From NCBI RefSeq assembly GCF_002356355.1, contig NZ_AP018052.1, positions 2,604,001 through 2,668,000 on the forward strand: a stretch of DNA of 64,000 bases, given 5' to 3'. The stretch is from Thiohalobacter thiocyanaticus. Its GTDB lineage: Bacteria > Pseudomonadota > Gammaproteobacteria > Thiohalobacterales > Thiohalobacteraceae. Both the position numbers and the translations under genes were made by a program. Of the stretch, positions 1-64,000 are shown one piece after another; the first letter of the stretch is position 1; each line of letters begins with the position of its first letter. The notes below the pieces were generated by a model, which saw nothing but the letters and a program-made list of their open reading frames with translations, did not search any database and had not been told where the DNA came from.

Positions 1-259
1 GCTATGACCGGGGCGGGCACAGTGTGGGAGAGTTTCTGACAAAAACTAAATTATTTTTATTTATATCAGAATGTTAAGTTTTAAAAATCCGTGGAAGTCA
101 ATACGAATATTCTAATGATATGATTTTTATGTAAGAAATAACTTACAGATTGCCATAAATTATTTTGATCACCTGGATTGAATTTTCCTTGTTTCCACGG
201 GCAATCCGTGCCGTATTTTTGGCACATCTGCGGCGCCCGGCAACTGTCCAGACGCCTGT
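1..259. other. AT-rich intergenic segment
   Basis: The first 180 bases are very AT-rich against a GC-rich background and hold no convincing gene. The only clear structure is a short palindrome GTAAG-AAATAA-CTTAC at 131-146. The short forward ORFs after base 165 run antisense to the end of the HDOD gene and are not supported. The segment may be a promoter region for a gene left of the window edge, or simply the 3' flank of the HDOD gene. Confidence 0.5.
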
Positions 260-1180
260 TCAGGTCCCGGCAAGCGTGCCGGCCATACCGTCCAGTTCGC
301 CGCCCTGCTCGATCAAGGACGCGGTCAACGCCTCCAGGACATCGGGTTCCACACCGATTCGTGTCAGGCTGGCAGTCGGCAGTTCCCCGTCAGGGGCGTC
401 ACCTATGTCATGACGTTTGAGCAGATGGTCGGTCAGCAGCACCAGATGCGAATACACGGCATGCTCACCGGCGTAGTCCGGATTGTGGTGTTCGCACACC
501 GTGATCTGGATCTCGGCCGGCAGTTCCCAGGAGCGCATCAGCCAGCCGCCGAGACGGGCATGGCCCAGTTCGAAGGCATCCCGTGCCTGCCCCATGCCCA
601 GCATGCACCGTTCCAGTGCGGTGACCGAGGCATCCGGCTGGGCCGCGGCGAGCTTGTTGAGCAGTTTGAACTCGGGTGGGAACAGATGGCCCAGCAGCAG
701 AAATCCGAAGTTGTGCAGCAGCCCGGCCAGGTAGGCCATGCCGGGTTCGGGACGCAGTTCACGCGGCATCCGCCGCACGATGGCCTGGGCCAGCGCCGCG
801 CTGTAGACCGCGTGGCGCCAGAAAGCGTGCAGGCCCAGCGGGCCGTCGACCGGATTGCGGAAGGAGCGGCCGGTGGCCAGCCCCAGGGCCATGTTCATGA
901 CCAGATCGAAGCCCAGGACCCGGGTGATGGCATCCTGGATGGAGTTGATACGGCCGCGGTAGCCATGCAGCGGCGAGGTGGCATAGCGCACCACCTGGGC
1001 GGCCAGGCTGGGGTCGAGTTCCACGATCGCCGCCAGGTCACTGATGTCGGCGTCGGGGTTGTGGCGCAGCTCGAGCACCCGACGCGCCATTTCCGGCATG
1101 GGCGGCAGTTCGTAGACGCATTCGATGCGACGGCAGATGTCGCCGTGGCGCGCAGTATTGGTCGCGGTCTCTGACAGCAT
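260..1180 (-). CDS. HDOD domain protein
   Basis: A 306-residue protein that is almost entirely one HDOD domain (related to HD hydrolases but usually without catalytic function). Visible family features are the helical start with PPMPEMARRVLEL, the DISDLAAIVELDPSLAAQVVRYA stretch in pieces, and LLHNFG where HD enzymes carry their metal ligands. HDOD proteins act in bacterial signalling, often in two-component or c-di-GMP networks. The start at 1180 (MLSETATN) was chosen because residues upstream of it in the same frame do not look like protein. It is monocistronic, with about 235 bases separating it from the VWA gene upstream. No attached receiver, PAS or GGDEF domain is present, so the partner is unknown. 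Confidence 0.85.
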   Translation of the reverse strand: MLSETATNTARHGDICRRIECVYELPPMPEMARRVLELRHNPDADISDLAAIVELDPSLAAQVVRYATSPLHGYRGRINSIQDAITRVLGFDLVMNMALGLATGRSFRNPVDGPLGLHAFWRHAVYSAALAQAIVRRMPRELRPEPGMAYLAGLLHNFGFLLLGHLFPPEFKLLNKLAAAQPDASVTALERCMLGMGQARDAFELGHARLGGWLMRSWELPAEIQITVCEHHNPDYAGEHAVYSHLVLLTDHLLKRHDIGDAPDGELPTASLTRIGVEPDVLEALTASLIEQGGELDGMAGTLAGT

Positions 1181-1352
1181 GGCGATTCTCGATTCAGGCA
1201 ACCCTGAGGCAACTCGGAAAATGGATGGCACCACCGGACCGAAGCAATATGCGTTCCAGTCGCGCTCGGGTTCCCTGTGCCTGTCTCGACTAGCGTCATG
1301 CTGGCAGAGCGCCTTGAAGCCCAAAGCGGAACTGGATCACATTCGGGGAGAC

Positions 1353-1379
1353 ACGTCATGCCGGGCATGACGTTTTTTT
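1353..1379 (+). terminator. Rho-independent terminator-like hairpin on the plus strand
   Basis: An inverted repeat ACGTCATGC/GCATGACGT with a three-base loop is followed directly by seven T residues on the plus strand. Read on the minus strand there is no T run, so it does not terminate the VWA gene. No plus-strand gene lies upstream of it, which leaves its substrate unexplained. It also resembles a half-copy of the CGTCAT..ATGACG repeat family, so it may be a degenerate repeat with a chance T tract. Confidence 0.5.
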
Positions 1380-1415
1380 GACTGGATTGGCAAATTCCAG
1401 CGGAACCTGCCGCTG

Positions 1416-2642
1416 TCAGTTGAGCTGAACCCGCTGGCCCCAGGGCACCCCGGCCTTGCCCTTGACCAGCCACAACACCGGGTAGACCGGCTCCTGCCGG
1501 GGGAATTCACCCTCGGCATCGGTGAAGTAGATCAGCAGATCGGGGGCGCGGTCGCGCCGGGCGGCGTAGTCGAACACTGGGGTGAAGCGGGTGCCGCCAC
1601 CGCCCTTGAACTCCCGCGGCAGCTTGAACTCCTCCCAGGGCTCGTATACCCAGGGGCCGTCTCCGGCCAGTTCGGAATCGCACACCAGCAGGGTGACCCG
1701 CGCCCGCACCTGGCCCTTGATGGCATCGATCTCGGAGACGAACTCGGCCATCTCCTCGGGATTGATGGAGCCGCTGGTATCGAGGGCCACCACCACGTCG
1801 ATCTGCGAGGTGCGCAGGCTGGGCAGGATGGCCGCCCCCTCCCGGCGCGAGGGGCGGGAATAGTTGTAATCGTCGCGCGCCACCGAGGACATGTATTTGG
1901 CCAGCAGCATGCGCCAGGGCAGCTTGGGGGCGAGCAGGTGATCGACCAGCCGCGCCATGCCGGGGCTGAGCTTGCCGGCCTGCAGGGCCTGCTGGGCCGC
2001 GCCGGCGAGACGCTGCTGCCACTGGACCTGCAGCGATTCCTTCTCGGCCTCGGTCAGCGGTTTGGGCTGGGGCGCACCGCCGGCGGACGGATCCAGCTCG
2101 CCCTCGGAGGCCTCGCCGTCCCCGCCCTGATCGTCGTTTTTCGGCCGGCCGGCGCCGCCGCCGTCGTTGCTGCGGCCGTCGTCGGCATCATCGCTGTCGT
2201 AGAGGTGATCGTCGAGCGTTTCGGGCTCGTCATCCATGTCGTCCAGCGCCGGGTAGATCTCCTCGGCGGTCATGCCGTCGAACTCGTCCATCACCAGGGC
2301 GTTGGGCGGCGGCTTGAGCCCGTCCTTGATCAGCAGCGGATTGACCGCCAGGTCGCAGGCCAGGTCCCAGCGGTGCTTGACCCGGTGCTGGCGGCGGGCG
2401 AAGTGCGACAGGGCGCAGTGCAGCGCCTCGTGGGCCAGGATGAACTGGGCCTGCTCCAGGCTGAGGCTGTCGATGTACTGGGCGTTGTAGTAGAACTTGC
2501 GGGCGTCGGTGGCGGTGGTTCTGCACCATTTCGGGTCTGCCGCGACCATGGGCAGGCGCAGTACCAGCGCCCCCAGGAAGGGCTTGTCCAGGATCAGCCG
2601 CGTGCGCGCGGCACTCAGCTTGGTCTCGACATCCGCTGCCAT
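1416..2642 (-). CDS. VWA-like protein with N-terminal metallopeptidase-like domain
   Basis: A 408-residue cytosolic protein. The N-terminal part carries a zinc-peptidase HExxH motif (HEALH, residues 71-75), typical of the putative metallopeptidase domain that precedes the DUF2201-type VWA-like domain. A highly acidic, low-complexity linker spans roughly residues 135-190. The C-terminal domain has the MIDAS motif DTSGS (residues 288-292), so it probably binds Mg2+ and a partner protein. It starts 10 bases after the MoxR ATPase stop codon, with an AGGA-type ribosome site inside the overlap region. MoxR-VWA pairs act as chaperone-like machines that mature or insert cofactors into other proteins. 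The target here cannot be told from the sequence. Confidence 0.85.
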   Translation of the reverse strand: MAADVETKLSAARTRLILDKPFLGALVLRLPMVAADPKWCRTTATDARKFYYNAQYIDSLSLEQAQFILAHEALHCALSHFARRQHRVKHRWDLACDLAVNPLLIKDGLKPPPNALVMDEFDGMTAEEIYPALDDMDDEPETLDDHLYDSDDADDGRSNDGGGAGRPKNDDQGGDGEASEGELDPSAGGAPQPKPLTEAEKESLQVQWQQRLAGAAQQALQAGKLSPGMARLVDHLLAPKLPWRMLLAKYMSSVARDDYNYSRPSRREGAAILPSLRTSQIDVVVALDTSGSINPEEMAEFVSEIDAIKGQVRARVTLLVCDSELAGDGPWVYEPWEEFKLPREFKGGGGTRFTPVFDYAARRDRAPDLLIYFTDAEGEFPRQEPVYPVLWLVKGKAGVPWGQRVQLN

Positions 2643-2652
2643 GAACCGTTCC

Positions 2653-3699
2653 TCAGACGTCGTAGAGCATCACGTCGGCCACCGCCTTGGCCCAGCTGGA
2701 GAACTGCGGCACGTTGAACAGTTCCTGGCCGACGGCGCGGTGCATGTCCGAGACCAGCATCACGCCCATCTCGCGGTCGGGGAACTGACCGGCGTAGTCG
2801 ATGATGCGGCCATAGACCTCCTGGGCCTCCCCGGTCTCACGATAGCGGATGGCCCGGCCGACCAGGGCACTGGCCACGGCGTACTGGAGATCGGTCTCCT
2901 TCGGCACCGGCACGGTCTCGCCGCGCACGATGGCGTCGACGTCCGGCAGCTTGTCCAGGTTGTCGACGAAGGCGCCCAGTTCGATGCCGGCTGAGGGGCC
3001 GACGCAGGCCTGCAGCGTCTCGACCAGCAGCCGCGGCTGGCCGGCGAACTTGTGCAGGGCGCGGTGGGCGAACTCCCAGGAGCGCGGCGACGGGAAGGCC
3101 ACCGGGTTGTGGGCGGGATCGAAATCGAACAGCAACTCGGGCCGGAAGCGCAGGAAGGCAATCAGGCGCTCGTCGATGCCATGGGCATAGGCCCAGGCGA
3201 CCCAGTCGTCCAGGTTCACGTCCAGTTCGAAGTGCGAGAAGCGGTTGGCCAGCGGTGCCGGCATGGTGTAGGTCACGCCGCGGTCGCCCTGGCGGTTGCC
3301 GGCGGCGAAGATGGCCCAGCCATCCGGCACCCGGTACTCGCCCAGGCGCCGGTCCAGGATCAGCTGATAGGCGGCGGCCGAGACGCTGGGCGGGGCCGAG
3401 GTGATCTCGTCCAGGAACAGGATGCCGGCCGTGCCATGGCGTTCGGCATTGGGCAGGATGGCCGGTATCGACCATTCGACGAAATCCCCCACCCGGAACG
3501 GAATGCCGCGCAGATCGCTCGGTTCCATCTGCGAGAGCCGGATATCGATCACCGGCACGCCGTGCTTTTCCGCGATCTGGGTGATCATCTGCGACTTGCC
3601 CACGCCCGGCGGTCCCCAGACCATGACCGGGGTGTGATGGCCTTCTTCGGCACTGACAAACTCGCGTTCCAGGACCGTCATCAACTGTGAGGGCCGCAT
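2653..3699 (-). CDS. MoxR-family AAA+ ATPase
   Basis: A 348-residue AAA+ ATPase. Walker A is GPPGVGKS (29-36) and Walker B is ILFLDEI (93-99), followed by a sensor region AAGNRQ and a PLANRFSHFEL arginine-finger region, all typical of MoxR proteins. It is first in a two-gene operon with the VWA/metallopeptidase protein directly downstream. A GGAGG ribosome site lies four bases before the ATG. A strong hairpin (3719-3743) sits just upstream in the leader. The pair probably acts as an ATP-driven remodelling complex. No obvious client gene adjoins it. Confidence 0.88.
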   Translation of the reverse strand: MRPSQLMTVLEREFVSAEEGHHTPVMVWGPPGVGKSQMITQIAEKHGVPVIDIRLSQMEPSDLRGIPFRVGDFVEWSIPAILPNAERHGTAGILFLDEITSAPPSVSAAAYQLILDRRLGEYRVPDGWAIFAAGNRQGDRGVTYTMPAPLANRFSHFELDVNLDDWVAWAYAHGIDERLIAFLRFRPELLFDFDPAHNPVAFPSPRSWEFAHRALHKFAGQPRLLVETLQACVGPSAGIELGAFVDNLDKLPDVDAIVRGETVPVPKETDLQYAVASALVGRAIRYRETGEAQEVYGRIIDYAGQFPDREMGVMLVSDMHRAVGQELFNVPQFSSWAKAVADVMLYDV

Positions 3700-3718
3700 G
3701 CATCCTCCATCGGATCAG

Positions 3719-3743
3719 CCGCCGACAGCCCGGCTGTCGGCGG
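3719..3743. repeat. Perfect inverted repeat in the moxR leader
   Basis: Two 11-base arms CCGCCGACAGC / GCTGTCGGCGG surround a three-base loop. The element lies 20 bases before the moxR start codon, so it would form in the 5' leader of the moxR mRNA. There is no T run on either strand, so it is not a simple terminator. It may be an operator, an mRNA stabiliser, or a small unrelated palindrome. Confidence 0.5.
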
Positions 3744-4000
3744 TTCAGTCTCAAAACCACAATCTTACGCACATCAGCACCGAAATGCATGGTCAAGGCC
3801 CTGAAAAATTCAGGGTTTTGAGTTCGTGCCGGATGCAGGCGCACGCTCGTCGGCGCATCCCGGGCTCCGCTAAATAAACGCGCTCGCGGGTCGATATGCA
3901 CTTAACAGCGCAGACGCCGGGCACAGGGGGGCCGGCGGAAACAACGAGGTCAGGGATGGGTGACAACAGAACACCGGACAAGAACGACAAGAGGTCTGAT
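3744..4000. other. Divergent intergenic region between moxR and the receiver protein
   Basis: About 260 bases separate the two divergently read genes (301 from moxR start to the chosen receiver start). It must contain both promoters, but no clear -35/-10 pair was identified. The plus-strand frame is open from 3896, so the receiver gene could begin earlier (ATG 3896 or 3956). No repeat or RNA structure stands out. Confidence 0.4.
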
Positions 4001-4792
4001 ATGGGGCACAGCCCGAGAATCCTGGTCTGCGAACATGACGAAGCACTCCGCATCCAGCTGGCACGCAAACTCGAAAGCGCCGGTTTCTGGGTCGATACCG
4101 CCGGCAACGCCCGCCAGGCGCTGCGGCAACTGGAATGCCACAGCTTTGATGCCATGACCCTGAGCCTGCTGCTGGCGGACCAGGACAGCATCACCTTCCT
4201 GCACGATCTGAGTGTACTGGGCGTGGAATTGCCGATTCTGGTCACGTCCATGCGCACCGAGCGCGCATCCACCCTGCCGACCCGGCTGGCTGCGCAGCTC
4301 GATGTCGACCTGGAACTCGATGACGACGGCACCGAGCCCGAATGGGTGCGCAAGGCCGCCGACCAGGCGCGGGTGATCTTCGCCATCAAGACCGCCTGCC
4401 AGCGCTCGCGCAGCTATCAGCCCCGCATCCTGCATATCGAACCGGATGCCTTCAACGCCGGGCTGGTGAACGCGGCGCTGAACAGGAACTGCACCATCGA
4501 GCATGTCAGCGGCGTGGAGCGGCTGCCCGATGCCCTGTGCGCCGGGCCCTTCGATGTGATCCTGCTCAATCCCTCCATGGACGAGGAGCAGAGCCACTCG
4601 GCCCTGCAGCAGGTCTCCTGGGCCTTTCCCGGGGTGCCGATCGTGCTGCAGTCACAGTACGCCTTCACCCCGAACGGCAGCGACATTCATCCCATCGACA
4701 ACGATACCGGCAGCATCGGCCTGGGGCTGATCGAGGCCCTGCGCCAGCGGGTGCTGTACAACATGGATGTCCCGGAAGTCGCCCACGCGTGA
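4001..4792 (+). CDS. Tandem pseudo-receiver protein
   Basis: A 263-residue protein made of two response-regulator receiver-like folds with no output domain. Both begin with the typical strand and acidic pair (RILVCEHDE; RILHIEPD). At the usual phosphorylation site the first reads DAMTLSLLL (Ser for Asp) and the second FDVILLNPS (Asn for Asp), so neither should accept phosphate in the normal way. The ATG at 4001 has an AAGAGG ribosome site at correct spacing. In-frame starts at 3956 and 3896 are possible and would add an unstructured N-terminus. It stands alone on the plus strand. It likely works by protein contact. Its partner is unknown. Confidence 0.7.
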   Translation: MGHSPRILVCEHDEALRIQLARKLESAGFWVDTAGNARQALRQLECHSFDAMTLSLLLADQDSITFLHDLSVLGVELPILVTSMRTERASTLPTRLAAQLDVDLELDDDGTEPEWVRKAADQARVIFAIKTACQRSRSYQPRILHIEPDAFNAGLVNAALNRNCTIEHVSGVERLPDALCAGPFDVILLNPSMDEEQSHSALQQVSWAFPGVPIVLQSQYAFTPNGSDIHPIDNDTGSIGLGLIEALRQRVLYNMDVPEVAHA

Positions 4793-4840
4793 AGGGCTCC
4801 GCACGGCCGCCCACGCAGTCTGCTGGTTGGACCCGAGCGT

Positions 4841-4868
4841 CGTCATCCCCGCGCAGGCGGGAATGACG
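4841..4868. repeat. CGTCAT..ATGACG palindromic repeat, half copy
   Basis: The palindrome CGTCATCCCCGCGCAGGCGGGAATGACG belongs to a family (called B here) seen again near 16.5, 17.9, 35.9, 41.9, 55.4 and 58.1 kb. It lies between the pseudo-receiver gene and the convergent NUDIX gene and could act as a bidirectional transcript end. Confidence 0.75.
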
Positions 4869-4903
4869 CCTTGCAACTCTGGCCAGGCATCACAGGCCTG
4901 TTA

Positions 4904-5338
4904 CTACCGCCGCAACGGCGCCGGCTCGCCGGTCTCCCGCCAACGCAGATAATCCCGCAGGATCAGTTCGTGGTCGAAGGCCAGCGCCGGCGGCTCGCGG
5001 GGATCAAACAGTTCCAGATGCGTCGCATCGTCCGCCGCCTGCGGCTTGCCGCCCGCCTCGCCGACATAGACCGCGCTCACCGTATGCCCGCGCGGATCAC
5101 GGTCCGGCGCGGAATAGCAGCCTAACAGGAATTTGAGCCGCACCGAGAGCGAGGTCTCCTCGCGTGCCTCACGCACCGCGGCCACCTCCAGCCGCTCGCC
5201 CTGATCGACGAAACCGCCCGGCAGCGCCCAGCCGTAAGGCGGATTGGCCCGTTCGATCAGGACCACCGGCCGGCCCGGGCGGTCGGTCAGTTCGATGATC
5301 ACGTCAACGGTCAGCAGCGGTGTGTCGGGACGGGCCAT
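4904..5338 (-). CDS. NUDIX hydrolase
   Basis: A 144-residue NUDIX hydrolase. The Nudix box runs from Gly42 to Leu64 with Glu48 and the REAREE core (56-61). The usual late glycine is serine (ETSL), a tolerated change. Enzymes of this type hydrolyse nucleoside diphosphates linked to another group, needing Mg2+. The sequence resembles the ADP-ribose/8-oxo-dGTP-like small NUDIX proteins, but the substrate cannot be assigned. It is divergent from the SulP transporter and convergent with the pseudo-receiver gene. Confidence 0.85.
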   Translation of the reverse strand: MARPDTPLLTVDVIIELTDRPGRPVVLIERANPPYGWALPGGFVDQGERLEVAAVREAREETSLSVRLKFLLGCYSAPDRDPRGHTVSAVYVGEAGGKPQAADDATHLELFDPREPPALAFDHELILRDYLRWRETGEPAPLRR

Positions 5339-5354
5339 GATTGCGGATCCGGGA

Positions 5355-5384
5355 TTGAAGCTACATTTAAGTTTATGCTAATAT
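5355..5384 (+). promoter_or_regulatory. Putative sigma-70 promoter of the SulP-Usp operon
   Basis: TTGAAG at 5355-5360 and TAATAT at 5379-5384, spaced 18 bases, lie in a short AT-rich stretch upstream of the transporter. A start near 5391 would give a leader of about 220 bases. An inverted repeat ATTCTC (5383-5388) / GAGAAT (5405-5410) straddles the predicted start and could be an operator. Confidence 0.4.
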
Positions 5385-5614
5385 TCTCAACGATATAGTT
5401 GGTCGAGAATCACCCGTACGCAAGGGTACCCCTGTCGTCCTGGACGCTTCCAGTCGACTTACCCCCCTTCTGAATCCGTTCCGGTTGTCTCGCCAGTGAG
5501 CCTGGCGCCTCCCGGGTGCGCACGCGCCCGGGCCGGGCCCGTATTGAATCTCTTCCGCGGCGACATGCGGATCACGGCACGCAGCGCTCGCGCGCGTTTT
5601 AACTGGACAACAAG

Positions 5615-7093
5615 ATGACGCCCTATCTCAAGCACAACTGGTTCGGCAATCTGCGCGGCGACATCCTCGCCGGCACCGTGGTGGCCCTGGCGCTGATCCC
5701 GGAGGCGATCGCCTTTTCCATCATCGCCGGGGTGGATCCGAAGGTGGGCCTGTACGCCTCCTTCTGCATCGCGGTGGTGATCGCCTTCACCGGCGGCCGG
5801 CCGGGCATGATCTCGGCGGCCACCGGCGCCATGGCCCTGCTGATGGTGACCCTGGTGAAGGAACACGGGCTGGAATACCTGCTGGCCGCGACCCTGCTCA
5901 CCGGGGTGCTGCAGATCCTGGCCGGCTATCTGAAGCTCGGTTCGCTGATGCGCTTCGTGTCGCATTCGGTGGTCACCGGCTTTGTGAATGCGCTGGCCAT
6001 CCTGATCTTCATGGCCCAGCTGCCCGAACTCACCAATGTGACCTGGCATGTCTATGCCATGACCGCCGCCGGTCTGGGCATCATCTACCTGTTCCCCTAC
6101 CTCACCCGGGCCGTGCCCTCGCCGCTGGTGACCATCGTCGTGCTGACCGCGGTGGCCATCGCCCTGGATCTGGACATCCGCACCGTGGGCGACATGGGCC
6201 AGCTGCCCGACACCCTGCCGGTGTTCCTGTGGCCGGAGGTCCCGCTCAACCTCGAAACCCTGAGCATCATCTTCCCCTACTCGGTCTCACTGGCCATGGT
6301 GGGGCTGCTGGAATCGCTGATGACCGCCACCATCATCGATGACCTCACCGACAGCGACAGCGACAAGAACCGCGAATGCAAGGGCCAGGGCATTGCCAAC
6401 ATCGGCGCCGGCCTGATGGGCGGCATGGCCGGCTGCGCCATGATCGGCCAGTCGGTGATCAATGTGAAATCGGGCGGCCGCACCCGCCTGTCCACCCTCA
6501 CCGCCGGGGTGTTCCTGCTGCTGCTGATCGTATTCCTGGACGACTGGGTCGCGCAGATCCCGATGGCCGCCCTGGTCGCGGTGATGATTATGGTCTCCAT
6601 CGGCACCTTCAGTTGGGAGTCGCTGCGCAACCTCAAGACCCACCCGATGAGCACCAATATCGTCATGCTCACCACCGTGGTGGTGGTGGTCGCCACGCAC
6701 AACCTGGCCTGGGGCGTGTTCGTCGGCGTACTGCTGGCGGCCATGTTCTTCGCCAACAAGGTCGGCCAGTACAAGTATGTCGAATCCGAGCTCAGCGCGG
6801 ACGCATCGACCCGCACCTACCGGGTGGTCGGCCAGGTGTTCTTTGCCTCGGCGGACAAATTCGTGGAATTCTTCGACTTCCGGGAGGCCGTGGACAAGGT
6901 CGTGATCGACCTGTGCCAGGCGCATTTCTGGGACATCACCGCCGTCGCCGCCCTGGACAAGGTGGTACTCAAGTTCCGCCGCGAGGGCACCGAGGTGGAG
7001 ATCATCGGCCTCAACGAGGCCAGCACCACCATCGTCGACCGCTTCGCCGTGCATGACAAGCCCGACGCGGTGCAGAACCTGATGGGCCACTGA
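5615..7093 (+). CDS. SulP/SLC26 family anion transporter with STAS domain
   Basis: A 492-residue integral membrane transporter. About 12-14 hydrophobic segments fill residues 15-385, beginning with the SulP signature region ([19 protein letters not shown]). Residues 400-490 form a C-terminal STAS domain. SulP proteins move sulfate, bicarbonate or other anions, usually with Na+ or H+. In autotrophs some are bicarbonate importers, but the substrate cannot be decided from sequence. The gene starts 16 bases upstream of nothing else and is followed after 16 bases by a universal stress protein gene, almost certainly co-transcribed. The ribosome site is weak. Confidence 0.88.
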
Positions 7094-7109
7094 GAGGGAG
7101 ACCCGCACC

Positions 7110-7952
7110 ATGAGCCATGTCATCACCTGCATCGACGGCAGCGACGTCTCCACCGCGGCCTGCGACTACGGCGCCTGGGCCAGCCTGCGCCTGGACGCCC
7201 CGCTGGAATTCCTGCATGTGCTCGAAAAGACCGAGTACCCGGAGCAGAGCAACCTCAGCGGCAACATCGGCCTGGGCAGCCGCGAGGCGCTGCTGGAGGA
7301 ACTGGCCGCGCTGGACGAGAAGCGCGGCCGCCTGGCCCTGGAACAGGGCAAGCTGATGCTGGAGGCGGCCAGGGAACGCGCCATTGCCGACGGGGTCGCG
7401 GCTCCGACCAGCCGCCAGCGCCACGGCAGCCTGGTCGAGACCCTGGCGGAGATGGAGGACGACATCCGCCTGCTGGTCATGGGCAAGCATGACGAGAACC
7501 TGGGCGAGCATGTCGGCAGCCGGCTGGAGAGCGTGGTGCGCATGCTGCACCGGCCGATCCTGATCACCACTCCCGAGTTCACCCCGCCGCAGCGGGTAAT
7601 GCTCGCCTTCGACGGCAGCGACACCACCCGCAAGGGGGTGGAGATGGTCGCCGGCAGTCCCCTGTTCCGCGGCCTGCCCTGCCACCTGGTCATGATCGGC
7701 AGCGATAATGCGGCCAATCACGAGCAGCTGGACTGGGCCCGCCGCACCCTGGAGGCCGCCGGCTTCGAGGCGCCGGTTGCGCTGCACAGCGGCGAGGTCG
7801 AGCGGGTGTTGTGCGATTACCGTTCGGCGAACAATATCGACCTGCTGGTGATGGGCGCCTACGGCCACTCGGTGATCCGCCGCTTCCTGGTCGGCAGCAC
7901 CACCACCAATGTGATGCGCAACGCCTCGGTGCCGGTGCTGCTGCTGCGCTGA
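7110..7952 (+). CDS. Tandem universal stress protein (two UspA domains)
   Basis: A 280-residue cytosolic protein with two Usp folds (about 1-150 and 155-280). The second carries a standard ATP-binding motif, [18 protein letters not shown], near the C-terminus. The first has only a degenerate version ([14 protein letters not shown]). Universal stress proteins bind ATP and often regulate a transporter or enzyme encoded beside them. Here it directly follows the SulP gene by 16 bases, which suggests it modulates anion uptake. That link is inference from position. Confidence 0.88.
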
Positions 7953-8008
7953 TGGTGACGAAAGGATTTCACCACAAAGGACACCAGGAGCACGCAGCAG
8001 ATATATAT

Positions 8009-8095
8009 GTAGGTTGGGTTAGGCGCGTAGCGCCGTAACCCAACAATCGCCGCCCGGTTTGTTGGGTTACGCCCTTACGGGCTAACCCAACCTAC
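8009..8095. repeat. Double-hairpin repeat, copy 1 (TTGGGTTA subtype)
   Basis: It begins GTAGGTTGGGTTAG and ends CTAACCCAACCTAC. Each half is itself a hairpin: TTGGGTTA..TAACCCAA around GGCGC-GTA-GCGCC, and again around GCCC-TTAC-GGGC. The whole can fold as two adjacent hairpins or one long one. This is the family called A here. Confidence 0.85.
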
Positions 8096-8119
8096 GATAC
8101 TCCTAATATCCATATTGTT

Positions 8120-8206
8120 CGTCATTGCGAGGCGCGTAGCGCCGCGGCAACCTCATTACCAGACAGGAAAGCCGAAACAGATTGCCGCGCTGCGCTCGCA
8201 ATGACG
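8120..8206. repeat. CGTCATTGCGA..TCGCAATGACG repeat, copy 1
   Basis: Terminal inverted repeats CGTCATTGCGA and TCGCAATGACG enclose a GGCGCGTAGCGCC hairpin and a unique centre. A second copy occurs at 54066-54151 beside another double-hairpin repeat, so the two families tend to be neighbours. Confidence 0.8.
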
Positions 8207-8226
8207 AAGGATAGTCGCTGCCCAGT

Positions 8227-8261
8227 GTTGGGTTACGGCGCTATGCGCCTAACCCAACCTG
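8227..8261. repeat. Double-hairpin repeat, half copy
   Basis: Only one of the two hairpins is present: GTTGGGTTACGGCGC..GCGCCTAACCCAACC, ending in CCTGC in place of CCTAC. Confidence 0.75.
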
Positions 8262-8321
8262 CATCTTGAGACAGGATTTTTCGCTTTGCGCTCTTGGCGC
8301 GCTTTGGTATGAAATCATGTT

Positions 8322-8705
<384 letters not shown>

Positions 8706-8712
8706 GCGGCTC

Positions 8713-9342
8713 TCATGAGGGTTCATCCGCGGCCAGCTGTGCCGCCTGCCACAGTTCGTCGAACGGCACGGCACCGTCCAGGCGATGGGTACCGACGAAG
8801 AAGGTCGGGGTGGCGCGCACCTCGAGCTGGGCTGCGGCCAGACGGTAGCGTTTCAGGTTGTCCTCGAAGCGGGGATCGGACCAGGCCTGATCGCCCAGCG
8901 ACTGTTCCAGCCCCTGCTCCTCGATAATGGCGCGCAGCACCGCCTCGTCGCCGAGGTTGCGGCCGTCGCGCAGGAAGGCCTCGAACAGGGCCCGGTGCAG
9001 GGGATAGAAGCTGGCCGCGCCCAGTTCCTTGGCCGCCTCGGCCAGCAGCAGCGCCTGATGCGAGTTGGCTGTGAAGCTGTGCTCGGCGAACTCCAGCCCC
9101 TCCTCGGCCGCCAGCACATCCAGGGCGGCCATCAGCTGCTCCCAGGTCTCGGGATCGTAGCCGAGCTCGCTCACCGGACGGCCCTCGGCCGGCGTCTCCG
9201 GATGGATCTCCAGCAGGCACCAGTTGATCTTCACCCGGAAGGATTCACGCAGCCGGTTCAGCCGCGCATCACCCACATAGCAGAACGGACAGATATAGTC
9301 CGAAAAGGCGGTGACCAGCAGTTCGCGCCTGGCATCAGTCAC
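8713..9342 (-). CDS. DsbA-family thiol oxidoreductase (FrnE-like)
   Basis: A 209-residue thioredoxin-fold protein of the DsbA superfamily. The redox motif is C18-P-F-C21 close to the N-terminus (SDYICPFCYVGDARL), and the cis-proline loop is ATPTFFVG near residue 180. There is no signal peptide, so unlike DsbA it should act in the cytoplasm, as do FrnE and the related 2-hydroxychromene-carboxylate isomerase group. It lies between htpG (3-base gap) and hslR (7-base gap) in a sigma-32 operon, which suggests a role in protecting or repairing cytosolic thiols under heat or oxidative stress. The function is inferred from fold and context. Confidence 0.82.
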   Translation of the reverse strand: MTDARRELLVTAFSDYICPFCYVGDARLNRLRESFRVKINWCLLEIHPETPAEGRPVSELGYDPETWEQLMAALDVLAAEEGLEFAEHSFTANSHQALLLAEAAKELGAASFYPLHRALFEAFLRDGRNLGDEAVLRAIIEEQGLEQSLGDQAWSDPRFEDNLKRYRLAAAQLEVRATPTFFVGTHRLDGAVPFDELWQAAQLAADEPS

Positions 9343-9345
9343 GGA

Positions 9346-11226
<1,881 letters not shown>

Positions 11227-11273
11227 GGGCTGGTAGTCCTCCCGTCTGCTATCGATTCGGATCAGGTGCGCAG

Positions 11274-11300
11274 ATATGGGCCGCGGGCCGGTTTTTCAAG
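11274..11300 (-). promoter_or_regulatory. Sigma-32 (heat-shock) promoter of the htpG operon
   Basis: On the minus strand CTTGAAA (11300-11294) is followed after 13 bases by CCCATAT (11280-11274), a near-consensus RpoH promoter. The -35 element overlaps the ogt stop codon. htpG and hslR are known sigma-32 genes in E. coli, which supports the call. Confidence 0.8.
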
Positions 11301-11796
11301 CCCCGGGATATCCCTCGTGGGCGAGCAGCCACTGCTTCATGGCCAGCCGCGGGCCGGACGTGGCACCGGCATAACCGCCGATGCCGGTGCGGGCCACCAC
11401 CCGGTGACAGGGCACCAGGACCGGGATGGGATTGCGGCGACAGGCCTGACCGACCGCGCGTGGAGCGCTGCCCAGGCGCGCGGCCAGTTCGGCGTAGGTC
11501 AGCACCGTGCCGGCCGGGATCGCGAGCAGGGCCTGTCGCAGCCGCTGCTGGAAGGCCGTAGTCAACGGGGCCAGTTCCGGCAGGTTCAGCGCGCTGGCGG
11601 GAGCGGCGAAATAGGCCTCCAGGGCGGCCAGGACAGGCGCTGCAGCGGACGCGACCGGTTGGCGTCGTGGCGGCTGCTCCAGGAGCTCGAGCCCGCGCAG
11701 CCGGTCATGGCCGTCGAGCCGGATGCCGAGCCAGCCGACGGGCGAGGCATGGACGGCCGCATACTCGATTGCATCAGGGAGGGGAGTTGCCTTCAC
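11296..11796 (-). CDS. ogt: Methylated-DNA-[protein]-cysteine S-methyltransferase
   Basis: A 166-residue O6-alkylguanine-DNA alkyltransferase. It carries the active-site motif PCHRVV with the acceptor cysteine, preceded by the helix-turn-helix region LTYAELAARLGSAPRAVGQACRRNPI. It removes methyl groups from O6-methylguanine by suicide transfer to the cysteine. There is no Ada regulatory domain, so it is an Ogt-type constitutive protein. The GTG at 11796 with a GGAGG site nine bases away fits the family length; an ATG at 11826 would add ten residues. The gene overlaps the end of the upstream TPR gene, suggesting translational coupling. The neighbouring htpG promoter begins within its stop codon. 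Confidence 0.9.
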   Translation of the reverse strand: MKATPLPDAIEYAAVHASPVGWLGIRLDGHDRLRGLELLEQPPRRQPVASAAAPVLAALEAYFAAPASALNLPELAPLTTAFQQRLRQALLAIPAGTVLTYAELAARLGSAPRAVGQACRRNPIPVLVPCHRVVARTGIGGYAGATSGPRLAMKQWLLAHEGYPGA

Positions 11797-13540
11797 CAGC
11801 GGAGGCCTCCAGCTGTTGCAGTTCATGGCGCAGCACCTCGCGCCGATTGGTGTCGCGGGTCGCCTTCAGCAGACCTTTCAGCAGACTGGCCGCATCCCCC
11901 TGCAGGCCGGCCGCGGCCAGCGCGCGGGCGGCATGATAGCGTGCCGTCTGGGCCCAGGGATCCATGGCATAGGGATCGGCCAGGATCGCCGAGCGCAGGA
12001 AATGCGCCGCGGCCCGTCGGTGCTGGTCCAATGCGGCATACGACTCGCCCAGCCAGAACAGCAGTTCGCGCTGCCCCTGCAAGGCCAGACGGGTCGGATC
12101 GATCCGCGCCAGCAGCGCGATGGCCTGCTCATGTTCCTTCAGGCGCTGCAGATCGAACACCACCTGCAGAAAGCGATCATGCGCGTCATTCTGCCAGTTC
12201 GCCTGATCGGCCAGCAGCTGCTCCAGCAGCGCCACCCCGGCGGCGATCCGCCCGTTCAATACCTGCACCCGGGCCCGCCGCAGCTGCCAGGCGAACTGCT
12301 GATCCTGCGCCGGCGCTGCCAGATCCTGCATCAGCGCCGAGGCGGTTTCCAGATCCTGACGGTCCAGCGCAAGGTCCACCAGAAGATAGCGCACCGGCGC
12401 CGGGATGTCCGCAATGTCCGGAAACCGGCTGCTGTCGAGATAGAGCGCATACAGCAGGTGCCCGCCGCCCGGCTCGGCCAGCACCAGCCGGGCCAGGTAA
12501 TCATGCGCCAGCGAGCGGTGTTCGGCGGTCTGGCCCTGCAGGGCCAATACCGCGAACAGGGCCCGGGCCCGGCGCGGCTGCTGTTCCATCGACTCGGTGG
12601 CGGCGAAGTACCAGCGTTGGTCCTGGCCGATCAGCAGCTGTTCGGCATTGCCCAGCTGTTCCCCCCAGGCCAGGTAGGCGCCCCACAGGGCCTCGCCGCT
12701 GAGTTCGAACAGGGTCGGATCGATTGACGCACCCTGCCCCAGTCCGGCCTCCAGGGCCGCCACCTGCCCGGCCCGGGCCTCGCGCACGGCATCGGCACGG
12801 GCCCGCACCGCCCACAGACGGGCACGCTGCAGCGGCGCCATGTCGTCCTGCGCCTGGGCGAGCACACGGTCGACCTCCTCGGCAAGGGCGCCGGCACTGT
12901 CCGGTGTCGACTGCAGCCGGGCCAGCCAGCGGTAGGGCCGGACCTGCGCCTGCTCCACCCCCTCCAGCAGTTCCAGGGCCCGGCCGGGCTGACCGGCACG
13001 CAGCAGTACCTTAGCGCCCAGCAGATACCATTCCGGACTGGTATCGGCATAGTCCTGTTGATACCGCAGCATGGCGGCCCGGGCATCGCCGATCGCCCCC
13101 GCCTGCAGGTAGCCGCGGATCAGCAACCGTCGCCAGCGCTGACGCACCGACGGCGGCGCCGCGGCCTCCCACAGGCTGCGGCGCAGCCGCTGACGGGCGG
13201 CCTCGATCCGCCCCAGTTCCAGTTCGGCCTCGGCCCGGCGGGTGACGAAATCCCGGGCCAGGCTCTCGGGGATCTCCGCCGGGGCCTGGCGCACGCGCTC
13301 GGCAATGCCCGCCCAGTCCCGGCGCAGTTCCAGTATGTACAGGCGCTCCTGCTCCCAACGGATCCAGCCGGACGGGTCGGCCGAAAACGCCGGCTGGCGG
13401 GCATCCATCTCCTGCAGGGCCAGGCCGTGTGCCCCGGCGCGGGCCAGATCCATCACCGCCTGCAGTTCATCGGCTGCCAGCGGCGGGCTGGCGCAGAACA
13501 GCGTCAGCAGCAGGAACGGCTTCAGGTCGGGGATGGGCAT
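11774..13540 (-). CDS. Periplasmic tetratricopeptide-repeat protein
   Basis: A 588-residue protein with a signal peptide (residues 1 to about 23, ending SPPLAADE) and an all-helical, alanine/leucine-rich body of TPR-like repeats; examples are WYLLGAKVLLRAGQPGRALELLEGV in pieces and FWLGESYAALDQHRRAAAHFLRSA. No catalytic motif is visible. Such proteins usually act as scaffolds in the cell envelope. It is followed by ogt with an overlap, and separated from rplS by a repeat and the rplS terminator. I do not recognise a specific family, and the function is unknown. Confidence 0.75.
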   Translation of the reverse strand: MPIPDLKPFLLLTLFCASPPLAADELQAVMDLARAGAHGLALQEMDARQPAFSADPSGWIRWEQERLYILELRRDWAGIAERVRQAPAEIPESLARDFVTRRAEAELELGRIEAARQRLRRSLWEAAAPPSVRQRWRRLLIRGYLQAGAIGDARAAMLRYQQDYADTSPEWYLLGAKVLLRAGQPGRALELLEGVEQAQVRPYRWLARLQSTPDSAGALAEEVDRVLAQAQDDMAPLQRARLWAVRARADAVREARAGQVAALEAGLGQGASIDPTLFELSGEALWGAYLAWGEQLGNAEQLLIGQDQRWYFAATESMEQQPRRARALFAVLALQGQTAEHRSLAHDYLARLVLAEPGGGHLLYALYLDSSRFPDIADIPAPVRYLLVDLALDRQDLETASALMQDLAAPAQDQQFAWQLRRARVQVLNGRIAAGVALLEQLLADQANWQNDAHDRFLQVVFDLQRLKEHEQAIALLARIDPTRLALQGQRELLFWLGESYAALDQHRRAAAHFLRSAILADPYAMDPWAQTARYHAARALAAAGLQGDAASLLKGLLKATRDTNRREVLRHELQQLEASAGEGNSPP

Positions 13541-13558
13541 CGGTTATGCGGATCAATG

Positions 13559-13654
13559 TGCAGGCTGGGTGGAGATGTTCAGTTCACATCGCAACCCATC
13601 CATCGCACGGCACGCCATGCAACGATGGGTTGCGCTACGCTCCACCCATCCTAC
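13559..13654. repeat. Double-hairpin repeat, diverged copy
   Basis: The left part (GCAGGCTGGGTGGAG..CGCAACCCATC) is degenerate. The right part (GATGGGTTGCGCTACGCTCCACCCATCCTAC) is intact. It lies upstream of the TPR gene and just past the rplS terminator. Confidence 0.65.
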
Positions 13655-13672
13655 AGGGTTTTGGTTCATTCC

Positions 13673-13706
13673 AAAAAAAACGCCACGCGAGTGACCCGCA
13701 TGGCGT
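13673..13706 (-). terminator. Rho-independent terminator of the rpsP-rimM-trmD-rplS operon
   Basis: On the minus strand the 10-bp stem ACGCCATGCG / CGCGTGGCGT (one G-U pair) with a seven-base loop is followed by eight T residues. It sits about 30 bases after the rplS stop codon. Confidence 0.9.
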
Positions 13707-13737
13707 CTCTGTGAGCTCGGTTCCGGCAGGAACGCGG

Positions 13738-14082
13738 TCAGATCTTTTCCTTGATCCGCGCCGACTTGCCGGAGCGCTCGCGCAGGTAGTACAGCTTGGC
13801 CCGGCGCACGTCGCCGCGGCGCTTTACCTTGATGCTGTCGATGGTGGTGCTGTAGGTCTGGAACACGCGCTCCACACCCTCGCCGTGCGAGACCTTGCGC
13901 ACGGTGAAGGCCGAATGCAGGCCGCGGTTGCGCTTGGCGATGACCACGCCTTCAAAGGCCTGGATACGCTCGCGGCTGCCCTCGACCACCTTCACATTGA
14001 CCACGACCGTGTCACCCGCGGCGAATTCCGGGATCTCACGCCCCATCTGTTCCTGTTCCAGTTCCTGGATGATGTTACTCAT
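13738..14082 (-). CDS. rplS: 50S ribosomal protein L19
   Basis: A 114-residue ribosomal protein of standard length with the L19 signature regions [17 protein letters not shown] and [16 protein letters not shown]. It sits at the 30S-50S interface. The start ATG overlaps the trmD stop codon (ATGA), indicating coupled translation. It is the last gene of the conserved rpsP-rimM-trmD-rplS operon and is followed by a strong terminator. Confidence 0.98.
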
Positions 14083-14852
14083 GACCTTCCCCTACCAGCG
14101 TCGCTGTCGTTGTTACCCGATTGTTCGATGAATGCCTCGAGCAGCCTGCGCTGCTCGTCCGTAAGATCCCGCTGTTCCAGCAGTTCCGGCCGCCGTCGCC
14201 AGGTGCGGCCCAGTGCCTGCTGCAGCCGCCAGCGCTCGATCGCGGCGTGATTGCCCTGCAGCAGCACTTCCGGCACCGCCATCCCGCCGATCCGCTCGGG
14301 GCGGGTGTAGTGCGGGCAGTCGAGCAGGCCGTTCATGAACGAGTCCTGCGCGGCCGAATCCTCGGCACCAAGCGCTCCCGGCAGCTGTCGGGTCAGGGCG
14401 TCGATCAGCACCATGGCCGGCAACTCGCCGCCGCTGAGCACATAGTCGCCGATGGACCACTCCTCATCGACATGCGCCTCGATGAAGCGCTCGTCAATGC
14501 CCTCGTAGCGCCCGGCGACCAGGAGCAACCGCTCGCAGGCCCCCAGATGCTCGACCCCGGCCTGATCCAGCCGCCGGCCCTGAGGCGAGAGACACACCAC
14601 CCGCCCCGGAGCCGGGTCCGCCGCCCGGGCCGCGGCCAGGGCGTCGGCCAGCGGCTGGTACAGCATGACCATGCCGGGGCCGCCGCCGTAGGGCCGGTCG
14701 TCCACCGTGCGGTGCCGGTCGTGCGTATAGTCGCGCGGATTCCAGCACACCAGCTGCAGCAGGCCCCGCTCGGCGGCGCGGCGGACCACGCCGCTGCCGA
14801 CCACCGCCTGCACCAGTTCCGGGAACAGGGTGAGGACGTCGATTCGGAGCAT
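14079..14852 (-). CDS. trmD: tRNA (guanine37-N1)-methyltransferase
   Basis: A 257-residue SPOUT methyltransferase with the trefoil-knot motifs [22 protein letters not shown] and [13 protein letters not shown]. It methylates G37 next to the anticodon of tRNAs reading CNN codons, preventing +1 frameshifting. The ATG at 14852 was chosen over a GTG two codons upstream because AGGTGAAC gives it a usable ribosome site. It lies in the standard rpsP-rimM-trmD-rplS order, with the rplS start inside its stop codon. Confidence 0.97.
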
Positions 14853-14886
14853 GTTCACCTGTTCCTGAACTCGGGCCGGGTGGTGC

Positions 14887-15384
14887 CTAGAAGTCCGGGT
14901 CCCAGTCGACCTCGATCAGACCCTGCTCCAGATCCACCCTGCGGATCACGTCCGGCTGCACGAAGGGCAGCAGGCGTTCGCGCTCACCCTGCACCGCCAT
15001 CACGTCGTTGGCACCGGTGGCGAACAGGTGGCTGACCCGCCCCAGTTCGGTTCCCTCCAGCGTGACCACCCGCAGTCCTTCCAGGTCGGTCCAGTAATAC
15101 TCGCCCGGCGGCAGCGGCGGCAGCTGATCGCGCTCGATGGCGATGTCACAGCCGATCAGCGCCGCCGCCTGGTCGCGATCCTCGATCCCGGCCAGCTTGA
15201 CCACCACACCCTTGCCGTGGCGGCGGCCCTGTTCGACGCGGACGCTCTGCCACTCACCGTTGCACTGCAGATGCCAGTTGCGATAGGTGGCGATATTCTC
15301 CCGCGGTTCGGTATGCGAATAGACCTTTACCCATCCCTGCACACCGAACAACCCGCTGACACGACCGAGGACGACCCTGCTCAC
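14887..15384 (-). CDS. rimM: Ribosome maturation factor RimM
   Basis: A 165-residue protein with the RimM N-terminal barrel ([23 protein letters not shown] in pieces) and the C-terminal PRC-barrel ([13 protein letters not shown], ending IEVDWDPDF). It assists 30S maturation and 16S rRNA processing through binding S19. Its place between rpsP and trmD is conserved in gammaproteobacteria. Confidence 0.97.
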
Positions 15385-15417
15385 GCACCCCCCGTCCTGC
15401 CCTCAGGCAGCGGAAAT

Positions 15418-15669
15418 TCAGGCCGCGCTGGCGCGGTCCTGCTCGATCAGTTTGGCCACGCGCTCGGAGGCCTTGGCGCCCTTGGACAGCCAGTAGCCGA
15501 TACGCTCCTGGTCCATCTGCAGCTTGACATCCTGACCGCTGGCGATCGGGTTGAAGAAGCCCACCCGCTCGATGTAGCGACCGTCACGGCGATTGCGGTT
15601 GTCCGTCACCACGATGTGGTAGAAGGGACGCTTTTTGGCGCCGCCGCGCGCCAGTCGTATCGTGACCAT
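15418..15669 (-). CDS. rpsP: 30S ribosomal protein S16
   Basis: An 83-residue S16 with the canonical start [20 protein letters not shown] and the region [10 protein letters not shown]. It is first in the rpsP-rimM-trmD-rplS operon. A promoter with near-consensus -35 and -10 boxes and a GC-rich discriminator, typical of growth-rate and stringently controlled operons, lies about 95 bases upstream. The neighbouring ffh is over 850 bases away, farther than usual, because of the intervening small RNA region. Confidence 0.98.
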
Positions 15670-15763
15670 GTATATCCTGACCTCTGTGACTTCGTGCTTG
15701 CGCTGGATTTCGATTCAGCCAAAGGTGCGCCCTCCGGCGGCACCCAGATTCGGTAAACGGCGC

Positions 15764-15791
15764 ATTCTACGCAATTTCCAGCAAATGTGAA
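15764..15791 (-). promoter_or_regulatory. Promoter of the rpsP operon
   Basis: On the minus strand TTCACA (15791-15786) and TAGAAT (15769-15764) are 16 bases apart and are followed by GCGCCG, a GC-rich discriminator. The predicted transcript start near 15757 leaves a leader of about 90 bases. Confidence 0.6.
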
Positions 15792-16127
15792 GCCCGCCGA
15801 CCGACGCCGGTGGCGCGGGACCCGACAACAGGCCCGCCTGCGAGGGCGTTGTCGGCAGATTTTACGGAATTATGGCCCTGTCGCCCGATCCCGCCCGCGC
15901 ACCCCAGATGTGCTGCGTGGCGTCGAAATAACTTACATTACGAAAAACAAATATTAATTATTTCTTATATTTAAGTTTAGCCCTTGTTTTTGAATTCGTT
16001 TTTGCACTGAATACCGGACATGCGGGGTGGGATTCACTGTCGACATTTTTTGCAATTTGCAATCCGATTTCTGCCAGAGACTGACTGTTTCACTCTAACT
16101 GACTGATGTTCAATATGAAACAAAAAC
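15792..16127. other. Upstream region of the putative sigma-54 RNA
   Basis: No gene is seen here. The first 110 bases are GC-rich with an inverted repeat CCGACAAC/GTTGTCGG (15822-15855). From about 15920 the segment becomes strongly AT-rich, the kind of flexible DNA often found where activators loop to a sigma-54 promoter. A perfect inverted repeat TGTTTCA (16086-16092) / TGAAACA (16116-16122) sits just before the promoter and could be an activator site. Confidence 0.45.
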
Positions 16128-16143
16128 TGGCACAGGCATTGCT
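16128..16143 (+). promoter_or_regulatory. Sigma-54 promoter
   Basis: TGGCAC (16128-16133), five bases, then TTGC (16139-16142) followed by T. It matches the RpoN -24/-12 consensus, with the invariant GG and GC exactly ten bases apart. Transcription would begin near 16154 on the plus strand. It lies in an AT-rich island away from any plus-strand protein gene. Confidence 0.75.
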
Positions 16144-16153
16144 CTGTCATTGG

Positions 16154-16357
16154 GGCACAAAACAACAACAATCCAGTCGGTGGAGTCGAGCTTTACAACA
16201 AACAAGAAATGGAGGAGTTGCCCGGATAACAAAATAAACGGGTTTCAGCGGCAGCCTGACGACAGCGAGCAAATATAAAAACATCTGTTGAAAGTCTGCT
16301 ACGCGACAGCGCGACATTGGCGGCGGCACCGGAAACGGTCCGCCGTTTTTCTTTTTT
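16154..16357 (+). ncRNA. Putative sigma-54-dependent small RNA with Hfq-type AAN motifs
   Basis: The interval from the predicted start of the sigma-54 promoter to the end of a strong terminator is about 200 bases and has no credible reading frame. It contains several A-rich stretches of the (AAN)n type bound by the distal face of Hfq: AACAACAACAA at 16161-16171, AACAAGAAA at 16201-16209, AACAAAAT at 16228-16235, and a looser one at 16271-16282. They are separated by short stems such as TCAG..CTGA and CTGT..ACAG. This layout resembles Pseudomonas CrcZ/CrcY, which are RpoN-dependent and sequester Hfq/Crc. No sequence match to those RNAs is claimed. The RNA is on the opposite strand to both ffh and rpsP. 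Its existence is a prediction. Confidence 0.6.
16321..16357 (+). terminator. Rho-independent terminator of the putative small RNA
   Basis: The stem CGGCGG-ACC / GGT-CCGCCG (nine pairs with one bulged C) closes a GGAAAC loop and is followed by TTTTTCTTTTTT on the plus strand. There is no T run on the minus strand, so it serves only plus-strand transcription. Confidence 0.88.
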
Positions 16358-16524
16358 CAGTAAGAAGTGAGAAGTGAGGCAGCTTTTCTGCAGGCCCGCA
16401 TTTTACCTCGGCCCTCTTCCCGACAAAGGCCGGATCCACACCCCCTTGCGGTCACTGGATCCCGGCCTTCGCCGGGATGACGGGGAATGCGCAGGATGAC
16501 AGAGAGCAATATTGCTCCCCACTC
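16358..16524. other. Spacer between the small RNA terminator and ffh
   Basis: About 165 bases without a gene. Its only recognisable content is one half-copy of the CGTCAT..ATGACG repeat family at 16454-16482 (CTGGATCCCGG..GATGACG). Confidence 0.6.
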
Positions 16525-17880
16525 CTAAAACGGCAATCCCTGCGGCAGCTTGCCCTTCATGCCCCGCAGCATCTTCGCCATGCCGCCCTTGGACATCTTC
16601 TTCATCATCTTCTGCATCTGGGTGAACTGCTTGAGCAGCTTGTTCACGTCCTGCACCTGGGTGCCGGAGCCGTTGGCGATGCGGCGCTTGCGCGAGCCCT
16701 TGATGGCGTCCGGGCGCCGGCGCTCCTGCGGGGTCATGGAATTGATGATGGCCACCATGCGCACCAGTTCGCGGTCGTCCATATGCCCCTGCACCCCCTT
16801 GGGCAGATCCCCCATGGGCAGTTTGTCCATCAGCCCGGCCAGACCGCCCATGCTCATCATCTGCTGCAGCTGGTCGCGGAAGTCCGCCAGATCGAAGCCC
16901 TTGCCCTTCTTGAGCTTGGTGGCAAGCTGCTCGACCTTCTCGCGGTCGACCTTCTGCTCGGCCTCTTCCACCAGGCTGAGCACGTCACCCATGCCCAGGA
17001 TGCGCGAGGCCACCCGCTCGGGGTGAAAGGGTTCGAGCGCGGTGGTCTTCTCGCCCACGCCCAGGAACTTGATCGGCTTGCCGGTGATGTGGCGGATGGA
17101 CAGCGCCGCACCGCCGCGGGCATCGCCGTCGGTCTTGGTGAGCACGACGCCGGTCAGCGGCAGGGCATCATGGAAGGCCCTGGCGGTGTTGGCCGCGTCC
17201 TGGCCGGTCATGCTGTCGACCACGAACAGGGTCTCGACCGGGTTGACCGCCTCATGCAGGCGCCGGATCTCCTCCATCATGTCGGCGTCGATGTGCAGCC
17301 GGCCGGCGGTATCGATGATGACCACGTCGATGAACTGCCTGCGGGCCTGATCGATGGCGCCGGTGGCGATATCCACCGGGTCCTGGTCGGTACTGCTGGG
17401 GAAGAACTGCGCACCGACCTCGCCGGCAACGGTCTCCAGCTGCTTGATGGCCGCCGGACGATAGATGTCGCAACTCACCACCAGTACGGATTTCTTCTGC
17501 TTCTCGCTCAACCAGCGCGCCAGCTTGCCGGTGCTGGTGGTCTTGCCCGAGCCCTGCAGTCCGGCCATCAGGATCACGGCCGGCGGCTGCACATTGAGGT
17601 TCAGGCCTTCGTTGGCCTCACCCATGGTGGCGACCAGTTCCTGATGCACCACCTTGACCAGGGCCTGGCCGGGCGTGAGGCTCTTGAGCACTTCCTGACC
17701 GACGGCGCGCTCGCGCACCCGGTCAATCAAGGCCTTGACCACGGGCAGGGCCACGTCGGCCTCCAGCAGGGCCATGCGCACCTCGCGCAGGGTGTCCTTG
17801 ATGTTGTCCTCGGTCAGGCGGCCCTGGCCACGCAGCCGTTTCAGGGTCTGGCCGAGACGATCGGAGAGATTTTCAAACAT
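16525..17880 (-). CDS. ffh: Signal recognition particle protein Ffh (SRP54)
   Basis: A 451-residue SRP GTPase. The N domain starts MFENLSDRLGQTLKRLRG. The G domain has P-loop GLQGSGKTTS, DTAGRLHIDADMM and TKTDGDARGG. The C-terminal M domain is methionine-rich (MQKMMKKMSKGGMAKMLRGM) and binds 4.5S RNA and signal sequences. It directs inner-membrane proteins to FtsY and SecYEG. The start at 17880 is the family start; a longer frame upstream is not conserved. Its neighbours ypjD, corB and the rpsP operon match the E. coli arrangement. Confidence 0.98.
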   Translation of the reverse strand: MFENLSDRLGQTLKRLRGQGRLTEDNIKDTLREVRMALLEADVALPVVKALIDRVRERAVGQEVLKSLTPGQALVKVVHQELVATMGEANEGLNLNVQPPAVILMAGLQGSGKTTSTGKLARWLSEKQKKSVLVVSCDIYRPAAIKQLETVAGEVGAQFFPSSTDQDPVDIATGAIDQARRQFIDVVIIDTAGRLHIDADMMEEIRRLHEAVNPVETLFVVDSMTGQDAANTARAFHDALPLTGVVLTKTDGDARGGAALSIRHITGKPIKFLGVGEKTTALEPFHPERVASRILGMGDVLSLVEEAEQKVDREKVEQLATKLKKGKGFDLADFRDQLQQMMSMGGLAGLMDKLPMGDLPKGVQGHMDDRELVRMVAIINSMTPQERRRPDAIKGSRKRRIANGSGTQVQDVNKLLKQFTQMQKMMKKMSKGGMAKMLRGMKGKLPQGLPF

Positions 17881-17943
17881 AGACTTGCAATCCACCCTCG
17901 GCGCCATGCGCCGCCGGTCATACCAGGGAACCTCTGTTCAATC

Positions 17944-18014
17944 CGTCATACCGGCGCAGGCCGGGATCCAGTCGGTTTCAGAATACATGGATCCCGGCCT
18001 GCGCCGGGATGACG
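17944..18014. repeat. CGTCAT..ATGACG repeat, full copy
   Basis: The paired form of family B: CGTCATACCGGCGCAGGCCGGGATCC and its inverted partner GGATCCCGGCCTGCGCCGGGATGACG, flanking a short centre. It lies between ffh and the MBL-fold gene. Confidence 0.8.
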
Positions 18015-18054
18015 AAAAGGAGATTCGGAGGTTCTGAAAAGAATACAGAGGGAA

Positions 18055-18846
18055 TTATAGCTGGATCAGCTGGCCGCCGGCCAGACGCCGGAAATCCAGT
18101 TGCGGCAGCCGGCGCCGGAGCTGGGCCAGAATGCGATCCTCGGCCCCGGGCTTGAGGTGGGTGATGAAGACCCGGGTGGCGTGCTCGAGCTTGGCCAGAT
18201 CCGCAATCAGGGTGCGGGGGCAATAGTGGAAGGCCTTGCCCGCGAGCTCCTCGTCCTCGTCGGCGAAGGCGCATTCCACCACCAGCGCATCAAGCCGGGC
18301 CTGGCGGTTGAGTACCGGCCACAGGGTGTCGTTGGTGGTGGTATCACCGCTGAAGGCGAACGTCCGTCCGCCCTTCTGAATGCAGTAGGCCACGCCGGGC
18401 ACGACATGGTTGACCTCGATCATCTCGATACGACGACCGCCGAGTTCGACGCTTTCGCCCGGATGCATCTCCTCGAAGCGGATCACCGGCCGGCCGGCCG
18501 TGGGCAGGACGGAGAAATCGGGCCAGATCACCCAGTTGAAGATATGCTCGCGCAGCGCCCTCAGCGTGGGCGGCGCGGCATGCACCACCACCGGCTCGGT
18601 GATATCGCCGAAGATGGAATCCACCATCAGCGGGATGCCGGCCAGATGATCCAGATGCGAATGGGTGAGGAAGATATGGCGGATGGCCTTCATTTCCTCC
18701 AGCGACAGGTTGCCCAGGCCGGTGCCGGCATCGATGAGGATGTCGTCATCGACCTGGAAGCAGGTCGTGCGCAGCTCGCCGCCGATGCCGCCGCTGCAGC
18801 CCAGCGTTCGAATCTGCATTGTGTCCAGTCCGACTGCCTGTTCCAT
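18055..18846 (-). CDS. MBL-fold phosphodiesterase, probable 3',5'-cyclic-nucleotide class
   Basis: A 263-residue metallo-beta-lactamase-fold hydrolase. The metal motif THSHLDHLAG matches the HxHLDHxxG core of class II cyclic-nucleotide phosphodiesterases. Further ligands are seen in VNHVVPG, FSGDTT and FITHLKPG. The most likely reaction is hydrolysis of cAMP or cGMP, though RNase Z-like or other phosphodiester substrates are possible. It has no signal peptide. The start 18846 has an AGGA ribosome site; 18819 (MQIRTLGCSGG) is an alternative nearer the conserved fold. It lies between ffh and the divergent ypjD. Confidence 0.75.
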   Translation of the reverse strand: MEQAVGLDTMQIRTLGCSGGIGGELRTTCFQVDDDILIDAGTGLGNLSLEEMKAIRHIFLTHSHLDHLAGIPLMVDSIFGDITEPVVVHAAPPTLRALREHIFNWVIWPDFSVLPTAGRPVIRFEEMHPGESVELGGRRIEMIEVNHVVPGVAYCIQKGGRTFAFSGDTTTNDTLWPVLNRQARLDALVVECAFADEDEELAGKAFHYCPRTLIADLAKLEHATRVFITHLKPGAEDRILAQLRRRLPQLDFRRLAGGQLIQL

Positions 18847-19037
18847 GTCCGTATCCTGTCGACACTCTGCGCCCATCGGTCCCGGTCTGGCTGTCGAAGG
18901 TTTCACATTTCGCCCTTTGTCATCCGCATTGCATCGCCAGCTGCCCGCCCGGACCCTTATTGCAGTCCGCCGGGGTTGGCTTTATCCTGCCTGCTGGCAT
19001 TCGTCGGAATAGCTTCCGGAAATCCGCTGTTTAGCAC

Positions 19038-19847
19038 ATGCATACGCACCTCATCGGCATCCTGGCCATACTTCTTTACCTCGCCTCCAGCAGCCTGCTG
19101 GTCGCGCGCATGGTGCGCGGCCTGGAGCCGGGTGCCGGCGGTCGTAACAGTGTGATCGGACTAGGATTTGCCGGCGTGGTGCTGCATGCTGTGGTGCTCT
19201 GGCCGGCCCTGGTCACGGCCTCGGGGCTGAACCTGGGCTTCTTCAATGCCGCCTCCCTGATCGCCCTGCTCAGCGCCGCCCTGCTGCTGCTGGCCTCGCT
19301 GTACCGGCCGCTGGAAAATCTCGGCGTGCTGCTGCTGCCGGTGGCGGCGCTCACCATCGCCCTGATGTTCGCCTACTCGACCGAGCACATCATTCTCGAC
19401 CAGTCCAGCTGGCAGCTGGACCTGCACGTGCTGATCTCGGTCATCGCCTACAGCGTGCTGGGCCTGGCCGCGCTGCAGGCGCTGCTGCTGGCGGTACAGG
19501 AACACCAGCTGCGCCATCACCGGCTGGGCGGCATCCTGCAGGTGCTGCCACCGCTGCGCGGCATGGAACTGATCCTGATGCAGCTGATCGGGGTGGGCTT
19601 CGCCCTGCTCACCCTGGCACTGGTCACCGGGGTCCTGTTCCTGGAGGACATCTTCGCCCAGCATCTGGTGCACAAGACCGTGCTGTCGATCATCGCCTGG
19701 GCCGTGTTCGGGGTACTGTTGTGGGGGCACTGGCGTTTCGGCTGGCGCGGCCGCACCGCGATTCGCTGGACCCTGGGCGGTTTCATCTTCCTCATGCTGT
19801 CCTATTTCGGCACCAAGCTGGTGCTGGAGATCCTTCTCCGGGCCTGA
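19038..19847 (+). CDS. ypjD: Inner-membrane protein YpjD, cytochrome c assembly (CcsA/HemX) family
   Basis: A 269-residue membrane protein with about eight transmembrane segments. It belongs to the CcsA/CcmC-like cytochrome c assembly family, seen from conserved histidines in transmembrane contexts (DLHVLISVIAYSVLGLAALQ and LVHKTVLSIIAWAVFGVLLWG in pieces), likely heme ligands. YpjD itself has no settled function. It lies next to ffh in E. coli as here, and is followed by the CorB-like gene, probably in one operon. Confidence 0.88.
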   Translation: MHTHLIGILAILLYLASSSLLVARMVRGLEPGAGGRNSVIGLGFAGVVLHAVVLWPALVTASGLNLGFFNAASLIALLSAALLLLASLYRPLENLGVLLLPVAALTIALMFAYSTEHIILDQSSWQLDLHVLISVIAYSVLGLAALQALLLAVQEHQLRHHRLGGILQVLPPLRGMELILMQLIGVGFALLTLALVTGVLFLEDIFAQHLVHKTVLSIIAWAVFGVLLWGHWRFGWRGRTAIRWTLGGFIFLMLSYFGTKLVLEILLRA

Positions 19848-19906
19848 CAGGCTCCACGCCTTAACCTACAATTTCATCCTTATAAGAATCCGGAGCAACC
19901 GATCCC

Positions 19907-21184
19907 TTGGCTGATATTCCCCTTAGCGTCCTGCTGGGAGTCCTGTTTTTCCTGATCATCCTCTCGGCCTTCTTTTCCGGCTCGGAAACCGGCCTGATGA
20001 CGCTGAACCGCTATCGGCTGCGCCACCTGGCGCGCGGCGGCAATGCCGGGGCCAGACGCGCCCAGAAGCTGCTGGAGCGTCCCGACCGCCTGATCGGCCT
20101 GATCCTGCTGGGCAACAACTTCGTCAACATCCTGGCCTCGGCCCTGGCCACGGTGATCGCCCTGCGGCTGCTGGGCGAGGCCGGAATCATGGTGGCCACC
20201 GCACTGCTGACCGTCGTGATCCTGCTGTTCGCCGAGGTCACGCCCAAGACCCTGGCGGCCCTGCGACCGGAACGCATCGCCTTTCCCGCCGCCTTCGTCT
20301 ACGGGCCGCTGCTGCGCCTGTTCTACCCGCTGGTCTGGGTGATCAATGTCATCGCCAACAGCATTCTGCGCCTGTTCGGGGTCTCGCCCGAACAGGCCGG
20401 TGACACGGCCCTGTCCAGCGAGGAACTGCGTACCGTGGTGCTGGAGGCCGGCGCCATGATCCCCAAGCGCCACCAGAAGATGCTGCTCAACCTGCTCGAC
20501 CTGGAAAAGATCACGGTCGAGGACATCATGGTGCCGCGCAACGAGATCGACGGCGTGGACCTGACCGAGAGCCTGGAGGAGATCGAGGATTTCCTCTCCC
20601 ACACCCAGTACACCCGGCTGCCGGTCTACGAGGAATCCATCGATCACGTGGTCGGCATCCTGCACATGCGTAATGTCACGCCGCTGCTGCGCGCCGGTGA
20701 ACTCAGCCACGAGAGCATCCGCCGCATTGCCCGCGACCCCTACTTCATCCCCGAGGGCACGCCGCTGAACCGGCAGCTGCTGAACTTCCAGCGCGAGGGC
20801 CGGCGCACCGGCCTGGTGGTGGACGAGTACGGCGACATCCTGGGCCTGGCCACGCTCGAGGATATCCTGGAGGAGATCGTCGGCGAGTTCACCACCGATC
20901 CCTATTCACTCTACAAGGACATCACCCCGCAGGACGACGGCAGCTTTCTGGTCGACGCCACCGCCGCGGTGCGCGAACTGAACCGGGCCCTGAAGATGGA
21001 ACTGCCGACCAGCGGCCCGAAGACGCTCAACGGCCTGATCCTGGAACACATGGAGGACATCCCCGAGCCGGGCACCAGCCTGCTGCTCGCGGACTATCCG
21101 GTGGAGATCGTCCAGACCAAGGACAATGCGGTGAAGACGGTGCGGGTGTTTCCGAAGCTGCGTAAGCCGCAGGCCCGACACTGA
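19907..21184 (+). CDS. CorB/YfjD-type CNNM transporter with CBS pair and CorC/HlyC domain
   Basis: A 425-residue membrane protein. The N-terminal DUF21 (CNNM) transmembrane domain (about 1-190) contains FFSGSETGLMTLNRYRLRHL. A CBS-domain pair follows (about 205-330; MVPRNEIDGVDL, DEYGDILGLATLEDILEEIVGEF), then a C-terminal CorC/HlyC domain. Members export Mg2+/Co2+ or protect against divalent cations. The start is TTG at 19907 with GGAG eleven bases upstream. It follows ypjD by 59 bases, as in the conserved ypjD-yfjD context near ffh. Confidence 0.9.
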   Translation: MADIPLSVLLGVLFFLIILSAFFSGSETGLMTLNRYRLRHLARGGNAGARRAQKLLERPDRLIGLILLGNNFVNILASALATVIALRLLGEAGIMVATALLTVVILLFAEVTPKTLAALRPERIAFPAAFVYGPLLRLFYPLVWVINVIANSILRLFGVSPEQAGDTALSSEELRTVVLEAGAMIPKRHQKMLLNLLDLEKITVEDIMVPRNEIDGVDLTESLEEIEDFLSHTQYTRLPVYEESIDHVVGILHMRNVTPLLRAGELSHESIRRIARDPYFIPEGTPLNRQLLNFQREGRRTGLVVDEYGDILGLATLEDILEEIVGEFTTDPYSLYKDITPQDDGSFLVDATAAVRELNRALKMELPTSGPKTLNGLILEHMEDIPEPGTSLLLADYPVEIVQTKDNAVKTVRVFPKLRKPQARH

Positions 21185-21238
21185 CCCGCGCCGGCCCCAC
21201 GCCCCATCCCCCAGCCCTGCCTTGCCGCCCCGGGCGCC

Positions 21239-21258
21239 AGGGCCTGTCAACAGGCCCT
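21239..21258. repeat. Hairpin after corB
   Basis: A perfect 8-bp inverted repeat AGGGCCTG-TCAA-CAGGCCCT lies 55 bases after the corB stop codon. No T run follows, so it is at best a weak or Rho-assisted terminator. Confidence 0.5.
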
Positions 21259-21399
21259 AAATAAACGGACCAACGGCGCCGATACTCTGACAAGTGGCAT
21301 GGAGGCGGACGCCCCGTTCTGCCATGCTCGAATCGAAAATGCCTGCCAGGCACGTGATTCCCATTGGAATTTTCATCCGTCCGGGTGGCGGGGAGAGAC

Positions 21400-22386
21400 A
21401 TGGCCAAACTGACACTGACATTCAAAGAGCGGGTACTGAGGATATTCCCCCTGCTGGGGGAGAACCTGTGCATCGGCCGCGACCCCCAGTGTCAGATCCA
21501 TATCGACAGCCTGGCCGTGGAGCCGCAGCACGCCGATCTCCGACTCGATGCCGCAGGTATCCATCTCACACCGCGTCCCGAGGCCGTTGTCCAGGTCAAC
21601 GGCACGGCCATCGAGGCCGCGCACACCCTCGCCGAGGGCGACCGCATCCAGATCGGCAAGCACCTGCTCACCTACAGCAGCGAGGGCGGCACGGAACAGA
21701 CCAACGTCACCCCCATCACCCGCCACCGAAGCACCGGCTGGATGCAGATCATGAGCGGCAGCCATTTCGGCCGCACCATCCGCCTCGACCGCGCCCTGAC
21801 CCGGGTGGGCAAGCAGGGCGAACATGTCGCCATGATCGCCCGCCGCGACAGGGGCTATTACCTGTCCCACCTGGAGGGCGACACCGCGCCGCGCGTGAAC
21901 GGCGAGGACATCGGTGACAGTTCGCGCGAACTGCACGAGGGCGATCGGCTGCAGATCGGCCGGCTGGAACTGCAGTTCTTTCTCGATCAGCCGCAGACCG
22001 CCGCCACATCCGCCGCCGCGGGTTCCGAACCCGAACCGGTGCAGCGGCGCCGCTTCACCCGCATCCCCTTCGATGCCGATGCCCGCCTGTCCGCCGGCGA
22101 TCGGCAGTGGCCGGTGGAATTGCTCGACATCTCGCTGAAGGGCGCGCTGATCGCCCGGCCCGATGACTGGGATGGCCGCACCGAAGGGCCGTTCCGGCTG
22201 GAGCTCCGGCTGGGCGAGGACGCGGTCATTGCCATGGATGTCAGCGTCGCCCATCAGGAGGAGGACCGACTGGGTCTGCGCTGCGAGGATATCGACCTGG
22301 ACAGCATCACCCACCTGCGCCGGCTGGTGGAACTCAACCTGGGCAACCCCGACCTGCTGGAGCGCGAACTGGCCAGCCTGGGGTGA
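21400..22386 (+). CDS. FHA-FHA-PilZ protein
   Basis: A 328-residue cytosolic protein with three domains. The first FHA fold (about 1-95) keeps IGRDPQCQIHI and a VEPQHA segment equivalent to SxxH. The second (about 113-195) is degenerate (LTRVGKQGEHVAMI) but keeps the late strands VNGEDIGDSSRELHEGDRLQIG. A PilZ domain (about 215-320) has both c-di-GMP motifs, RRFTR (217-221) and DISLKG (243-248). It could join phosphothreonine recognition to c-di-GMP binding. The ATG at 21400 has a GGGGAG ribosome site. It is convergent with radA and no kinase gene adjoins it. The combination is uncommon. Confidence 0.82.
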   Translation: MAKLTLTFKERVLRIFPLLGENLCIGRDPQCQIHIDSLAVEPQHADLRLDAAGIHLTPRPEAVVQVNGTAIEAAHTLAEGDRIQIGKHLLTYSSEGGTEQTNVTPITRHRSTGWMQIMSGSHFGRTIRLDRALTRVGKQGEHVAMIARRDRGYYLSHLEGDTAPRVNGEDIGDSSRELHEGDRLQIGRLELQFFLDQPQTAATSAAAGSEPEPVQRRRFTRIPFDADARLSAGDRQWPVELLDISLKGALIARPDDWDGRTEGPFRLELRLGEDAVIAMDVSVAHQEEDRLGLRCEDIDLDSITHLRRLVELNLGNPDLLERELASLG

Positions 22387-22430
22387 GTGGATCCTGTCAG
22401 CCTGGGTGACAATAACGCAGAGATCACTAC

Positions 22431-23792
22431 TCAGATCTGATCGAACAGATCCGCCAGCCGCTTCAGCGGTACCGTCTCCAGGCCTTCCACCTTCACCTGC
22501 TTGAGGTTGGCCGCCGGCACCAGCGCCTTTCTGAAGCCGTGCTTGGCCGCCTCGCGCAGCCGCTCCGCGCCATTCGGCACCGGGCGGATCTCGCCGGCCA
22601 GGCCGACCTCGCCGAACACGATCCAGTCCGCCGGCAGCGGCCGGTCGCGGAAGCTCGACAGGGCGGCAACCAGCACCGCCAGGTCGGCTGCTGTCTCGCT
22701 GACCCGCACCCCGCCGACCACGTTCACGAACACGTCCTGATCGGCCACCGCGATGCCGCCGTGGCGGTGCAGCACGGCCAACAGCATAGACAGCCGGTTC
22801 TGCTCCAGGCCCAGGGTGACCCGGCGCGGGTTGGACAGGTGGCTGTCGGCCACCAGCGCCTGCACCTCCACCAGCAGCGGTCGGGTACCCTCGCGGGTGA
22901 CCATCACCACGCTGCCCGGCACCGGCTCGTCGTGACGCGACAGAAAGATCGCGGAGGGATTGCTCACCGCCTTCAGTCCCTTCTCGGTCATGGCGAAGAC
23001 GCCGATCTCGTTGACCGCGCCGAAGCGGTTCTTCATCGCCCGCACCACCCGGTAACGCCCGCCGGCATCGCCCTCGAAATAGAGCACGGTGTCGACCATG
23101 TGCTCCAGCACCCGCGGACCGGCCAGGGTGCCCTCCTTGGTCACATGCCCGACCAGGAACAGGGCGGTGCCGCTGGCCTTGGCGTAGCGCACCAGCTGGG
23201 CCGCGCTCTCGCGCACCTGCGCCACCGACCCGGGCGCGGACTGCAGCACCGCGGTGTAGAGGGTCTGGATGGAATCGATGACCAGCACCCGGGGCTGCTC
23301 GCGCCGGGCGATCTCGATGATGCGCTCCACCGCGGTCTCGGCCAGCAGCCGGGTGTGCTCGCTGGCCAGGCCCAGGCGGCGCGCGCGCAGGGCGACCTGC
23401 TCGGGCGACTCCTCGCCGGTGACATAGAGCGCGGGCAGGCGTGTGCCCAGATCGGTCAGGGTCTGCAGCAGCAGGGTCGATTTGCCAATGCCGGGGTCGC
23501 CGCCCAGCAGCACCACCGAGCCCCCCACCAGTCCGCCGCCGAGCACCCGGTCGAGTTCCTCGCTGCCGGTGGGGATGCGCTCGGCCGACTCTGGCTGGAC
23601 ATCGGCCAGGTCGCGCACCCGGGTCTCGGCCGCCCCGGCATAGCCGGCGAAGCGCGGGGCGGCCGGAGCGGCCGCCATGGCGACGACCTCCACCAGGGTG
23701 TTCCACTCGCCGCACTCGGGGCACTGGCCGGCCCACTTGGGCGATTGCGCCCCGCAGGCGCTGCAACTGTAGGCGGTCTTGCCTTTCGACAC
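22431..23792 (-). CDS. radA: DNA repair protein RadA
   Basis: A 453-residue RadA/Sms. It has the N-terminal zinc finger (CSACGAQSPKWAGQCPECGEW, shown only in part here as CSAC..CPEC), Walker A GGDPGIGKST, the KNRFG RadA motif, and a C-terminal Lon-like domain (SETAADLAVLVAALSS region). It is a DnaB-type helicase that promotes branch migration during homologous recombination. It is convergent with the FHA-PilZ gene, and the gap between them carries a short copy of the GACAATAACGCAGAG repeat. Confidence 0.97.
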   Translation of the reverse strand: MSKGKTAYSCSACGAQSPKWAGQCPECGEWNTLVEVVAMAAAPAAPRFAGYAGAAETRVRDLADVQPESAERIPTGSEELDRVLGGGLVGGSVVLLGGDPGIGKSTLLLQTLTDLGTRLPALYVTGEESPEQVALRARRLGLASEHTRLLAETAVERIIEIARREQPRVLVIDSIQTLYTAVLQSAPGSVAQVRESAAQLVRYAKASGTALFLVGHVTKEGTLAGPRVLEHMVDTVLYFEGDAGGRYRVVRAMKNRFGAVNEIGVFAMTEKGLKAVSNPSAIFLSRHDEPVPGSVVMVTREGTRPLLVEVQALVADSHLSNPRRVTLGLEQNRLSMLLAVLHRHGGIAVADQDVFVNVVGGVRVSETAADLAVLVAALSSFRDRPLPADWIVFGEVGLAGEIRPVPNGAERLREAAKHGFRKALVPAANLKQVKVEGLETVPLKRLADLFDQI

Positions 23793-23922
23793 GGTGAATC
23801 CTCGTCCAGTCCGGGCAGAGACTGGAAGTCTACGGACTGGTTCGGGGATGGGGAAGAGGCACTGTATCGCCGCCCGTCCCGCCAGATGACAGGCGGCGGC
23901 AATGGCAGGAATCAGGGCGGGG

Positions 23923-24021
23923 TCAGACCAGCGGCCCCAGATCCATGCCCGCCAGCAACAGCACGGCCACCAGGACCAGCAGGCCGACGATGTTCTCGAG
24001 CTGGGTAGGCTGTGTCTTCAT
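23923..24021 (-). CDS. Single-membrane-span microprotein (32 residues)
   Basis: An ATG frame of 32 codons with a strong AGGAG ribosome site eight bases before it. The product has a short polar start (MKTQPTQLEN), one hydrophobic helix (about residues 10-27, leucine/valine-rich) and a short tail MDLGPLV. It lies upstream of radA on the same strand, behind a sharply AT-rich stretch (24060-24115) that could hold its promoter. No family is recognised. The quality of the ribosome site and the clean membrane helix argue that it is real, but such small frames carry risk. Confidence 0.5.
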   Translation of the reverse strand: MKTQPTQLENIVGLLVLVAVLLLAGMDLGPLV

Positions 24022-24213
24022 GGCGGTCGCTCCTGCATGGGGACAGGAAGACAGGAGCAACATGCATGCCTTGAAATAAAATATAATTAAAACAATAAAT
24101 TGAGATTAACCTGCCCGGGATGCTGTAAAATCCGGTGACGAGCAACGCGCGGCGGTCACGAGCGGACGGCAGGAAATCCCACGCCCGATCAGACGGGTGG
24201 ACTGCAGACGCGA

Positions 24214-26541
24214 ATGATTGGTATTTCGCAGAAGCTGTCAAAGCTGCCGACGTCTTTACAGTCACCCCGAGCGTCGGACCGCCCGGGCCTTGCGTTTGGA
24301 GAGGGAAGCACCCGTTTGCCTGCAGCCCTGCACAGATCACCCCGTGTCGCCGCCATCCTGGCCGGCCTGCTGCTGGCCCTGATCGGCACCTGGGTGGAAA
24401 CCACCGGACGGGAACCGGTCAGTACACTGCGCGAGCGGCTCGAGTATCTGAGCTATGACCTGCGGCTCAACCTGGGCCTGCCGGCCGCGCCGGCCGCCAA
24501 TGACACCATCCTGATCCTGGACATCGACGAACAGAGTCTGCAACAGGAAGGCCGCTGGCCCTGGCCGCGACAGCGACTGGCGCAGGTGGTCGACAGCCTG
24601 CGCGATGCCGGCGCGGCCGTGGTTGCCTTCGATCTGGTCATGTCCGAGCCGGAACGCAGCGAGGTCGACACCCTGGAGGCCCTGATCGCGCAGCAGGCCG
24701 ACCCCGCTGCCGGCCGCTATGAGGCGCTGCTGGCGCTGGCGCGCGCCCGGGACGGCGATCGGCGGCTGGCCCGTGCCCTGACCGGCATGGATACCGTGCT
24801 CGGCTATGTCCTGCATACGGCGCGGGCGGACAGCAGCGGCATCCTGCCGGCACCGGCGCCGCTGGCCGGTGAGACGGACGCGCTGTTCGCGGTTCCCGAG
24901 CTTCCCACCCACACCGCCAACCTGCCGCTGCTGCAGCAGGCAGCCGGGCATGGCGGCTTCATTACTGTTATGCCTGACGCCGACGGCGTGATCCGGCGCG
25001 TCCCCCTGCTGGTCCGGCATCAGGGGGAGTTGTACCCCTCGCTGGCACTGGAGACCGCCCGGGTCTATCTGTTCGCCCGGCAGATCGGCATCGACACCGC
25101 GGAGGTCGGCAACGGTCGGGTGGTGGAATACCTGTCACTGGCCCGCGACCAGCGCATTCATACCGACGCCGGTGCCCAGGTGCTGGTGCCCTACACCGGC
25201 CCCGCGGGCAGTTTCGACCACCTGTCCGCCGCGGACCTGCTGGCGGGCGACTTCGATCCGGCCCGGGTCGAGAACCGGATCGTGCTGGTCGGCGCCACCG
25301 CGCTGGCCCTGGCCGACGTCAAGCCCACACCGGTGCAGAACGTCTATCCCGGGGTGGAGATCCATGCCAGCATCATCGCCGGGCTGCTGGCAGGGGACTT
25401 CCCCTACCAGCCGGACTGGGCCAGCGGTGCCAATGTATTCATCATCATCGGCGTCGGTTCGCTGCTGGCGCTGCTGTTGCCCTTTCTCGGGCCGGTGTGG
25501 ATCCTGCTCCTCTCCGCCCTGGTGCTGTCGGGCTTCATCGCCGGCAACTTCTGGCTGTGGACCGAGCACCGGCTGGCGCTGGCCACCACCACGCCGACGC
25601 TGGCCATCGCGGCCATCATGCTGTTCAACCTGAGCTACGGCTTCCTCGGCGAGGCCCGCCGCCGGCGCCAGCTCAAAGGCATGTTCGGCCAGTATGTCCC
25701 GCCGCAGCTGGTCGAGGAGATGAGCCGCAATCCCGGCCAGTTCCACGCCGAGGGCGAAAGCCGCGAGATGAGCGTGCTGTTCGCCGACATCCGCAACTTC
25801 ACCACCATCTCGGAAAGTCTCGGCGCGGGCGAGCTCAAGCACCTGCTCAACCGTTTCTTCACGCCCATGACCGCGACCATCTTTCATCACCGCGGCACCA
25901 TCGACAAATACGTCGGCGACATGATCATGGCCTTCTGGGGCGCGCCGGTCAGCGACCCGCAGCATGCCGGGCATGCCATCGAGGGCGCGCTCGGGATGCT
26001 CGCCGCCGCCGACCGGCTGCGGGCGCAGTTCCTGGCCGAGGGCTTGCCCGAGATCAACATCGGCATCGGCATCAACAGCGGCGTGATGAACGTCGGCGAC
26101 ATGGGCTCGCAATACCGCCGTGCCTATACGGTGCTGGGCGATGCCGTGAATCTCGCTTCACGGCTGGAAGGCGTGACCAAGTACTACGGCGTGCGGCTGG
26201 TGGTCGGGGAACGCACCCGGGAACTGGCGCCGGGTTTCGTCTACCGCACCCTGGACCGGGTACGGGTCAAGGGCAAGCGGCAGGGGGTGACCGTGTATGA
26301 ACCGCTGTGTGCGCAGACGGAACTGACGCCCGCGATGAGTGACTGGCTGCAGCGTCACGACGCCACGCTGGCGGCCTTCTGGAACCAGGACTGGGACGCG
26401 GCCGACCGCGGCTTTCGCGAACTGGCCGCCGAGCGGCCCGGCGACAGGCTCTACAAGCTCTATCTGGAACGCATCGATCAGCTGCGCCGGCGTGAGTTGC
26501 CGCCGGACTGGGACGGGGTGTTCGAACGCCGGGAAAAATAG
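24214..26541 (+). CDS. CHASE2-domain adenylate/guanylate cyclase
   Basis: A 775-residue membrane sensor enzyme. A transmembrane segment near residue 45 is followed by a large extracytoplasmic CHASE2 domain (about 65-400, with ILDIDEQSL and GRWPWPRQ). Three transmembrane helices follow (about 405-490), then a cytoplasmic class III cyclase domain (about 515-690). The metal-binding aspartates are D525 (FADIRNF) and D569 (VGDMIMAFWG), and GDAVNLASRLEG is also present. It should make cAMP or cGMP from ATP or GTP in response to a periplasmic signal. It is convergent with the FecR gene, 27 bases away. The exact start is uncertain because the ribosome site before 24214 is weak. Confidence 0.9.
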   Translation: MIGISQKLSKLPTSLQSPRASDRPGLAFGEGSTRLPAALHRSPRVAAILAGLLLALIGTWVETTGREPVSTLRERLEYLSYDLRLNLGLPAAPAANDTILILDIDEQSLQQEGRWPWPRQRLAQVVDSLRDAGAAVVAFDLVMSEPERSEVDTLEALIAQQADPAAGRYEALLALARARDGDRRLARALTGMDTVLGYVLHTARADSSGILPAPAPLAGETDALFAVPELPTHTANLPLLQQAAGHGGFITVMPDADGVIRRVPLLVRHQGELYPSLALETARVYLFARQIGIDTAEVGNGRVVEYLSLARDQRIHTDAGAQVLVPYTGPAGSFDHLSAADLLAGDFDPARVENRIVLVGATALALADVKPTPVQNVYPGVEIHASIIAGLLAGDFPYQPDWASGANVFIIIGVGSLLALLLPFLGPVWILLLSALVLSGFIAGNFWLWTEHRLALATTTPTLAIAAIMLFNLSYGFLGEARRRRQLKGMFGQYVPPQLVEEMSRNPGQFHAEGESREMSVLFADIRNFTTISESLGAGELKHLLNRFFTPMTATIFHHRGTIDKYVGDMIMAFWGAPVSDPQHAGHAIEGALGMLAAADRLRAQFLAEGLPEINIGIGINSGVMNVGDMGSQYRRAYTVLGDAVNLASRLEGVTKYYGVRLVVGERTRELAPGFVYRTLDRVRVKGKRQGVTVYEPLCAQTELTPAMSDWLQRHDATLAAFWNQDWDAADRGFRELAAERPGDRLYKLYLERIDQLRRRELPPDWDGVFERREK

Positions 26542-26568
26542 CCTGCAGCCGGAGGCTCTTCCCCGACC

Positions 26569-28347
26569 CTAGTCCACCAGCAGGATGCCCTCGGCATGGA
26601 TGCCGGGATCACCCTGGGCCTCAAGCAGGAAACCGCCGCCCAGCACTTCGCCGTTGTTGCCGGTAAAGCCCGTAACGACCTCGCCGAGGACACCGTAGTT
26701 CGACGGGCTGACGGTCACGCTGCTGGTCGGCTCTATCTCCAGATCCGCAAACGAACCCTTGATCTGGCCGGCGAGATCGATATTCCAGTACTCGGCGCCA
26801 TTGCCGATCTGCAGATTGCCATTGCTCACGGCGCCGGTATCGAAGTTCACATCCAGCGTGAAGGTCACATCGGCCGCAGTGATCTGGCCGCCGCTGCCGC
26901 CCCCCTGTACCGCGATCACATTGTTGTAGCTGACCACACCGCTACGCGCATCCAGTACCGCCGGGTCCGTCGGCTGCAGGGTCGCCCAGAAGAAGGGCTT
27001 GTTGCTGGTGCGAATGACATCGGGATCAGTGGCATCGGTCTGGATGATCACCGGATCCGGATTGCCGTTCCACACCCCCCAGTACACCGTATGGTTGCTG
27101 TCGACGGTATGGCTGCCGAGCGCATCCAGTGCCGCGCCGCCACGGCGGAACACTTCCTTTATCGGGGCATCGGCATACTCGGGTTCGAACGGCGCATACC
27201 CGTTCTCCGTGAACACCGGCGAGCCGGCAGGGTCGGCGATCGCACGCCCGCCGCGCATCCCCTGCGTGGCGCTGTTCGCCTCCAGGATGAGGCCGAGGTG
27301 GCTGCCGCTGTAGAGTTGCTGCCATTCCGTATCCGACAGCCGCGCGTCCTGACTGGTGATGTCACTGACGGTATCCACCGGCTCGGAGACGGTAAAGGTC
27401 GTATCCAGCGTGGTGTCGGTGGTGGTGCCGCTGAGCGTGGTGTCCGTGGTCGTATCCAGTGAGGTTTCAGCGTCCAGGGTATCCGCCTCCGACACAGGAG
27501 CCACCAGGGTGTCATCGCCGGAGTCCGCGGTCGCACTGTCGCCCTCGCTCCCGGTCCCCGTTGTGGTCGCTGTCGACTCCGAGGTCTGCCTGTCCTCATC
27601 CGCAGTTCCGCTGTCAGTCGCCGTCGCATCAGTGTCCGCGGCGGTCTGATCCTCGCCCTCGCCCCCATCTTCTTCGCCGGCGGGATCGTCACTGCCACCG
27701 GGGGCAAACTCATCCGCCGGGGCTTTCAGTCCGGGCGGCGGCTGCAGCTGTCCCCGCGGCGGACGGTCGGCACTGGCGATGGTGGCGAAACTGTAATTGG
27801 CACCCTGCCCCAGATTCAGCGCCCCGCCTTCATTGCGCAGCGTGACGCCGCCCTGCCAGACGGCAACCGCCAGGCCTGCGCCCACCACGGCTTCATAATG
27901 GGTGCCGCGCACGCCGATGGTCGCCACCGGGGTATCGACCCGATAGCTGTCCGGGTCCTGCTTGCCGACGGCGCCGGTGATGGTGCGGAAGCCGCCCTTG
28001 ATCAGGGTGGAGATGCTCTCGTCGCCCTCCCCGCCCCCGGCCTCGTAGCGGTAGCGGTCGACCCGGAACTCGGTGTCCGGCCTGAGCGCGACCAGGGCGC
28101 CGTCACTGAAGCGCAGCTGGGCCGTGGCATCGGTGCCGGTCATCAGCGTTTCCCCGGCATAGAAGGGGGAACGACGGCGCAGGTCGCGCGCCTCGCCCGC
28201 GGCTGAGATGGCCTGCACCTCACCCCGGGCGATAATCACATGGCCGGCCGGTGCCGGGGCGGCCTGCACGCTCGTCAGCCCGCACAGCAGACACAGACCG
28301 AGCAGCAGCCCCGGAAGGGCAAGGGTTGAACGCGCGATCGCTTGCAT
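26569..28347 (-). CDS. FecR-domain protein with C-terminal TbpB-like barrel
   Basis: A 592-residue exported protein. It has a signal peptide (1 to about 29, ending SVQA), then a FecR domain (about 35-175; VATIGVRGTHYEAVV), an acidic Thr/Asp/Glu-rich low-complexity linker (about 205-330), and a C-terminal beta-rich domain (about 340-592). That domain ends with GFTGNNGEVLGGGF, close to the transferrin-binding-protein barrel signature in which a GPNAEELGG-like turn precedes a barrel strand. It is encoded 12 bases after a Slam-like gene, the transporter type that exports TbpB-like barrel proteins across the outer membrane. Surface exposure is an inference. FecR domains elsewhere act as periplasmic signal modules. 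Confidence 0.78.
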   Translation of the reverse strand: MQAIARSTLALPGLLLGLCLLCGLTSVQAAPAPAGHVIIARGEVQAISAAGEARDLRRRSPFYAGETLMTGTDATAQLRFSDGALVALRPDTEFRVDRYRYEAGGGEGDESISTLIKGGFRTITGAVGKQDPDSYRVDTPVATIGVRGTHYEAVVGAGLAVAVWQGGVTLRNEGGALNLGQGANYSFATIASADRPPRGQLQPPPGLKAPADEFAPGGSDDPAGEEDGGEGEDQTAADTDATATDSGTADEDRQTSESTATTTGTGSEGDSATADSGDDTLVAPVSEADTLDAETSLDTTTDTTLSGTTTDTTLDTTFTVSEPVDTVSDITSQDARLSDTEWQQLYSGSHLGLILEANSATQGMRGGRAIADPAGSPVFTENGYAPFEPEYADAPIKEVFRRGGAALDALGSHTVDSNHTVYWGVWNGNPDPVIIQTDATDPDVIRTSNKPFFWATLQPTDPAVLDARSGVVSYNNVIAVQGGGSGGQITAADVTFTLDVNFDTGAVSNGNLQIGNGAEYWNIDLAGQIKGSFADLEIEPTSSVTVSPSNYGVLGEVVTGFTGNNGEVLGGGFLLEAQGDPGIHAEGILLVD

Positions 28348-28359
28348 GTCACACCTCGA

Positions 28360-29682
28360 TCAATTGAACCGCCAGGTCACGCCCGCAAAGGCCTGCCTGC
28401 GGGTGTACTGGTACAGCGAGATATTGGAATCGTTGCGGGTATAGGCCAGCTCGATCCGCCACAGCCAGGCATCGGCGGGTGTCCAGGCCCAGCCCAGGCG
28501 GGCCTCGGCGAACTCGTCCTCGCGGGTCGGGGCGAAGACCGGATCCCTCGCGTCGTGTTCGCTCCACTGCGCCGCCAGCGAGAAATAGGGGCTGTGGTGC
28601 GGGGTGAGCGTCCACTGGCCGCCCAGGCGCAGGCCCAGATACTGCTTGCCGTTGTGTTCGCCGACGGTATCGTGGGTGGCCTCGTCGCCGACATAGGTAC
28701 TGGCCGAGAGTTGCACATCCGGATCGGGGAAGCGATGGCTCCAGCCGGCGCCGCCCAGCGCCAGCCGGGCGTTGCGCGCCGCGTTGTCCGGGTAACGCAG
28801 GCTGCCGTACTGGCCGAACAGCTGCAGCTGGTCCCGCCGTCCCAGGTCACGCGTCCAGTCGAAACCGACGCTGCCGAGGCGGCGGTACTTGCTGTTGTCC
28901 AGATACAGGAATTGATAGTTCAGGGGCAGCCGCAGCCGGCCGCCGGCAACGGCGAGCATGGGGCCGGCATTGAGCGTCACCGAGCGCAGATCGTAGGCCT
29001 GGGTCTCGATGTTCTCCCGGTCCTTGTAGGTAAGGTCGGCGAACAGGGCATGCCGCCGGGTCAGCGGATGCACCACCGCCAGGCCGGCATTCTTCTCCAC
29101 GAATTCGTCACTGCGGTCGAGGCTGGCCCCATTGAGCGTGAAGGTGCCCAGCGCCGGGATCTCAAGGGTGTCATCCGAGGTGGCGCTGTTGACGTTGCTG
29201 TCCGTGCCTGCCCGCAACTCCAGATAGCCGGTGACCCGCGTCGACAGGCTCGCCTGGCGGCGCTCGATGGCATCCAGAAAGGTATGTACGTTATCACGCA
29301 CCCGCTGCGGTGGATTGATGGCCAGCACCCGCTCGAACTCGGCGCTGGCGAGGTTGAGGTTGCCCGCGAGATAATGGGCCCGGGCCAGCTCCACCCGGGC
29401 CCGGTGATTGCCCGGCTCCAGTGCCACCACCCGCTCGAAGGCGAACACGGCGTGTTCGGGATACCCGGACCGCACCGCTGCCAGGCCGTAGAGCATGTCG
29501 AACGCCGGCTCGCCCGCCCGCTCGGGGGCAAGCATCCGGGCCTGTTCCCAGGCGGCCGTGGTGTCGCCGTCGCGCAGCAGGCGGGCGATATCCTCCGATC
29601 CGGCCGCTGCGGCCGGCAGACACAACAGCAGGCAATTCACCAGCAGACACAGGCCGCGACAGCGGCGGAAAGCGATTTCCAA
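28360..29682 (-). CDS. Slam-like outer-membrane protein (TPR plus beta-barrel, type XI secretion)
   Basis: A 440-residue protein with a signal peptide (1 to about 27), an N-terminal periplasmic TPR part (about 30-140, e.g. AVFAFERVVALEPGNHRARVELARAHYLAGN in pieces) and a C-terminal transmembrane beta-barrel (about 148-440) with alternating aromatic strands and a final strand ending FAGVTWRFN, as expected for BAM insertion. This is the domain order of surface lipoprotein assembly modulators (DUF560 barrel). It is first in a two-gene operon with the FecR/TbpB-like protein, a plausible substrate. It could also be an orphan porin. Confidence 0.78.
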   Translation of the reverse strand: MEIAFRRCRGLCLLVNCLLLCLPAAAAGSEDIARLLRDGDTTAAWEQARMLAPERAGEPAFDMLYGLAAVRSGYPEHAVFAFERVVALEPGNHRARVELARAHYLAGNLNLASAEFERVLAINPPQRVRDNVHTFLDAIERRQASLSTRVTGYLELRAGTDSNVNSATSDDTLEIPALGTFTLNGASLDRSDEFVEKNAGLAVVHPLTRRHALFADLTYKDRENIETQAYDLRSVTLNAGPMLAVAGGRLRLPLNYQFLYLDNSKYRRLGSVGFDWTRDLGRRDQLQLFGQYGSLRYPDNAARNARLALGGAGWSHRFPDPDVQLSASTYVGDEATHDTVGEHNGKQYLGLRLGGQWTLTPHHSPYFSLAAQWSEHDARDPVFAPTREDEFAEARLGWAWTPADAWLWRIELAYTRNDSNISLYQYTRRQAFAGVTWRFN

Positions 29683-29789
29683 GAGTCCGACTCCGGCTGA
29701 TTCTCAATAATGACGCGCAGTCACGGATTTGACGTTTCGGCGTCTGCCGGAAGAAATGCAAGGGATGTGCCGGGGTCAGTGGTCAGCAG

Positions 29790-29875
29790 GTAGGATGGGT
29801 GAAGCGCAGCGCAACCCATCGCTGTACCCCGGCCGGATGATGGGTTACGGCGCTGCGCGCCTTCACCCATCCTAC
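29790..29875. repeat. Double-hairpin repeat, copy (GGATGGGTGAAG subtype)
   Basis: It begins GTAGGATGGGTGAAGCGC and ends with CACCCATCCTAC. The element abuts the alr stop codon with no base between. It is the second subtype of family A. Confidence 0.85.
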
Positions 29876-30949
29876 TCACTCATACACCAGCGGCACCCGC
29901 GCGGTCACGGCGCAGACCAGTTCATAGGGGATGGTCCCGGCCGCGCGGGCGATATGCTCGACCGGCAGCCCCTCGCCCCACAGGCTCACCCGGCTGCCCA
30001 CCCGGGCCTCGGGCAGGCCGCGCAGATCGAGGGTGATCATGTCCATGGAGACGCGCCCGACGAGCTGCGCCGGCCGACCGTCGACCAGCACCGGGGTACC
30101 GGCCGGGGCATGGCGCGGATAGCCGTCGCCGTAACCGATGGCGGCCACCCCCACCGGCATGGCCTCGGGGCAGACCCAGGCCCCGCCGTAGCCGACGGCA
30201 TCGCCGGCGGCGCAGTCGCGGATAGCGATGAGTTCGGTCTCCAGGGTCATGGCGGGGCGCAGACCGTGATCAACGGCCAGACTGTCAACGAAGGGCGAGA
30301 TGCCGTAGAGCATAAGGCCGGGCCGGACCCAGCCGGCATGCGTCTGCGGCCAGCCCAGCAGGGCGGCGGAATTGGCCAGGCTGTGTTCACCCTCCAGTCC
30401 CCCGGCCAGCGCGTCGAAGCGTTCGAGTTGCCGGCGGGTGGCGGGATCGGCACGGTCATCCGCGCAGGCGAAATGGGTCATCAGGCCGGCCAGCTCCACC
30501 CCCTCCAGTGCCTGCAACCGCTGCAGCACGGACGGCAGTTCGCCGGGCGCGAAGCCCAGCCGGTGCATGCCGGTATCGAGCTTGACCCAGACCCGCAGCG
30601 GCGCCGCGGGCGCGGCCGCAGCCAGTGCCTCGAGCTGATGCGCGGCATGCAGCACCAGACTCAGGCGATGCCGGATGACCTCATCCAGTTCGGCGCCATG
30701 AAAGAAGCCCTCTAACAGGACAATGGGCTTTTTAATGCCGGCCTGGCGCAGGAAAAGCGCCTCTTCCACCCCGGCCACGCCGAAGGCATCGGCGGCCTCC
30801 AGGGCTTGAGCCACCGGCACCAGGCCATGACCGTAGGCATTGGCCTTGACCACGGCCAGGATACGGCTGTGCGGGGCGGTGCGGCGGGCAAGTTCCAGAT
30901 TGGACCGCAGCGCGTCGAGCGCGACGCGCGCACGGACGGGACGGGTCAT
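29876..30949 (-). CDS. alr: Alanine racemase
   Basis: A 357-residue PLP enzyme converting L- to D-alanine for peptidoglycan. The PLP lysine is K35 in AVVKANAYGHG. The substrate tyrosine lies in AVGYGGAW and SMDMITLDL is present. The start ATG overlaps the dnaB stop codon (ATGA), as in the conserved rplI-dnaB-alr order. The stop codon is immediately followed by a double-hairpin repeat. Confidence 0.97.
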   Translation of the reverse strand: MTRPVRARVALDALRSNLELARRTAPHSRILAVVKANAYGHGLVPVAQALEAADAFGVAGVEEALFLRQAGIKKPIVLLEGFFHGAELDEVIRHRLSLVLHAAHQLEALAAAAPAAPLRVWVKLDTGMHRLGFAPGELPSVLQRLQALEGVELAGLMTHFACADDRADPATRRQLERFDALAGGLEGEHSLANSAALLGWPQTHAGWVRPGLMLYGISPFVDSLAVDHGLRPAMTLETELIAIRDCAAGDAVGYGGAWVCPEAMPVGVAAIGYGDGYPRHAPAGTPVLVDGRPAQLVGRVSMDMITLDLRGLPEARVGSRVSLWGEGLPVEHIARAAGTIPYELVCAVTARVPLVYE

Positions 30950-32343
30950 GCAAAGTCCTCGACGCCGTAGTCGTCCATGGTGAAATTCTCGAACCGGGTG
31001 TACTGGCCGAGGAAGGTCAGCCGGCGGGTGCCGATGGGGCCGTTACGCTGCTTGCCGACGATGATCTCGGCGGTGCCCTTGTCCGGGCTGTCCTCGTTGT
31101 AGACCTCGTCGCGGTAGATGAACACGATCATGTCCGCGTCCTGCTCGATGGCGCCCGACTCGCGCAGGTCCGACATCACCGGGCGCTTGTTGGGACGCTG
31201 CTCCAGGCTGCGGTTGAGCTGCGACAGAGTCACCACCGGCACGTGCAGTTCCTTGGCCAGGGCCTTGAGCGAGCGCGAGATCTCCGAGATCTCGGCGGCG
31301 CGGTTGTCGGATCGGCTGGAGGACTGCATCAACTGCAGGTAGTCGATCACGATCAGGCCCAGGTCGTGCTCGCGCTTCAGGCGCCGGGCACGGGCCCGCA
31401 GGTCATTGGGGCTGAGCGCCGGGGTATCGTCGATGAACAGGGGCGCGTCGGCCAGGATGCTCACCGCCGAGGTCAGCCGCGGCCAGTCCTCGTCCTCGAG
31501 CTTGCCGGTGCGCACCTTGTGCTGGTCGATGCGCCCGAGCGAGGACATCATGCGCATGGCCAGCTGTTCGCCCGGCATCTCCATGCTGAACACCGCGACC
31601 GGCGTCTTGTTCTTGATCGCGGCGTGCTCGACGATGTTCATGGCGAAGGTGGTCTTGCCCATGGAGGGGCGGCCGGCCACGATGACCAGGTCCGAGGGCT
31701 GCAGCCCGGCGGTCATCTCGTCGAAGTCGTTGAAGCCGGTGGGCACGCCGGTGATGGGATTGTCGAGCTGGAACAGGTAGTCGATGCGATCGACCGTCTT
31801 CGTGAGCAGATCCTTGATGGCAGTGAAACCGGAGCGGCCGCGCTTGCCCTGCTCGGCGATGGTAAACACCTTCTGCTCGGCGTGATCGAGCAGTTCCTGG
31901 GCGTTGCGCCCTTCCGGAAAGTAGGCGCTGTTGGCCACATCGGTGCCGACCTGCACCAGCTGGCGCAGGATAGAGTGCTCGCGCACGATGTCGGCATAGG
32001 CGGTGATATTGGCCGCGTTGGGGGTGTTGCGGGCCAGTTCGCCCAGGTAGCCCATGCCGCCGGCCTCCTCGAGCAGGTCGGCGTTTTCCAGCCACTCGCC
32101 CAGGGTGACCACGTCCAGCGGCTTGCCGTGCTCGGCCAGTTCGGCGATGGCGCGGAAGATCAGGCGATGGTCGCGGCGGTAGAAATCATCCTCGGCCACC
32201 CGGTCGGCGATCCGGTCCCAGGCCTCGTTGTCCAGCATCAGACCGCCCAGCACCGACTGCTCGGCGGGTATGGAGTGCGGCGGGACCTTCAGCGCTTCGG
32301 TCTGTGATGCCAGGGCATCGGCCGTGGAAAGGGTATCTGGCAT
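30946..32343 (-). CDS. dnaB: Replicative DNA helicase DnaB
   Basis: A 465-residue hexameric helicase. The N-terminal domain starts after a short lead (PPHSIPAEQSVLGGLMLDNEAWD in pieces). The RecA-like C-terminal domain has Walker A GRPSMGKTTF, Walker B LIVIDYLQLM and SQLNRSLEQR. There is no intein. It is separated from rplI by a terminator and translationally coupled to alr. Confidence 0.98.
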   Translation of the reverse strand: MPDTLSTADALASQTEALKVPPHSIPAEQSVLGGLMLDNEAWDRIADRVAEDDFYRRDHRLIFRAIAELAEHGKPLDVVTLGEWLENADLLEEAGGMGYLGELARNTPNAANITAYADIVREHSILRQLVQVGTDVANSAYFPEGRNAQELLDHAEQKVFTIAEQGKRGRSGFTAIKDLLTKTVDRIDYLFQLDNPITGVPTGFNDFDEMTAGLQPSDLVIVAGRPSMGKTTFAMNIVEHAAIKNKTPVAVFSMEMPGEQLAMRMMSSLGRIDQHKVRTGKLEDEDWPRLTSAVSILADAPLFIDDTPALSPNDLRARARRLKREHDLGLIVIDYLQLMQSSSRSDNRAAEISEISRSLKALAKELHVPVVTLSQLNRSLEQRPNKRPVMSDLRESGAIEQDADMIVFIYRDEVYNEDSPDKGTAEIIVGKQRNGPIGTRRLTFLGQYTRFENFTMDDYGVEDFA

Positions 32344-32393
32344 GAGTGTGATTATACCTGCGGGCGGCGTGTCCGGGATTGCCTGCCAGCATA

Positions 32394-32433
32394 CAAAGCC
32401 CCCCGGCCACGGACAAGCGGCCGCGGCCGGGGG
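32394..32433 (-). terminator. Terminator after rplI
   Basis: On the minus strand a 13-bp stem CCCCCGGCCGCGG / CCGTGGCCGGGGG (one G-U pair) with an eight-base loop is followed by GGCTTTG. The T run is short but the stem is very strong. It probably ends the rpsF-priB-rpsR-DUF2232-rplI operon before dnaB. Confidence 0.7.
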
Positions 32434-32478
32434 TTGGCATGAGGTGCAACAGCCCTGATGGATATCAGGGGGTTGGCC

Positions 32479-32925
32479 TTACTCGGCGACGATCACCAGC
32501 TTGATGGTGGCTTCCACGTCGGCGTGCAGGCGCAGCTGGACCTCGTATTCGCCGAGTTGACGGAAGGCGCCCTCAGGCAGCAGCACTTCCTGACGCTCGA
32601 CCTCGTGACCGGCCGCCTGCAGGCCCTCGGCGATGTCGGAGGTGCCGACCGAGCCGAACATCTTGCCCTCGTCGCCGGCCTTGGCGGTCAGGGTCAGCTC
32701 ATAGCCCTCCAGTTTCTCCGCCCGGGTCTGGGCGGCAGCCAGGGCCTCGGCGGCCTGGCGCTCCAGCTCGGCCCGGCGCTGCTCGAACTTCTCGATGTTC
32801 TCGGGGGTGGCCGGGGTGGCCTTGCCCTGCGGGATCAGATAATTGCGGCCATAGCCGGGCTTGACCCTGACCTGGTCGCCCAGGGCGCCCAGATTGGCCA
32901 CCTTTTCCAGAAGAATCACTTCCAT
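32479..32925 (-). CDS. rplI: 50S ribosomal protein L9
   Basis: A 148-residue L9 with the canonical N-terminus [32 protein letters not shown], a long connecting helix (about 42-75) and a C-terminal domain ending IKLVIVAE. It binds 23S rRNA domain V. The start 32925 matches the family; four upstream residues in the frame do not belong. It is the last gene of the rpsF-priB-rpsR operon. Confidence 0.98.
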
Positions 32926-32959
32926 GACACACCTCACGCTGTGATCGTTGCCGCCGCCC

Positions 32960-33871
32960 TCATGCCGGGGGGGCGGCGACGCGTTGACGAAAATCGAACC
33001 AGTTGTCCGCCAGCCCGGTCAGGGCCAGCACCAGGCCGCTGTAAGGCTGGACAAACAGCAACAGTACATAGATGGCCACCAGCCAGCCGCGGGCCAGCCC
33101 CCGCCGGTTGACGATGCCGTGGGCCACGGCAATGCCCTGCAACAGGCAGCCTGCGGCCAGAATCCAGACCAGCTGGGCGGCCAGCCCGCCCAGAGCGCCT
33201 TCGGTGGCGATGCCGATCAGCAGCAGCGCCACGCTCAGCAGCGCGGTCGCGGTGCCCAGCCGGAATTCCCGGAACTCCCGGCCGAAGCCGCCCGGATTGT
33301 ACAACTGCGACTGCCAGGCCCGCGCCAGGGCCAAACTCAGGGTGATGCCGACAATCAGGGCGGTGGCCACCAGGGCCGGCATCCAGCCCGCCACCTGGAC
33401 CAGCATGGCCTCCAGGTCCTGGCCGCCGCCGGCCTGCATCCGTTCCACCACCGGCCGCAGCTGCGCCTCCCACCACTGGCCGGGATCCCCCAGCCACAGG
33501 TACTGCAGCAGCACGAAGGCCGCGCCCAGGCCCAGGATCGCCTGCACGGTGCGCTGCCAGGACACCGTCACCCGCAGCACCAGTGCGACCAGCCACAGCG
33601 GCAGCCACTGGATCAGGCCGGTCAGGACCAGTACGGTCGGCGTATCCCCCAGGGCCAGGCCCAGCAGGCTCATGCCGACCAGGCCGCCGGCGAGCACGAT
33701 GCCGCCCTCCCCGGCCCCGCGGCGCAGGGTCACCAGACCCAGCGCGCCGCCGCCGACATAGGCCAGCGGCGAGGTCAGCGGCGGCAGCAGCAGGGCGGCG
33801 AAGGAACTCACCACCAGCACCGCGATCGCGGCCAGACGGCCGCGCATGACATAGTTGGCCAGTGCCCGCAT
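32960..33871 (-). CDS. DUF2232 family membrane protein
   Basis: A 303-residue protein with about eight hydrophobic helices and short loops ([21 protein letters not shown] at the start in pieces; [25 protein letters not shown] near the end). It matches the DUF2232 family, which in many proteobacteria lies between rpsR and rplI as here. It looks like a transporter S-component type protein, but no substrate is known. Confidence 0.82.
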
Positions 33872-33926
33872 TCAGCCCCCGGCGGTCCGGGATGCCCGGG
33901 CGGCCGCGCCTGCGCCGCCCAAGGCC

Positions 33927-34151
33927 TCAGTGCGAGTCGCTGTAGGGCAGCAGGGCCAGGTAGCGCGCGCGCTTGATGGCGGTGGCCAGCTGGCGCTGAT
34001 ACCTGGCGCTGGTGCCCGTGATCCGGCTGGGAACGATCTTGCCGGTCTCGGTGATGTAGTTCTTCAGGGTGCCGAGATCCTTGTAGTCGATCTCCTTCAC
34101 GCCCTCGGCGGTGAAGCGGCAGAATTTCCTGCGACGAAAAAAGCGTGCCAT
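33927..34151 (-). CDS. rpsR: 30S ribosomal protein S18
   Basis: A 74-residue S18 with [17 protein letters not shown] and the conserved IPSRITGT (here VPSRITGT) and [11 protein letters not shown]. It forms a heterodimer with S6 on the 30S platform. It lies in the standard rpsF-priB-rpsR cluster, 15 bases after priB. Confidence 0.98.
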
Positions 34152-34166
34152 CTGTTGTCTTCCTCT

Positions 34167-34493
34167 TCAGTCTGCGGGCTCTGCGAGCCCCGCGTATTCG
34201 ATCTGTTGTGCGTGTATGACCAGGCGCTGGTCCCCGCTGCGCGAATCGGCGCGGCTGAGAAAGCCGCTGACCCGGACCCGGTCGTCCCGCTGCAGCCGCC
34301 CGGCCTGCGCAGCCAGTTCGGCGCCGGCGGCGACCACCGCGATGCGGAACCGGCTCTGCCGGCGCAGGCCGGCCTGGGTCTGTTCCGACTGGTGGTCGAG
34401 GACGAAGTGCGCGATGGGGATGCCGGCCGGCGACTGACGCAACTGCGCGGCCCGGCTCACCCGGCCGTCGATCCGGACCTGATTGCGCTCCAA
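34167..34493 (-). CDS. priB: Primosomal replication protein N (PriB)
   Basis: A 108-residue single OB-fold protein of the PriB family, recognised by NQVRIDGRVSRAAQLRQSPAGIPIAHFVLDHQS and by its position between rpsF and rpsR. It links PriA and DnaT in replication restart. The start is placed at TTG 34493 (MERNQV..) since that gives the family N-terminus; the upstream in-frame sequence lies inside rpsF. The ribosome site is poor, so translation may depend on coupling to rpsF. Confidence 0.85.
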   Translation of the reverse strand: MERNQVRIDGRVSRAAQLRQSPAGIPIAHFVLDHQSEQTQAGLRRQSRFRIAVVAAGAELAAQAGRLQRDDRVRVSGFLSRADSRSGDQRLVIHAQQIEYAGLAEPAD

Positions 34494-34515
34494 GCGCGCG
34501 CCCGCGTCCGCCCGC

Positions 34516-34896
34516 TCAGGCGGCGTCTTCGCTGTCCTGGGAACCGCTCCTGGACTCGCCCTCGTCGCTGTCCTTGTCGTCCTTGCGTGCCAGCGGCGAG
34601 GCATCGGTCACGGCCTCGTCCCGGGCAATGACCAGGCTGCGCAGCACGGCGTCGTTGAAACGGAAGGCGCTGTTGAGTTCGTCCAGCACGTCCTGGCCGC
34701 ACTCGACGTTCATCAGCACGTAGTGGGCCTTGTGGAGTTTCTGGATGGGATAGGCCAGCTGCCGGCGGCCCCAGTCTTCGAGCCGGTGGATACTGCCGCC
34801 GCCGTTCTCGATCGTCGCACGGTAGCGGTCGACCATGGCATTGACCTGCTCGCTCTGGTCCGGATGGACCAGAAACACGATTTCATAGTGTCGCAT
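34516..34896 (-). CDS. rpsF: 30S ribosomal protein S6
   Basis: A 126-residue S6 starting [18 protein letters not shown], with the family core [15 protein letters not shown] and HYVLMNVEC. It has an acidic serine-rich tail (about the last 25 residues), a feature of proteins modified by RimK-type glutamylation. It is first in the rpsF-priB-rpsR-DUF2232-rplI operon. Confidence 0.97.
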
Positions 34897-35010
34897 TGTA
34901 AACCCCTTGTGGATTCAGCAGCCGCCCGGCCATTCCGGTGCGGCAAGGGAATCGGTTCGCCTGCCGGCGACCCGAAAGGCGGTGTATTCTACGCGCCGTT
35001 GCCGGCAGGA

Positions 35011-35766
35011 TCAATCACTTGGCAACAGCAGCCGTTGCCGGCGGGTCTCGAACAGCACCACCCCGGTGGCCACCGAGACATTCAGGCTCGCGACCGTGCC
35101 CCCCATGGGGATGCGCACCAGGACGTCGCAGTGGTCGCGGGTCAGGCGCCGCAGACCTTTGCCCTCGGCCCCGAGCACCCAGGCCACGCGTCCCTCAAGT
35201 GACTGTTCGTACAGGCTCTGATCGGCTTCCCCGGCAGCCCCGTAGAGCCAGAAGCCGGCCGCCTTGAGCCGCTCGAGGACGCGGGCCAGGTTGGTCACGG
35301 TGAAGACCGGCAGCGTCTCCGCCGCCCCCGAGGCCACCTTGCGCGCCACCGGGGTGAGGCCGGCGGACTTGTCCCGCGGCAGCACCACGGCGTCGGCACC
35401 GGCGGCATCCGCCGTGCGCAGACAGGCCCCCAGGTTGTGCGGGTCCTGCACCCCGTCCAGCACCAGCAGCAGGGCCTGCGGCCCCAGGTCCGCGAGCAGA
35501 TTCTGCAGTCCGGATTCATCGCCGGGCGGCAGCGGCAGCACCTCGGCCACCACGCCCTGGTGGCGCGCCTCCGGGGCCAGTCGCTCCAGGGTCGTGCGCG
35601 GCACCCGCTGCGGCTTGACGCCCGCCCGCTCGGCCGCGGCCGCCAGACGCTGCAGGCGGGCATCGTCACGCCCCTCCTGCAGCCACAGCTGGCGCAGACG
35701 CTCGGGAGAGCGGCCGAGCCACGCCTCGACCGCGTGGATGCCGTAGATATGTTCGGATTTAGCCAT
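35011..35766 (-). CDS. rlmB: 23S rRNA (guanosine2251-2'-O)-methyltransferase
   Basis: A 251-residue SpoU-family enzyme. The N-terminal substrate-binding domain starts YGIHAVEAWLGRSPERL. The C-terminal SPOUT knot has motifs DGVQDPHNLGACLRTADAAG, VLGAEGKGLRRL and GTVASLNVSVATGVVLFE. It methylates G2251 in the peptidyl-transferase P loop using SAM. Its place between rnr and rpsF is conserved. Confidence 0.97.
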   Translation of the reverse strand: MAKSEHIYGIHAVEAWLGRSPERLRQLWLQEGRDDARLQRLAAAAERAGVKPQRVPRTTLERLAPEARHQGVVAEVLPLPPGDESGLQNLLADLGPQALLLVLDGVQDPHNLGACLRTADAAGADAVVLPRDKSAGLTPVARKVASGAAETLPVFTVTNLARVLERLKAAGFWLYGAAGEADQSLYEQSLEGRVAWVLGAEGKGLRRLTRDHCDVLVRIPMGGTVASLNVSVATGVVLFETRRQRLLLPSD

Positions 35767-36047
35767 GGCTGAAGACTAATCTCCAGACTGCGTGACAATA
35801 ACGCAGAGGCCGCAGAGGCGCAGTGAAGTTCATTTCAGTCATGCAAGACTCACAGTATTACCTGATATATTTCCCGCCATTCCGGCGAATGCCGGAATCC
35901 AGAAACCGCCGTGGCCATCAGATTCCGGCCTGCGTCGGAATGAGCCCACAGGGGCGCGGCCTGCAACAATTTATAACAGCTTTGTAATTTAGAAACTTTG
36001 CGTCTCTGCGTCTCTGCGCACTCTGCGTTTTTCTCGCCGCCGTGAAT
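35767..36047. other. Nested repeat region between rlmB and the OmpA-like gene
   Basis: The space has no gene. An inverted pair of arms (AATAACGCAGAGGC.. at 35797-35829 and ..TCTCTGCGCACTCTGCG at about 35994-36030) encloses a full CGTCAT-type family B copy at 35876-35945. It looks like one repeat inserted in another. The terminator for the rnr operon follows at 36048. Confidence 0.6.
35876..35945. repeat. CGTCAT..ATGACG repeat, diverged copy
   Basis: It has family B structure: GCCATTCCGGCGAATGCCGGAATCC with the inverse GATTCCGGCCTGCGTCGGAATGAGC. The terminal CGTCAT has drifted to GCCAT/ATGAGC. Confidence 0.7.
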
Positions 36048-36080
36048 AAAAAACGCCGCCCGTCGAGACGACGCGCGGCG
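36048..36080 (-). terminator. Rho-independent terminator after the rnr-ompA-like operon
   Basis: On the minus strand the stem CGCCGCGCGTCG / CGACGGGCGGCG (12 positions, one mismatch) with a three-base loop is followed by six T residues, 20 bases after the OmpA-like stop codon. Confidence 0.9.
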
Positions 36081-36099
36081 CGGCTGTACCCGTAACAGC

Positions 36100-36795
36100 T
36101 TACTGCCAGCTGGCCGGCCCGGCCGGGGCCTCGTAGGCCTCGCGCTCCTGGCCTTCGACGATCGGCTTGACGTAGAGCTCGACGCGACGGTTGAGCTGAC
36201 GTCCGGCGGCGGTGTCGTTGGTGGCGCGCGGCTCGCGCTCGCCGCGGCCCTCGGCGCGCAGGCGTTCGCTCAGTACCCCGCGCGAGGCGAAGTACTCGGC
36301 CACGTTGCGGGCCCGACGCTCGGACAGGCGCTGGTTGTATTCCTCGGCACCGACGCTGTCGGTGTGGCCGACCACATGCACCACGGTGCGCTCGTAGCGC
36401 TGCAGGATATCGGCGACCTTGTCCAGGGTGGGCCGGAAGCTGGGCTTGAGTTCGGCGCTGTCAAAATCGAAGGAGACCTCGCTGGCGATGTCGATCTTGA
36501 GGCTCTCGTCCTCCAGCCGCTGGATCTCGATCTCGTGCTGACGCTGCTCCTCGGCCAGGGCCTGCTCGAACTCCAGCTGCTGCTTGTCCATGTAGTTGCC
36601 GACCACGCCGCCGGCAACGGCACCGGCCACGCCGCCGATGACCGCGCCCTTCTCGTCATTGATCTGATGACCGAGCACGGCGCCGGCAATGGCACCGATG
36701 GCCGCACCGGTCTTGGCCCGGCGGTTGGGATCATCGGCGGCGCAGCCCGCCACCAGAGCGGCGGTCACGGCCAGGGGAAGGACTTTCTTCATCAT
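36100..36795 (-). CDS. OmpA-family lipoprotein with glycine-zipper region
   Basis: A 231-residue lipoprotein. The lipobox is LVAGC with Cys18. Next comes a glycine-rich stretch (about 28-75; GAAIGAIAGAVLGHQ, GGVAGAVAGGVVGNY) typical of glycine-zipper YMGG/YiaD-like proteins, then a short coiled coil rich in Gln/Glu, and an OmpA-like peptidoglycan-binding domain (about 105-215; VVHVVGHTDSVGAEEYNQRLSERRA). It anchors the outer membrane to the wall. It resembles E. coli YiaD. The ATG overlaps the rnr stop codon, an unusual coupling of RNase R and an envelope protein. Confidence 0.9.
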   Translation of the reverse strand: MMKKVLPLAVTAALVAGCAADDPNRRAKTGAAIGAIAGAVLGHQINDEKGAVIGGVAGAVAGGVVGNYMDKQQLEFEQALAEEQRQHEIEIQRLEDESLKIDIASEVSFDFDSAELKPSFRPTLDKVADILQRYERTVVHVVGHTDSVGAEEYNQRLSERRARNVAEYFASRGVLSERLRAEGRGEREPRATNDTAAGRQLNRRVELYVKPIVEGQEREAYEAPAGPASWQ

Positions 36796-39113
36796 GATGT
36801 CGACCTCTTCTTGTTGCGCTGCGAGGAATGCCCCCCGCGCTTCCTGCCGCCCCGGCGGCGTTTGCGTTTCTTCTCCGCGGGTGCAGCAGGCGCCTCGGGA
36901 GCGGCCTCGGCCAGTTCGAAATCTATCTTACGCTCGTCCAGATCCACCCGCACCACCTTGACCCGGATGGCATCGCCCAGACGATAGATCTTGTGGGTGC
37001 GCTCGCCGATCAGACGGTGGCCGTGGGCCTCGAAATGATAGTAGTCGTTCTTCAGGGCGGTGATGTGGACCAGGCCCTCGACGAAGATATCGCGCAGTTC
37101 CACGAAAATCCCGAACGAGGTCACACTGCTGATGATGCCGTCGTAGACCTCGCCCACCTTGTCCATCATGAATTCGCACTTGAGCCAGTCCTCGGCGTCA
37201 CGGGTGGCCTCGTCGGCGCGGCGCTCGGTCATGGAGCACTGCTCGCCGAACTTCTGCATGTCGGTGTGCGAATAATTGAAGGCCTGGGCCTTCTTGCGCT
37301 TGCTGTTGCGCAGCACATGCCGGATGGCGCGATGCACCAGCAGATCCGGATAACGCCGGATCGGCGAGGTGAAATGCGCGTACTGATCCAGCGCCAGACC
37401 GAAGTGGCCGGCGTTGTCGGGGGTATAGACCGCCTGCGACATGGAACGCAGCAGCACCGTCTGGATCAGGTGCGCATCCGGCCGGTCCTGGATGCTTTCC
37501 AGCAGCCGGGCATAGTCCTGTGCCTGCGGCTTGTCGCCGCCCCTGAGCTTGAGCCCGAGCTCACCCAGGAAGGTATGCAGATCCTCGATCTTTTCACTCT
37601 TGGGGCCATCGTGCACCCGGTAGAGAGCGGGCATCTTGTGGCGCGACAGGAAGCGGGCCGCGGCCACGTTGGCTGAGATCATGCATTCCTCGATCAGCTT
37701 GTGGGCGTCGTTGCGTTCCACCGGCACGATGCGGTCGATCTTGCGCTCGTCGCCGAACACGATCCGGGTCTCGGTGGTGTCGAAATCGATCGCACCGCGC
37801 TTGAGCCGGGCCTTGCGCAGCACCTGATAGAGCCGGTGCAGTTCCTCCACGTGCGGCACCACAGGCGCATGACGCTTGCGCGTGGCCGGGTCGCGCTCGA
37901 GCAGCATGGCGGCGACCTCGTCATAGGTCAGGCGCGCATGCGAGCGCATCAGCCCCTCGAAGAAACGCGAACGCAGCAGCTTGCCTTCCTGGTTGATGTA
38001 CATGTCGGCGACCATGCACAGGCGGTCCACGCCGGGATTGATCGAACACAGGCCGTTGGACAGCACCTCGGGCAGCATCGGGATGACGCGCTCGGGGAAG
38101 TACACCGAGTTGCCGCGATTGATCGCCTCCTGATCCAGCGCGGTGCCGGGCTGGACATAGTGGGCCACGTCGGCGATGGCCACCAGCAGCCGCCAGCCCT
38201 TGGGCTTGGCTTCGCAGTAGACGGCATCATCGAAATCGCGCGAATCCGCGCCGTCGATGGTCACCAGCGGCAGTTCGCGCAGGTCCTCGCGGCCGCGTTT
38301 GGCCGCCGGCGTGACCTTCGCGCCCAGGCCGGAGATTTCCTCTTCCACCGCCTCGGGCCATTCGCAGGGCAGCTCGTAGCTGCGCGCGGCGACGTCGATC
38401 TCCATGCCCGGCGCCATGTGATCGCCCAGCACCTCGACGATGCGCCCGATCGGGGGATTGCGCAGGGTAGGCTGTTCCAGGATGTCGGCGACGACGATCT
38501 GGCCCGGCTGCGCCTCGCCGACCTCTTCGCCGGGAATGACCAGATTGTGGACGATGCGCTTGTTGTCCGGGACCACGAAGGTGGCGCCGGCCTCGCGGAA
38601 GAAACGCCCCACCACCCGATGGGTGTTGCGTTCCAGCACCTCCACCACCGCGCCTTCGCGCCGGCCGCGGCGATCCTCGCCGACCACGCGGGCGACCAGC
38701 CGGTCGCCGTGAAAGACCCGGCGCATCTCGCGCGCCGAGAGAAACAGGTCATTGCCGCCCTCATCGGGAATCAGGAAACCAAAGCCGTCGGGATGGGCCG
38801 TGACCCGCCCGCGCACCAGGTCCTGCTTGCCGACCGGCACATAACCGCCGCGGCGGTTGCGCAGCAGTGAGCCGTCGCGTTCCATCGCCTTGAGCCGGCG
38901 GCGGACCGCCTCGCGGTCGTCCTCCTCCTCCATGCCGAGCCGGTCGGCCAGTTCCTGCCAGGCGGTCGGCACCCCCAGATCCTTGATGCACTGCAGCAGG
39001 AATTCGCGGCTGGGGACGGGGTGGCCGTACTTGGCCTTCTCCCGGGCATAGTTCGGGTCCTGACGCCGCCAGTCGATCCGGCCGGCGGTTTTCTTTCTGC
39101 GTTTTTGAGTCAT
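36792..39113 (-). CDS. rnr: Ribonuclease R
   Basis: A 773-residue 3'-5' exoribonuclease. An N-terminal winged-helix domain (about 20-85) is followed by two cold-shock-like domains, the RNB catalytic domain with DGADSRDFDDAVY (Mg2+ aspartates), an S1 domain near the end (GEVYDGIISSVTSFGIFVELRD in pieces), and a lysine/arginine-rich tail. It degrades structured RNA and acts with trans-translation. It is followed downstream by the OmpA-like lipoprotein (4-base overlap). Confidence 0.97.
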   Translation of the reverse strand: MTQKRRKKTAGRIDWRRQDPNYAREKAKYGHPVPSREFLLQCIKDLGVPTAWQELADRLGMEEEDDREAVRRRLKAMERDGSLLRNRRGGYVPVGKQDLVRGRVTAHPDGFGFLIPDEGGNDLFLSAREMRRVFHGDRLVARVVGEDRRGRREGAVVEVLERNTHRVVGRFFREAGATFVVPDNKRIVHNLVIPGEEVGEAQPGQIVVADILEQPTLRNPPIGRIVEVLGDHMAPGMEIDVAARSYELPCEWPEAVEEEISGLGAKVTPAAKRGREDLRELPLVTIDGADSRDFDDAVYCEAKPKGWRLLVAIADVAHYVQPGTALDQEAINRGNSVYFPERVIPMLPEVLSNGLCSINPGVDRLCMVADMYINQEGKLLRSRFFEGLMRSHARLTYDEVAAMLLERDPATRKRHAPVVPHVEELHRLYQVLRKARLKRGAIDFDTTETRIVFGDERKIDRIVPVERNDAHKLIEECMISANVAAARFLSRHKMPALYRVHDGPKSEKIEDLHTFLGELGLKLRGGDKPQAQDYARLLESIQDRPDAHLIQTVLLRSMSQAVYTPDNAGHFGLALDQYAHFTSPIRRYPDLLVHRAIRHVLRNSKRKKAQAFNYSHTDMQKFGEQCSMTERRADEATRDAEDWLKCEFMMDKVGEVYDGIISSVTSFGIFVELRDIFVEGLVHITALKNDYYHFEAHGHRLIGERTHKIYRLGDAIRVKVVRVDLDERKIDFELAEAAPEAPAAPAEKKRKRRRGGRKRGGHSSQRNKKRSTS

Positions 39114-39146
39114 AACTCCTCGTATCTCGAAGCCCGCGCGATCGCA

Positions 39147-39175
39147 TTGACAAGGCTGCGTCCGGCGGGTAAAGT
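39147..39175 (+). promoter_or_regulatory. Promoter of tRNA-Leu
   Basis: TTGACA (39147-39152) is a perfect -35 element. TAAAGT (39170-39175) lies 17 bases later, followed by GCGCGG, a GC-rich discriminator typical of stringently controlled stable RNA genes. The start would be near 39182, about 24 bases before the tRNA. Confidence 0.8.
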
Positions 39176-39205
39176 GCGCGGCTTCTGAGCGGGCTCGCCC
39201 GCTCT

Positions 39206-39292
39206 GCCGAGGTGGCGGAATTGGTAGACGCGCTAGCTTCAGGTGCTAGTGGGGGTAACCCCGTGGAGGTTCAAGTCCTCTCCTCGGCACCA
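39206..39292 (+). tRNA. tRNA-Leu (anticodon CAG)
   Basis: An 87-base tRNA with a 7-bp acceptor stem GCCGAGG/CCTCGGC, encoded CCA end (39290-39292), anticodon CAG at 39240-39242 in the loop TTCAGGT, a long variable arm (GTGGGGGTAACCCCGT) as expected for leucine, and T loop GGTTCAAGTCC. It stands alone between divergent rnr and the MBL gene. Confidence 0.97.
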
Positions 39293-39358
39293 AATCACCG
39301 CACCATAGCAGACGGCTATGGCAAGCACAAGTAATTGTTCCAAAAGTATTTTTAACTG

Positions 39359-39394
39359 ACGGGGCGGTACGCATCAGCGTACCGCCCCGTTGCT
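39359..39394 (+). terminator. Terminator after tRNA-Leu
   Basis: A perfect 14-bp stem (ACGGGGCGGTACGC / GCGTACCGCCCCGT) with loop ATCA is followed by TGCTTTT on the plus strand. It lies 67 bases after the tRNA. It also sits right past the stop codon of the minus-strand MBL gene and may insulate both. Confidence 0.8.
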
Positions 39395-39396
39395 TT

Positions 39397-40416
39397 TCAC
39401 TCACCGCCGAGCGCGGCCGCCTCCATCTCCAGGAAGATACGATAGGCATTGCCGCGATTGCTGGCATCGAAGGCCGGCAGGTGCTCGTAATCTGACCAGT
39501 CGGTCTGCGCATAGGCCTCGTCGAAGGACATGAAGTCCTGCACCGCCTTGCGCATCGCCTCACGCACATAGCGGATGTAGTCACGGGTGGCGCGTACCGC
39601 CTGCTCCGGATTGGCGGAGGCATCGCCGTGGCCGGGAATGATGAAGCGCGGCGACGGCTCCAGCAGGGTGAGGTATTCCAGCCCCTCCAGCCAGCGCTGG
39701 CTGTCGGTCTGCGGACTGTCCAGGAACGGCACCCGGCCCTGGTAGATGACATCGCCGCTGAACAGCACGCCGTAGTCCTCCACCAGCATGATGCTGTCAC
39801 CCGGCGCATGGCTCGGGCCCAGGTGCCGGACCAGGAACTCCACGCCGCCGACCTCGAAGCGCAGTTCCTTCTCGAAGGTGTGGTCGGGCGCGACGATGTG
39901 GGTGTTCTCGTCCACCCAGGGGAACAGGGCCTCGCGCCGCTGGGCCAGGCGTCGCTCGGCGTCCTCGCCCTGGCTGGCGCTGGAGCCTCCGACATACCCC
40001 AGGGCCAGTTGCTGCGCCCATACCGGCGGGTCGCCGGCATGCTCCTCGAAGGCCTGCAGGCCGTAGATATGATCGGCGTGGTAATGACTGACGATGATGC
40101 GTTCGATCGGCTGGTCGGTCACCTCGCGGATACGCTGCAGCATGCGGTAGCCCAGCGCCGGCGTGCCGAGGGCGTCGAAGACGACCACGCCGGCATCGGT
40201 GACCACGAACCCGGCATTGGAGGTATGCCCCTCGTTCTCCGCGCCCGGCACCCCCGACAGCCCGACCAGGTAATAGACCGGCGCATCCGGCACCTGGTGC
40301 AGTTCCAGCGGCAGGCTCACCTCGCCGTAGGGAGTGGCCACCGGTCCGGCGGCGCTCAGCAGGGCGGGCTGGGTCAGGCCCAGGCCCAGTAGCAGGATAC
40401 GCAGCAGGTGGATCAT
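39397..40416 (-). CDS. Exported MBL-fold metallo-hydrolase
   Basis: A 339-residue metallo-beta-lactamase-fold protein with a signal peptide (1 to about 23; LLGLGLTQPALLSAAG). The zinc motif is HYHADH and further ligands occur in GPSHAPGDS, FSGDVIY and PGHGDAS. It resembles the SoxH/quinoprotein-relay group of periplasmic MBL hydrolases found with sulfur or alcohol oxidation, but no such genes adjoin it, so the substrate is unknown. The start 40416 begins the signal peptide. The upstream frame runs into a repeat. Confidence 0.8.
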   Translation of the reverse strand: MIHLLRILLLGLGLTQPALLSAAGPVATPYGEVSLPLELHQVPDAPVYYLVGLSGVPGAENEGHTSNAGFVVTDAGVVVFDALGTPALGYRMLQRIREVTDQPIERIIVSHYHADHIYGLQAFEEHAGDPPVWAQQLALGYVGGSSASQGEDAERRLAQRREALFPWVDENTHIVAPDHTFEKELRFEVGGVEFLVRHLGPSHAPGDSIMLVEDYGVLFSGDVIYQGRVPFLDSPQTDSQRWLEGLEYLTLLEPSPRFIIPGHGDASANPEQAVRATRDYIRYVREAMRKAVQDFMSFDEAYAQTDWSDYEHLPAFDASNRGNAYRIFLEMEAAALGGE

Positions 40417-40464
40417 GATCTGTCTCTCTCCTTCAGGCCGTCTCCGTGGCGGCAAGTATAGTCC

Positions 40465-40542
40465 GTAGGTCGGATTAGCACGCAGTGCGTAATCCGACAC
40501 ATACCGCGGCATGTCGGGTTACGCTCTGCTAACCCGACCTAC
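40465..40542. repeat. Double-hairpin repeat, copy (TCGGGTTA subtype)
   Basis: It begins GTAGGTCGGATTAGCACGC and ends CTAACCCGACCTAC. It lies between the purA stop codon and the start of the MBL gene. Confidence 0.85.
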
Positions 40543-40573
40543 ACAACAACTGCCGGCGAAGCGTGGGCCTGCC

Positions 40574-41914
<1,341 letters not shown>

Positions 41915-41927
41915 TTAACTTTAGTCA

Positions 41928-42005
41928 CGTCATTCCCGCGAAGGCGGGAATCCAGTGTCCGGTAGATCAGCTACGCGCTGGATCCCCGCCTTCGCGGGGA
42001 TGACG
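41928..42005. repeat. CGTCAT..ATGACG repeat, full copy
   Basis: A well-preserved family B element: CGTCATTCCCGCGAAGGCGGGAATCCAG and inverse CTGGATCCCCGCCTTCGCGGGGATGACG, between purA and hisZ. Confidence 0.85.
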
Positions 42006-42027
42006 GTAAGGAAATAATCAATGCGTT

Positions 42028-43206
42028 CTATAAGTTCCGGACTTCCCAGACTCCGTCCCGCAACTCCAACCGGCGGTCGCAGCCAAGCGCCTGTGCCCCG
42101 CCGGCCTCACCGGGCAGCCCCTGGATCACCCGCTCGCCCTGGCTGCGCAATTCACGCACCCGGTCGTTCAGGCCGGAATCGCCATCGGCCGGCGCGTAGA
42201 TCGCCCCGTCGGAAGCCGCCGCTGTCCGACCCAGCGCCATCAGGGTCTTCAGATCGGCACTGAAGCCGGTGGCCGGCCGGGCCCGGCCGAAGATCTCGCC
42301 TATTTTGTCATAGCGCCCGCCGCGCGCCACCTCCTGGCCGCAGCCGGGGGTGAAGGCGGCGAACACCACGCCGGTCTGGTAGGCATAGCCCCTGAGCTCG
42401 GCAAGATCGTAGTTGACCGGCAACTCCGGCCAGCGTGCATGCACCGCCTCGCCGATCGCGGCCAGATTGTCGACCGCCTCCTGCACCGGCGCAATCCCCC
42501 GATACCGTTCGCGCGCTGCATCCAGCACCTCGCGCCCGCCATGCAGTTCGGCCAGGCGGGCAAAGCCCTCGCGCTGGGCCGCATTGAGGTCCATGTCGCC
42601 GAGCAGCCCCTCGATCTCCGGGATGGCCTTGCGCTGCAGCACGTCGAACAGGTCGGTTTCGGCCTCGCCGTCCAGGCCCGCGGCACGGGCCAGGCCACGA
42701 AAGATACCCACGTGGCCGAGGTCCATATGCACCGTCTCGATGCCGGTCAGGCGCAGCGTCTCCAGCATCAGACCGATGATCTCGAGATCGCTTTCCATGC
42801 CGGCATGCCCGAACAGCTCCGCACCGACCTGCAGCGGGGAGCGCGAGCCGGCGAAGCCGTCCGGACGGGTGTGCAGCACCGTGCCGAGGTAGCACAGCCG
42901 GGTCGGCGCCTCGCGCTTGAGTGAATGGGCATCGATGCGGGCAGCCTGCGGGGTCATATCGGCACGCAGCCCCAGCAGGCGCCCGCTCTGCTGATCGATC
43001 AGTTTGAAGGTCTGCAGGTCCAGGTCGTTGCCGGCGCCGGTCAGCAGGGACTCCAGGAACTCGATCATCGGCGGCATGATCAGCTGATAGCCCCAGCCGC
43101 GATAGGTGTCGAGCAGACCGCGGCGCAGCTGCTCGATGCGCCAGGCCTGCTCGGGCAGGACTTCCTCGATGCCTTCAGGCAACAGCCAGTGATTGATCGC
43201 GCTCAT
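42028..43206 (-). CDS. hisZ: ATP phosphoribosyltransferase regulatory subunit HisZ
   Basis: A 392-residue HisRS-like protein without the full tRNA-synthetase active site. It begins with WLLPEGIEEVLPEQAWRIEQLRR and keeps class II-like motifs (YQLIMPPMIEF, RADMTPQAARI). HisZ activates the short form of HisG at the first step of histidine synthesis. Its position beside purA and DUF2065 is common in beta- and gammaproteobacteria. It implies a short HisG elsewhere in the genome. Confidence 0.93.
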   Translation of the reverse strand: MSAINHWLLPEGIEEVLPEQAWRIEQLRRGLLDTYRGWGYQLIMPPMIEFLESLLTGAGNDLDLQTFKLIDQQSGRLLGLRADMTPQAARIDAHSLKREAPTRLCYLGTVLHTRPDGFAGSRSPLQVGAELFGHAGMESDLEIIGLMLETLRLTGIETVHMDLGHVGIFRGLARAAGLDGEAETDLFDVLQRKAIPEIEGLLGDMDLNAAQREGFARLAELHGGREVLDAARERYRGIAPVQEAVDNLAAIGEAVHARWPELPVNYDLAELRGYAYQTGVVFAAFTPGCGQEVARGGRYDKIGEIFGRARPATGFSADLKTLMALGRTAAASDGAIYAPADGDSGLNDRVRELRSQGERVIQGLPGEAGGAQALGCDRRLELRDGVWEVRNL

Positions 43207-43240
43207 CTTCGGTTCTAGGTATCAGATAAAAAAATCATTA

Positions 43241-43342
43241 TGACAACGGAAACACACGGACAGAAACAAGATTGGTTCGAGGCATTCCGACGATTACGAC
43301 GGGCCGCTTTCCTTCCGTGTCTTTCCGTGTGATTCCGTGGCT
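43241..43342. repeat. Inverted ACGGAAACACACGGA-type repeat
   Basis: A left arm ACAACGGAAACACACGGAC (43243-43261) and right arm GTCTTTCCGTGTGATTCCGTGG (43319-43340) are imperfect inverses around a unique centre. It lies between DUF2065 and hisZ and is similar in style to the CGCAGAG repeats elsewhere in the window. Confidence 0.6.
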
Positions 43343-43358
43343 ACAGCGGTTGCAGGAC

Positions 43359-43544
43359 TCAATGCACCCAGTACAGCAGCGTCAGGCCGATCAGCATGCT
43401 CACCAGCCCGGCCAGACGCAGGCCGCGGTCGTCCAGCTGGATCATGCTGACCAGCGTACGCCGGAATCCGTCAGGACTGAGAAAGGGCAGCACCCCCTCG
43501 ATGACCAGCATCAGCGCCAGCGCGATCAGCAGCTCGTTCCACAT
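43359..43544 (-). CDS. DUF2065 family small membrane protein
   Basis: A 61-residue protein with two transmembrane helices (LLIALALMLVIEGVLPFLSP and LAGLVSMLIGLTLLYWVH in pieces), matching DUF2065 (E. coli YjeT). The function is unknown. The location right after hflC is conserved. Confidence 0.88.
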   Translation of the reverse strand: MWNELLIALALMLVIEGVLPFLSPDGFRRTLVSMIQLDDRGLRLAGLVSMLIGLTLLYWVH

Positions 43545-43603
43545 GACGATTCAATCCATCCGACCGGCGCGGGACCCGGTACGCCGTGCGCCCGGGCCCG
43601 CGT

Positions 43604-44476
43604 TCAGCGGCCCTGGGTACCGCCCGAGAAGTACTGGAAGAATTCCGAATCCGGCTGCAGCAGCAGGATGTCCTGCTTGCTGGCAAAGGACTCGCGGTAG
43701 GCCTGCATGCTGCGATAGAAGTCGAAGAAATCCTCGTCCTGGGAGAAGGCATCGGCGTAGATCTGGGTGGCCTGGGCATCCCCGGCACCGCGGATCTCCT
43801 CGGCCTGACGGCGGGAGTCGGCCAGCAGCTCGGTGCGCTGGCGGTCGGCCCGGGCACGGATGATGCGCGCGGCCTTCTCGCCCTCGGCCCGGTGTTCCTT
43901 GGCGATGCGTTCGCGCTCGGCGCGCATGCGGTCGAACACCGAGGTGGCGACATTGGGCGGCAGTTCGATCTGCTTGATGCGCACATCGATGATGTCGATG
44001 CCGAAGGGCGCCATCTTCTCGTCAGCCTTGGTGGCCACGTTCTGCATGATCTGGGTGCGTTCGTCGGAAACCACCTCGCGGATGGTACGGTTGCCGAGTT
44101 CGGCCTGCAGACCGTCCTTGATGGTCTGGGCCATGCGCGAGACGGCATCGGACTCACGGCCGCTGAAGGCGCGGTAATAATCCTCGACCTGCTCGATACG
44201 CCACTTGACGTAGTAGTCGATCAGGACGTTCTTCTTCTCACCGGTCAGGATCTGTTCCGGCCGCGAATCCAGGGTCAGCACGCGCGAGTCGAACTTGCGC
44301 ACATTGTTCACGATGGGCAGCTGGAAATGCAGGCCCGGCTCGAAGTCGGAACGCACGATCTCGCCCAGACGGAACATGATGGCCTTCTCGCGCTCGTCGA
44401 CGGTGAACAGGGACAGGTAACCCAGCACCAGGGCGATGACCAGGACGATCAATAGCGGAAAACGCATGGCAGCCAT
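43604..44476 (-). CDS. hflC: FtsH protease modulator HflC
   Basis: A 290-residue stomatin/prohibitin-family membrane protein. One N-terminal transmembrane helix is followed by an SPFH domain (VDEREKAIMFRLGEIV, PGLHFQLPIVNNVRKFDSR in pieces) and a long coiled coil. With HflK it forms a large periplasmic cage around FtsH. The start overlaps the hflK stop codon by one base (TAATG). A second ATG three codons in is also possible. Confidence 0.97.
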   Translation of the reverse strand: MAAMRFPLLIVLVIALVLGYLSLFTVDEREKAIMFRLGEIVRSDFEPGLHFQLPIVNNVRKFDSRVLTLDSRPEQILTGEKKNVLIDYYVKWRIEQVEDYYRAFSGRESDAVSRMAQTIKDGLQAELGNRTIREVVSDERTQIMQNVATKADEKMAPFGIDIIDVRIKQIELPPNVATSVFDRMRAERERIAKEHRAEGEKAARIIRARADRQRTELLADSRRQAEEIRGAGDAQATQIYADAFSQDEDFFDFYRSMQAYRESFASKQDILLLQPDSEFFQYFSGGTQGR

Positions 44477-45624
44477 TACCTGCCCTCCCTGAGCTGATTG
44501 GTACCCGAATTGCCCTGACCCGACGAGGACGGCAGCTGATAGCCGTCGCTGTCATACTGGTTCTGTCCGGACGCAGAGGCCGGGGCACGCCGCAGCAGCT
44601 GATCCAGCGGCAGGTACATGATGTTGTTGCCCTGGTCGGCCGGCACCATCACCTTGCTGGTGTTCTGCAGCACGTTCTGGATGCTTTCGATGTACATACG
44701 CTTGCGGGTCACGTCGGGGGCCTGCTTGTATTCGGCCAGGGTCTGCAGGAAGCGGCTGGTCTCACCCTGGGCCTGGGAGACGACCTTCTGTTTGTAGGCC
44801 TCGGCCTCCTCGATCAGGCCCTGCGCGGTACCCTCGGCCTTGGGGATGATGTCGCGGGCATAGGCCTCGGCGCGTTTCTTCAGCCGGTCCTGGTCCTCGC
44901 GCGCCTTGATGGCATCCTCGAATGCACCCTGCACCTCCTGCGGCGGCTGGGCGCTTTCCAGGTTGGCCTTGACCACCTGCAGCCCGGCGCCGTAACGGTC
45001 CAGCAGCTTCTGCATGTGTTCCTGGGTCTCGTTGACCAGCACCAGGCGGCCGCCGGTCTCGCTGAGGATATCGTCCAGGGTCTTGGAGCCGACCACCTCG
45101 CGCACCGCGCTTTCCAACGCCTCCTTGAGGGTGTAGTCGGCATTGCGCACGTTGAACAGGTAATTCTCGGCGTTGCTGACCTGATACTGCACCGACAGGC
45201 CGACCCGGATCAGGTTCTCGTCCTTGGTCAGCATCTGGGCGCTGTGCTGGGTGGTGCGCAGGGCATCGACATTGACCTTGAGCACCGTGTCGATGGGATA
45301 AGGCACATGCCAGTGCGGGCCCGGCCCGACCGTCTTCTGGTATTCACCGAAGCGCAGCACGACGCCGCGCTCGGCCTCGTCAACGATGTAGATGCCGGAA
45401 GCCAGCCACACCAGCGCCGCCAGGCCGATGATCAGACCGATGCCGAAACCGCCGGCGCCGCGACCGGCGCCACCGCCGCCCGAACCCTTGCGGCCGCCGA
45501 ACAGGCCGCCGAACTTGTCCTGCATCTTGCGCACGACCTCATCGAGATCGGGCGGACCCTGGTCATTGCCACCTCGTCCGCCCCAGGGGTCCCGATTGCC
45601 GCCGCCGGGTTCGTTCCACGCCAT
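44476..45624 (-). CDS. hflK: FtsH protease modulator HflK
   Basis: A 382-residue partner of HflC. A glycine-rich cytoplasmic lead (MAWNEPGGGNRDPWGGRGG) precedes one transmembrane helix (about 55-75) and an SPFH domain (IVDEAERGVVLRFGEYQKTV). The tail is Gln/Ser-rich. It is upstream of hflC with translational coupling. Confidence 0.97.
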   Translation of the reverse strand: MAWNEPGGGNRDPWGGRGGNDQGPPDLDEVVRKMQDKFGGLFGGRKGSGGGGAGRGAGGFGIGLIIGLAALVWLASGIYIVDEAERGVVLRFGEYQKTVGPGPHWHVPYPIDTVLKVNVDALRTTQHSAQMLTKDENLIRVGLSVQYQVSNAENYLFNVRNADYTLKEALESAVREVVGSKTLDDILSETGGRLVLVNETQEHMQKLLDRYGAGLQVVKANLESAQPPQEVQGAFEDAIKAREDQDRLKKRAEAYARDIIPKAEGTAQGLIEEAEAYKQKVVSQAQGETSRFLQTLAEYKQAPDVTRKRMYIESIQNVLQNTSKVMVPADQGNNIMYLPLDQLLRRAPASASGQNQYDSDGYQLPSSSGQGNSGTNQLREGR

Positions 45625-45770
45625 GCCGATTATCTCCGTTGCAGGTCGTCGGGCTCGCGCCCGACCGTAGGCTTATCTCGTATTAACAGTCGTTTAGGGG
45701 CCGGCTTGCTGCGCGCATGTCACCGGCCGATCCGGTGAACCCTGTCAGCTGAAAACACAAAGCGCTGATT

Positions 45771-47099
45771 TTATGGGCCATGGCTGACAGTCGCAAGGTT
45801 ATCCCGCGCGTCTTCCGGGTGTAATTCCTCCGTCAGCCCGGTGCGGATGCACAGGCGACGAAAATCGCTGCGCGGCATCTGGATCAGCAGCCAGGTCTGG
45901 CCGGCGCTGTCGGTCTCTTCACGCTGCACCGCATGGCGCTGAAAGAACTCCGCCCGGGCGCGGCCGGCCTGGGGCGGAAGACAGATCCAGCCGCGCACGA
46001 TGCCGCCGCTCAGGCGTTCGGCCAGCGCTTCGCGCAGCAGGTCCAGCCCGGCGCCGGTCTGCGCCGAGACCCAGACCGCCCGCGGCCGGCCCTCGCCGTC
46101 GCGCTCCAGCCGCGGTGCCAGCCCGGCCAGATCGATCTTGTTGTAGACCCGCAGCTGCGGCACCTCACCGGCCTCGATCTCGGCCAGCACCGCATCGACC
46201 TCCTGGATGCGTTCGCGGCTCGCCTCGTCGTGCACGTCGACCACATGCAGCAGCAGATCGGCCTCGCGCGTCTCTTCGAGCGTCGAACGGAAGGCGGCCA
46301 CCAGATCGTGCGGCAAATGGCGGATGAAGCCGACGGTGTCGGCCAGCAGCGCCTCGCCCAGCCCCGGCAGTTCCACCCGACGCAGGGTGGGGTCCAGGGT
46401 GGCGAACAACTGGTCGGCGGCATACACCTCAGCGGTGGTCAGGGCGTTGAACAGGGTCGACTTGCCGGCGTTGGTGTAGCCGACCAGCGACACCGTGGGC
46501 ACCTCGGCGCGGTCGCGGGCACGCCGGCCCTGGGCGCGCTGCCGCTGCACCTTGTCCAGGCGCCGGCTGAGTTGCTTGATGCGCTCGCCCAGCAGGCGGC
46601 GGTCGGTCTCCAGCTGGGTCTCGCCGGGACCTCTGAGACCGATACCGCCCTTCTGCCGCTCCAGGTGGGTCCAGCCGCGCACCAGTCGGGTGGACAGATG
46701 CCGCAACTGGGCCAGTTCCACCTGCAGCTTGCCTTCGTGGGAACGGGCGCGCTGGGCGAAGATATCCAGGATCAGGCCGGTGCGGTCCAGCACCCGGCAT
46801 TTGAGCAGTTGCTCCAGGTTGCGCTCCTGGCTGGGGCTCAGCGCATGATTGAACAGTACCAGTTCGGCCGCCTCGGCCTCGACCCGCTCGCGGATCTCCT
46901 CGGCCTTGCCGGTGCCGACGAAATACTTGGGATGGGGGCTGCCGCGGGTGGCGGTGACGACACCCAGCACCTCGGCGCCGGCCGAGCGGGCCAGTTCCTC
47001 GAATTCGTGGATATCTTCCTGGTCTTTGTCCTGGGGGAGGAAAAGATGAACCAGCAGCGCGCGTTCGCCGAGGCGGGGGCGTTCAAACAAGGAACGCAC
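45771..47099 (-). CDS. hflX: GTPase HflX
   Basis: A 442-residue ribosome-binding GTPase. The N-terminal HflX domain holds GTGKAEEIRERV and NLEQLLKCRVLDRTGLILDIFAQRA in pieces. The G domain has GYTNAGKSTL, DTVGFIRHLPHDLV and NKIDLA. It splits stalled ribosomes, notably in heat stress. The start is GTG at 47099, 20 bases after hfq. Confidence 0.96.
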   Translation of the reverse strand: MRSLFERPRLGERALLVHLFLPQDKDQEDIHEFEELARSAGAEVLGVVTATRGSPHPKYFVGTGKAEEIRERVEAEAAELVLFNHALSPSQERNLEQLLKCRVLDRTGLILDIFAQRARSHEGKLQVELAQLRHLSTRLVRGWTHLERQKGGIGLRGPGETQLETDRRLLGERIKQLSRRLDKVQRQRAQGRRARDRAEVPTVSLVGYTNAGKSTLFNALTTAEVYAADQLFATLDPTLRRVELPGLGEALLADTVGFIRHLPHDLVAAFRSTLEETREADLLLHVVDVHDEASRERIQEVDAVLAEIEAGEVPQLRVYNKIDLAGLAPRLERDGEGRPRAVWVSAQTGAGLDLLREALAERLSGGIVRGWICLPPQAGRARAEFFQRHAVQREETDSAGQTWLLIQMPRSDFRRLCIRTGLTEELHPEDARDNLATVSHGP

Positions 47100-47119
47100 C
47101 CCGCAGGACGCTGTGACAG

Positions 47120-47389
47120 TCAGACATTCCCGGGTTCAGGTCCTTCATCGGCCGCCGGGCTGTTGCCGCCGTTGTTGCTGAACCGGACATTGCGGGCCGG
47201 CACCACGGTGGAGATGGCATGCTTGTAGACCATCTGGCTGACGCTGTTCTTGAGCAGCACCACAAACTGATCGAAGGATTCGATCTGGCCCTGCAGCTTG
47301 ATGCCGTTGACCAGATAAATGGAGACCGGCACCCGCTCCTTGCGCAGGGTGTTGAGGAAAGGTTCCTGAAGTGATTGACCACGCGACAT
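47120..47389 (-). CDS. hfq: RNA chaperone Hfq
   Basis: An 89-residue Sm-like protein. Sm1 contains [39 protein letters not shown] in pieces, and Sm2 the YKHAIST motif. The tail is short and acidic. The hexamer pairs sRNAs with mRNAs; its distal face binds A-rich (AAN) repeats such as those in the putative RNA at 16.15 kb. An AGGAG site is seven bases before the ATG. It is followed by hflX, 20 bases on. Confidence 0.98.
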
Positions 47390-47509
47390 CTGATTTCTCC
47401 TTTTTTTCTAATTATGCCAGCCAGGACTGCTGCTGTTCTGTCTCATTGTCTTCGAGCCCCCGGACGACCGGGGAAGGTGAGGCATATTCATACGCTGAAT
47501 ACAGACCTA

Positions 47510-47538
47510 AGCATAGCGATAATAGTGCGATTTCACAA
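47510..47538 (-). promoter_or_regulatory. Possible promoter of hfq
   Basis: On the minus strand TTGTGA (47538-47533) and TATGCT (47515-47510) are 17 bases apart in the AT-rich gap between miaA and hfq. This would give a leader of about 110 bases. The match is moderate. Confidence 0.35.
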
Positions 47539-47580
47539 TCGGTATCGATAGTTGTAACTGTATATCTAATTTAACTTTTT

Positions 47581-48537
47581 TCAAATCCAGCCGGACAGTT
47601 CCCGCGTCACCCGCGACAGCATTCGGGCGGCATATCCAGGCCGGTCGGCAGCATAGCGGTGCGCGTCGCGCTCGCCCCGCAGCCAGGTCAGCTGGCGCTT
47701 GGCGTACTGACGCGTGGCATACACGCCCCGTAGACGCATCTCCGCATAATCATATTCCCCCGCCAGGTACTGCCGGACCTGGCGATAGCCGACAGCGCGC
47801 ATTGACGGCATCTGCGGGGTTAGATCACCGCGGCGGCACAAATGTTCCACCTCCTCGACAAATCCGGCGGCCAGCATGGCGTCGAAGCGGCGTTCGACGC
47901 GGGCGTGCAGCCAGCCCCGGTCCTGCGGCGCGAGCACCAGCTTCAGCCAGTTCGGACGGCCCGGCGGGGACTGCTCCCGGTGGAAGGCGCTCAGCGGCCG
48001 GCCGGTCAGGGCATGCACCTCCAGCGCGCGCTGCAGGCGCTGGGGATCGTTGGGATGGATGCGGGCGGCGGCCTCCGGGTCGACCGCGGCCAGGCGGGCA
48101 TGCAGGGCCGCCGGCCCGGCCTCGGCCAGTTCGGCGCTCAGGCGTGCCCGCAGTTCGGGGTCGGCCTCCGGCAGCCAGGCGAGCCCCTGCTCGAGGGCAC
48201 GGAAATACAGCCCGGTACCGCCGACCAGCAGCGGGATGCGGCCGGCCGCGCGCACGGCCGCCATCTCGCGCCTGGCATCGGCGACGAAGCGGGCGGCGGA
48301 ATAGGCGTCGGCGGGATCGAGGAAATCGATCAGACGGTGCGGGGCCCGGCGCAGGGTCTCGGCATCGGGCTTGGCGGTGCCGATGTCCATGTCGCGGTAG
48401 ACCATCACCGAATCGACGCTGATGATCTCCAGCGGCAGCGCCTCGACCAGGGCCACGGCCAGATCGGTCTTGCCCGCCGCCGTCGGCCCCATCAGACAGA
48501 CCACGGGCTGTTCCGCTGCCGTACTCACAGACTTCAC
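47581..48537 (-). CDS. miaA: tRNA dimethylallyltransferase
   Basis: A 318-residue prenyltransferase adding a dimethylallyl group to A37 of tRNAs reading UNN codons. The P-loop is [11 protein letters not shown], and [16 protein letters not shown] and GGTGLYF are conserved. The GTG at 48537 overlaps the mutL stop codon (GTGA), and a second GTG at 48528 is an alternative. The long frame extending upstream to 49707 is a shadow of mutL. Confidence 0.95.
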
Positions 48538-50351
48538 TGGCCGCGCAGAAACAGCCGGTCGAGTTCGGCCAGGCTGAACTGCACCCAGGTCGGGCGGCCA
48601 TGATTGCACTGGCCGCTGCGCTCGGTGCGTTCCATGTCGCGCAGCAGGGCGTTCATCTCGGCCAGGGTGAGCTGACGGTTGGCGCGTACCGAGCCGTGGC
48701 AGGCCAGAGTGGAAAGGATGTCGTTCATGGCCTCGCGCAGCCGGGTGCTGACGCCGTGCTCCAGCAGATCGGACAGCACGTCGCGCACCAGCGCGGCGGC
48801 ATCGGCGCTCGCCAGCAGGGTCGGCACCTGGCGGATCACCAGCTGCTCCGGTCCCAGCCGGTCCACCTCGAAGCCCAGTTCGCGGAACACCTCGGGCTCG
48901 GACTCGGCCAGTGCGGCCTCGCGCTCGCTCACGCTGACCGTCACCGGCACCAGCAGCGGCTGGGAGCGGATGCCGGTCTCGGCCTGCATGGCCTTGAGGC
49001 GCTCGTAGGTAATGCGTTCGTGCGCGGCGTGCATGTCCACCAGCACCAGGCCGCGGGCGTTCTGGGCCAGGATATAGACGCCGTGCAGCTGGGCCAGGGC
49101 GTAACCCAGCGGCGGCGTCTCGGCGGCCTGCGTTTCTGCTTCCACTGCATTGCCGGCCTGCGGCGCCGGCGCGGGCGCGGGCGCGGACCGGGCAGGATGC
49201 AGCGCGGCATAGGCCGCCATCTGCTCCATGGCCCGCAGCGGCATGGCCTGCTGACGAGCGCCGGCCGACGCGGCCGCGTGTTCCTCGGCGGCAGGCGCCG
49301 GCTCGGGCCGCGGCGGCGGGACCGGCGCCTGCGCGGTCTGTTCCCGGCCGGGCCGCAGCCCGGCCAGCGCCTGGTGCAGGGCCTGGAAGATGAAGCCGTG
49401 GATGGCGCGGCTGTCGCGGAAGCGCACCTCCGATTTGGCCGGATGCACGTTCACGTCCACCAGCGTCGGATCCAGCTCGAAGTAGAGCACATAGGCCGGA
49501 TGGCGGCCGTGGTAGAGCACGTCCTGGTAGGCCTGGCGCACGGCGTGGGTGATCAGCTTGTCGCGCACCATGCGGCCGTTGACGAAGAAATACTGCAGGT
49601 CGGCCTGGCTGCGGGAGAAGGTCGGCAGACCGACCCAGCCGCTCAGGCGCAGCCCGCCGCTCTGCTGGCTGACGTGCAGGCTGTGGTCGACGAAGGGTGC
49701 GCCGCACAGCCGGGCCAGGCGTCGGGCACCCTCCTCCTGCGTGGCCGCCGGCGGCAGCCGGAACACCTGTTTGCGGTTGTGGCGCAGGGTCAGGCCGACC
49801 GAGAACCGGCTCATGGCCAGGCGCCGCACCACGTCCTCGATGTGCTTGTATTCGGTGGCGTCGGTGCGCAGGAACTTGCGCCGGGCCGGGGTGTTGAAGA
49901 AGAGTTCGCGCACCTCGACGCTGGTGCCGACCGGATGCGGCGCCGGGCGCGGCGTCTCGACCCGGTCGGAACCGTCGGCCTCGACCGTCCAGCCGGTCTC
50001 GGCGCCCGCCGCGCGCGAGGTCAGGCTCAGACGCGAGACCGAGGCGATGCTGGGCAGGGCCTCGCCGCGAAACCCCAGCGAGGCCACCTGTTCCAGTTCC
50101 TCCAGGCTGGCGATCTTGCTGGTGGCATGGCGCGACAGGGCCAGCGCCAGTTGGTCCTGCGGAATGCCGGTGCCGTCGTCGCGCACCCGCAGCAGGCGCT
50201 TGCCGCCCTGCTCCACGTCGATCTCGATCTGGCGGGCGCCGGCATCGAGGCTGTTCTCCAGCAGTTCCTTGATCACCGAGGCCGGCCGCTCCACCACCTC
50301 GCCGGCGGCGATCTGGTTGATGAGTTGCGGGGACAGCAGGCGGATGGACAT
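48534..50351 (-). CDS. mutL: DNA mismatch repair protein MutL
   Basis: A 605-residue MutL. The N-terminal GHKL ATPase has [26 protein letters not shown] in pieces and [21 protein letters not shown] Pro/Ala-rich linker (about 345-420) leads to the dimerisation domain. The segment [12 protein letters not shown] matches the endonuclease motif DQHA(x2)E(x4)E apart from one residue, so this MutL probably nicks DNA itself, unlike the E. coli protein that relies on MutH. It is coupled to miaA downstream. Confidence 0.97.
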
Positions 50352-50383
50352 GCCGCCAGTTTATCAGAGCCGCGGCAGGACCC

Positions 50384-50479
50384 GTAGGATGGGTGAAGCG
50401 CAGCGCAACCCATCGTTGGAAGAGGCAGGAGCGGGGCGAGCCGATGGGTTACGGCGGCAAGCGCCTCCACCCATCCTAC
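50384..50479. repeat. Double-hairpin repeat, copy (GGATGGGTGAAG subtype)
   Basis: It begins GTAGGATGGGTGAAGCGC and ends CTCCACCCATCCTAC, 12 bases past the amiC stop codon and before the mutL start. Confidence 0.85.
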
Positions 50480-50491
50480 CCGATCGCCGGG

Positions 50492-51805
50492 TCAGCCCTC
50501 GCCGGCGCCGGGGATGCGCAGGGTCTGGCCGACGTAGACCCGGTCGGAGTTAAGACCGTTGGTCGCACGCAGCGCCCGCAGGCTGACGTTGTAGCGACTG
50601 GCGATCTCGCTCAGGGTGTCGCCGCGGCGGATCACATGCTCGCGCGGATTGTGCATGGCGACATAGGTGCCGGGCGGCGGGTTGCTGTAGAAGTAGTTGC
50701 GGATGCCGGCGAGCATGGCCCGGGCCAGCTTGTCCTGGTGCGCGGCCTGTTTGAGCTTGCGCTCCTCGCTCGGGTTGGAGATGAAGGCGGTCTCGACCAG
50801 GATGGAGGGGATGTCCGGCGACTTCAGCACCACGAAGCCGGCCTGCTGGACGTGGTCCTTATGCACCTTGCCGACCTGCTTCAGGCCCTGCAGCACATTG
50901 TCCGCCACCTCCAGACTGGCCTCGATGCTGGCTGACTGCGACAGATCCAGAATCACCGAGCGCAGCAGTTCGTCCTTGTCGTTGAGGCTCACCCCGCCGG
51001 CCAGATCGGCGGCGTTCTCCGACTGCGCCAGGATGCGCGCCATCTCGGAACTGGCGCCGCGCCGGGACAGGACATAGACCGAGGAGCCCTGCACCCGGCG
51101 GTCGCGGAAGGCATCGGCGTGGATGGAGACGAACAGGTCGGCATCGTGGTCGCGGGCAATGTCCATGCGCTGGCGCAGGGACAGGAAGCGGTCGCCGTCC
51201 CGGGTCATGATGGCACGCATCCCCGGTTCCTGATCGATATGTCGCGCCAGCCGGCGGGCAATCTCGAGCACGACCTGCTTCTCGTTGGTGCCGTGGCTGC
51301 CGCGCGCGCCCGGATCCTTGCCGCCATGGCCGGGGTCGACGGCGATGACCAGGTCACGCGGGGCGCGGATCTGATCGACGGACTTGGTCGGACGCTCGGG
51401 GGAGCGGCGCGCCTGCCCCGGGGTTTCCAGGTCCACCACCAGCCGGTGGCCGGACTGCTGATCGGGCTTGAGCAGGAAGCTTCTGGGTTTGACCGGACCG
51501 CTCAGGTCGATCACCAGGCGCAGGTCGCGGCCGTTGCGTACGCCGTGACGCAGGTTGCGGATCGGCCCGCTGGCGGCGTCATCAAGATTGTCCGCACGCA
51601 GGCGGGCCCCTTCGAGATCGACCACCACACGGTCGGGGGCGCTGAGGGTGAACAGCTTGTGTTCGACCGGGGCATCCAGGTCCAGCACCAGGCGGGTACA
51701 CTCCGCATCCGCCCAGACGCGCACATCGGTCACCTCGGCGGCACCGACCCAGAGAGCGGTCAGCCACCCCAGTAGCAGGAATCCGAATCGGCTTGTCATC
51801 CGCAT
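50492..51805 (-). CDS. amiC: N-acetylmuramoyl-L-alanine amidase with AMIN and LysM domains
   Basis: A 437-residue exported cell-wall amidase for daughter-cell separation. A signal peptide (1 to about 22) precedes an AMIN domain (about 25-130; RLVLDLDAPVEHKLF), the zinc amidase domain (about 175-385; VDPGHGGKDPGARG, SIHADAF, LVETAFISN) and a C-terminal LysM (HVIRRGDTLSEIASRYNVSL). E. coli AmiB occupies the same place in this cluster; AMIN plus LysM occurs in both AmiB- and AmiC-like proteins, so the symbol is approximate. The start 51805 has a GGAGG site. Confidence 0.92.
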   Translation of the reverse strand: MRMTSRFGFLLLGWLTALWVGAAEVTDVRVWADAECTRLVLDLDAPVEHKLFTLSAPDRVVVDLEGARLRADNLDDAASGPIRNLRHGVRNGRDLRLVIDLSGPVKPRSFLLKPDQQSGHRLVVDLETPGQARRSPERPTKSVDQIRAPRDLVIAVDPGHGGKDPGARGSHGTNEKQVVLEIARRLARHIDQEPGMRAIMTRDGDRFLSLRQRMDIARDHDADLFVSIHADAFRDRRVQGSSVYVLSRRGASSEMARILAQSENAADLAGGVSLNDKDELLRSVILDLSQSASIEASLEVADNVLQGLKQVGKVHKDHVQQAGFVVLKSPDIPSILVETAFISNPSEERKLKQAAHQDKLARAMLAGIRNYFYSNPPPGTYVAMHNPREHVIRRGDTLSEIASRYNVSLRALRATNGLNSDRVYVGQTLRIPGAGEG

Positions 51806-51964
51806 GCTGCTGTCCCTCCCCGGCCGCTTGCGGGTGATATTCCCTTTGAATCTAACCCGCACAGCGGCGAAATTCAAGTGTTTTTCTTTCCATATCGAGG
51901 GGATATAGGGCAAACCTGTGAAACCGGTCTAAGGCATTGGGACAGCATCCGGCGGATTCCGGAC

Positions 51965-52429
51965 TCACATGGCCGCATCGAGCCCGGATTCCAGTTCCGC
52001 GCGCCGCGCCGGGCCGGGTTCCAGCCACAGTCGCCGGCCCGCCGGGAGGTGCTCGATGCGGATCAGCAGATCGGGCGGCGGCAGCAACCCGGCCCCGCGC
52101 TCCGGCCACTCGATCAGGCTGGTCACGCCCGGGTCGAACAGGTCGCGGATTCCGAGAAATTCCAATTCCTCAGGATCGGCCAGGCGGTACAGATCCAGGT
52201 GGTAGAGTTGGCGCTCACCGATCCGGTAGGGCTCGATCAGGGTGTAGGTCGGGCTCTTGACCCTGCCGCTGTGACCGAGACCGCGCAGGAAGCCACGCAC
52301 CAGGGTGGTCTTGCCGGCGCCCAGATCCCCCTGCAGATGGATCTGCAGCCCGGGCGGCAGCGCCTGCGCCAGGCGCGCGCCGAAGGCCTCCATGGCGGCC
52401 TCTCCGTCGAGTTCAATCGTGCGCGGCAT
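51965..52429 (-). CDS. tsaE: tRNA threonylcarbamoyladenosine biosynthesis ATPase TsaE
   Basis: A 154-residue P-loop ATPase (Walker A GDLGAGKTTL; SPTYTLIEPY and HLDLYRLADPEEL family motifs). It works with TsaB and TsaD to make t6A37 in tRNAs. The ATG at 52429 lies inside the end of nnrD, a 17-base overlap. The order nnrD-tsaE-amidase-mutL is conserved. Confidence 0.95.
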   Translation of the reverse strand: MPRTIELDGEAAMEAFGARLAQALPPGLQIHLQGDLGAGKTTLVRGFLRGLGHSGRVKSPTYTLIEPYRIGERQLYHLDLYRLADPEELEFLGIRDLFDPGVTSLIEWPERGAGLLPPPDLLIRIEHLPAGRRLWLEPGPARRAELESGLDAAM

Positions 52430-53921
52430 GGTGATCCTGTCCGGGATTGACCAGGGCGCGCAGCGGTGTGAGCAGATCGCCGGCCAGCAGCCCGCGCTCG
52501 CCGTCGCGGGCGGCCCGGTCAGCGGCGGCGGCATGCAGGACGGCCCCGGCCACCGTGGCCTCGGCCGGGGTCAGGCCCTGGGCGCGCAGGCCGGCGATCA
52601 CACCGGTCAGCACATCGCCCATGCCGCCGCTGGCCATGCCCGGGTTGCCGCCGGCAGCGATCCAGACGACCGCGCCGTCACAGACCAGGCTGCCCGCCCC
52701 CTTGAGCAGCACCACACCGCCATAGCGTTGCTGCAGTTGCTGCACCGCGGCCACCCGATCGGCCTCGACCGCGGCGGTGTCCGTCCCGAGCAGGCGCGCG
52801 GCCTCGCCGGGGTGCGGCGTGAGGACCCAGTCGTCGCGGCGCAGCGGCGCGGCCGCCAGCAGGTTGAGGGCATCGGCATCCAGCACCAGCGGCTGCTCGG
52901 CCCGCAGCAGCCGCTCGAACAGCGCCCGGCTCCAGCGGCCCTGGCCCAGCCCCGGCCCCAGCCCGATCACGCTGGCGCGTTCCAGCAGCGGTTCCAGGTC
53001 CGGCGCTCCGTCCACGCCGGCCGCCATCAGTTCCGGTCGGGCCGCCAGCACGGCAGCGACATGACCGGGATCGGTGGCCACACTGACCAGCCCCGCCCCC
53101 ACCCGGGCCGCGGCCTCGCCGGCCAGACGCGCCGCCCCGCCCATGCCGGGCCGGCCGCCGACGATCAGCACATGGCCGAACGCCCCCTTGTGCGCCGTGC
53201 GCGACCGCGGCGCCAGCCGGGCCGCGGCGCAGTCATATCCGGCCAGCCAGGCCCGCGGCGGCATGTCCGCGGCGAGATCGGCCGGCAGCTCCAACCCGGC
53301 AAACACCAACTCACCGACATAATCCGCCGCCTGGCCGGTATAGAGCCCGAGCTTGCGGCCGATGAAGGTCACGGTCAGCGCGGCGCGGATGGCCGTGCCC
53401 GGCACCCGGCCGGTGTCGGCGGCCAGGCCGGAAGGGATGTCCAGCGCCAGCACCGGCACCCCGCTGGCATTGACCGCCGCGATGGCCGCGGCCCAGTCGC
53501 CTTCGACCCCGCGTTGCAGTCCGGTCCCGAGCAGGCCGTCGACGATGACCTCACAGGCAGTGAGCCGCCCGGCGTCGAAGGGCGCGACCGTCACCCCGGC
53601 CTCGACCGCATCCTCCCAGGCCGTGCGGGCAGCGCCCTGCAGCCGTCCGGGATCGGCCAGCCAGCCCACGCTGGCATACCAGCCCTCCGCCCGCGCCAGC
53701 CGCGCCAGCACATAACCGTCACCGGCATTGTTGCCGGCGCCGCACAGCACATGCACCCGCCGCGCCTCCGGCCAGTGCCGGCGCAGGGCCGCGAAGGCGG
53801 CCGCGCCGGCGCGTGTCATCAGCTCATATCCGGGGACGCCGCGCTGCTCGATGGCGAGGCGGTCCAGTTCGCGGACCTGGGCGGCGCTGTAGAGCGGCTC
53901 ACAACCGGGTTGCATACTCAT
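52413..53921 (-). CDS. nnrD: Bifunctional NAD(P)H-hydrate epimerase/dehydratase
   Basis: A 502-residue fusion. The N-terminal epimerase (about 1-215; CGAGNNAGDGYVLARL) and C-terminal ADP-dependent dehydratase (about 225-500; GGRPGMGGAARLAGEAAAR, GGMGDVLTGVIAGL) repair damaged NAD(P)H hydrates. The start 53921 was chosen (MSMQPGCEPLYSAAQ); ATG 53915 two codons on is equally possible. It is coupled to tsaE. Confidence 0.93.
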   Translation of the reverse strand: MSMQPGCEPLYSAAQVRELDRLAIEQRGVPGYELMTRAGAAAFAALRRHWPEARRVHVLCGAGNNAGDGYVLARLARAEGWYASVGWLADPGRLQGAARTAWEDAVEAGVTVAPFDAGRLTACEVIVDGLLGTGLQRGVEGDWAAAIAAVNASGVPVLALDIPSGLAADTGRVPGTAIRAALTVTFIGRKLGLYTGQAADYVGELVFAGLELPADLAADMPPRAWLAGYDCAAARLAPRSRTAHKGAFGHVLIVGGRPGMGGAARLAGEAAARVGAGLVSVATDPGHVAAVLAARPELMAAGVDGAPDLEPLLERASVIGLGPGLGQGRWSRALFERLLRAEQPLVLDADALNLLAAAPLRRDDWVLTPHPGEAARLLGTDTAAVEADRVAAVQQLQQRYGGVVLLKGAGSLVCDGAVVWIAAGGNPGMASGGMGDVLTGVIAGLRAQGLTPAEATVAGAVLHAAAADRAARDGERGLLAGDLLTPLRALVNPGQDHHAAHD

Positions 53922-53939
53922 CTCAATCGTTGCATACGA

Positions 53940-54018
53940 TGCAGGTTGGGTCAGGTGCGCAGCACCGTAACCCAACATGCCACGGGCTGTCGGGTTACGC
54001 TACGCTAACCCGACCTAC
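53940..54018. repeat. Double-hairpin repeat, copy (mixed subtype)
   Basis: The left half (GCAGGTTGGGTCAGG..TAACCCAAC) is of the TTGGGTTA subtype and the right half (GTCGGGTTACGC..TAACCCGACCTAC) of the TCGGGTTA subtype. It lies in the divergent region between nnrD and queG. Confidence 0.8.
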
Positions 54019-54065
54019 CTGGTGGGGAAAGAATTCCGAATTCACCGGGAACGTCGTGATCAATC

Positions 54066-54151
54066 CGTCATTGCGAGCGAAGCGCGGCAATCTCATAATG
54101 CGGATTCAATCGGTTGGAGATTGCCACGGCGCTGCGCGCCTCGCAATGACG
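54066..54151. repeat. CGTCATTGCGA..TCGCAATGACG repeat, copy 2
   Basis: It has the same terminal repeats as 8120-8206 (CGTCATTGCGAGC / CCTCGCAATGACG), with internal GCGGCAATCTC / GAGATTGCC inverted sequences. It lies 48 bases before the queG start. Confidence 0.8.
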
Positions 54152-54199
54152 AAGCCCTGCCCAGCCACTTGCCTCCCGACACCCGACACCCGATTCCCC

Positions 54200-55288
54200 A
54201 TGCCCGCGAACCCTGTCATTGACGACCTCGACCAGCTTGCCCGCGACATCAAGTCCTGGGGCGCGGAACTGGGCTTCGATCAGATCGGCATCACCGGCAC
54301 CGACCTGTCCGACGCCGAGACGCACCTGCTGAACTGGCTGGCCGCCGGCCGCCACGGCGAGATGGACTATATGGCCCGTCACGGCACCAAACGCAGTCGT
54401 CCAGCCGCACTCGAGCCCGGCACCCTGCGGGTGATCTCGGCACGCCTGAACTACTGGCCCGAGGCCGCCGATGCCGACAGCGTGCTGCAGTCTCCGGCGC
54501 AGGCCTTCATTTCCCGCTACGCCCTGGGCCGCGACTATCACAAACTGCTGCGCAAGCGGCTGCAGCAACTGGCCCGGCGCATCGAGCAGGCCATCGGCCC
54601 GTTCGGCTACCGCGCCTTCACCGACAGCGCGCCGGTGCTGGAAAAGGCCCTGGCCGAACAGGCCGGCCTGGGCTGGATCGGCAAGCACACCAACCTGATC
54701 CACAAGCAGACCGGCTCCTGGTTCTTTCTGGGCGAGCTCTACACCGACCTGCCGCTGCCGGTGGACGCCCCCGGCGACAATCACTGCGGCACCTGCCGCA
54801 GCTGCCTCGATGCCTGCCCCACCGGCGCCATCGTCGGCCCCTATGAGCTCGATGCCCGCCTGTGCATCTCCTATCTCACCATCGAGTTGCACGGCCCGAT
54901 CCCGGTCGAGCTGCGCCCGCTGCTGGGCAACCGCATCTACGGCTGCGACGACTGCCAGCTGGTCTGCCCCTGGAACCGCTTCGCGCAGCTGACGGCGGAG
55001 GACGACTTCCAGCCCCGCCACGGCCTGGACACGGCCGGGCTGATCGAATGCTTCGGCTGGGACGAGGCGACCTTTCTCGATCGCACCGAGGGCAGCGCCA
55101 TCCGCCGCATCGGCCATGAACGCTGGCTGCGCAACATCGCCGTGGCGCTGGGCAATGCGCCGACATCGGCTGAAGTGATCACGGCGCTGCAGGCGCGGTC
55201 CGATCATTCCTCGGAGCTGGTGCGCGAGCATGTGGCGTGGGCGCTGTCACGGCATGGCGATAACAACGCACAGGACGCAGCCCGGTAG
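54200..55288 (+). CDS. queG: Epoxyqueuosine reductase QueG
   Basis: A 362-residue cobalamin- and [4Fe-4S]-dependent enzyme for the last step of queuosine tRNA modification. It has an N-terminal DUF1730 domain and two ferredoxin-type clusters, CGTCRSCLDACPTGA and CDDCQLVCPWN. A C-terminal HEAT-like part ends in REHVAWALSRHGDNNAQDAAR. The TAG stop codon is the first bases of a double-hairpin repeat, so the tail may be altered relative to the ancestral gene. It is divergent from nnrD, as in E. coli. Confidence 0.95.
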   Translation: MPANPVIDDLDQLARDIKSWGAELGFDQIGITGTDLSDAETHLLNWLAAGRHGEMDYMARHGTKRSRPAALEPGTLRVISARLNYWPEAADADSVLQSPAQAFISRYALGRDYHKLLRKRLQQLARRIEQAIGPFGYRAFTDSAPVLEKALAEQAGLGWIGKHTNLIHKQTGSWFFLGELYTDLPLPVDAPGDNHCGTCRSCLDACPTGAIVGPYELDARLCISYLTIELHGPIPVELRPLLGNRIYGCDDCQLVCPWNRFAQLTAEDDFQPRHGLDTAGLIECFGWDEATFLDRTEGSAIRRIGHERWLRNIAVALGNAPTSAEVITALQARSDHSSELVREHVAWALSRHGDNNAQDAAR

Positions 55289-55363
55289 GTCGGGTTAGCG
55301 CAGCGTAACCCGACACAAACGCGGATCCCGTCGGGTTACGCCCTGCGGGCTAACCCGACCTAC
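55285..55363. repeat. Double-hairpin repeat, copy overlapping the queG stop codon
   Basis: It begins GTAGGTCGGGTTAGCGC and ends CTAACCCGACCTAC. The TAG at 55286-55288 within GTAGG is the queG stop codon. Confidence 0.85.
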
Positions 55364-55373
55364 AAAAACTCCC

Positions 55374-55444
55374 CGTCATTCCGGCACATGCCCCAATCCA
55401 GTGACCGCGGCGGTTTCTGGATCCCGGCCTGCGCCGGGATGACG
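55374..55444. repeat. CGTCAT..ATGACG repeat
   Basis: A family B copy with a diverged left half (CGTCATTCCGGCACATGCCCCAATCCAG) and an intact right half (CTGGATCCCGGCCTGCGCCGGGATGACG), next to a double-hairpin copy. Confidence 0.8.
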
Positions 55445-55577
55445 GCATAAATGCAGAATTCGTTATAAAAACCTCTGCGTCTTTGTACCCATAGGGCATA
55501 AACGTCCTCTGCGTGACTCCCGCCCAAGTCGGATAGAGTGCTAGAATTCGCAGCCCATACCCACAGGCCGTCACACC
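55445..55577. other. Leader region of trhP with CTCTGCGT repeat fragments
   Basis: There is no gene. Two CCTCTGCGT pieces (around 55470 and 55510), related to the repeat near 36.0 kb, lie here before trhP. The trhP promoter must be within it, but none was clear. Confidence 0.45.
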
Positions 55578-56885
55578 ATGAACCGCCCCGAACTACTGGC
55601 CCCGGCCGGCACCCTGAACAACCTGCGCTATGCCCTGGCCTTCGGCGCCGACGCCGTCTATGCCGGCATGCCGCGCTACAGCCTGCGGGTGCGCAACAAC
55701 GACTTCAGCCGCCTGGACAACCTGCAGCAGGGCATCGAGACCGCGCACGCGGCCGGCCGGCAGTTCTTCCTGGCCAGCAACGCCCTGCCGCATAACAGCA
55801 AGGTGAAGACCTTCATCCGGGATATGGAGCCGGTGGTCGCACTCGGCCCGAATGCCCTGATCATGGCCGACCCGGGGCTGATCCTGCTGGTGCGCGAGCG
55901 CTGGCCGGAGCTGCCGATCCATCTTTCGGTGCAGGCCAACACCATGAACTACGCCGCGGTGCGCTTCTGGCAGCAGCTCGGCATCAAACGCATCATCCTG
56001 TCGCGCGAGCTGTCGCTGGACGAGGTCGCCGAGATCCGCCAGCAGTGCCCGGACATGGAACTGGAGGTGTTTGTCCACGGCGCCCTGTGCATCGCCTACT
56101 CCGGACGCTGCCTGCTGTCGGGCTATTTCAATCACCGCGACGCCAACCAGGGCACCTGCACCAACGCCTGCCGCTGGGACTACCAGGTCCACGAGGGCGA
56201 ACGCGACGCCAGCGGCGATGCCCGGCCGAAGGAGCTCAGCCTGAACGATGCGCCGGTGCATTTCATCGAGGAGAAGGAACGCCCCGGCGAGCTGATGCCG
56301 ATCGAGGAGGACGAGCACGGCACCTACATCATGAACTCGAAGGACCTGCGCGCCATCGAGCACATCCACCGCCTGGTGGAAATCGGCATCGACAGCCTCA
56401 AGATCGAGGGCCGGACCAAGTCGCACTACTATGTCGCCCGTACCGCCCAGGTCTATCGCCGGGCCATCGACGACGCCGTCGCCGGCCGGCCCTTCGACCC
56501 CGAGTTGCTCAACAGCCTCGACAACCTGGCCAACCGCGGCTACACCGACGGCTTCTATCAGCGCCATGCCGACCAGGACTACCAGAATTACCTCAGCAGC
56601 CGCTCCGATCAGGTGCGGCAGCAGTTCGTGGGCGAGATCAGCGGCTACGACCCGGCCAGCGGCCTGGCCGAGGTGGCGGTCAAGAACAAGTTCGGCGTCG
56701 GCGATGAACTGGAACTGATCCTGCCGCAGGGCAACCGCCGGCTGCGGCTGGATTCAATGCAGGACAGCGGCGGCAACCCGATGCAGGAGGCGCCCGGCGG
56801 CGGTTACCGGGTGCGGATTCCGCTGGAGCCGGGGGAGTATGAGCTCGGATTGATTGCGCGGGAGCTGCACGGAGACGCCGCATAG
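55578..56885 (+). CDS. trhP: tRNA 5-hydroxyuridine modification protein TrhP (U32 family, YegQ)
   Basis: A 435-residue peptidase-U32-family protein. The N-terminus is MNRPELLAPAGTLNNLRYAL, with FVHGALCIAYSGRCLLSGYF and the cysteine pair GTCTNACRW, features of the iron-sulfur-binding U32 enzymes. TrhP makes ho5U34 in tRNAs from prephenate-derived chemistry. The C-terminal OB-like extension matches YegQ length. Despite the family name no peptidase activity is expected. Two double-hairpin repeats follow. Confidence 0.9.
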   Translation: MNRPELLAPAGTLNNLRYALAFGADAVYAGMPRYSLRVRNNDFSRLDNLQQGIETAHAAGRQFFLASNALPHNSKVKTFIRDMEPVVALGPNALIMADPGLILLVRERWPELPIHLSVQANTMNYAAVRFWQQLGIKRIILSRELSLDEVAEIRQQCPDMELEVFVHGALCIAYSGRCLLSGYFNHRDANQGTCTNACRWDYQVHEGERDASGDARPKELSLNDAPVHFIEEKERPGELMPIEEDEHGTYIMNSKDLRAIEHIHRLVEIGIDSLKIEGRTKSHYYVARTAQVYRRAIDDAVAGRPFDPELLNSLDNLANRGYTDGFYQRHADQDYQNYLSSRSDQVRQQFVGEISGYDPASGLAEVAVKNKFGVGDELELILPQGNRRLRLDSMQDSGGNPMQEAPGGGYRVRIPLEPGEYELGLIARELHGDAA

Positions 56886-56892
56886 ATTTCGA

Positions 56893-56974
56893 GTAGGATG
56901 GGTGGAGCGCAGCGCAACCCATCGCGGCGCGACTGAATGATGGGTTGCGGCGCATGCGCCTTCACCCATCCTAC
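56893..56974. repeat. Double-hairpin repeat, copy (GGATGGGTGGAG subtype)
   Basis: It begins GTAGGATGGGTGGAGCGC and ends TTCACCCATCCTAC, 7 bases after the trhP stop codon, between converging genes. Confidence 0.85.
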
Positions 56975-57036
56975 GGGGTACGCGGTAGCCTGCCCGACAC
57001 CCCGTTATACAGCCCCCAACGCCAGCGCCACAGCCT

Positions 57037-57117
57037 GTAGGATGGGTGGAGCACAGCGCAACCCATCGCGGCGGGCCGGAGATGGGTTACGGCGCATTGC
57101 GCCTTCATCCATCCTAC
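57037..57117. repeat. Double-hairpin repeat, copy (GGATGGGTGGAG subtype)
   Basis: It begins GTAGGATGGGTGGAGCACAGC and ends TTCATCCATCCTAC, three bases from the rsmI stop codon. It is in tandem with the previous copy about 60 bases away. Confidence 0.85.
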
Positions 57118-57120
57118 GCA

Positions 57121-57975
57121 TCATTCAGACTCGTCGTTCCCCAACTCCAGCGCCAGCTGATACAGGGCGTTCCTGCGCTCGCCGGTGATTTCGGCGGCGA
57201 TTGCCGCGGCCTGCTTGACCGGCAGCTGTTTGAGCAGGAGCTCCAGGATGCGGCGGGTCTCGGCCGCGTCCTGCCCGGTGGCCGCCTCCGCCCCCTGCAC
57301 CATCACCACGAACTCGCCCTTGCGGCGGTTGGCGTCTGCTCCCAGCCACTGCCGCAGATGCGACAGGGCCCCGCGCTCGGTCTGTTCGAAACGCTTGGTC
57401 AGCTCGCGCGCCAGTACCGCGTGACGCGCATCGCCGAAGGCCGCGGCCATGTCGGCCAGGCAGGCCTCGATCCGATGGCTGGATTCATAGAACACCAGGG
57501 TGGCGGTCTCGGCGGCCAGTGCCTGCAGGCGCTCCCGGCGCGCCCCGGCCTTTGCCGGCAGAAATCCCTCGAAACGGAAGCGGTCGGTGGGCAGCCCGGA
57601 CACCGACAGCGCCGCGACCAGGGCGCTGGGGCCGGGCACGGCAAGCACCGGCACCCCCGCCTCGATCGCCGCGCGCACCAGCTGATAGCCAGGATCGCTG
57701 ACCAGCGGGGTGCCGGCATCCGAGATCAGGGCGATGCGCTGTCCGGCCTGCAGCTGTTCGACCAGACGCGGACTGACCTGCGCCTCGTTGTGCTCATGAC
57801 AGGACTGCAACGGGGTGCGGATGCCGTAATGCTGCAGCAGCGGCCGTGAATGGCGGGTATCCTCGGCGGCAATCAGATCGACCGTGCGCAGGGTCTCGAT
57901 CGCCCGCTGACTGAGATCGCCCAGGTTGCCGATCGGCGTGGCCACCACATACAGCACACCGCCCGTCTCACTCAT
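57121..57975 (-). CDS. rsmI: 16S rRNA (cytidine1402-2'-O)-methyltransferase
   Basis: A 284-residue SAM-dependent methyltransferase of the tetrapyrrole-methylase fold. It begins GGVLYVVATPIGNLGDLSQRA and has AEDTRHSRPLL, SDAGTPLVSDPGY and YESSHRI. It methylates C1402 in the ribosomal P site. It is divergent from lpoA, as E. coli yraL is from yraM. Confidence 0.97.
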   Translation of the reverse strand: MSETGGVLYVVATPIGNLGDLSQRAIETLRTVDLIAAEDTRHSRPLLQHYGIRTPLQSCHEHNEAQVSPRLVEQLQAGQRIALISDAGTPLVSDPGYQLVRAAIEAGVPVLAVPGPSALVAALSVSGLPTDRFRFEGFLPAKAGARRERLQALAAETATLVFYESSHRIEACLADMAAAFGDARHAVLARELTKRFEQTERGALSHLRQWLGADANRRKGEFVVMVQGAEAATGQDAAETRRILELLLKQLPVKQAAAIAAEITGERRNALYQLALELGNDESE

Positions 57976-58069
57976 TGTCCGCTCCGCCGCATGCCGGCAT
58001 CCATTCGATCGTCCCGATAAAGGAGGGTACAATAATCAACCCGGCAATCTGAGGAAACTCTGATCGCTC

Positions 58070-58096
58070 CGCCATGCCGCCGAAGGCCGGCATGAC
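58070..58096. repeat. CGTCAT..ATGACG repeat, half copy
   Basis: The palindrome GCCATGCCGCCGAAGGCCGGCATGACG resembles one half of family B. It lies in the rsmI-lpoA divergent region. Confidence 0.6.
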
Positions 58097-58172
58097 GAAT
58101 AGGAAATCGATCAGAACTTGCTCGATATTGAATTGCCGGGTTTATGAGAGAACATCGGAGCCCGCATCCATC

Positions 58173-60233
58173 GTGACCCCGCTTCCCCGGTCCACTGCCC
58201 TCTTCCGGATCCCGCAGTTACTGATCCTCCTCGTCCTGGCCGCACTGGCCGGCTGCGCCGGCCAGCCTCCGCGCGAGGCCCCGGCCCCGGTGGCGGCGCC
58301 GGTCACGCTGCCGGCGGCCGAAGCGCGCCTGGCCGCCGGCGACCCGCAGGGGGCGGTGCAGCTCTACCTGCAGGCGGCGGAGACCGCGCCGCCCGAGCGC
58401 GCCCTCGACTACCGGCTGCAGGCCGCGGACATCCTGATCGAATACGACGAGCTGGAGCAGGCCCGGTTGCTGCTCGACGACATCGCCGCCCGGCCGACCG
58501 ACCCCCTGACGCGGTTCCGGCTGGACCTGCGCCGCGCGGCCCTGGCGCTGGCCGGAGACGATCCGGCGGCGGCCCTGGCGCAGCTGGAACAGGCCCCGCC
58601 GGAGACCGCGAGCCTGGAGCAGCAGCGCCGCCATCATCGGCTGCGGGCCACGGCCTACGCCCGCCAGAACCATCACCTGGAAAGTGCGCGCGAACGCATC
58701 TGGCTGGATGGGCTGCTCGAGGACGCGGCCGAGCGCGAGGCCAACCAGCAGGCCATCATCGAGGCCCTGTCCCGCCTCAACCCCCGGGCCCTGGAGATGC
58801 TGCGTCCGGCCGGCGACCCGGTGCTCGGCGGCTGGATGGAACTGGTGCAACTGGCCCGCCGTCACCAGGCCGCGCCGGCCGCGCTGGACCAGGCCCTGGG
58901 GGACTGGCGCCTGCGCAACCCGCGCCATCCGGTGCTGACCGCCACGCTGGAACGTCTGCAGGCCCAGGTCGCCGAGCGCGGCCGCTATCCCGGCCAGGTC
59001 GGCGTGATCCTGCCGCTGTCGGGCCGCCTGGGCGAGGCCGGCGAGGCCATCCGCAACGGCCTGCTCGCCGCCCACTACAGTCTGGACACCGTGGACCCGC
59101 GGCCGCGGCTGCGGTTCTACGACATCGGCGAGGAACCGGGCCGCGCCTGGTCCCTGTATCAGCAGGCCATCCGCGAGGGCGCGGAATTCGTGATCGGTCC
59201 GCTGAGCAAGGAGTCGGTCGCCGAACTGGCCCGCGCCGGGCACCTGGAAGTGCCGGTGCTGGCCCTGAACTGGATCCCCGATACCGATGCCGGCGAACTG
59301 CCCGCCAACCTGTTCCAGTTCAGCCTGGCACCGGAGGACGAGGCGCGGCAGGTGGCCGAACGGGCCTTCCACAGCGGCATGACCCGGGCCCTGGCCCTGG
59401 TGCCGGAAGGGACCTGGGGCGAGCGCGTCTTCACCGCCTTTCTGGAGCGCTGGGAGACACTGGGCGGCGAACTGCTGGAGGTGCAGTACTACGGCCGCGA
59501 GGCCCGCGGCCTGTCGGACCAGGTCCGCACCCTGCTCAACCTGGACGCCAGCCAGAGCCGCCGCACCCGGCTGGTCAGGCTGCTGGGCCGCCAGGTGGAA
59601 TTCGAACCCCGCCGACGCCAGGACGCCGAATTCGTCTTCCTGCTGGCCCGGCCCGAGACGGCGCGCCTGCTCCGGCCGCTGTTCCGTTTCCATCACGCCA
59701 GCGACCTGCCGCTGTACAGCACCTCGCACTGCTTCACCGGCCACATCGAGCGCGACCGCGACCAGGACATGAACGACATCCGCTTCTGCGACGCCCCCTG
59801 GCTGCTCGAGCCCGCCTTCGAGCCGTTGCGCGCCACCACCGAGCGGCTCTGGCCCGAGGCCACCCGCCAGTACCCGCGCCTGCATGCCTTCGGCCATGAC
59901 GCCCTGCACCTGCTGGCCTGGCTGTCCGCCCCCAACCCCGGCGGACTGACCGGCCCGCATGCCGGCGCCAGCGGCACGCTGAGCCTGGATGCGGCCGGCC
60001 GCATCCATCGCGAACTGGCCTGGGCCCGGTTCCAGGGCGGCGTCCCGGTGACGCTGCCGCCCGTCATTCCCGCCCCGGCCACGGAGGCCGGGACGGGCCC
60101 CACGCCCCCATTGCCACTCAAGGATGAGTCCGATGCAGCAACCCCCGACCCATACCCGGGCCCGCGGCCAGGCGGTGGAGCGCTACGTGCTCCGCTACCT
60201 GCAGCAGCGGGGACTGAAACTGGTCAGCCGTAA
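58173..60233 (+). CDS. lpoA: Penicillin-binding protein activator LpoA
   Basis: A 686-residue outer-membrane lipoprotein that activates PBP1A. The lipobox is LAALAGC with Cys28. The N-terminal half is TPR-like and the C-terminal half (about 275-640) is a periplasmic-binding-protein fold (QVGVILPLSGRLGEAGEAIRNGL in pieces). The GTG at 58173 gives the signal peptide. The C-terminus ends in a Pro/Gly/Ala-rich tail of about 40 residues encoded within yraN, a 110-base overlap not expected in the family. Confidence 0.93.
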   Translation: MTPLPRSTALFRIPQLLILLVLAALAGCAGQPPREAPAPVAAPVTLPAAEARLAAGDPQGAVQLYLQAAETAPPERALDYRLQAADILIEYDELEQARLLLDDIAARPTDPLTRFRLDLRRAALALAGDDPAAALAQLEQAPPETASLEQQRRHHRLRATAYARQNHHLESARERIWLDGLLEDAAEREANQQAIIEALSRLNPRALEMLRPAGDPVLGGWMELVQLARRHQAAPAALDQALGDWRLRNPRHPVLTATLERLQAQVAERGRYPGQVGVILPLSGRLGEAGEAIRNGLLAAHYSLDTVDPRPRLRFYDIGEEPGRAWSLYQQAIREGAEFVIGPLSKESVAELARAGHLEVPVLALNWIPDTDAGELPANLFQFSLAPEDEARQVAERAFHSGMTRALALVPEGTWGERVFTAFLERWETLGGELLEVQYYGREARGLSDQVRTLLNLDASQSRRTRLVRLLGRQVEFEPRRRQDAEFVFLLARPETARLLRPLFRFHHASDLPLYSTSHCFTGHIERDRDQDMNDIRFCDAPWLLEPAFEPLRATTERLWPEATRQYPRLHAFGHDALHLLAWLSAPNPGGLTGPHAGASGTLSLDAAGRIHRELAWARFQGGVPVTLPPVIPAPATEAGTGPTPPLPLKDESDAATPDPYPGPRPGGGALRAPLPAAAGTETGQP

Positions 60234-60519
60234 CTATCATTGTCGTGCGGGCGAGATCGACCTGATCATGCTCGACGGCGCCAGCCTGGCCTTCATCGAG
60301 GTGCGCTACCGCCGCAGCACGCGCTTCGGACACGGCTTTGATACCATTGACCGGCGCAAGCGCCGGCATATCATCCGCAGCGCGGAACACTTTCTGCTCA
60401 CCCATCCGCGCCTGGCCGGCTATGCGCCGCGCTTCGACGTGGTCGGGGTGCATGGGGAACTTGCCGGCGGCGCGCGGGTCGACTGGTTGCCCAATGCCTT
60501 TTCCGCCGATGACGGCTGA
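60124..60519 (+). CDS. yraN: UPF0102 family protein YraN
   Basis: A 131-residue protein with a predicted Holliday-junction-resolvase-like nuclease fold. RGQAVERYVLRYLQQRGLKLVSRNYHCRAGEIDLI and a late IEVRYR carry the usual E/D..E-x-K-like core, here ExR in place of ExK. The function is unsettled. The ATG at 60124 or the one at 60133 is possible; both lie inside lpoA. It belongs to the lpoA-yraN-diaA-dolP cluster. Confidence 0.9.
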   Translation: MSPMQQPPTHTRARGQAVERYVLRYLQQRGLKLVSRNYHCRAGEIDLIMLDGASLAFIEVRYRRSTRFGHGFDTIDRRKRRHIIRSAEHFLLTHPRLAGYAPRFDVVGVHGELAGGARVDWLPNAFSADDG

Positions 60520-60542
60520 CGGATACGAATACAGAAGAAACC

Positions 60543-61139
60543 ATGGATCTCTTTGCCCGCATCACCCAGCATTTCAACGACAGCATCCACGCCAAGCAGA
60601 GCGCCATGGAAGCGGTTGCCCCCGGCATCGCCCATGCCGCCGAGGCCATGCTGCGGGCGCTGCTCGATGAGCGGCGCATCCTCAGCTGCGGCAGCGGCGC
60701 CGCCGCCGTCGAGGCCCAGCGCTTCGCCGCCGCCATGCTCAGCCGCTTCGAACTGGCGCGTCCGGGCCTGCCGGCCATGGCCCTGAACACCGACGGCCCC
60801 ACGCTGACCGCGATCGCCGAGGACTTCGGGTGGGAGTCGGTTTTTGCCCGCCAGGTCACGGCACTGGGCGCGCCGGGGGATATACTGCTGGCGATCGCCG
60901 CCGGCGGCAGCCCGGACGCGATCCTGCAGGCGGTGCATGCCGCCCATGACCGCGACATGACGGTAGTGGCGCTGACCGGCGGCAGCGACGGCGGCGCGCT
61001 GCCGGACCTGCTCATCAACCAGGACGTCGAGATCCGGGTACCGGTCTCCTCGGCGGCGCGCATCCGCGAGGTGCACACCCTGATCATCCACTGTCTGTGC
61101 GACCTGATCGATTACCAGTTACTGGGACAGGAGAATTAA
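60543..61139 (+). CDS. diaA: DnaA initiator-associating protein DiaA (SIS domain)
   Basis: A 198-residue SIS-domain protein. MDLFARITQHFNDSIHAKQSAMEAV and LSCGSGAAAVEAQRFAAAML match DiaA, a tetramer that promotes DnaA assembly at oriC. It resembles the sugar isomerase GmhA, but its position after yraN and before dolP supports DiaA. It is 23 bases after yraN. Confidence 0.92.
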   Translation: MDLFARITQHFNDSIHAKQSAMEAVAPGIAHAAEAMLRALLDERRILSCGSGAAAVEAQRFAAAMLSRFELARPGLPAMALNTDGPTLTAIAEDFGWESVFARQVTALGAPGDILLAIAAGGSPDAILQAVHAAHDRDMTVVALTGGSDGGALPDLLINQDVEIRVPVSSAARIREVHTLIIHCLCDLIDYQLLGQEN

Positions 61140-61141
61140 GC

Positions 61142-61726
61142 ATGTATGCCATCAAAGCTCTGTTCGTTGCCGTTGCCGCTGTGTTCGTCCTCAACGGCTG
61201 CGCCCCGCTGGTGGTGGGCGGCACCGCCACCGGCGTCGCCGTGGTGCATGACCGGCGCACCGCCGGCACCGTGCTCGAGGACCAGTCAATCGAACTCAAG
61301 GCCCTGAGCGCCCTGCGCAAGGACGAGGAACTGTACAAACAGTCCCACCTCAACGTGACCAGCTACAACATGATGGTGCTGCTGTCGGGCGAGACGCCCA
61401 CCGAGGGCTACAAGCAGCGGGCCGAGCAGATCGTGAGCGGGATCGAGCGGGTACGGCGGGTATACAACGAACTGCGCGTGGCCGCGCCCAGTTCCATGAT
61501 GAGCCGTTCCAGCGACACCCTGATCACCGGCAAGGTCAAGACCAGCCTGTTCAGCATCAAGGGCATGGAAGGTTTCGACCCGACCCGGGTCAAGGTGGTG
61601 ACCGAGAACGGCACCGTCTACCTCATGGGGCTGCTGACCCGGCGCGAAGGGGACGCGGTCGCCGAGGAGGCACGCAGCGTCGGCGGGGTGCAGCGCGTGG
61701 TCAAGCTGTTCGAATATATCGACTGA
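61142..61726 (+). CDS. dolP: BON-domain outer-membrane lipoprotein DolP
   Basis: A 194-residue lipoprotein (lipobox VLNGC, Cys20) with two BON domains (about 45-115 and 120-190; LITGKVKTSLF, VKVVTENGTVYLMGLL). DolP binds anionic phospholipids at the division site and supports outer-membrane integrity and BAM. It follows diaA by 2 bases and ends the cluster. Confidence 0.93.
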   Translation: MYAIKALFVAVAAVFVLNGCAPLVVGGTATGVAVVHDRRTAGTVLEDQSIELKALSALRKDEELYKQSHLNVTSYNMMVLLSGETPTEGYKQRAEQIVSGIERVRRVYNELRVAAPSSMMSRSSDTLITGKVKTSLFSIKGMEGFDPTRVKVVTENGTVYLMGLLTRREGDAVAEEARSVGGVQRVVKLFEYID

Positions 61727-61856
61727 GCCCCGGATTGAGCATATTCTTGCGGCAGGCCGGCGATCGTGGCAATCTCGCTGGCACCAGAGGGAGACAGGGC
61801 CGTCAGAGCCCGCCAACCCGGCTGCCCGTCAGAGCGGCCTTGCGGCAAGAACTACA

Positions 61857-62069
61857 ATGCACAAATGCGCCTATTGCGGGAATACTCAACCGCCCGTATT
61901 GAAAAACATCTGGTTGATCCCTGCCACGCTGCTGGTCTGGCTGGTTCCCATCGCCTTTCTCAGCCACGGCTACTGGCCCTTCTTCCTGCTGCCCGCAATC
62001 GCCTTCACCGTGTGGAGCCTGATCGCGGTCAAACGCGAATGCGGGCGCTGCGGCCGGCGGCTGCTCTAG
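61857..62069 (+). CDS. Small membrane protein with split zinc-ribbon cysteines
   Basis: A 70-residue protein. CxxC pairs lie at both ends (C4-C7 and C62-C65), with two hydrophobic helices (about 18-37 and 41-58) between them. If both helices span the membrane, the two pairs meet on the cytoplasmic face and could bind one zinc ion. No family is recognised. It is convergent with the EAL gene, six bases apart. Confidence 0.65.
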   Translation: MHKCAYCGNTQPPVLKNIWLIPATLLVWLVPIAFLSHGYWPFFLLPAIAFTVWSLIAVKRECGRCGRRLL

Positions 62070-62075
62070 CCCGGG

Positions 62076-62840
62076 CTATTCGAACGCCGCCGCGGACAAT
62101 TCGGCCGCCGCTTCGAACGCCGGCCGGGCGTACAGGAAGCCCTGCTGCAGCGCAATCCCCAGATCCAGCAACACCTGCTTCTCCTCCAGCGTCTCGATCC
62201 CCTCGGCCACCAGGGTGATCTCCAGTTCCTGGCAGACATCGACAATGCCGCGAACGATGGCGCGCCGGGCCTTGTCGGCGTTGATGTTGCGCACCAGGAC
62301 CATGTCCAGCTTGACGATGTCGGGCTGGAACTCGGCCAGCAGGTTCAGCCCGGAATAACCGGCGCCGAAGTCGTCGATCGCGGTCCTGAACCCGAGCCGC
62401 TTGTACTCGTCGAAGATGCCGATCAGATGGGCGTGATCCTGCACCTGCTCGCCCTCCGTCACCTCGAAGATGATCCGCTCCTGCGGAAAACCGTAACGCT
62501 GCGCGGCATCCAGGGTGGTCCGGATGCAGGTCTCCGGGCGGTAGATGGCATGCGGCAGGAAGTTGATCGACAGCATGCCCTCCAGGCCCAGTTGCGCGGC
62601 CAGGCTGATGGCCTTGACCCGGCAGGTCTGATCGAAGCGGTAACGGTTGCGGTCGTTGACCCGGGCCAGGATCTGCCCGGCGGGTTCCTGATTCAGTCCA
62701 CGCACCAGCGCCTCATGGGCGAATACCCTGCCCTGGTGCAGATCGACGATGGGCTGAAACGCCATGGTGAAGTCGAATTCGAGTGCCTTGCCCTCGACGC
62801 ATTCGCGACAGCCCGGGCGGGAGAGGATTGCTTCATTCAT
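62076..62840 (-). CDS. EAL-domain c-di-GMP phosphodiesterase
   Basis: A 254-residue stand-alone EAL protein. The catalytic motifs are present: EALVRG, FEVTEGE, IDDFGAGYSGL, KLDMVLV and VAEGIET. It should hydrolyse c-di-GMP to pGpG. An N-terminal cysteine-containing segment (PGCRECVEGKALEFDF) precedes the domain and could be a small sensor. It lies 23 bases after the PAS histidine kinase gene, in the same operon, without a receiver domain to connect them. Confidence 0.9.
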   Translation of the reverse strand: MNEAILSRPGCRECVEGKALEFDFTMAFQPIVDLHQGRVFAHEALVRGLNQEPAGQILARVNDRNRYRFDQTCRVKAISLAAQLGLEGMLSINFLPHAIYRPETCIRTTLDAAQRYGFPQERIIFEVTEGEQVQDHAHLIGIFDEYKRLGFRTAIDDFGAGYSGLNLLAEFQPDIVKLDMVLVRNINADKARRAIVRGIVDVCQELEITLVAEGIETLEEKQVLLDLGIALQQGFLYARPAFEAAAELSAAAFE

Positions 62841-62863
62841 ACCAGGGTTCTACCAGCACGGTT

Positions 62864-63967
62864 TCAGCGGCTGTCGGCCGGGTCCTCGATGCGCGGCAGC
62901 ACGAAATAGAAGCAGCTGCCGTGCGGCCGGTTCGGGTAATAGCCGATCTCGCCGCCGTGTTGTTCGATAATGCCGCGTGAAATCGCCAGTCCCAGACCGG
63001 TACCACTGCGGCGTTCACCCGAGCGTAGCGGCGCCTGGGCGAATTTCTGGAACAGGCGCGGCACGAAGCTCTCCGGCACGCCCTCGCCGTCGTCGCAGAC
63101 GCTGACCCGCACCCGATCATCCTGCGGCTGCAGGTCCACCCGCACCTCGCTGCCGGGCGGGGAGAAACGGGCCGCGTTGGACAGCAGATTGCCCAGCACC
63201 TGCAGCAGGCGCTGTTCGTCGGCCATGACCTGCAGATCCGCCCGCGGCGGCGCAAACACCAGCCGTACCTCATGCTGGTCGGCATAGGGCGCATTGATAT
63301 CCAGCGCCGTGCGGATGACCTGGGCCAGGGCCAGGGGCGCGAAGCTGTACGGCACGCCGCCGGAGGCGAGCTTTTCCATATCCAGCAGGTCGTTGATCAG
63401 ATACAGCAGCCGGGCGCAGTTGCGCTGGGCGATATCGACCAGTTCCAGCGCCTGTGGAGACAGTTCCGGCATCACCTGCGGATTGAGCATGCCGATGGCC
63501 CCGCGCAGCGCGGTTAGGGGGGTGCGCAACTCGTGACTGACCGTGGAGATGAACTCGTCCTTCATCGCCTCGGCCGCCACCCGCTCGGTCAGGTCGCGCT
63601 CGATGGCGGCGAAATAGCGCACCCCGCCGTCAGGATCGACCAGGGGCACGATGTTCATGTCCAGCCAGTACCTGCGCCCCGACTTGCTGTAGTTGAGTAT
63701 CTCCTCGCGCACCGGCTGGTTGCGGGCCAGGGCCTCGTGAATGCGCCGGCGGGTCGCAGGATCCGTATCCGGCCCCTGCAGAATGCGCGGGGACTTGCCC
63801 AGCACCTCCTCCGGCGTGTATTCGGTGAGATCGGTAAAGGCCCGGTTCACATACACGATGCGAGGCCCCGGCTCGTCCAGCGGCGCGACCTCGGTGACGA
63901 TCACGATATCGTTGGCGTTGGCGATGATGTCCTTGAAATCGAAATCCGGATCCAAGCTGTTCTCCAT
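62864..63967 (-). CDS. LOV-like PAS sensor histidine kinase
   Basis: A 367-residue cytosolic kinase. The PAS domain (about 10-130) resembles LOV domains (YTPEEVLGKSPRILQGPDTDP; EILNYSKSGRRYWLDMNIVPL in pieces), but the photoactive cysteine position is Pro60 and the adjacent Asn is Ser59. The HisKA motif has H145 (STVSHELRTP). The ATPase domain has LGNLLSNAARFS, CDDGEGVP and GTGLGLAIS. There is no transmembrane segment. It is first in an operon with the EAL gene. No response regulator adjoins it within the window. Confidence 0.9.
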   Translation of the reverse strand: MENSLDPDFDFKDIIANANDIVIVTEVAPLDEPGPRIVYVNRAFTDLTEYTPEEVLGKSPRILQGPDTDPATRRRIHEALARNQPVREEILNYSKSGRRYWLDMNIVPLVDPDGGVRYFAAIERDLTERVAAEAMKDEFISTVSHELRTPLTALRGAIGMLNPQVMPELSPQALELVDIAQRNCARLLYLINDLLDMEKLASGGVPYSFAPLALAQVIRTALDINAPYADQHEVRLVFAPPRADLQVMADEQRLLQVLGNLLSNAARFSPPGSEVRVDLQPQDDRVRVSVCDDGEGVPESFVPRLFQKFAQAPLRSGERRSGTGLGLAISRGIIEQHGGEIGYYPNRPHGSCFYFVLPRIEDPADSR

Positions 63968-64000
63968 GCGTCGCGCGGGCTGAGGATGAGGGTGCGAGTA

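Follow-up and report, generated by a model that had tools for sequence, protein, structure and literature searches.

A candidate PrsR-controlled, sigma-54-dependent small RNA gene of the PEP-CTERM regulon between ffh and rpsP

The 855 noncoding bases that separate rpsP and ffh contain a candidate plus-strand gene for a small RNA (sRNA) that most likely belongs to the PrsR-RpoN matrix regulon, because its upstream activator sites (UAS) match the PrsR motif, the same motif heads PEP-CTERM genes, and PrsK-PrsR pairs are present in the genome. The gene was recognized in a window of 64 kb, by which we mean the whole stretch of DNA analyzed, from a host genome of 3.23 Mb. The RNA ends ahead of ffh and is oriented away from rpsP; direct reading of the sequence agrees with the earlier note on this DNA in placing a plus-strand unit in the 855-base gap between two minus-strand neighbors. 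The features of the locus are as follows.

15418-15669, minus strand: rpsP, the divergent neighbor, from the list of open reading frames (ORFs) and identified by sequence; it served as the rpsP query
15850-15866, plus strand: third PrsR-type UAS copy, TGTCGGCAGATTTTACG, matching 11 of the 12 informative positions of TGTCGRNNNNNYTTACA
15921-15937, plus strand: UAS1, CGTCGAAATAACTTACA, at -207 relative to the -24 element; conserved place and spacing across 18 loci from three families
16038-16054, plus strand: UAS2, TGTCGACATTTTTTGCA, at about -90/-91; place and spacing conserved in 18 loci
16096-16108, minus strand: candidate IHF site, CATCAGTCAGTTA, lying between UAS2 and the promoter; 8 of 9 consensus positions
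16128-16142, plus strand: sigma-54 -24/-12 promoter, TGGCACAGGCATTGC, full consensus; conserved in 10 of 10 family genomes in which rpsP was found and in families f81 and f153
16154-16357, plus strand: small RNA gene without a conserved ORF; core and terminator conserved, probable start about 12 nt past the -12 element
16159-16171, plus strand: A-rich (AAN)n segment 1, AAAACAACAACAA, a possible Hfq distal-face site by AACAA enrichment and predicted accessibility
16195-16209, plus strand: A-rich segment 2, ACAACAAACAAGAAA, directly 5' of the GGAGGAG motif; AACAA enrichment and predicted accessibility
16211-16218, plus strand: conserved GGAGGAGU motif; GGAGGAG in 10 of 10 family members and in G317, G376, and G367, and also in VPLPA-CTERM mRNA leaders
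16220-16243, plus strand: hairpin GCCCG/CGGGU with an A-rich loop; pairing kept in 97.5% of cells
16321-16357, plus strand: intrinsic terminator CGGCGG..CCGCCG-T5CT6, from a terminator scan; every family member has the stem and T-run
16525-17907, minus strand: ffh, the convergent neighbor, from the ORF list and identified by sequence

The promoter reads TGGCAC-AGGCA-TTGC with the exact GG-N10-GC spacing that had been reported for it. Of 5000 dinucleotide-shuffled versions of the ffh-rpsP gap, 42 contain a full-consensus sigma-54 site; taken alone, the match is suggestive only and could be luck, and its conservation was therefore tested. The 272-base stretch described in the earlier note has counterparts of 96% and 88% identity in two congeners, and all ten family genomes in which rpsP was located have a TGGCAY-N5-TTGC site directed away from rpsP, followed by an RNA body of 164–252 nt and then by a GC-rich stem and a T-run. 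Both the -24/-12 element and the AAN motifs are thus retained in close relatives that share this gene order, the point on which the earlier note had staked its proposal. As the unit of promoter, RNA, and terminator is conserved in ten Thiohalobacter-family genomes and in two further families, it is not a product of chance. The inverted repeat TGTTTCA/TGAAACA noted near the promoter is present as described but restricted to three congeneric species. The position of the possible IHF site between UAS2 and the promoter is suggestive, but its match is weak: candidates at -32/-33 occur in 12 of 18 loci with variable match quality, and shuffles often score equally. A further sigma-54 consensus match, TGGCATTCCAGTTGC, lies at 4126-4140 of the window on the minus strand.

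Regulon membership of the sRNA is decided by the UAS, all three of which fall outside the coordinates of the earlier note and are unmentioned there. The tandem 17-base motif TGTCGR-N5-YTTACA precedes the sigma-54 promoter, with copies whose first bases lie at about -207 and -91 relative to the -24 element and a spacer of ~73 nt from the UAS to the -24/-12 site. The distance between UAS1 and UAS2 is 114–117 bp in 18 of 18 loci measured in three families; in G006, the copies lie at -193 and -79. The third copy is seen in the three congeners. Three UAS of 11/12 quality lie in the gap, a number reached by none of 5000 gap shuffles, and these gap copies are the only matches of 11–12 out of 12 in the 64-kb window.

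Haft et al. (2006) described a motif 1 of 17 nt with TTTACA at its 3' end, which is in some cases repeated and which is followed after a spacer of 32–92 nt by a sigma-54 site (motif 2), and assigned it to PrsR by phylogenetic profile (PMC1569441); for pepA of Aquincola, RpoN dependence of the promoter and a mapped start have been reported (PMC9850573). The sites in the window have the layout of the PrsR regulon, with a spacer of ~73 nt between the motif 1-type sites and the -24/-12 site, inside the published range of 32–92 nt, and three copies in total. A motif search with inspection of the downstream genes revealed the UAS motif and a sigma-54 site ahead of PEP-CTERM/VPLPA-CTERM genes elsewhere in the same genome, several of which were confirmed by NCBIfam, one as a PepA homologue above cut-off. 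The genome encodes PrsT and two PrsK-PrsR pairs, whose PrsR proteins score 715 and 689 bits against a cut-off of 503 bits. The pairs are located at G000:C1:621500-628500 (L198) and 2463000-2473000 (L199), and one adjoins two PrsT-like genes. In the class sample, all seven genomes that carry the sRNA have PrsR above cut-off, versus 106 of 369 genomes overall, the seven being related genomes and not independent events. The link from motif to PrsR is thus a published inference joined to co-occurrence, not a footprint. The outermost PrsR-type site is near the likely rpsP promoter (window 15764-15866); because of this position, PrsR might influence the rpsP-rimM-trmD-rplS operon too.

The RNA body contains the A-rich segments at the positions previously given for them, AACAAAATAAAC at 16228-16239 being the one within the core hairpin. 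The pentamer AACAA occurs 22 times in the RNAs of seven family members versus 5.4 ± 2.2 times in shuffles, reaches ~4–5 times the shuffle level in all three RNA sets, and is mostly predicted to be unpaired; (AAN)3 is likewise far above shuffles, and the RNA shares with CrcZ/CrcY the presence of several CA motifs (AANAAN). GGAGGAG is counted 8 times versus 0.2 in shuffles and greatly exceeds chance expectation in two of the three RNA sets, with no special accessibility in predicted folds. Pairing of the core hairpin is kept at 97.5% over 8 sequences with few compensatory changes. No conserved ORF follows GGAGGAG, and most copies have no start codon at a proper distance. The strong plus-strand terminator was recovered both by direct reading and by the terminator scan. 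The sequence supports the earlier description of a sigma-54-dependent, noncoding, terminator-ended plus-strand RNA with (AAN)n motifs, which prove to be conserved and are predicted to be unpaired. When the window, the gap, and 14 related loci were scanned against Rfam, the sole family returned was one tRNA elsewhere.

Across six genera the RNA body diverges strongly, and what persists is GGAGGAG(U), the AAC repeats, and the terminator, with a CCCG..CGGG hairpin after GGAGGAG in most family members. The RNA of G005 (L013) is enlarged to 252 nt with 11 GGA, and that of G003 (L011) has a second GGAGGAGU within the terminator loop. A covariance model search of 369 class genomes gave strong matches only in the family and in one f81 genome (G317); the weaker matches were rejected, as most were either protein-gene leaders that have sigma-54 sites or fortuitous. 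The locus was identified in several genomes of the order of f81 with the same UAS spacing and an RNA body often without GGAGGAG. In a survey of 87 further rpsP-upstream regions (58 from PrsR-positive and 29 from PrsR-negative genomes, two regions shortened by contig ends), matches were limited to f81 (G090) and f153 (G367), the latter RNA carrying GGAGGAG, an ACCCGG/CCGGGU hairpin, and ACAACAATAAC. The sRNA promoter was found at rpsP in 0 of the 29 PrsR-negative genomes. The RNA is missing at rpsP in 56 of the 58 PrsR-positive genomes, and the regulon can therefore do without an sRNA at this position. The gene is thus old enough to span three families, yet is not universal in the PrsR regulon. 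A scan of the genome collection with a pattern of sigma-54 site and GGAGGAGT yielded 34 stretches, none with a UAS pair noticed beyond the family members. In G214 (L225, f81), no sRNA promoter was found beside rpsP, which adjoins a histidine-kinase-like gene.

A second RNA gene of the PrsR type, apparently noncoding, is found next to ubiB in four f81 genomes (L172:1501-1662, minus strand; L173; L189; L190). It has UAS at -180/-78, ~200 nt without an ORF, a terminator, one or two GGAGGAG, and AACAACAACAAGG, and it has no Rfam match. The ffh-rpsP and ubiB-side RNAs have motif content in common, not alignable sequence. Two f75 loci (L123 and L133) have sigma-54-like promoters followed by very AAC/AAT-rich noncoding stretches of CrcZ-like appearance, with no Rfam match and no PrsR-type sites. 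In the PrsR-positive genome G166 (f157), a full-consensus sigma-54 site at L119 is followed by a terminator-ended stretch of ~190 nt that has no long ORF, with only a weak UAS-like site at -69.

These elements can be assembled into a two-step model, which as a whole (an sRNA gene of the PEP-CTERM/exopolysaccharide regulon, driven by PrsR and acting as a decoy) we consider somewhat better than an even bet. In the first step, which is very probable, the phosphorylated form of PrsR, which is the response regulator of the PrsK-PrsR pair, would bind two, here three, TGTCGR-N5-YTTACA sites and activate sigma-54 RNA polymerase at 16128-16142, such that an RNA of ~200 nt ending at the terminator is made alongside the mRNAs of PEP-CTERM/VPLPA-CTERM surface proteins. 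In the second, post-transcriptional step, which we propose tentatively, the AAC repeats and GGAGGAG would copy the ribosome-binding leaders of the co-regulated VPLPA-CTERM mRNAs, and the decoy would draw off a leader-binding repressor and thereby allow these mRNAs to be translated. The best candidate for this repressor is Hfq, because of the AAN repeats, as with CrcZ in Pseudomonas; an hfq gene, assigned by sequence, is present in the window (47120-47389, minus strand). Such an arrangement would constitute a coherent feed-forward loop, CrcZ-like in its working but answering to PrsR. GGAGGAG is the ribosome-binding site in four of the four VPLPA-CTERM genes examined with this promoter type (three here and L191 in G376), precedes one of 49 window ORFs, and is absent from the remaining PEP-CTERM leaders inspected in this regulon, in a comparison that covers few genes, is partly circular in that ORF starts were partly chosen by a Shine-Dalgarno rule, and concerns a pattern noticed before it was tested. 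The leader of L111 is identical to the G002 copy of the sRNA over a 13-base run and contains AAC repeats too, and the second PrsR-type RNA of f81 has both motifs. Most ffh-rpsP copies of f81 lack GGAGGAG, which on this evidence cannot be the sole working part. A broader idea, which we regard as speculative, is that a family of PrsR-RpoN regulatory RNAs (at ffh-rpsP in three families and beside ubiB in one) could have arisen from VPLPA-CTERM leaders and act as decoys, so that one two-component system would set both transcription and translation of the matrix.

Nearly as likely as the decoy, if doubtful in itself, is an Hfq-dependent base-pairing sRNA of the same PrsR regulon, whose A-rich segments and terminator tail would bind Hfq while GGAGGAGU or another segment pairs with C/U-rich mRNAs, for example those of flagellar genes. 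The conserved short motif beside a hairpin, the A-rich segments, the U-rich terminator tail, and hfq in the genome all accord with this idea; the G-rich seed, however, is itself a Shine-Dalgarno sequence, which would require unusual, anti-Shine-Dalgarno-like targets, and it has been lost in several f81 copies. Less likely than pairing is a CsrA/RsmA sponge whose GGA motifs titrate CsrA that otherwise blocks matrix mRNAs. The RNA does carry GGAGGAG, csrA was found in 10 of 14 genomes checked, and GGA occurs up to 9 times in the ubiB-side RNA of f81, in part within a hairpin, GAUUC-GGAG-GAGUC. GGA itself, however, amounts to 43 versus 33.8 in shuffles in f1 and is not enriched in the f81/f153 copies (20 versus 22.7), and G007, which is 95% complete, keeps the RNA with no csrA found; we therefore consider a sponge improbable.

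More improbable still is a cis-acting or decayed element, either a leftover PEP-CTERM leader that has lost its gene or a tuner of rpsP/ffh transcription. Descent from such a leader is suggested by the promoter layout (-207/-91), which equals that of the VPLPA-CTERM genes L077 and L191, and the UAS lie beside the likely rpsP promoter, but strict spacing, terminator, and AAC repeats have been kept in three families despite quite different RNA bodies, and the RNA stops before ffh and points away from rpsP. The earlier note had read the gene as a global regulator RNA, perhaps for carbon or nitrogen control, with CrcZ/CrcY and some NtrC-controlled sRNAs as RpoN-dependent precedents. Of all readings, a CrcZ/CrcY homologue under CbrB for carbon catabolite control has the least to recommend it: it shares a sigma-54 promoter and AAC repeats with CrcZ, but there is no Rfam match at gathering score and none to CrcZ in the gap at E values up to 5, and the co-regulated genes are PEP-CTERM genes. 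NtrC or CbrB control of the promoter finds no support in the activator motif, which matches the PrsR/PEP-CTERM type and co-occurs with PrsK-PrsR. CbrB uses 6-bp nonpalindromic subsites spaced 12–16 nt apart (PMC6296734), which are too short and loose for exclusion by sequence; the upstream sites found are of the PrsR type.

PEP-CTERM proteins and their exosortase are important for activated-sludge and sediment flocs and biofilms. We found no description of an sRNA in the PrsR/PEP-CTERM regulon in the literature as far as it was searched, and this RNA, which has no match in Rfam, is apparently undescribed; the literature that was found treats the control of PEP-CTERM genes solely at the level of transcription, through RpoN/PrsK-PrsR. 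Because the sRNA promoter carries the switch sites of PEP-CTERM genes, our analysis suggests that the matrix program includes its own regulatory RNA. A regulon RNA would add a post-transcriptional layer to matrix control, would provide a defined RNA for testing how matrix proteins are switched on, and would add PrsR to the short list of sigma-54 activators with a known regulatory RNA target.

Among known systems, CrcZ/CrcY of Pseudomonas (CbrB-RpoN) are likewise sigma-54-dependent RNAs with AAC repeats that could sequester Hfq, whereas the RNA described here has no sequence match to them, differs in activator sites and neighborhood, is smaller (~200 nt), and has an additional GGAGGAG-hairpin core. 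RsmY/RsmZ and CsrB/CsrC share the GGA-containing motif and an action that would favor matrix production, but GGA motifs are too few here, show no enrichment in f81/f153, and the promoter gives no sign of GacA. Control of an sRNA by a response-regulator enhancer-binding protein and sigma-54 is also seen in GlmY/GlmZ (GlrR) and Qrr (LuxO), which differ in regulon and in that the present RNA has no Rfam match; the GlrR site, TGTC-N10-GACA, differs from the site here by one base of spacing. There is a further likeness to the PEP-CTERM/EpsH promoters of Haft et al., with a 17-nt motif ending in TTACA, sometimes repeated, a sigma-54 site ~73 nt on, and PrsK-PrsR present, except that a protein gene is driven there and a noncoding RNA here.
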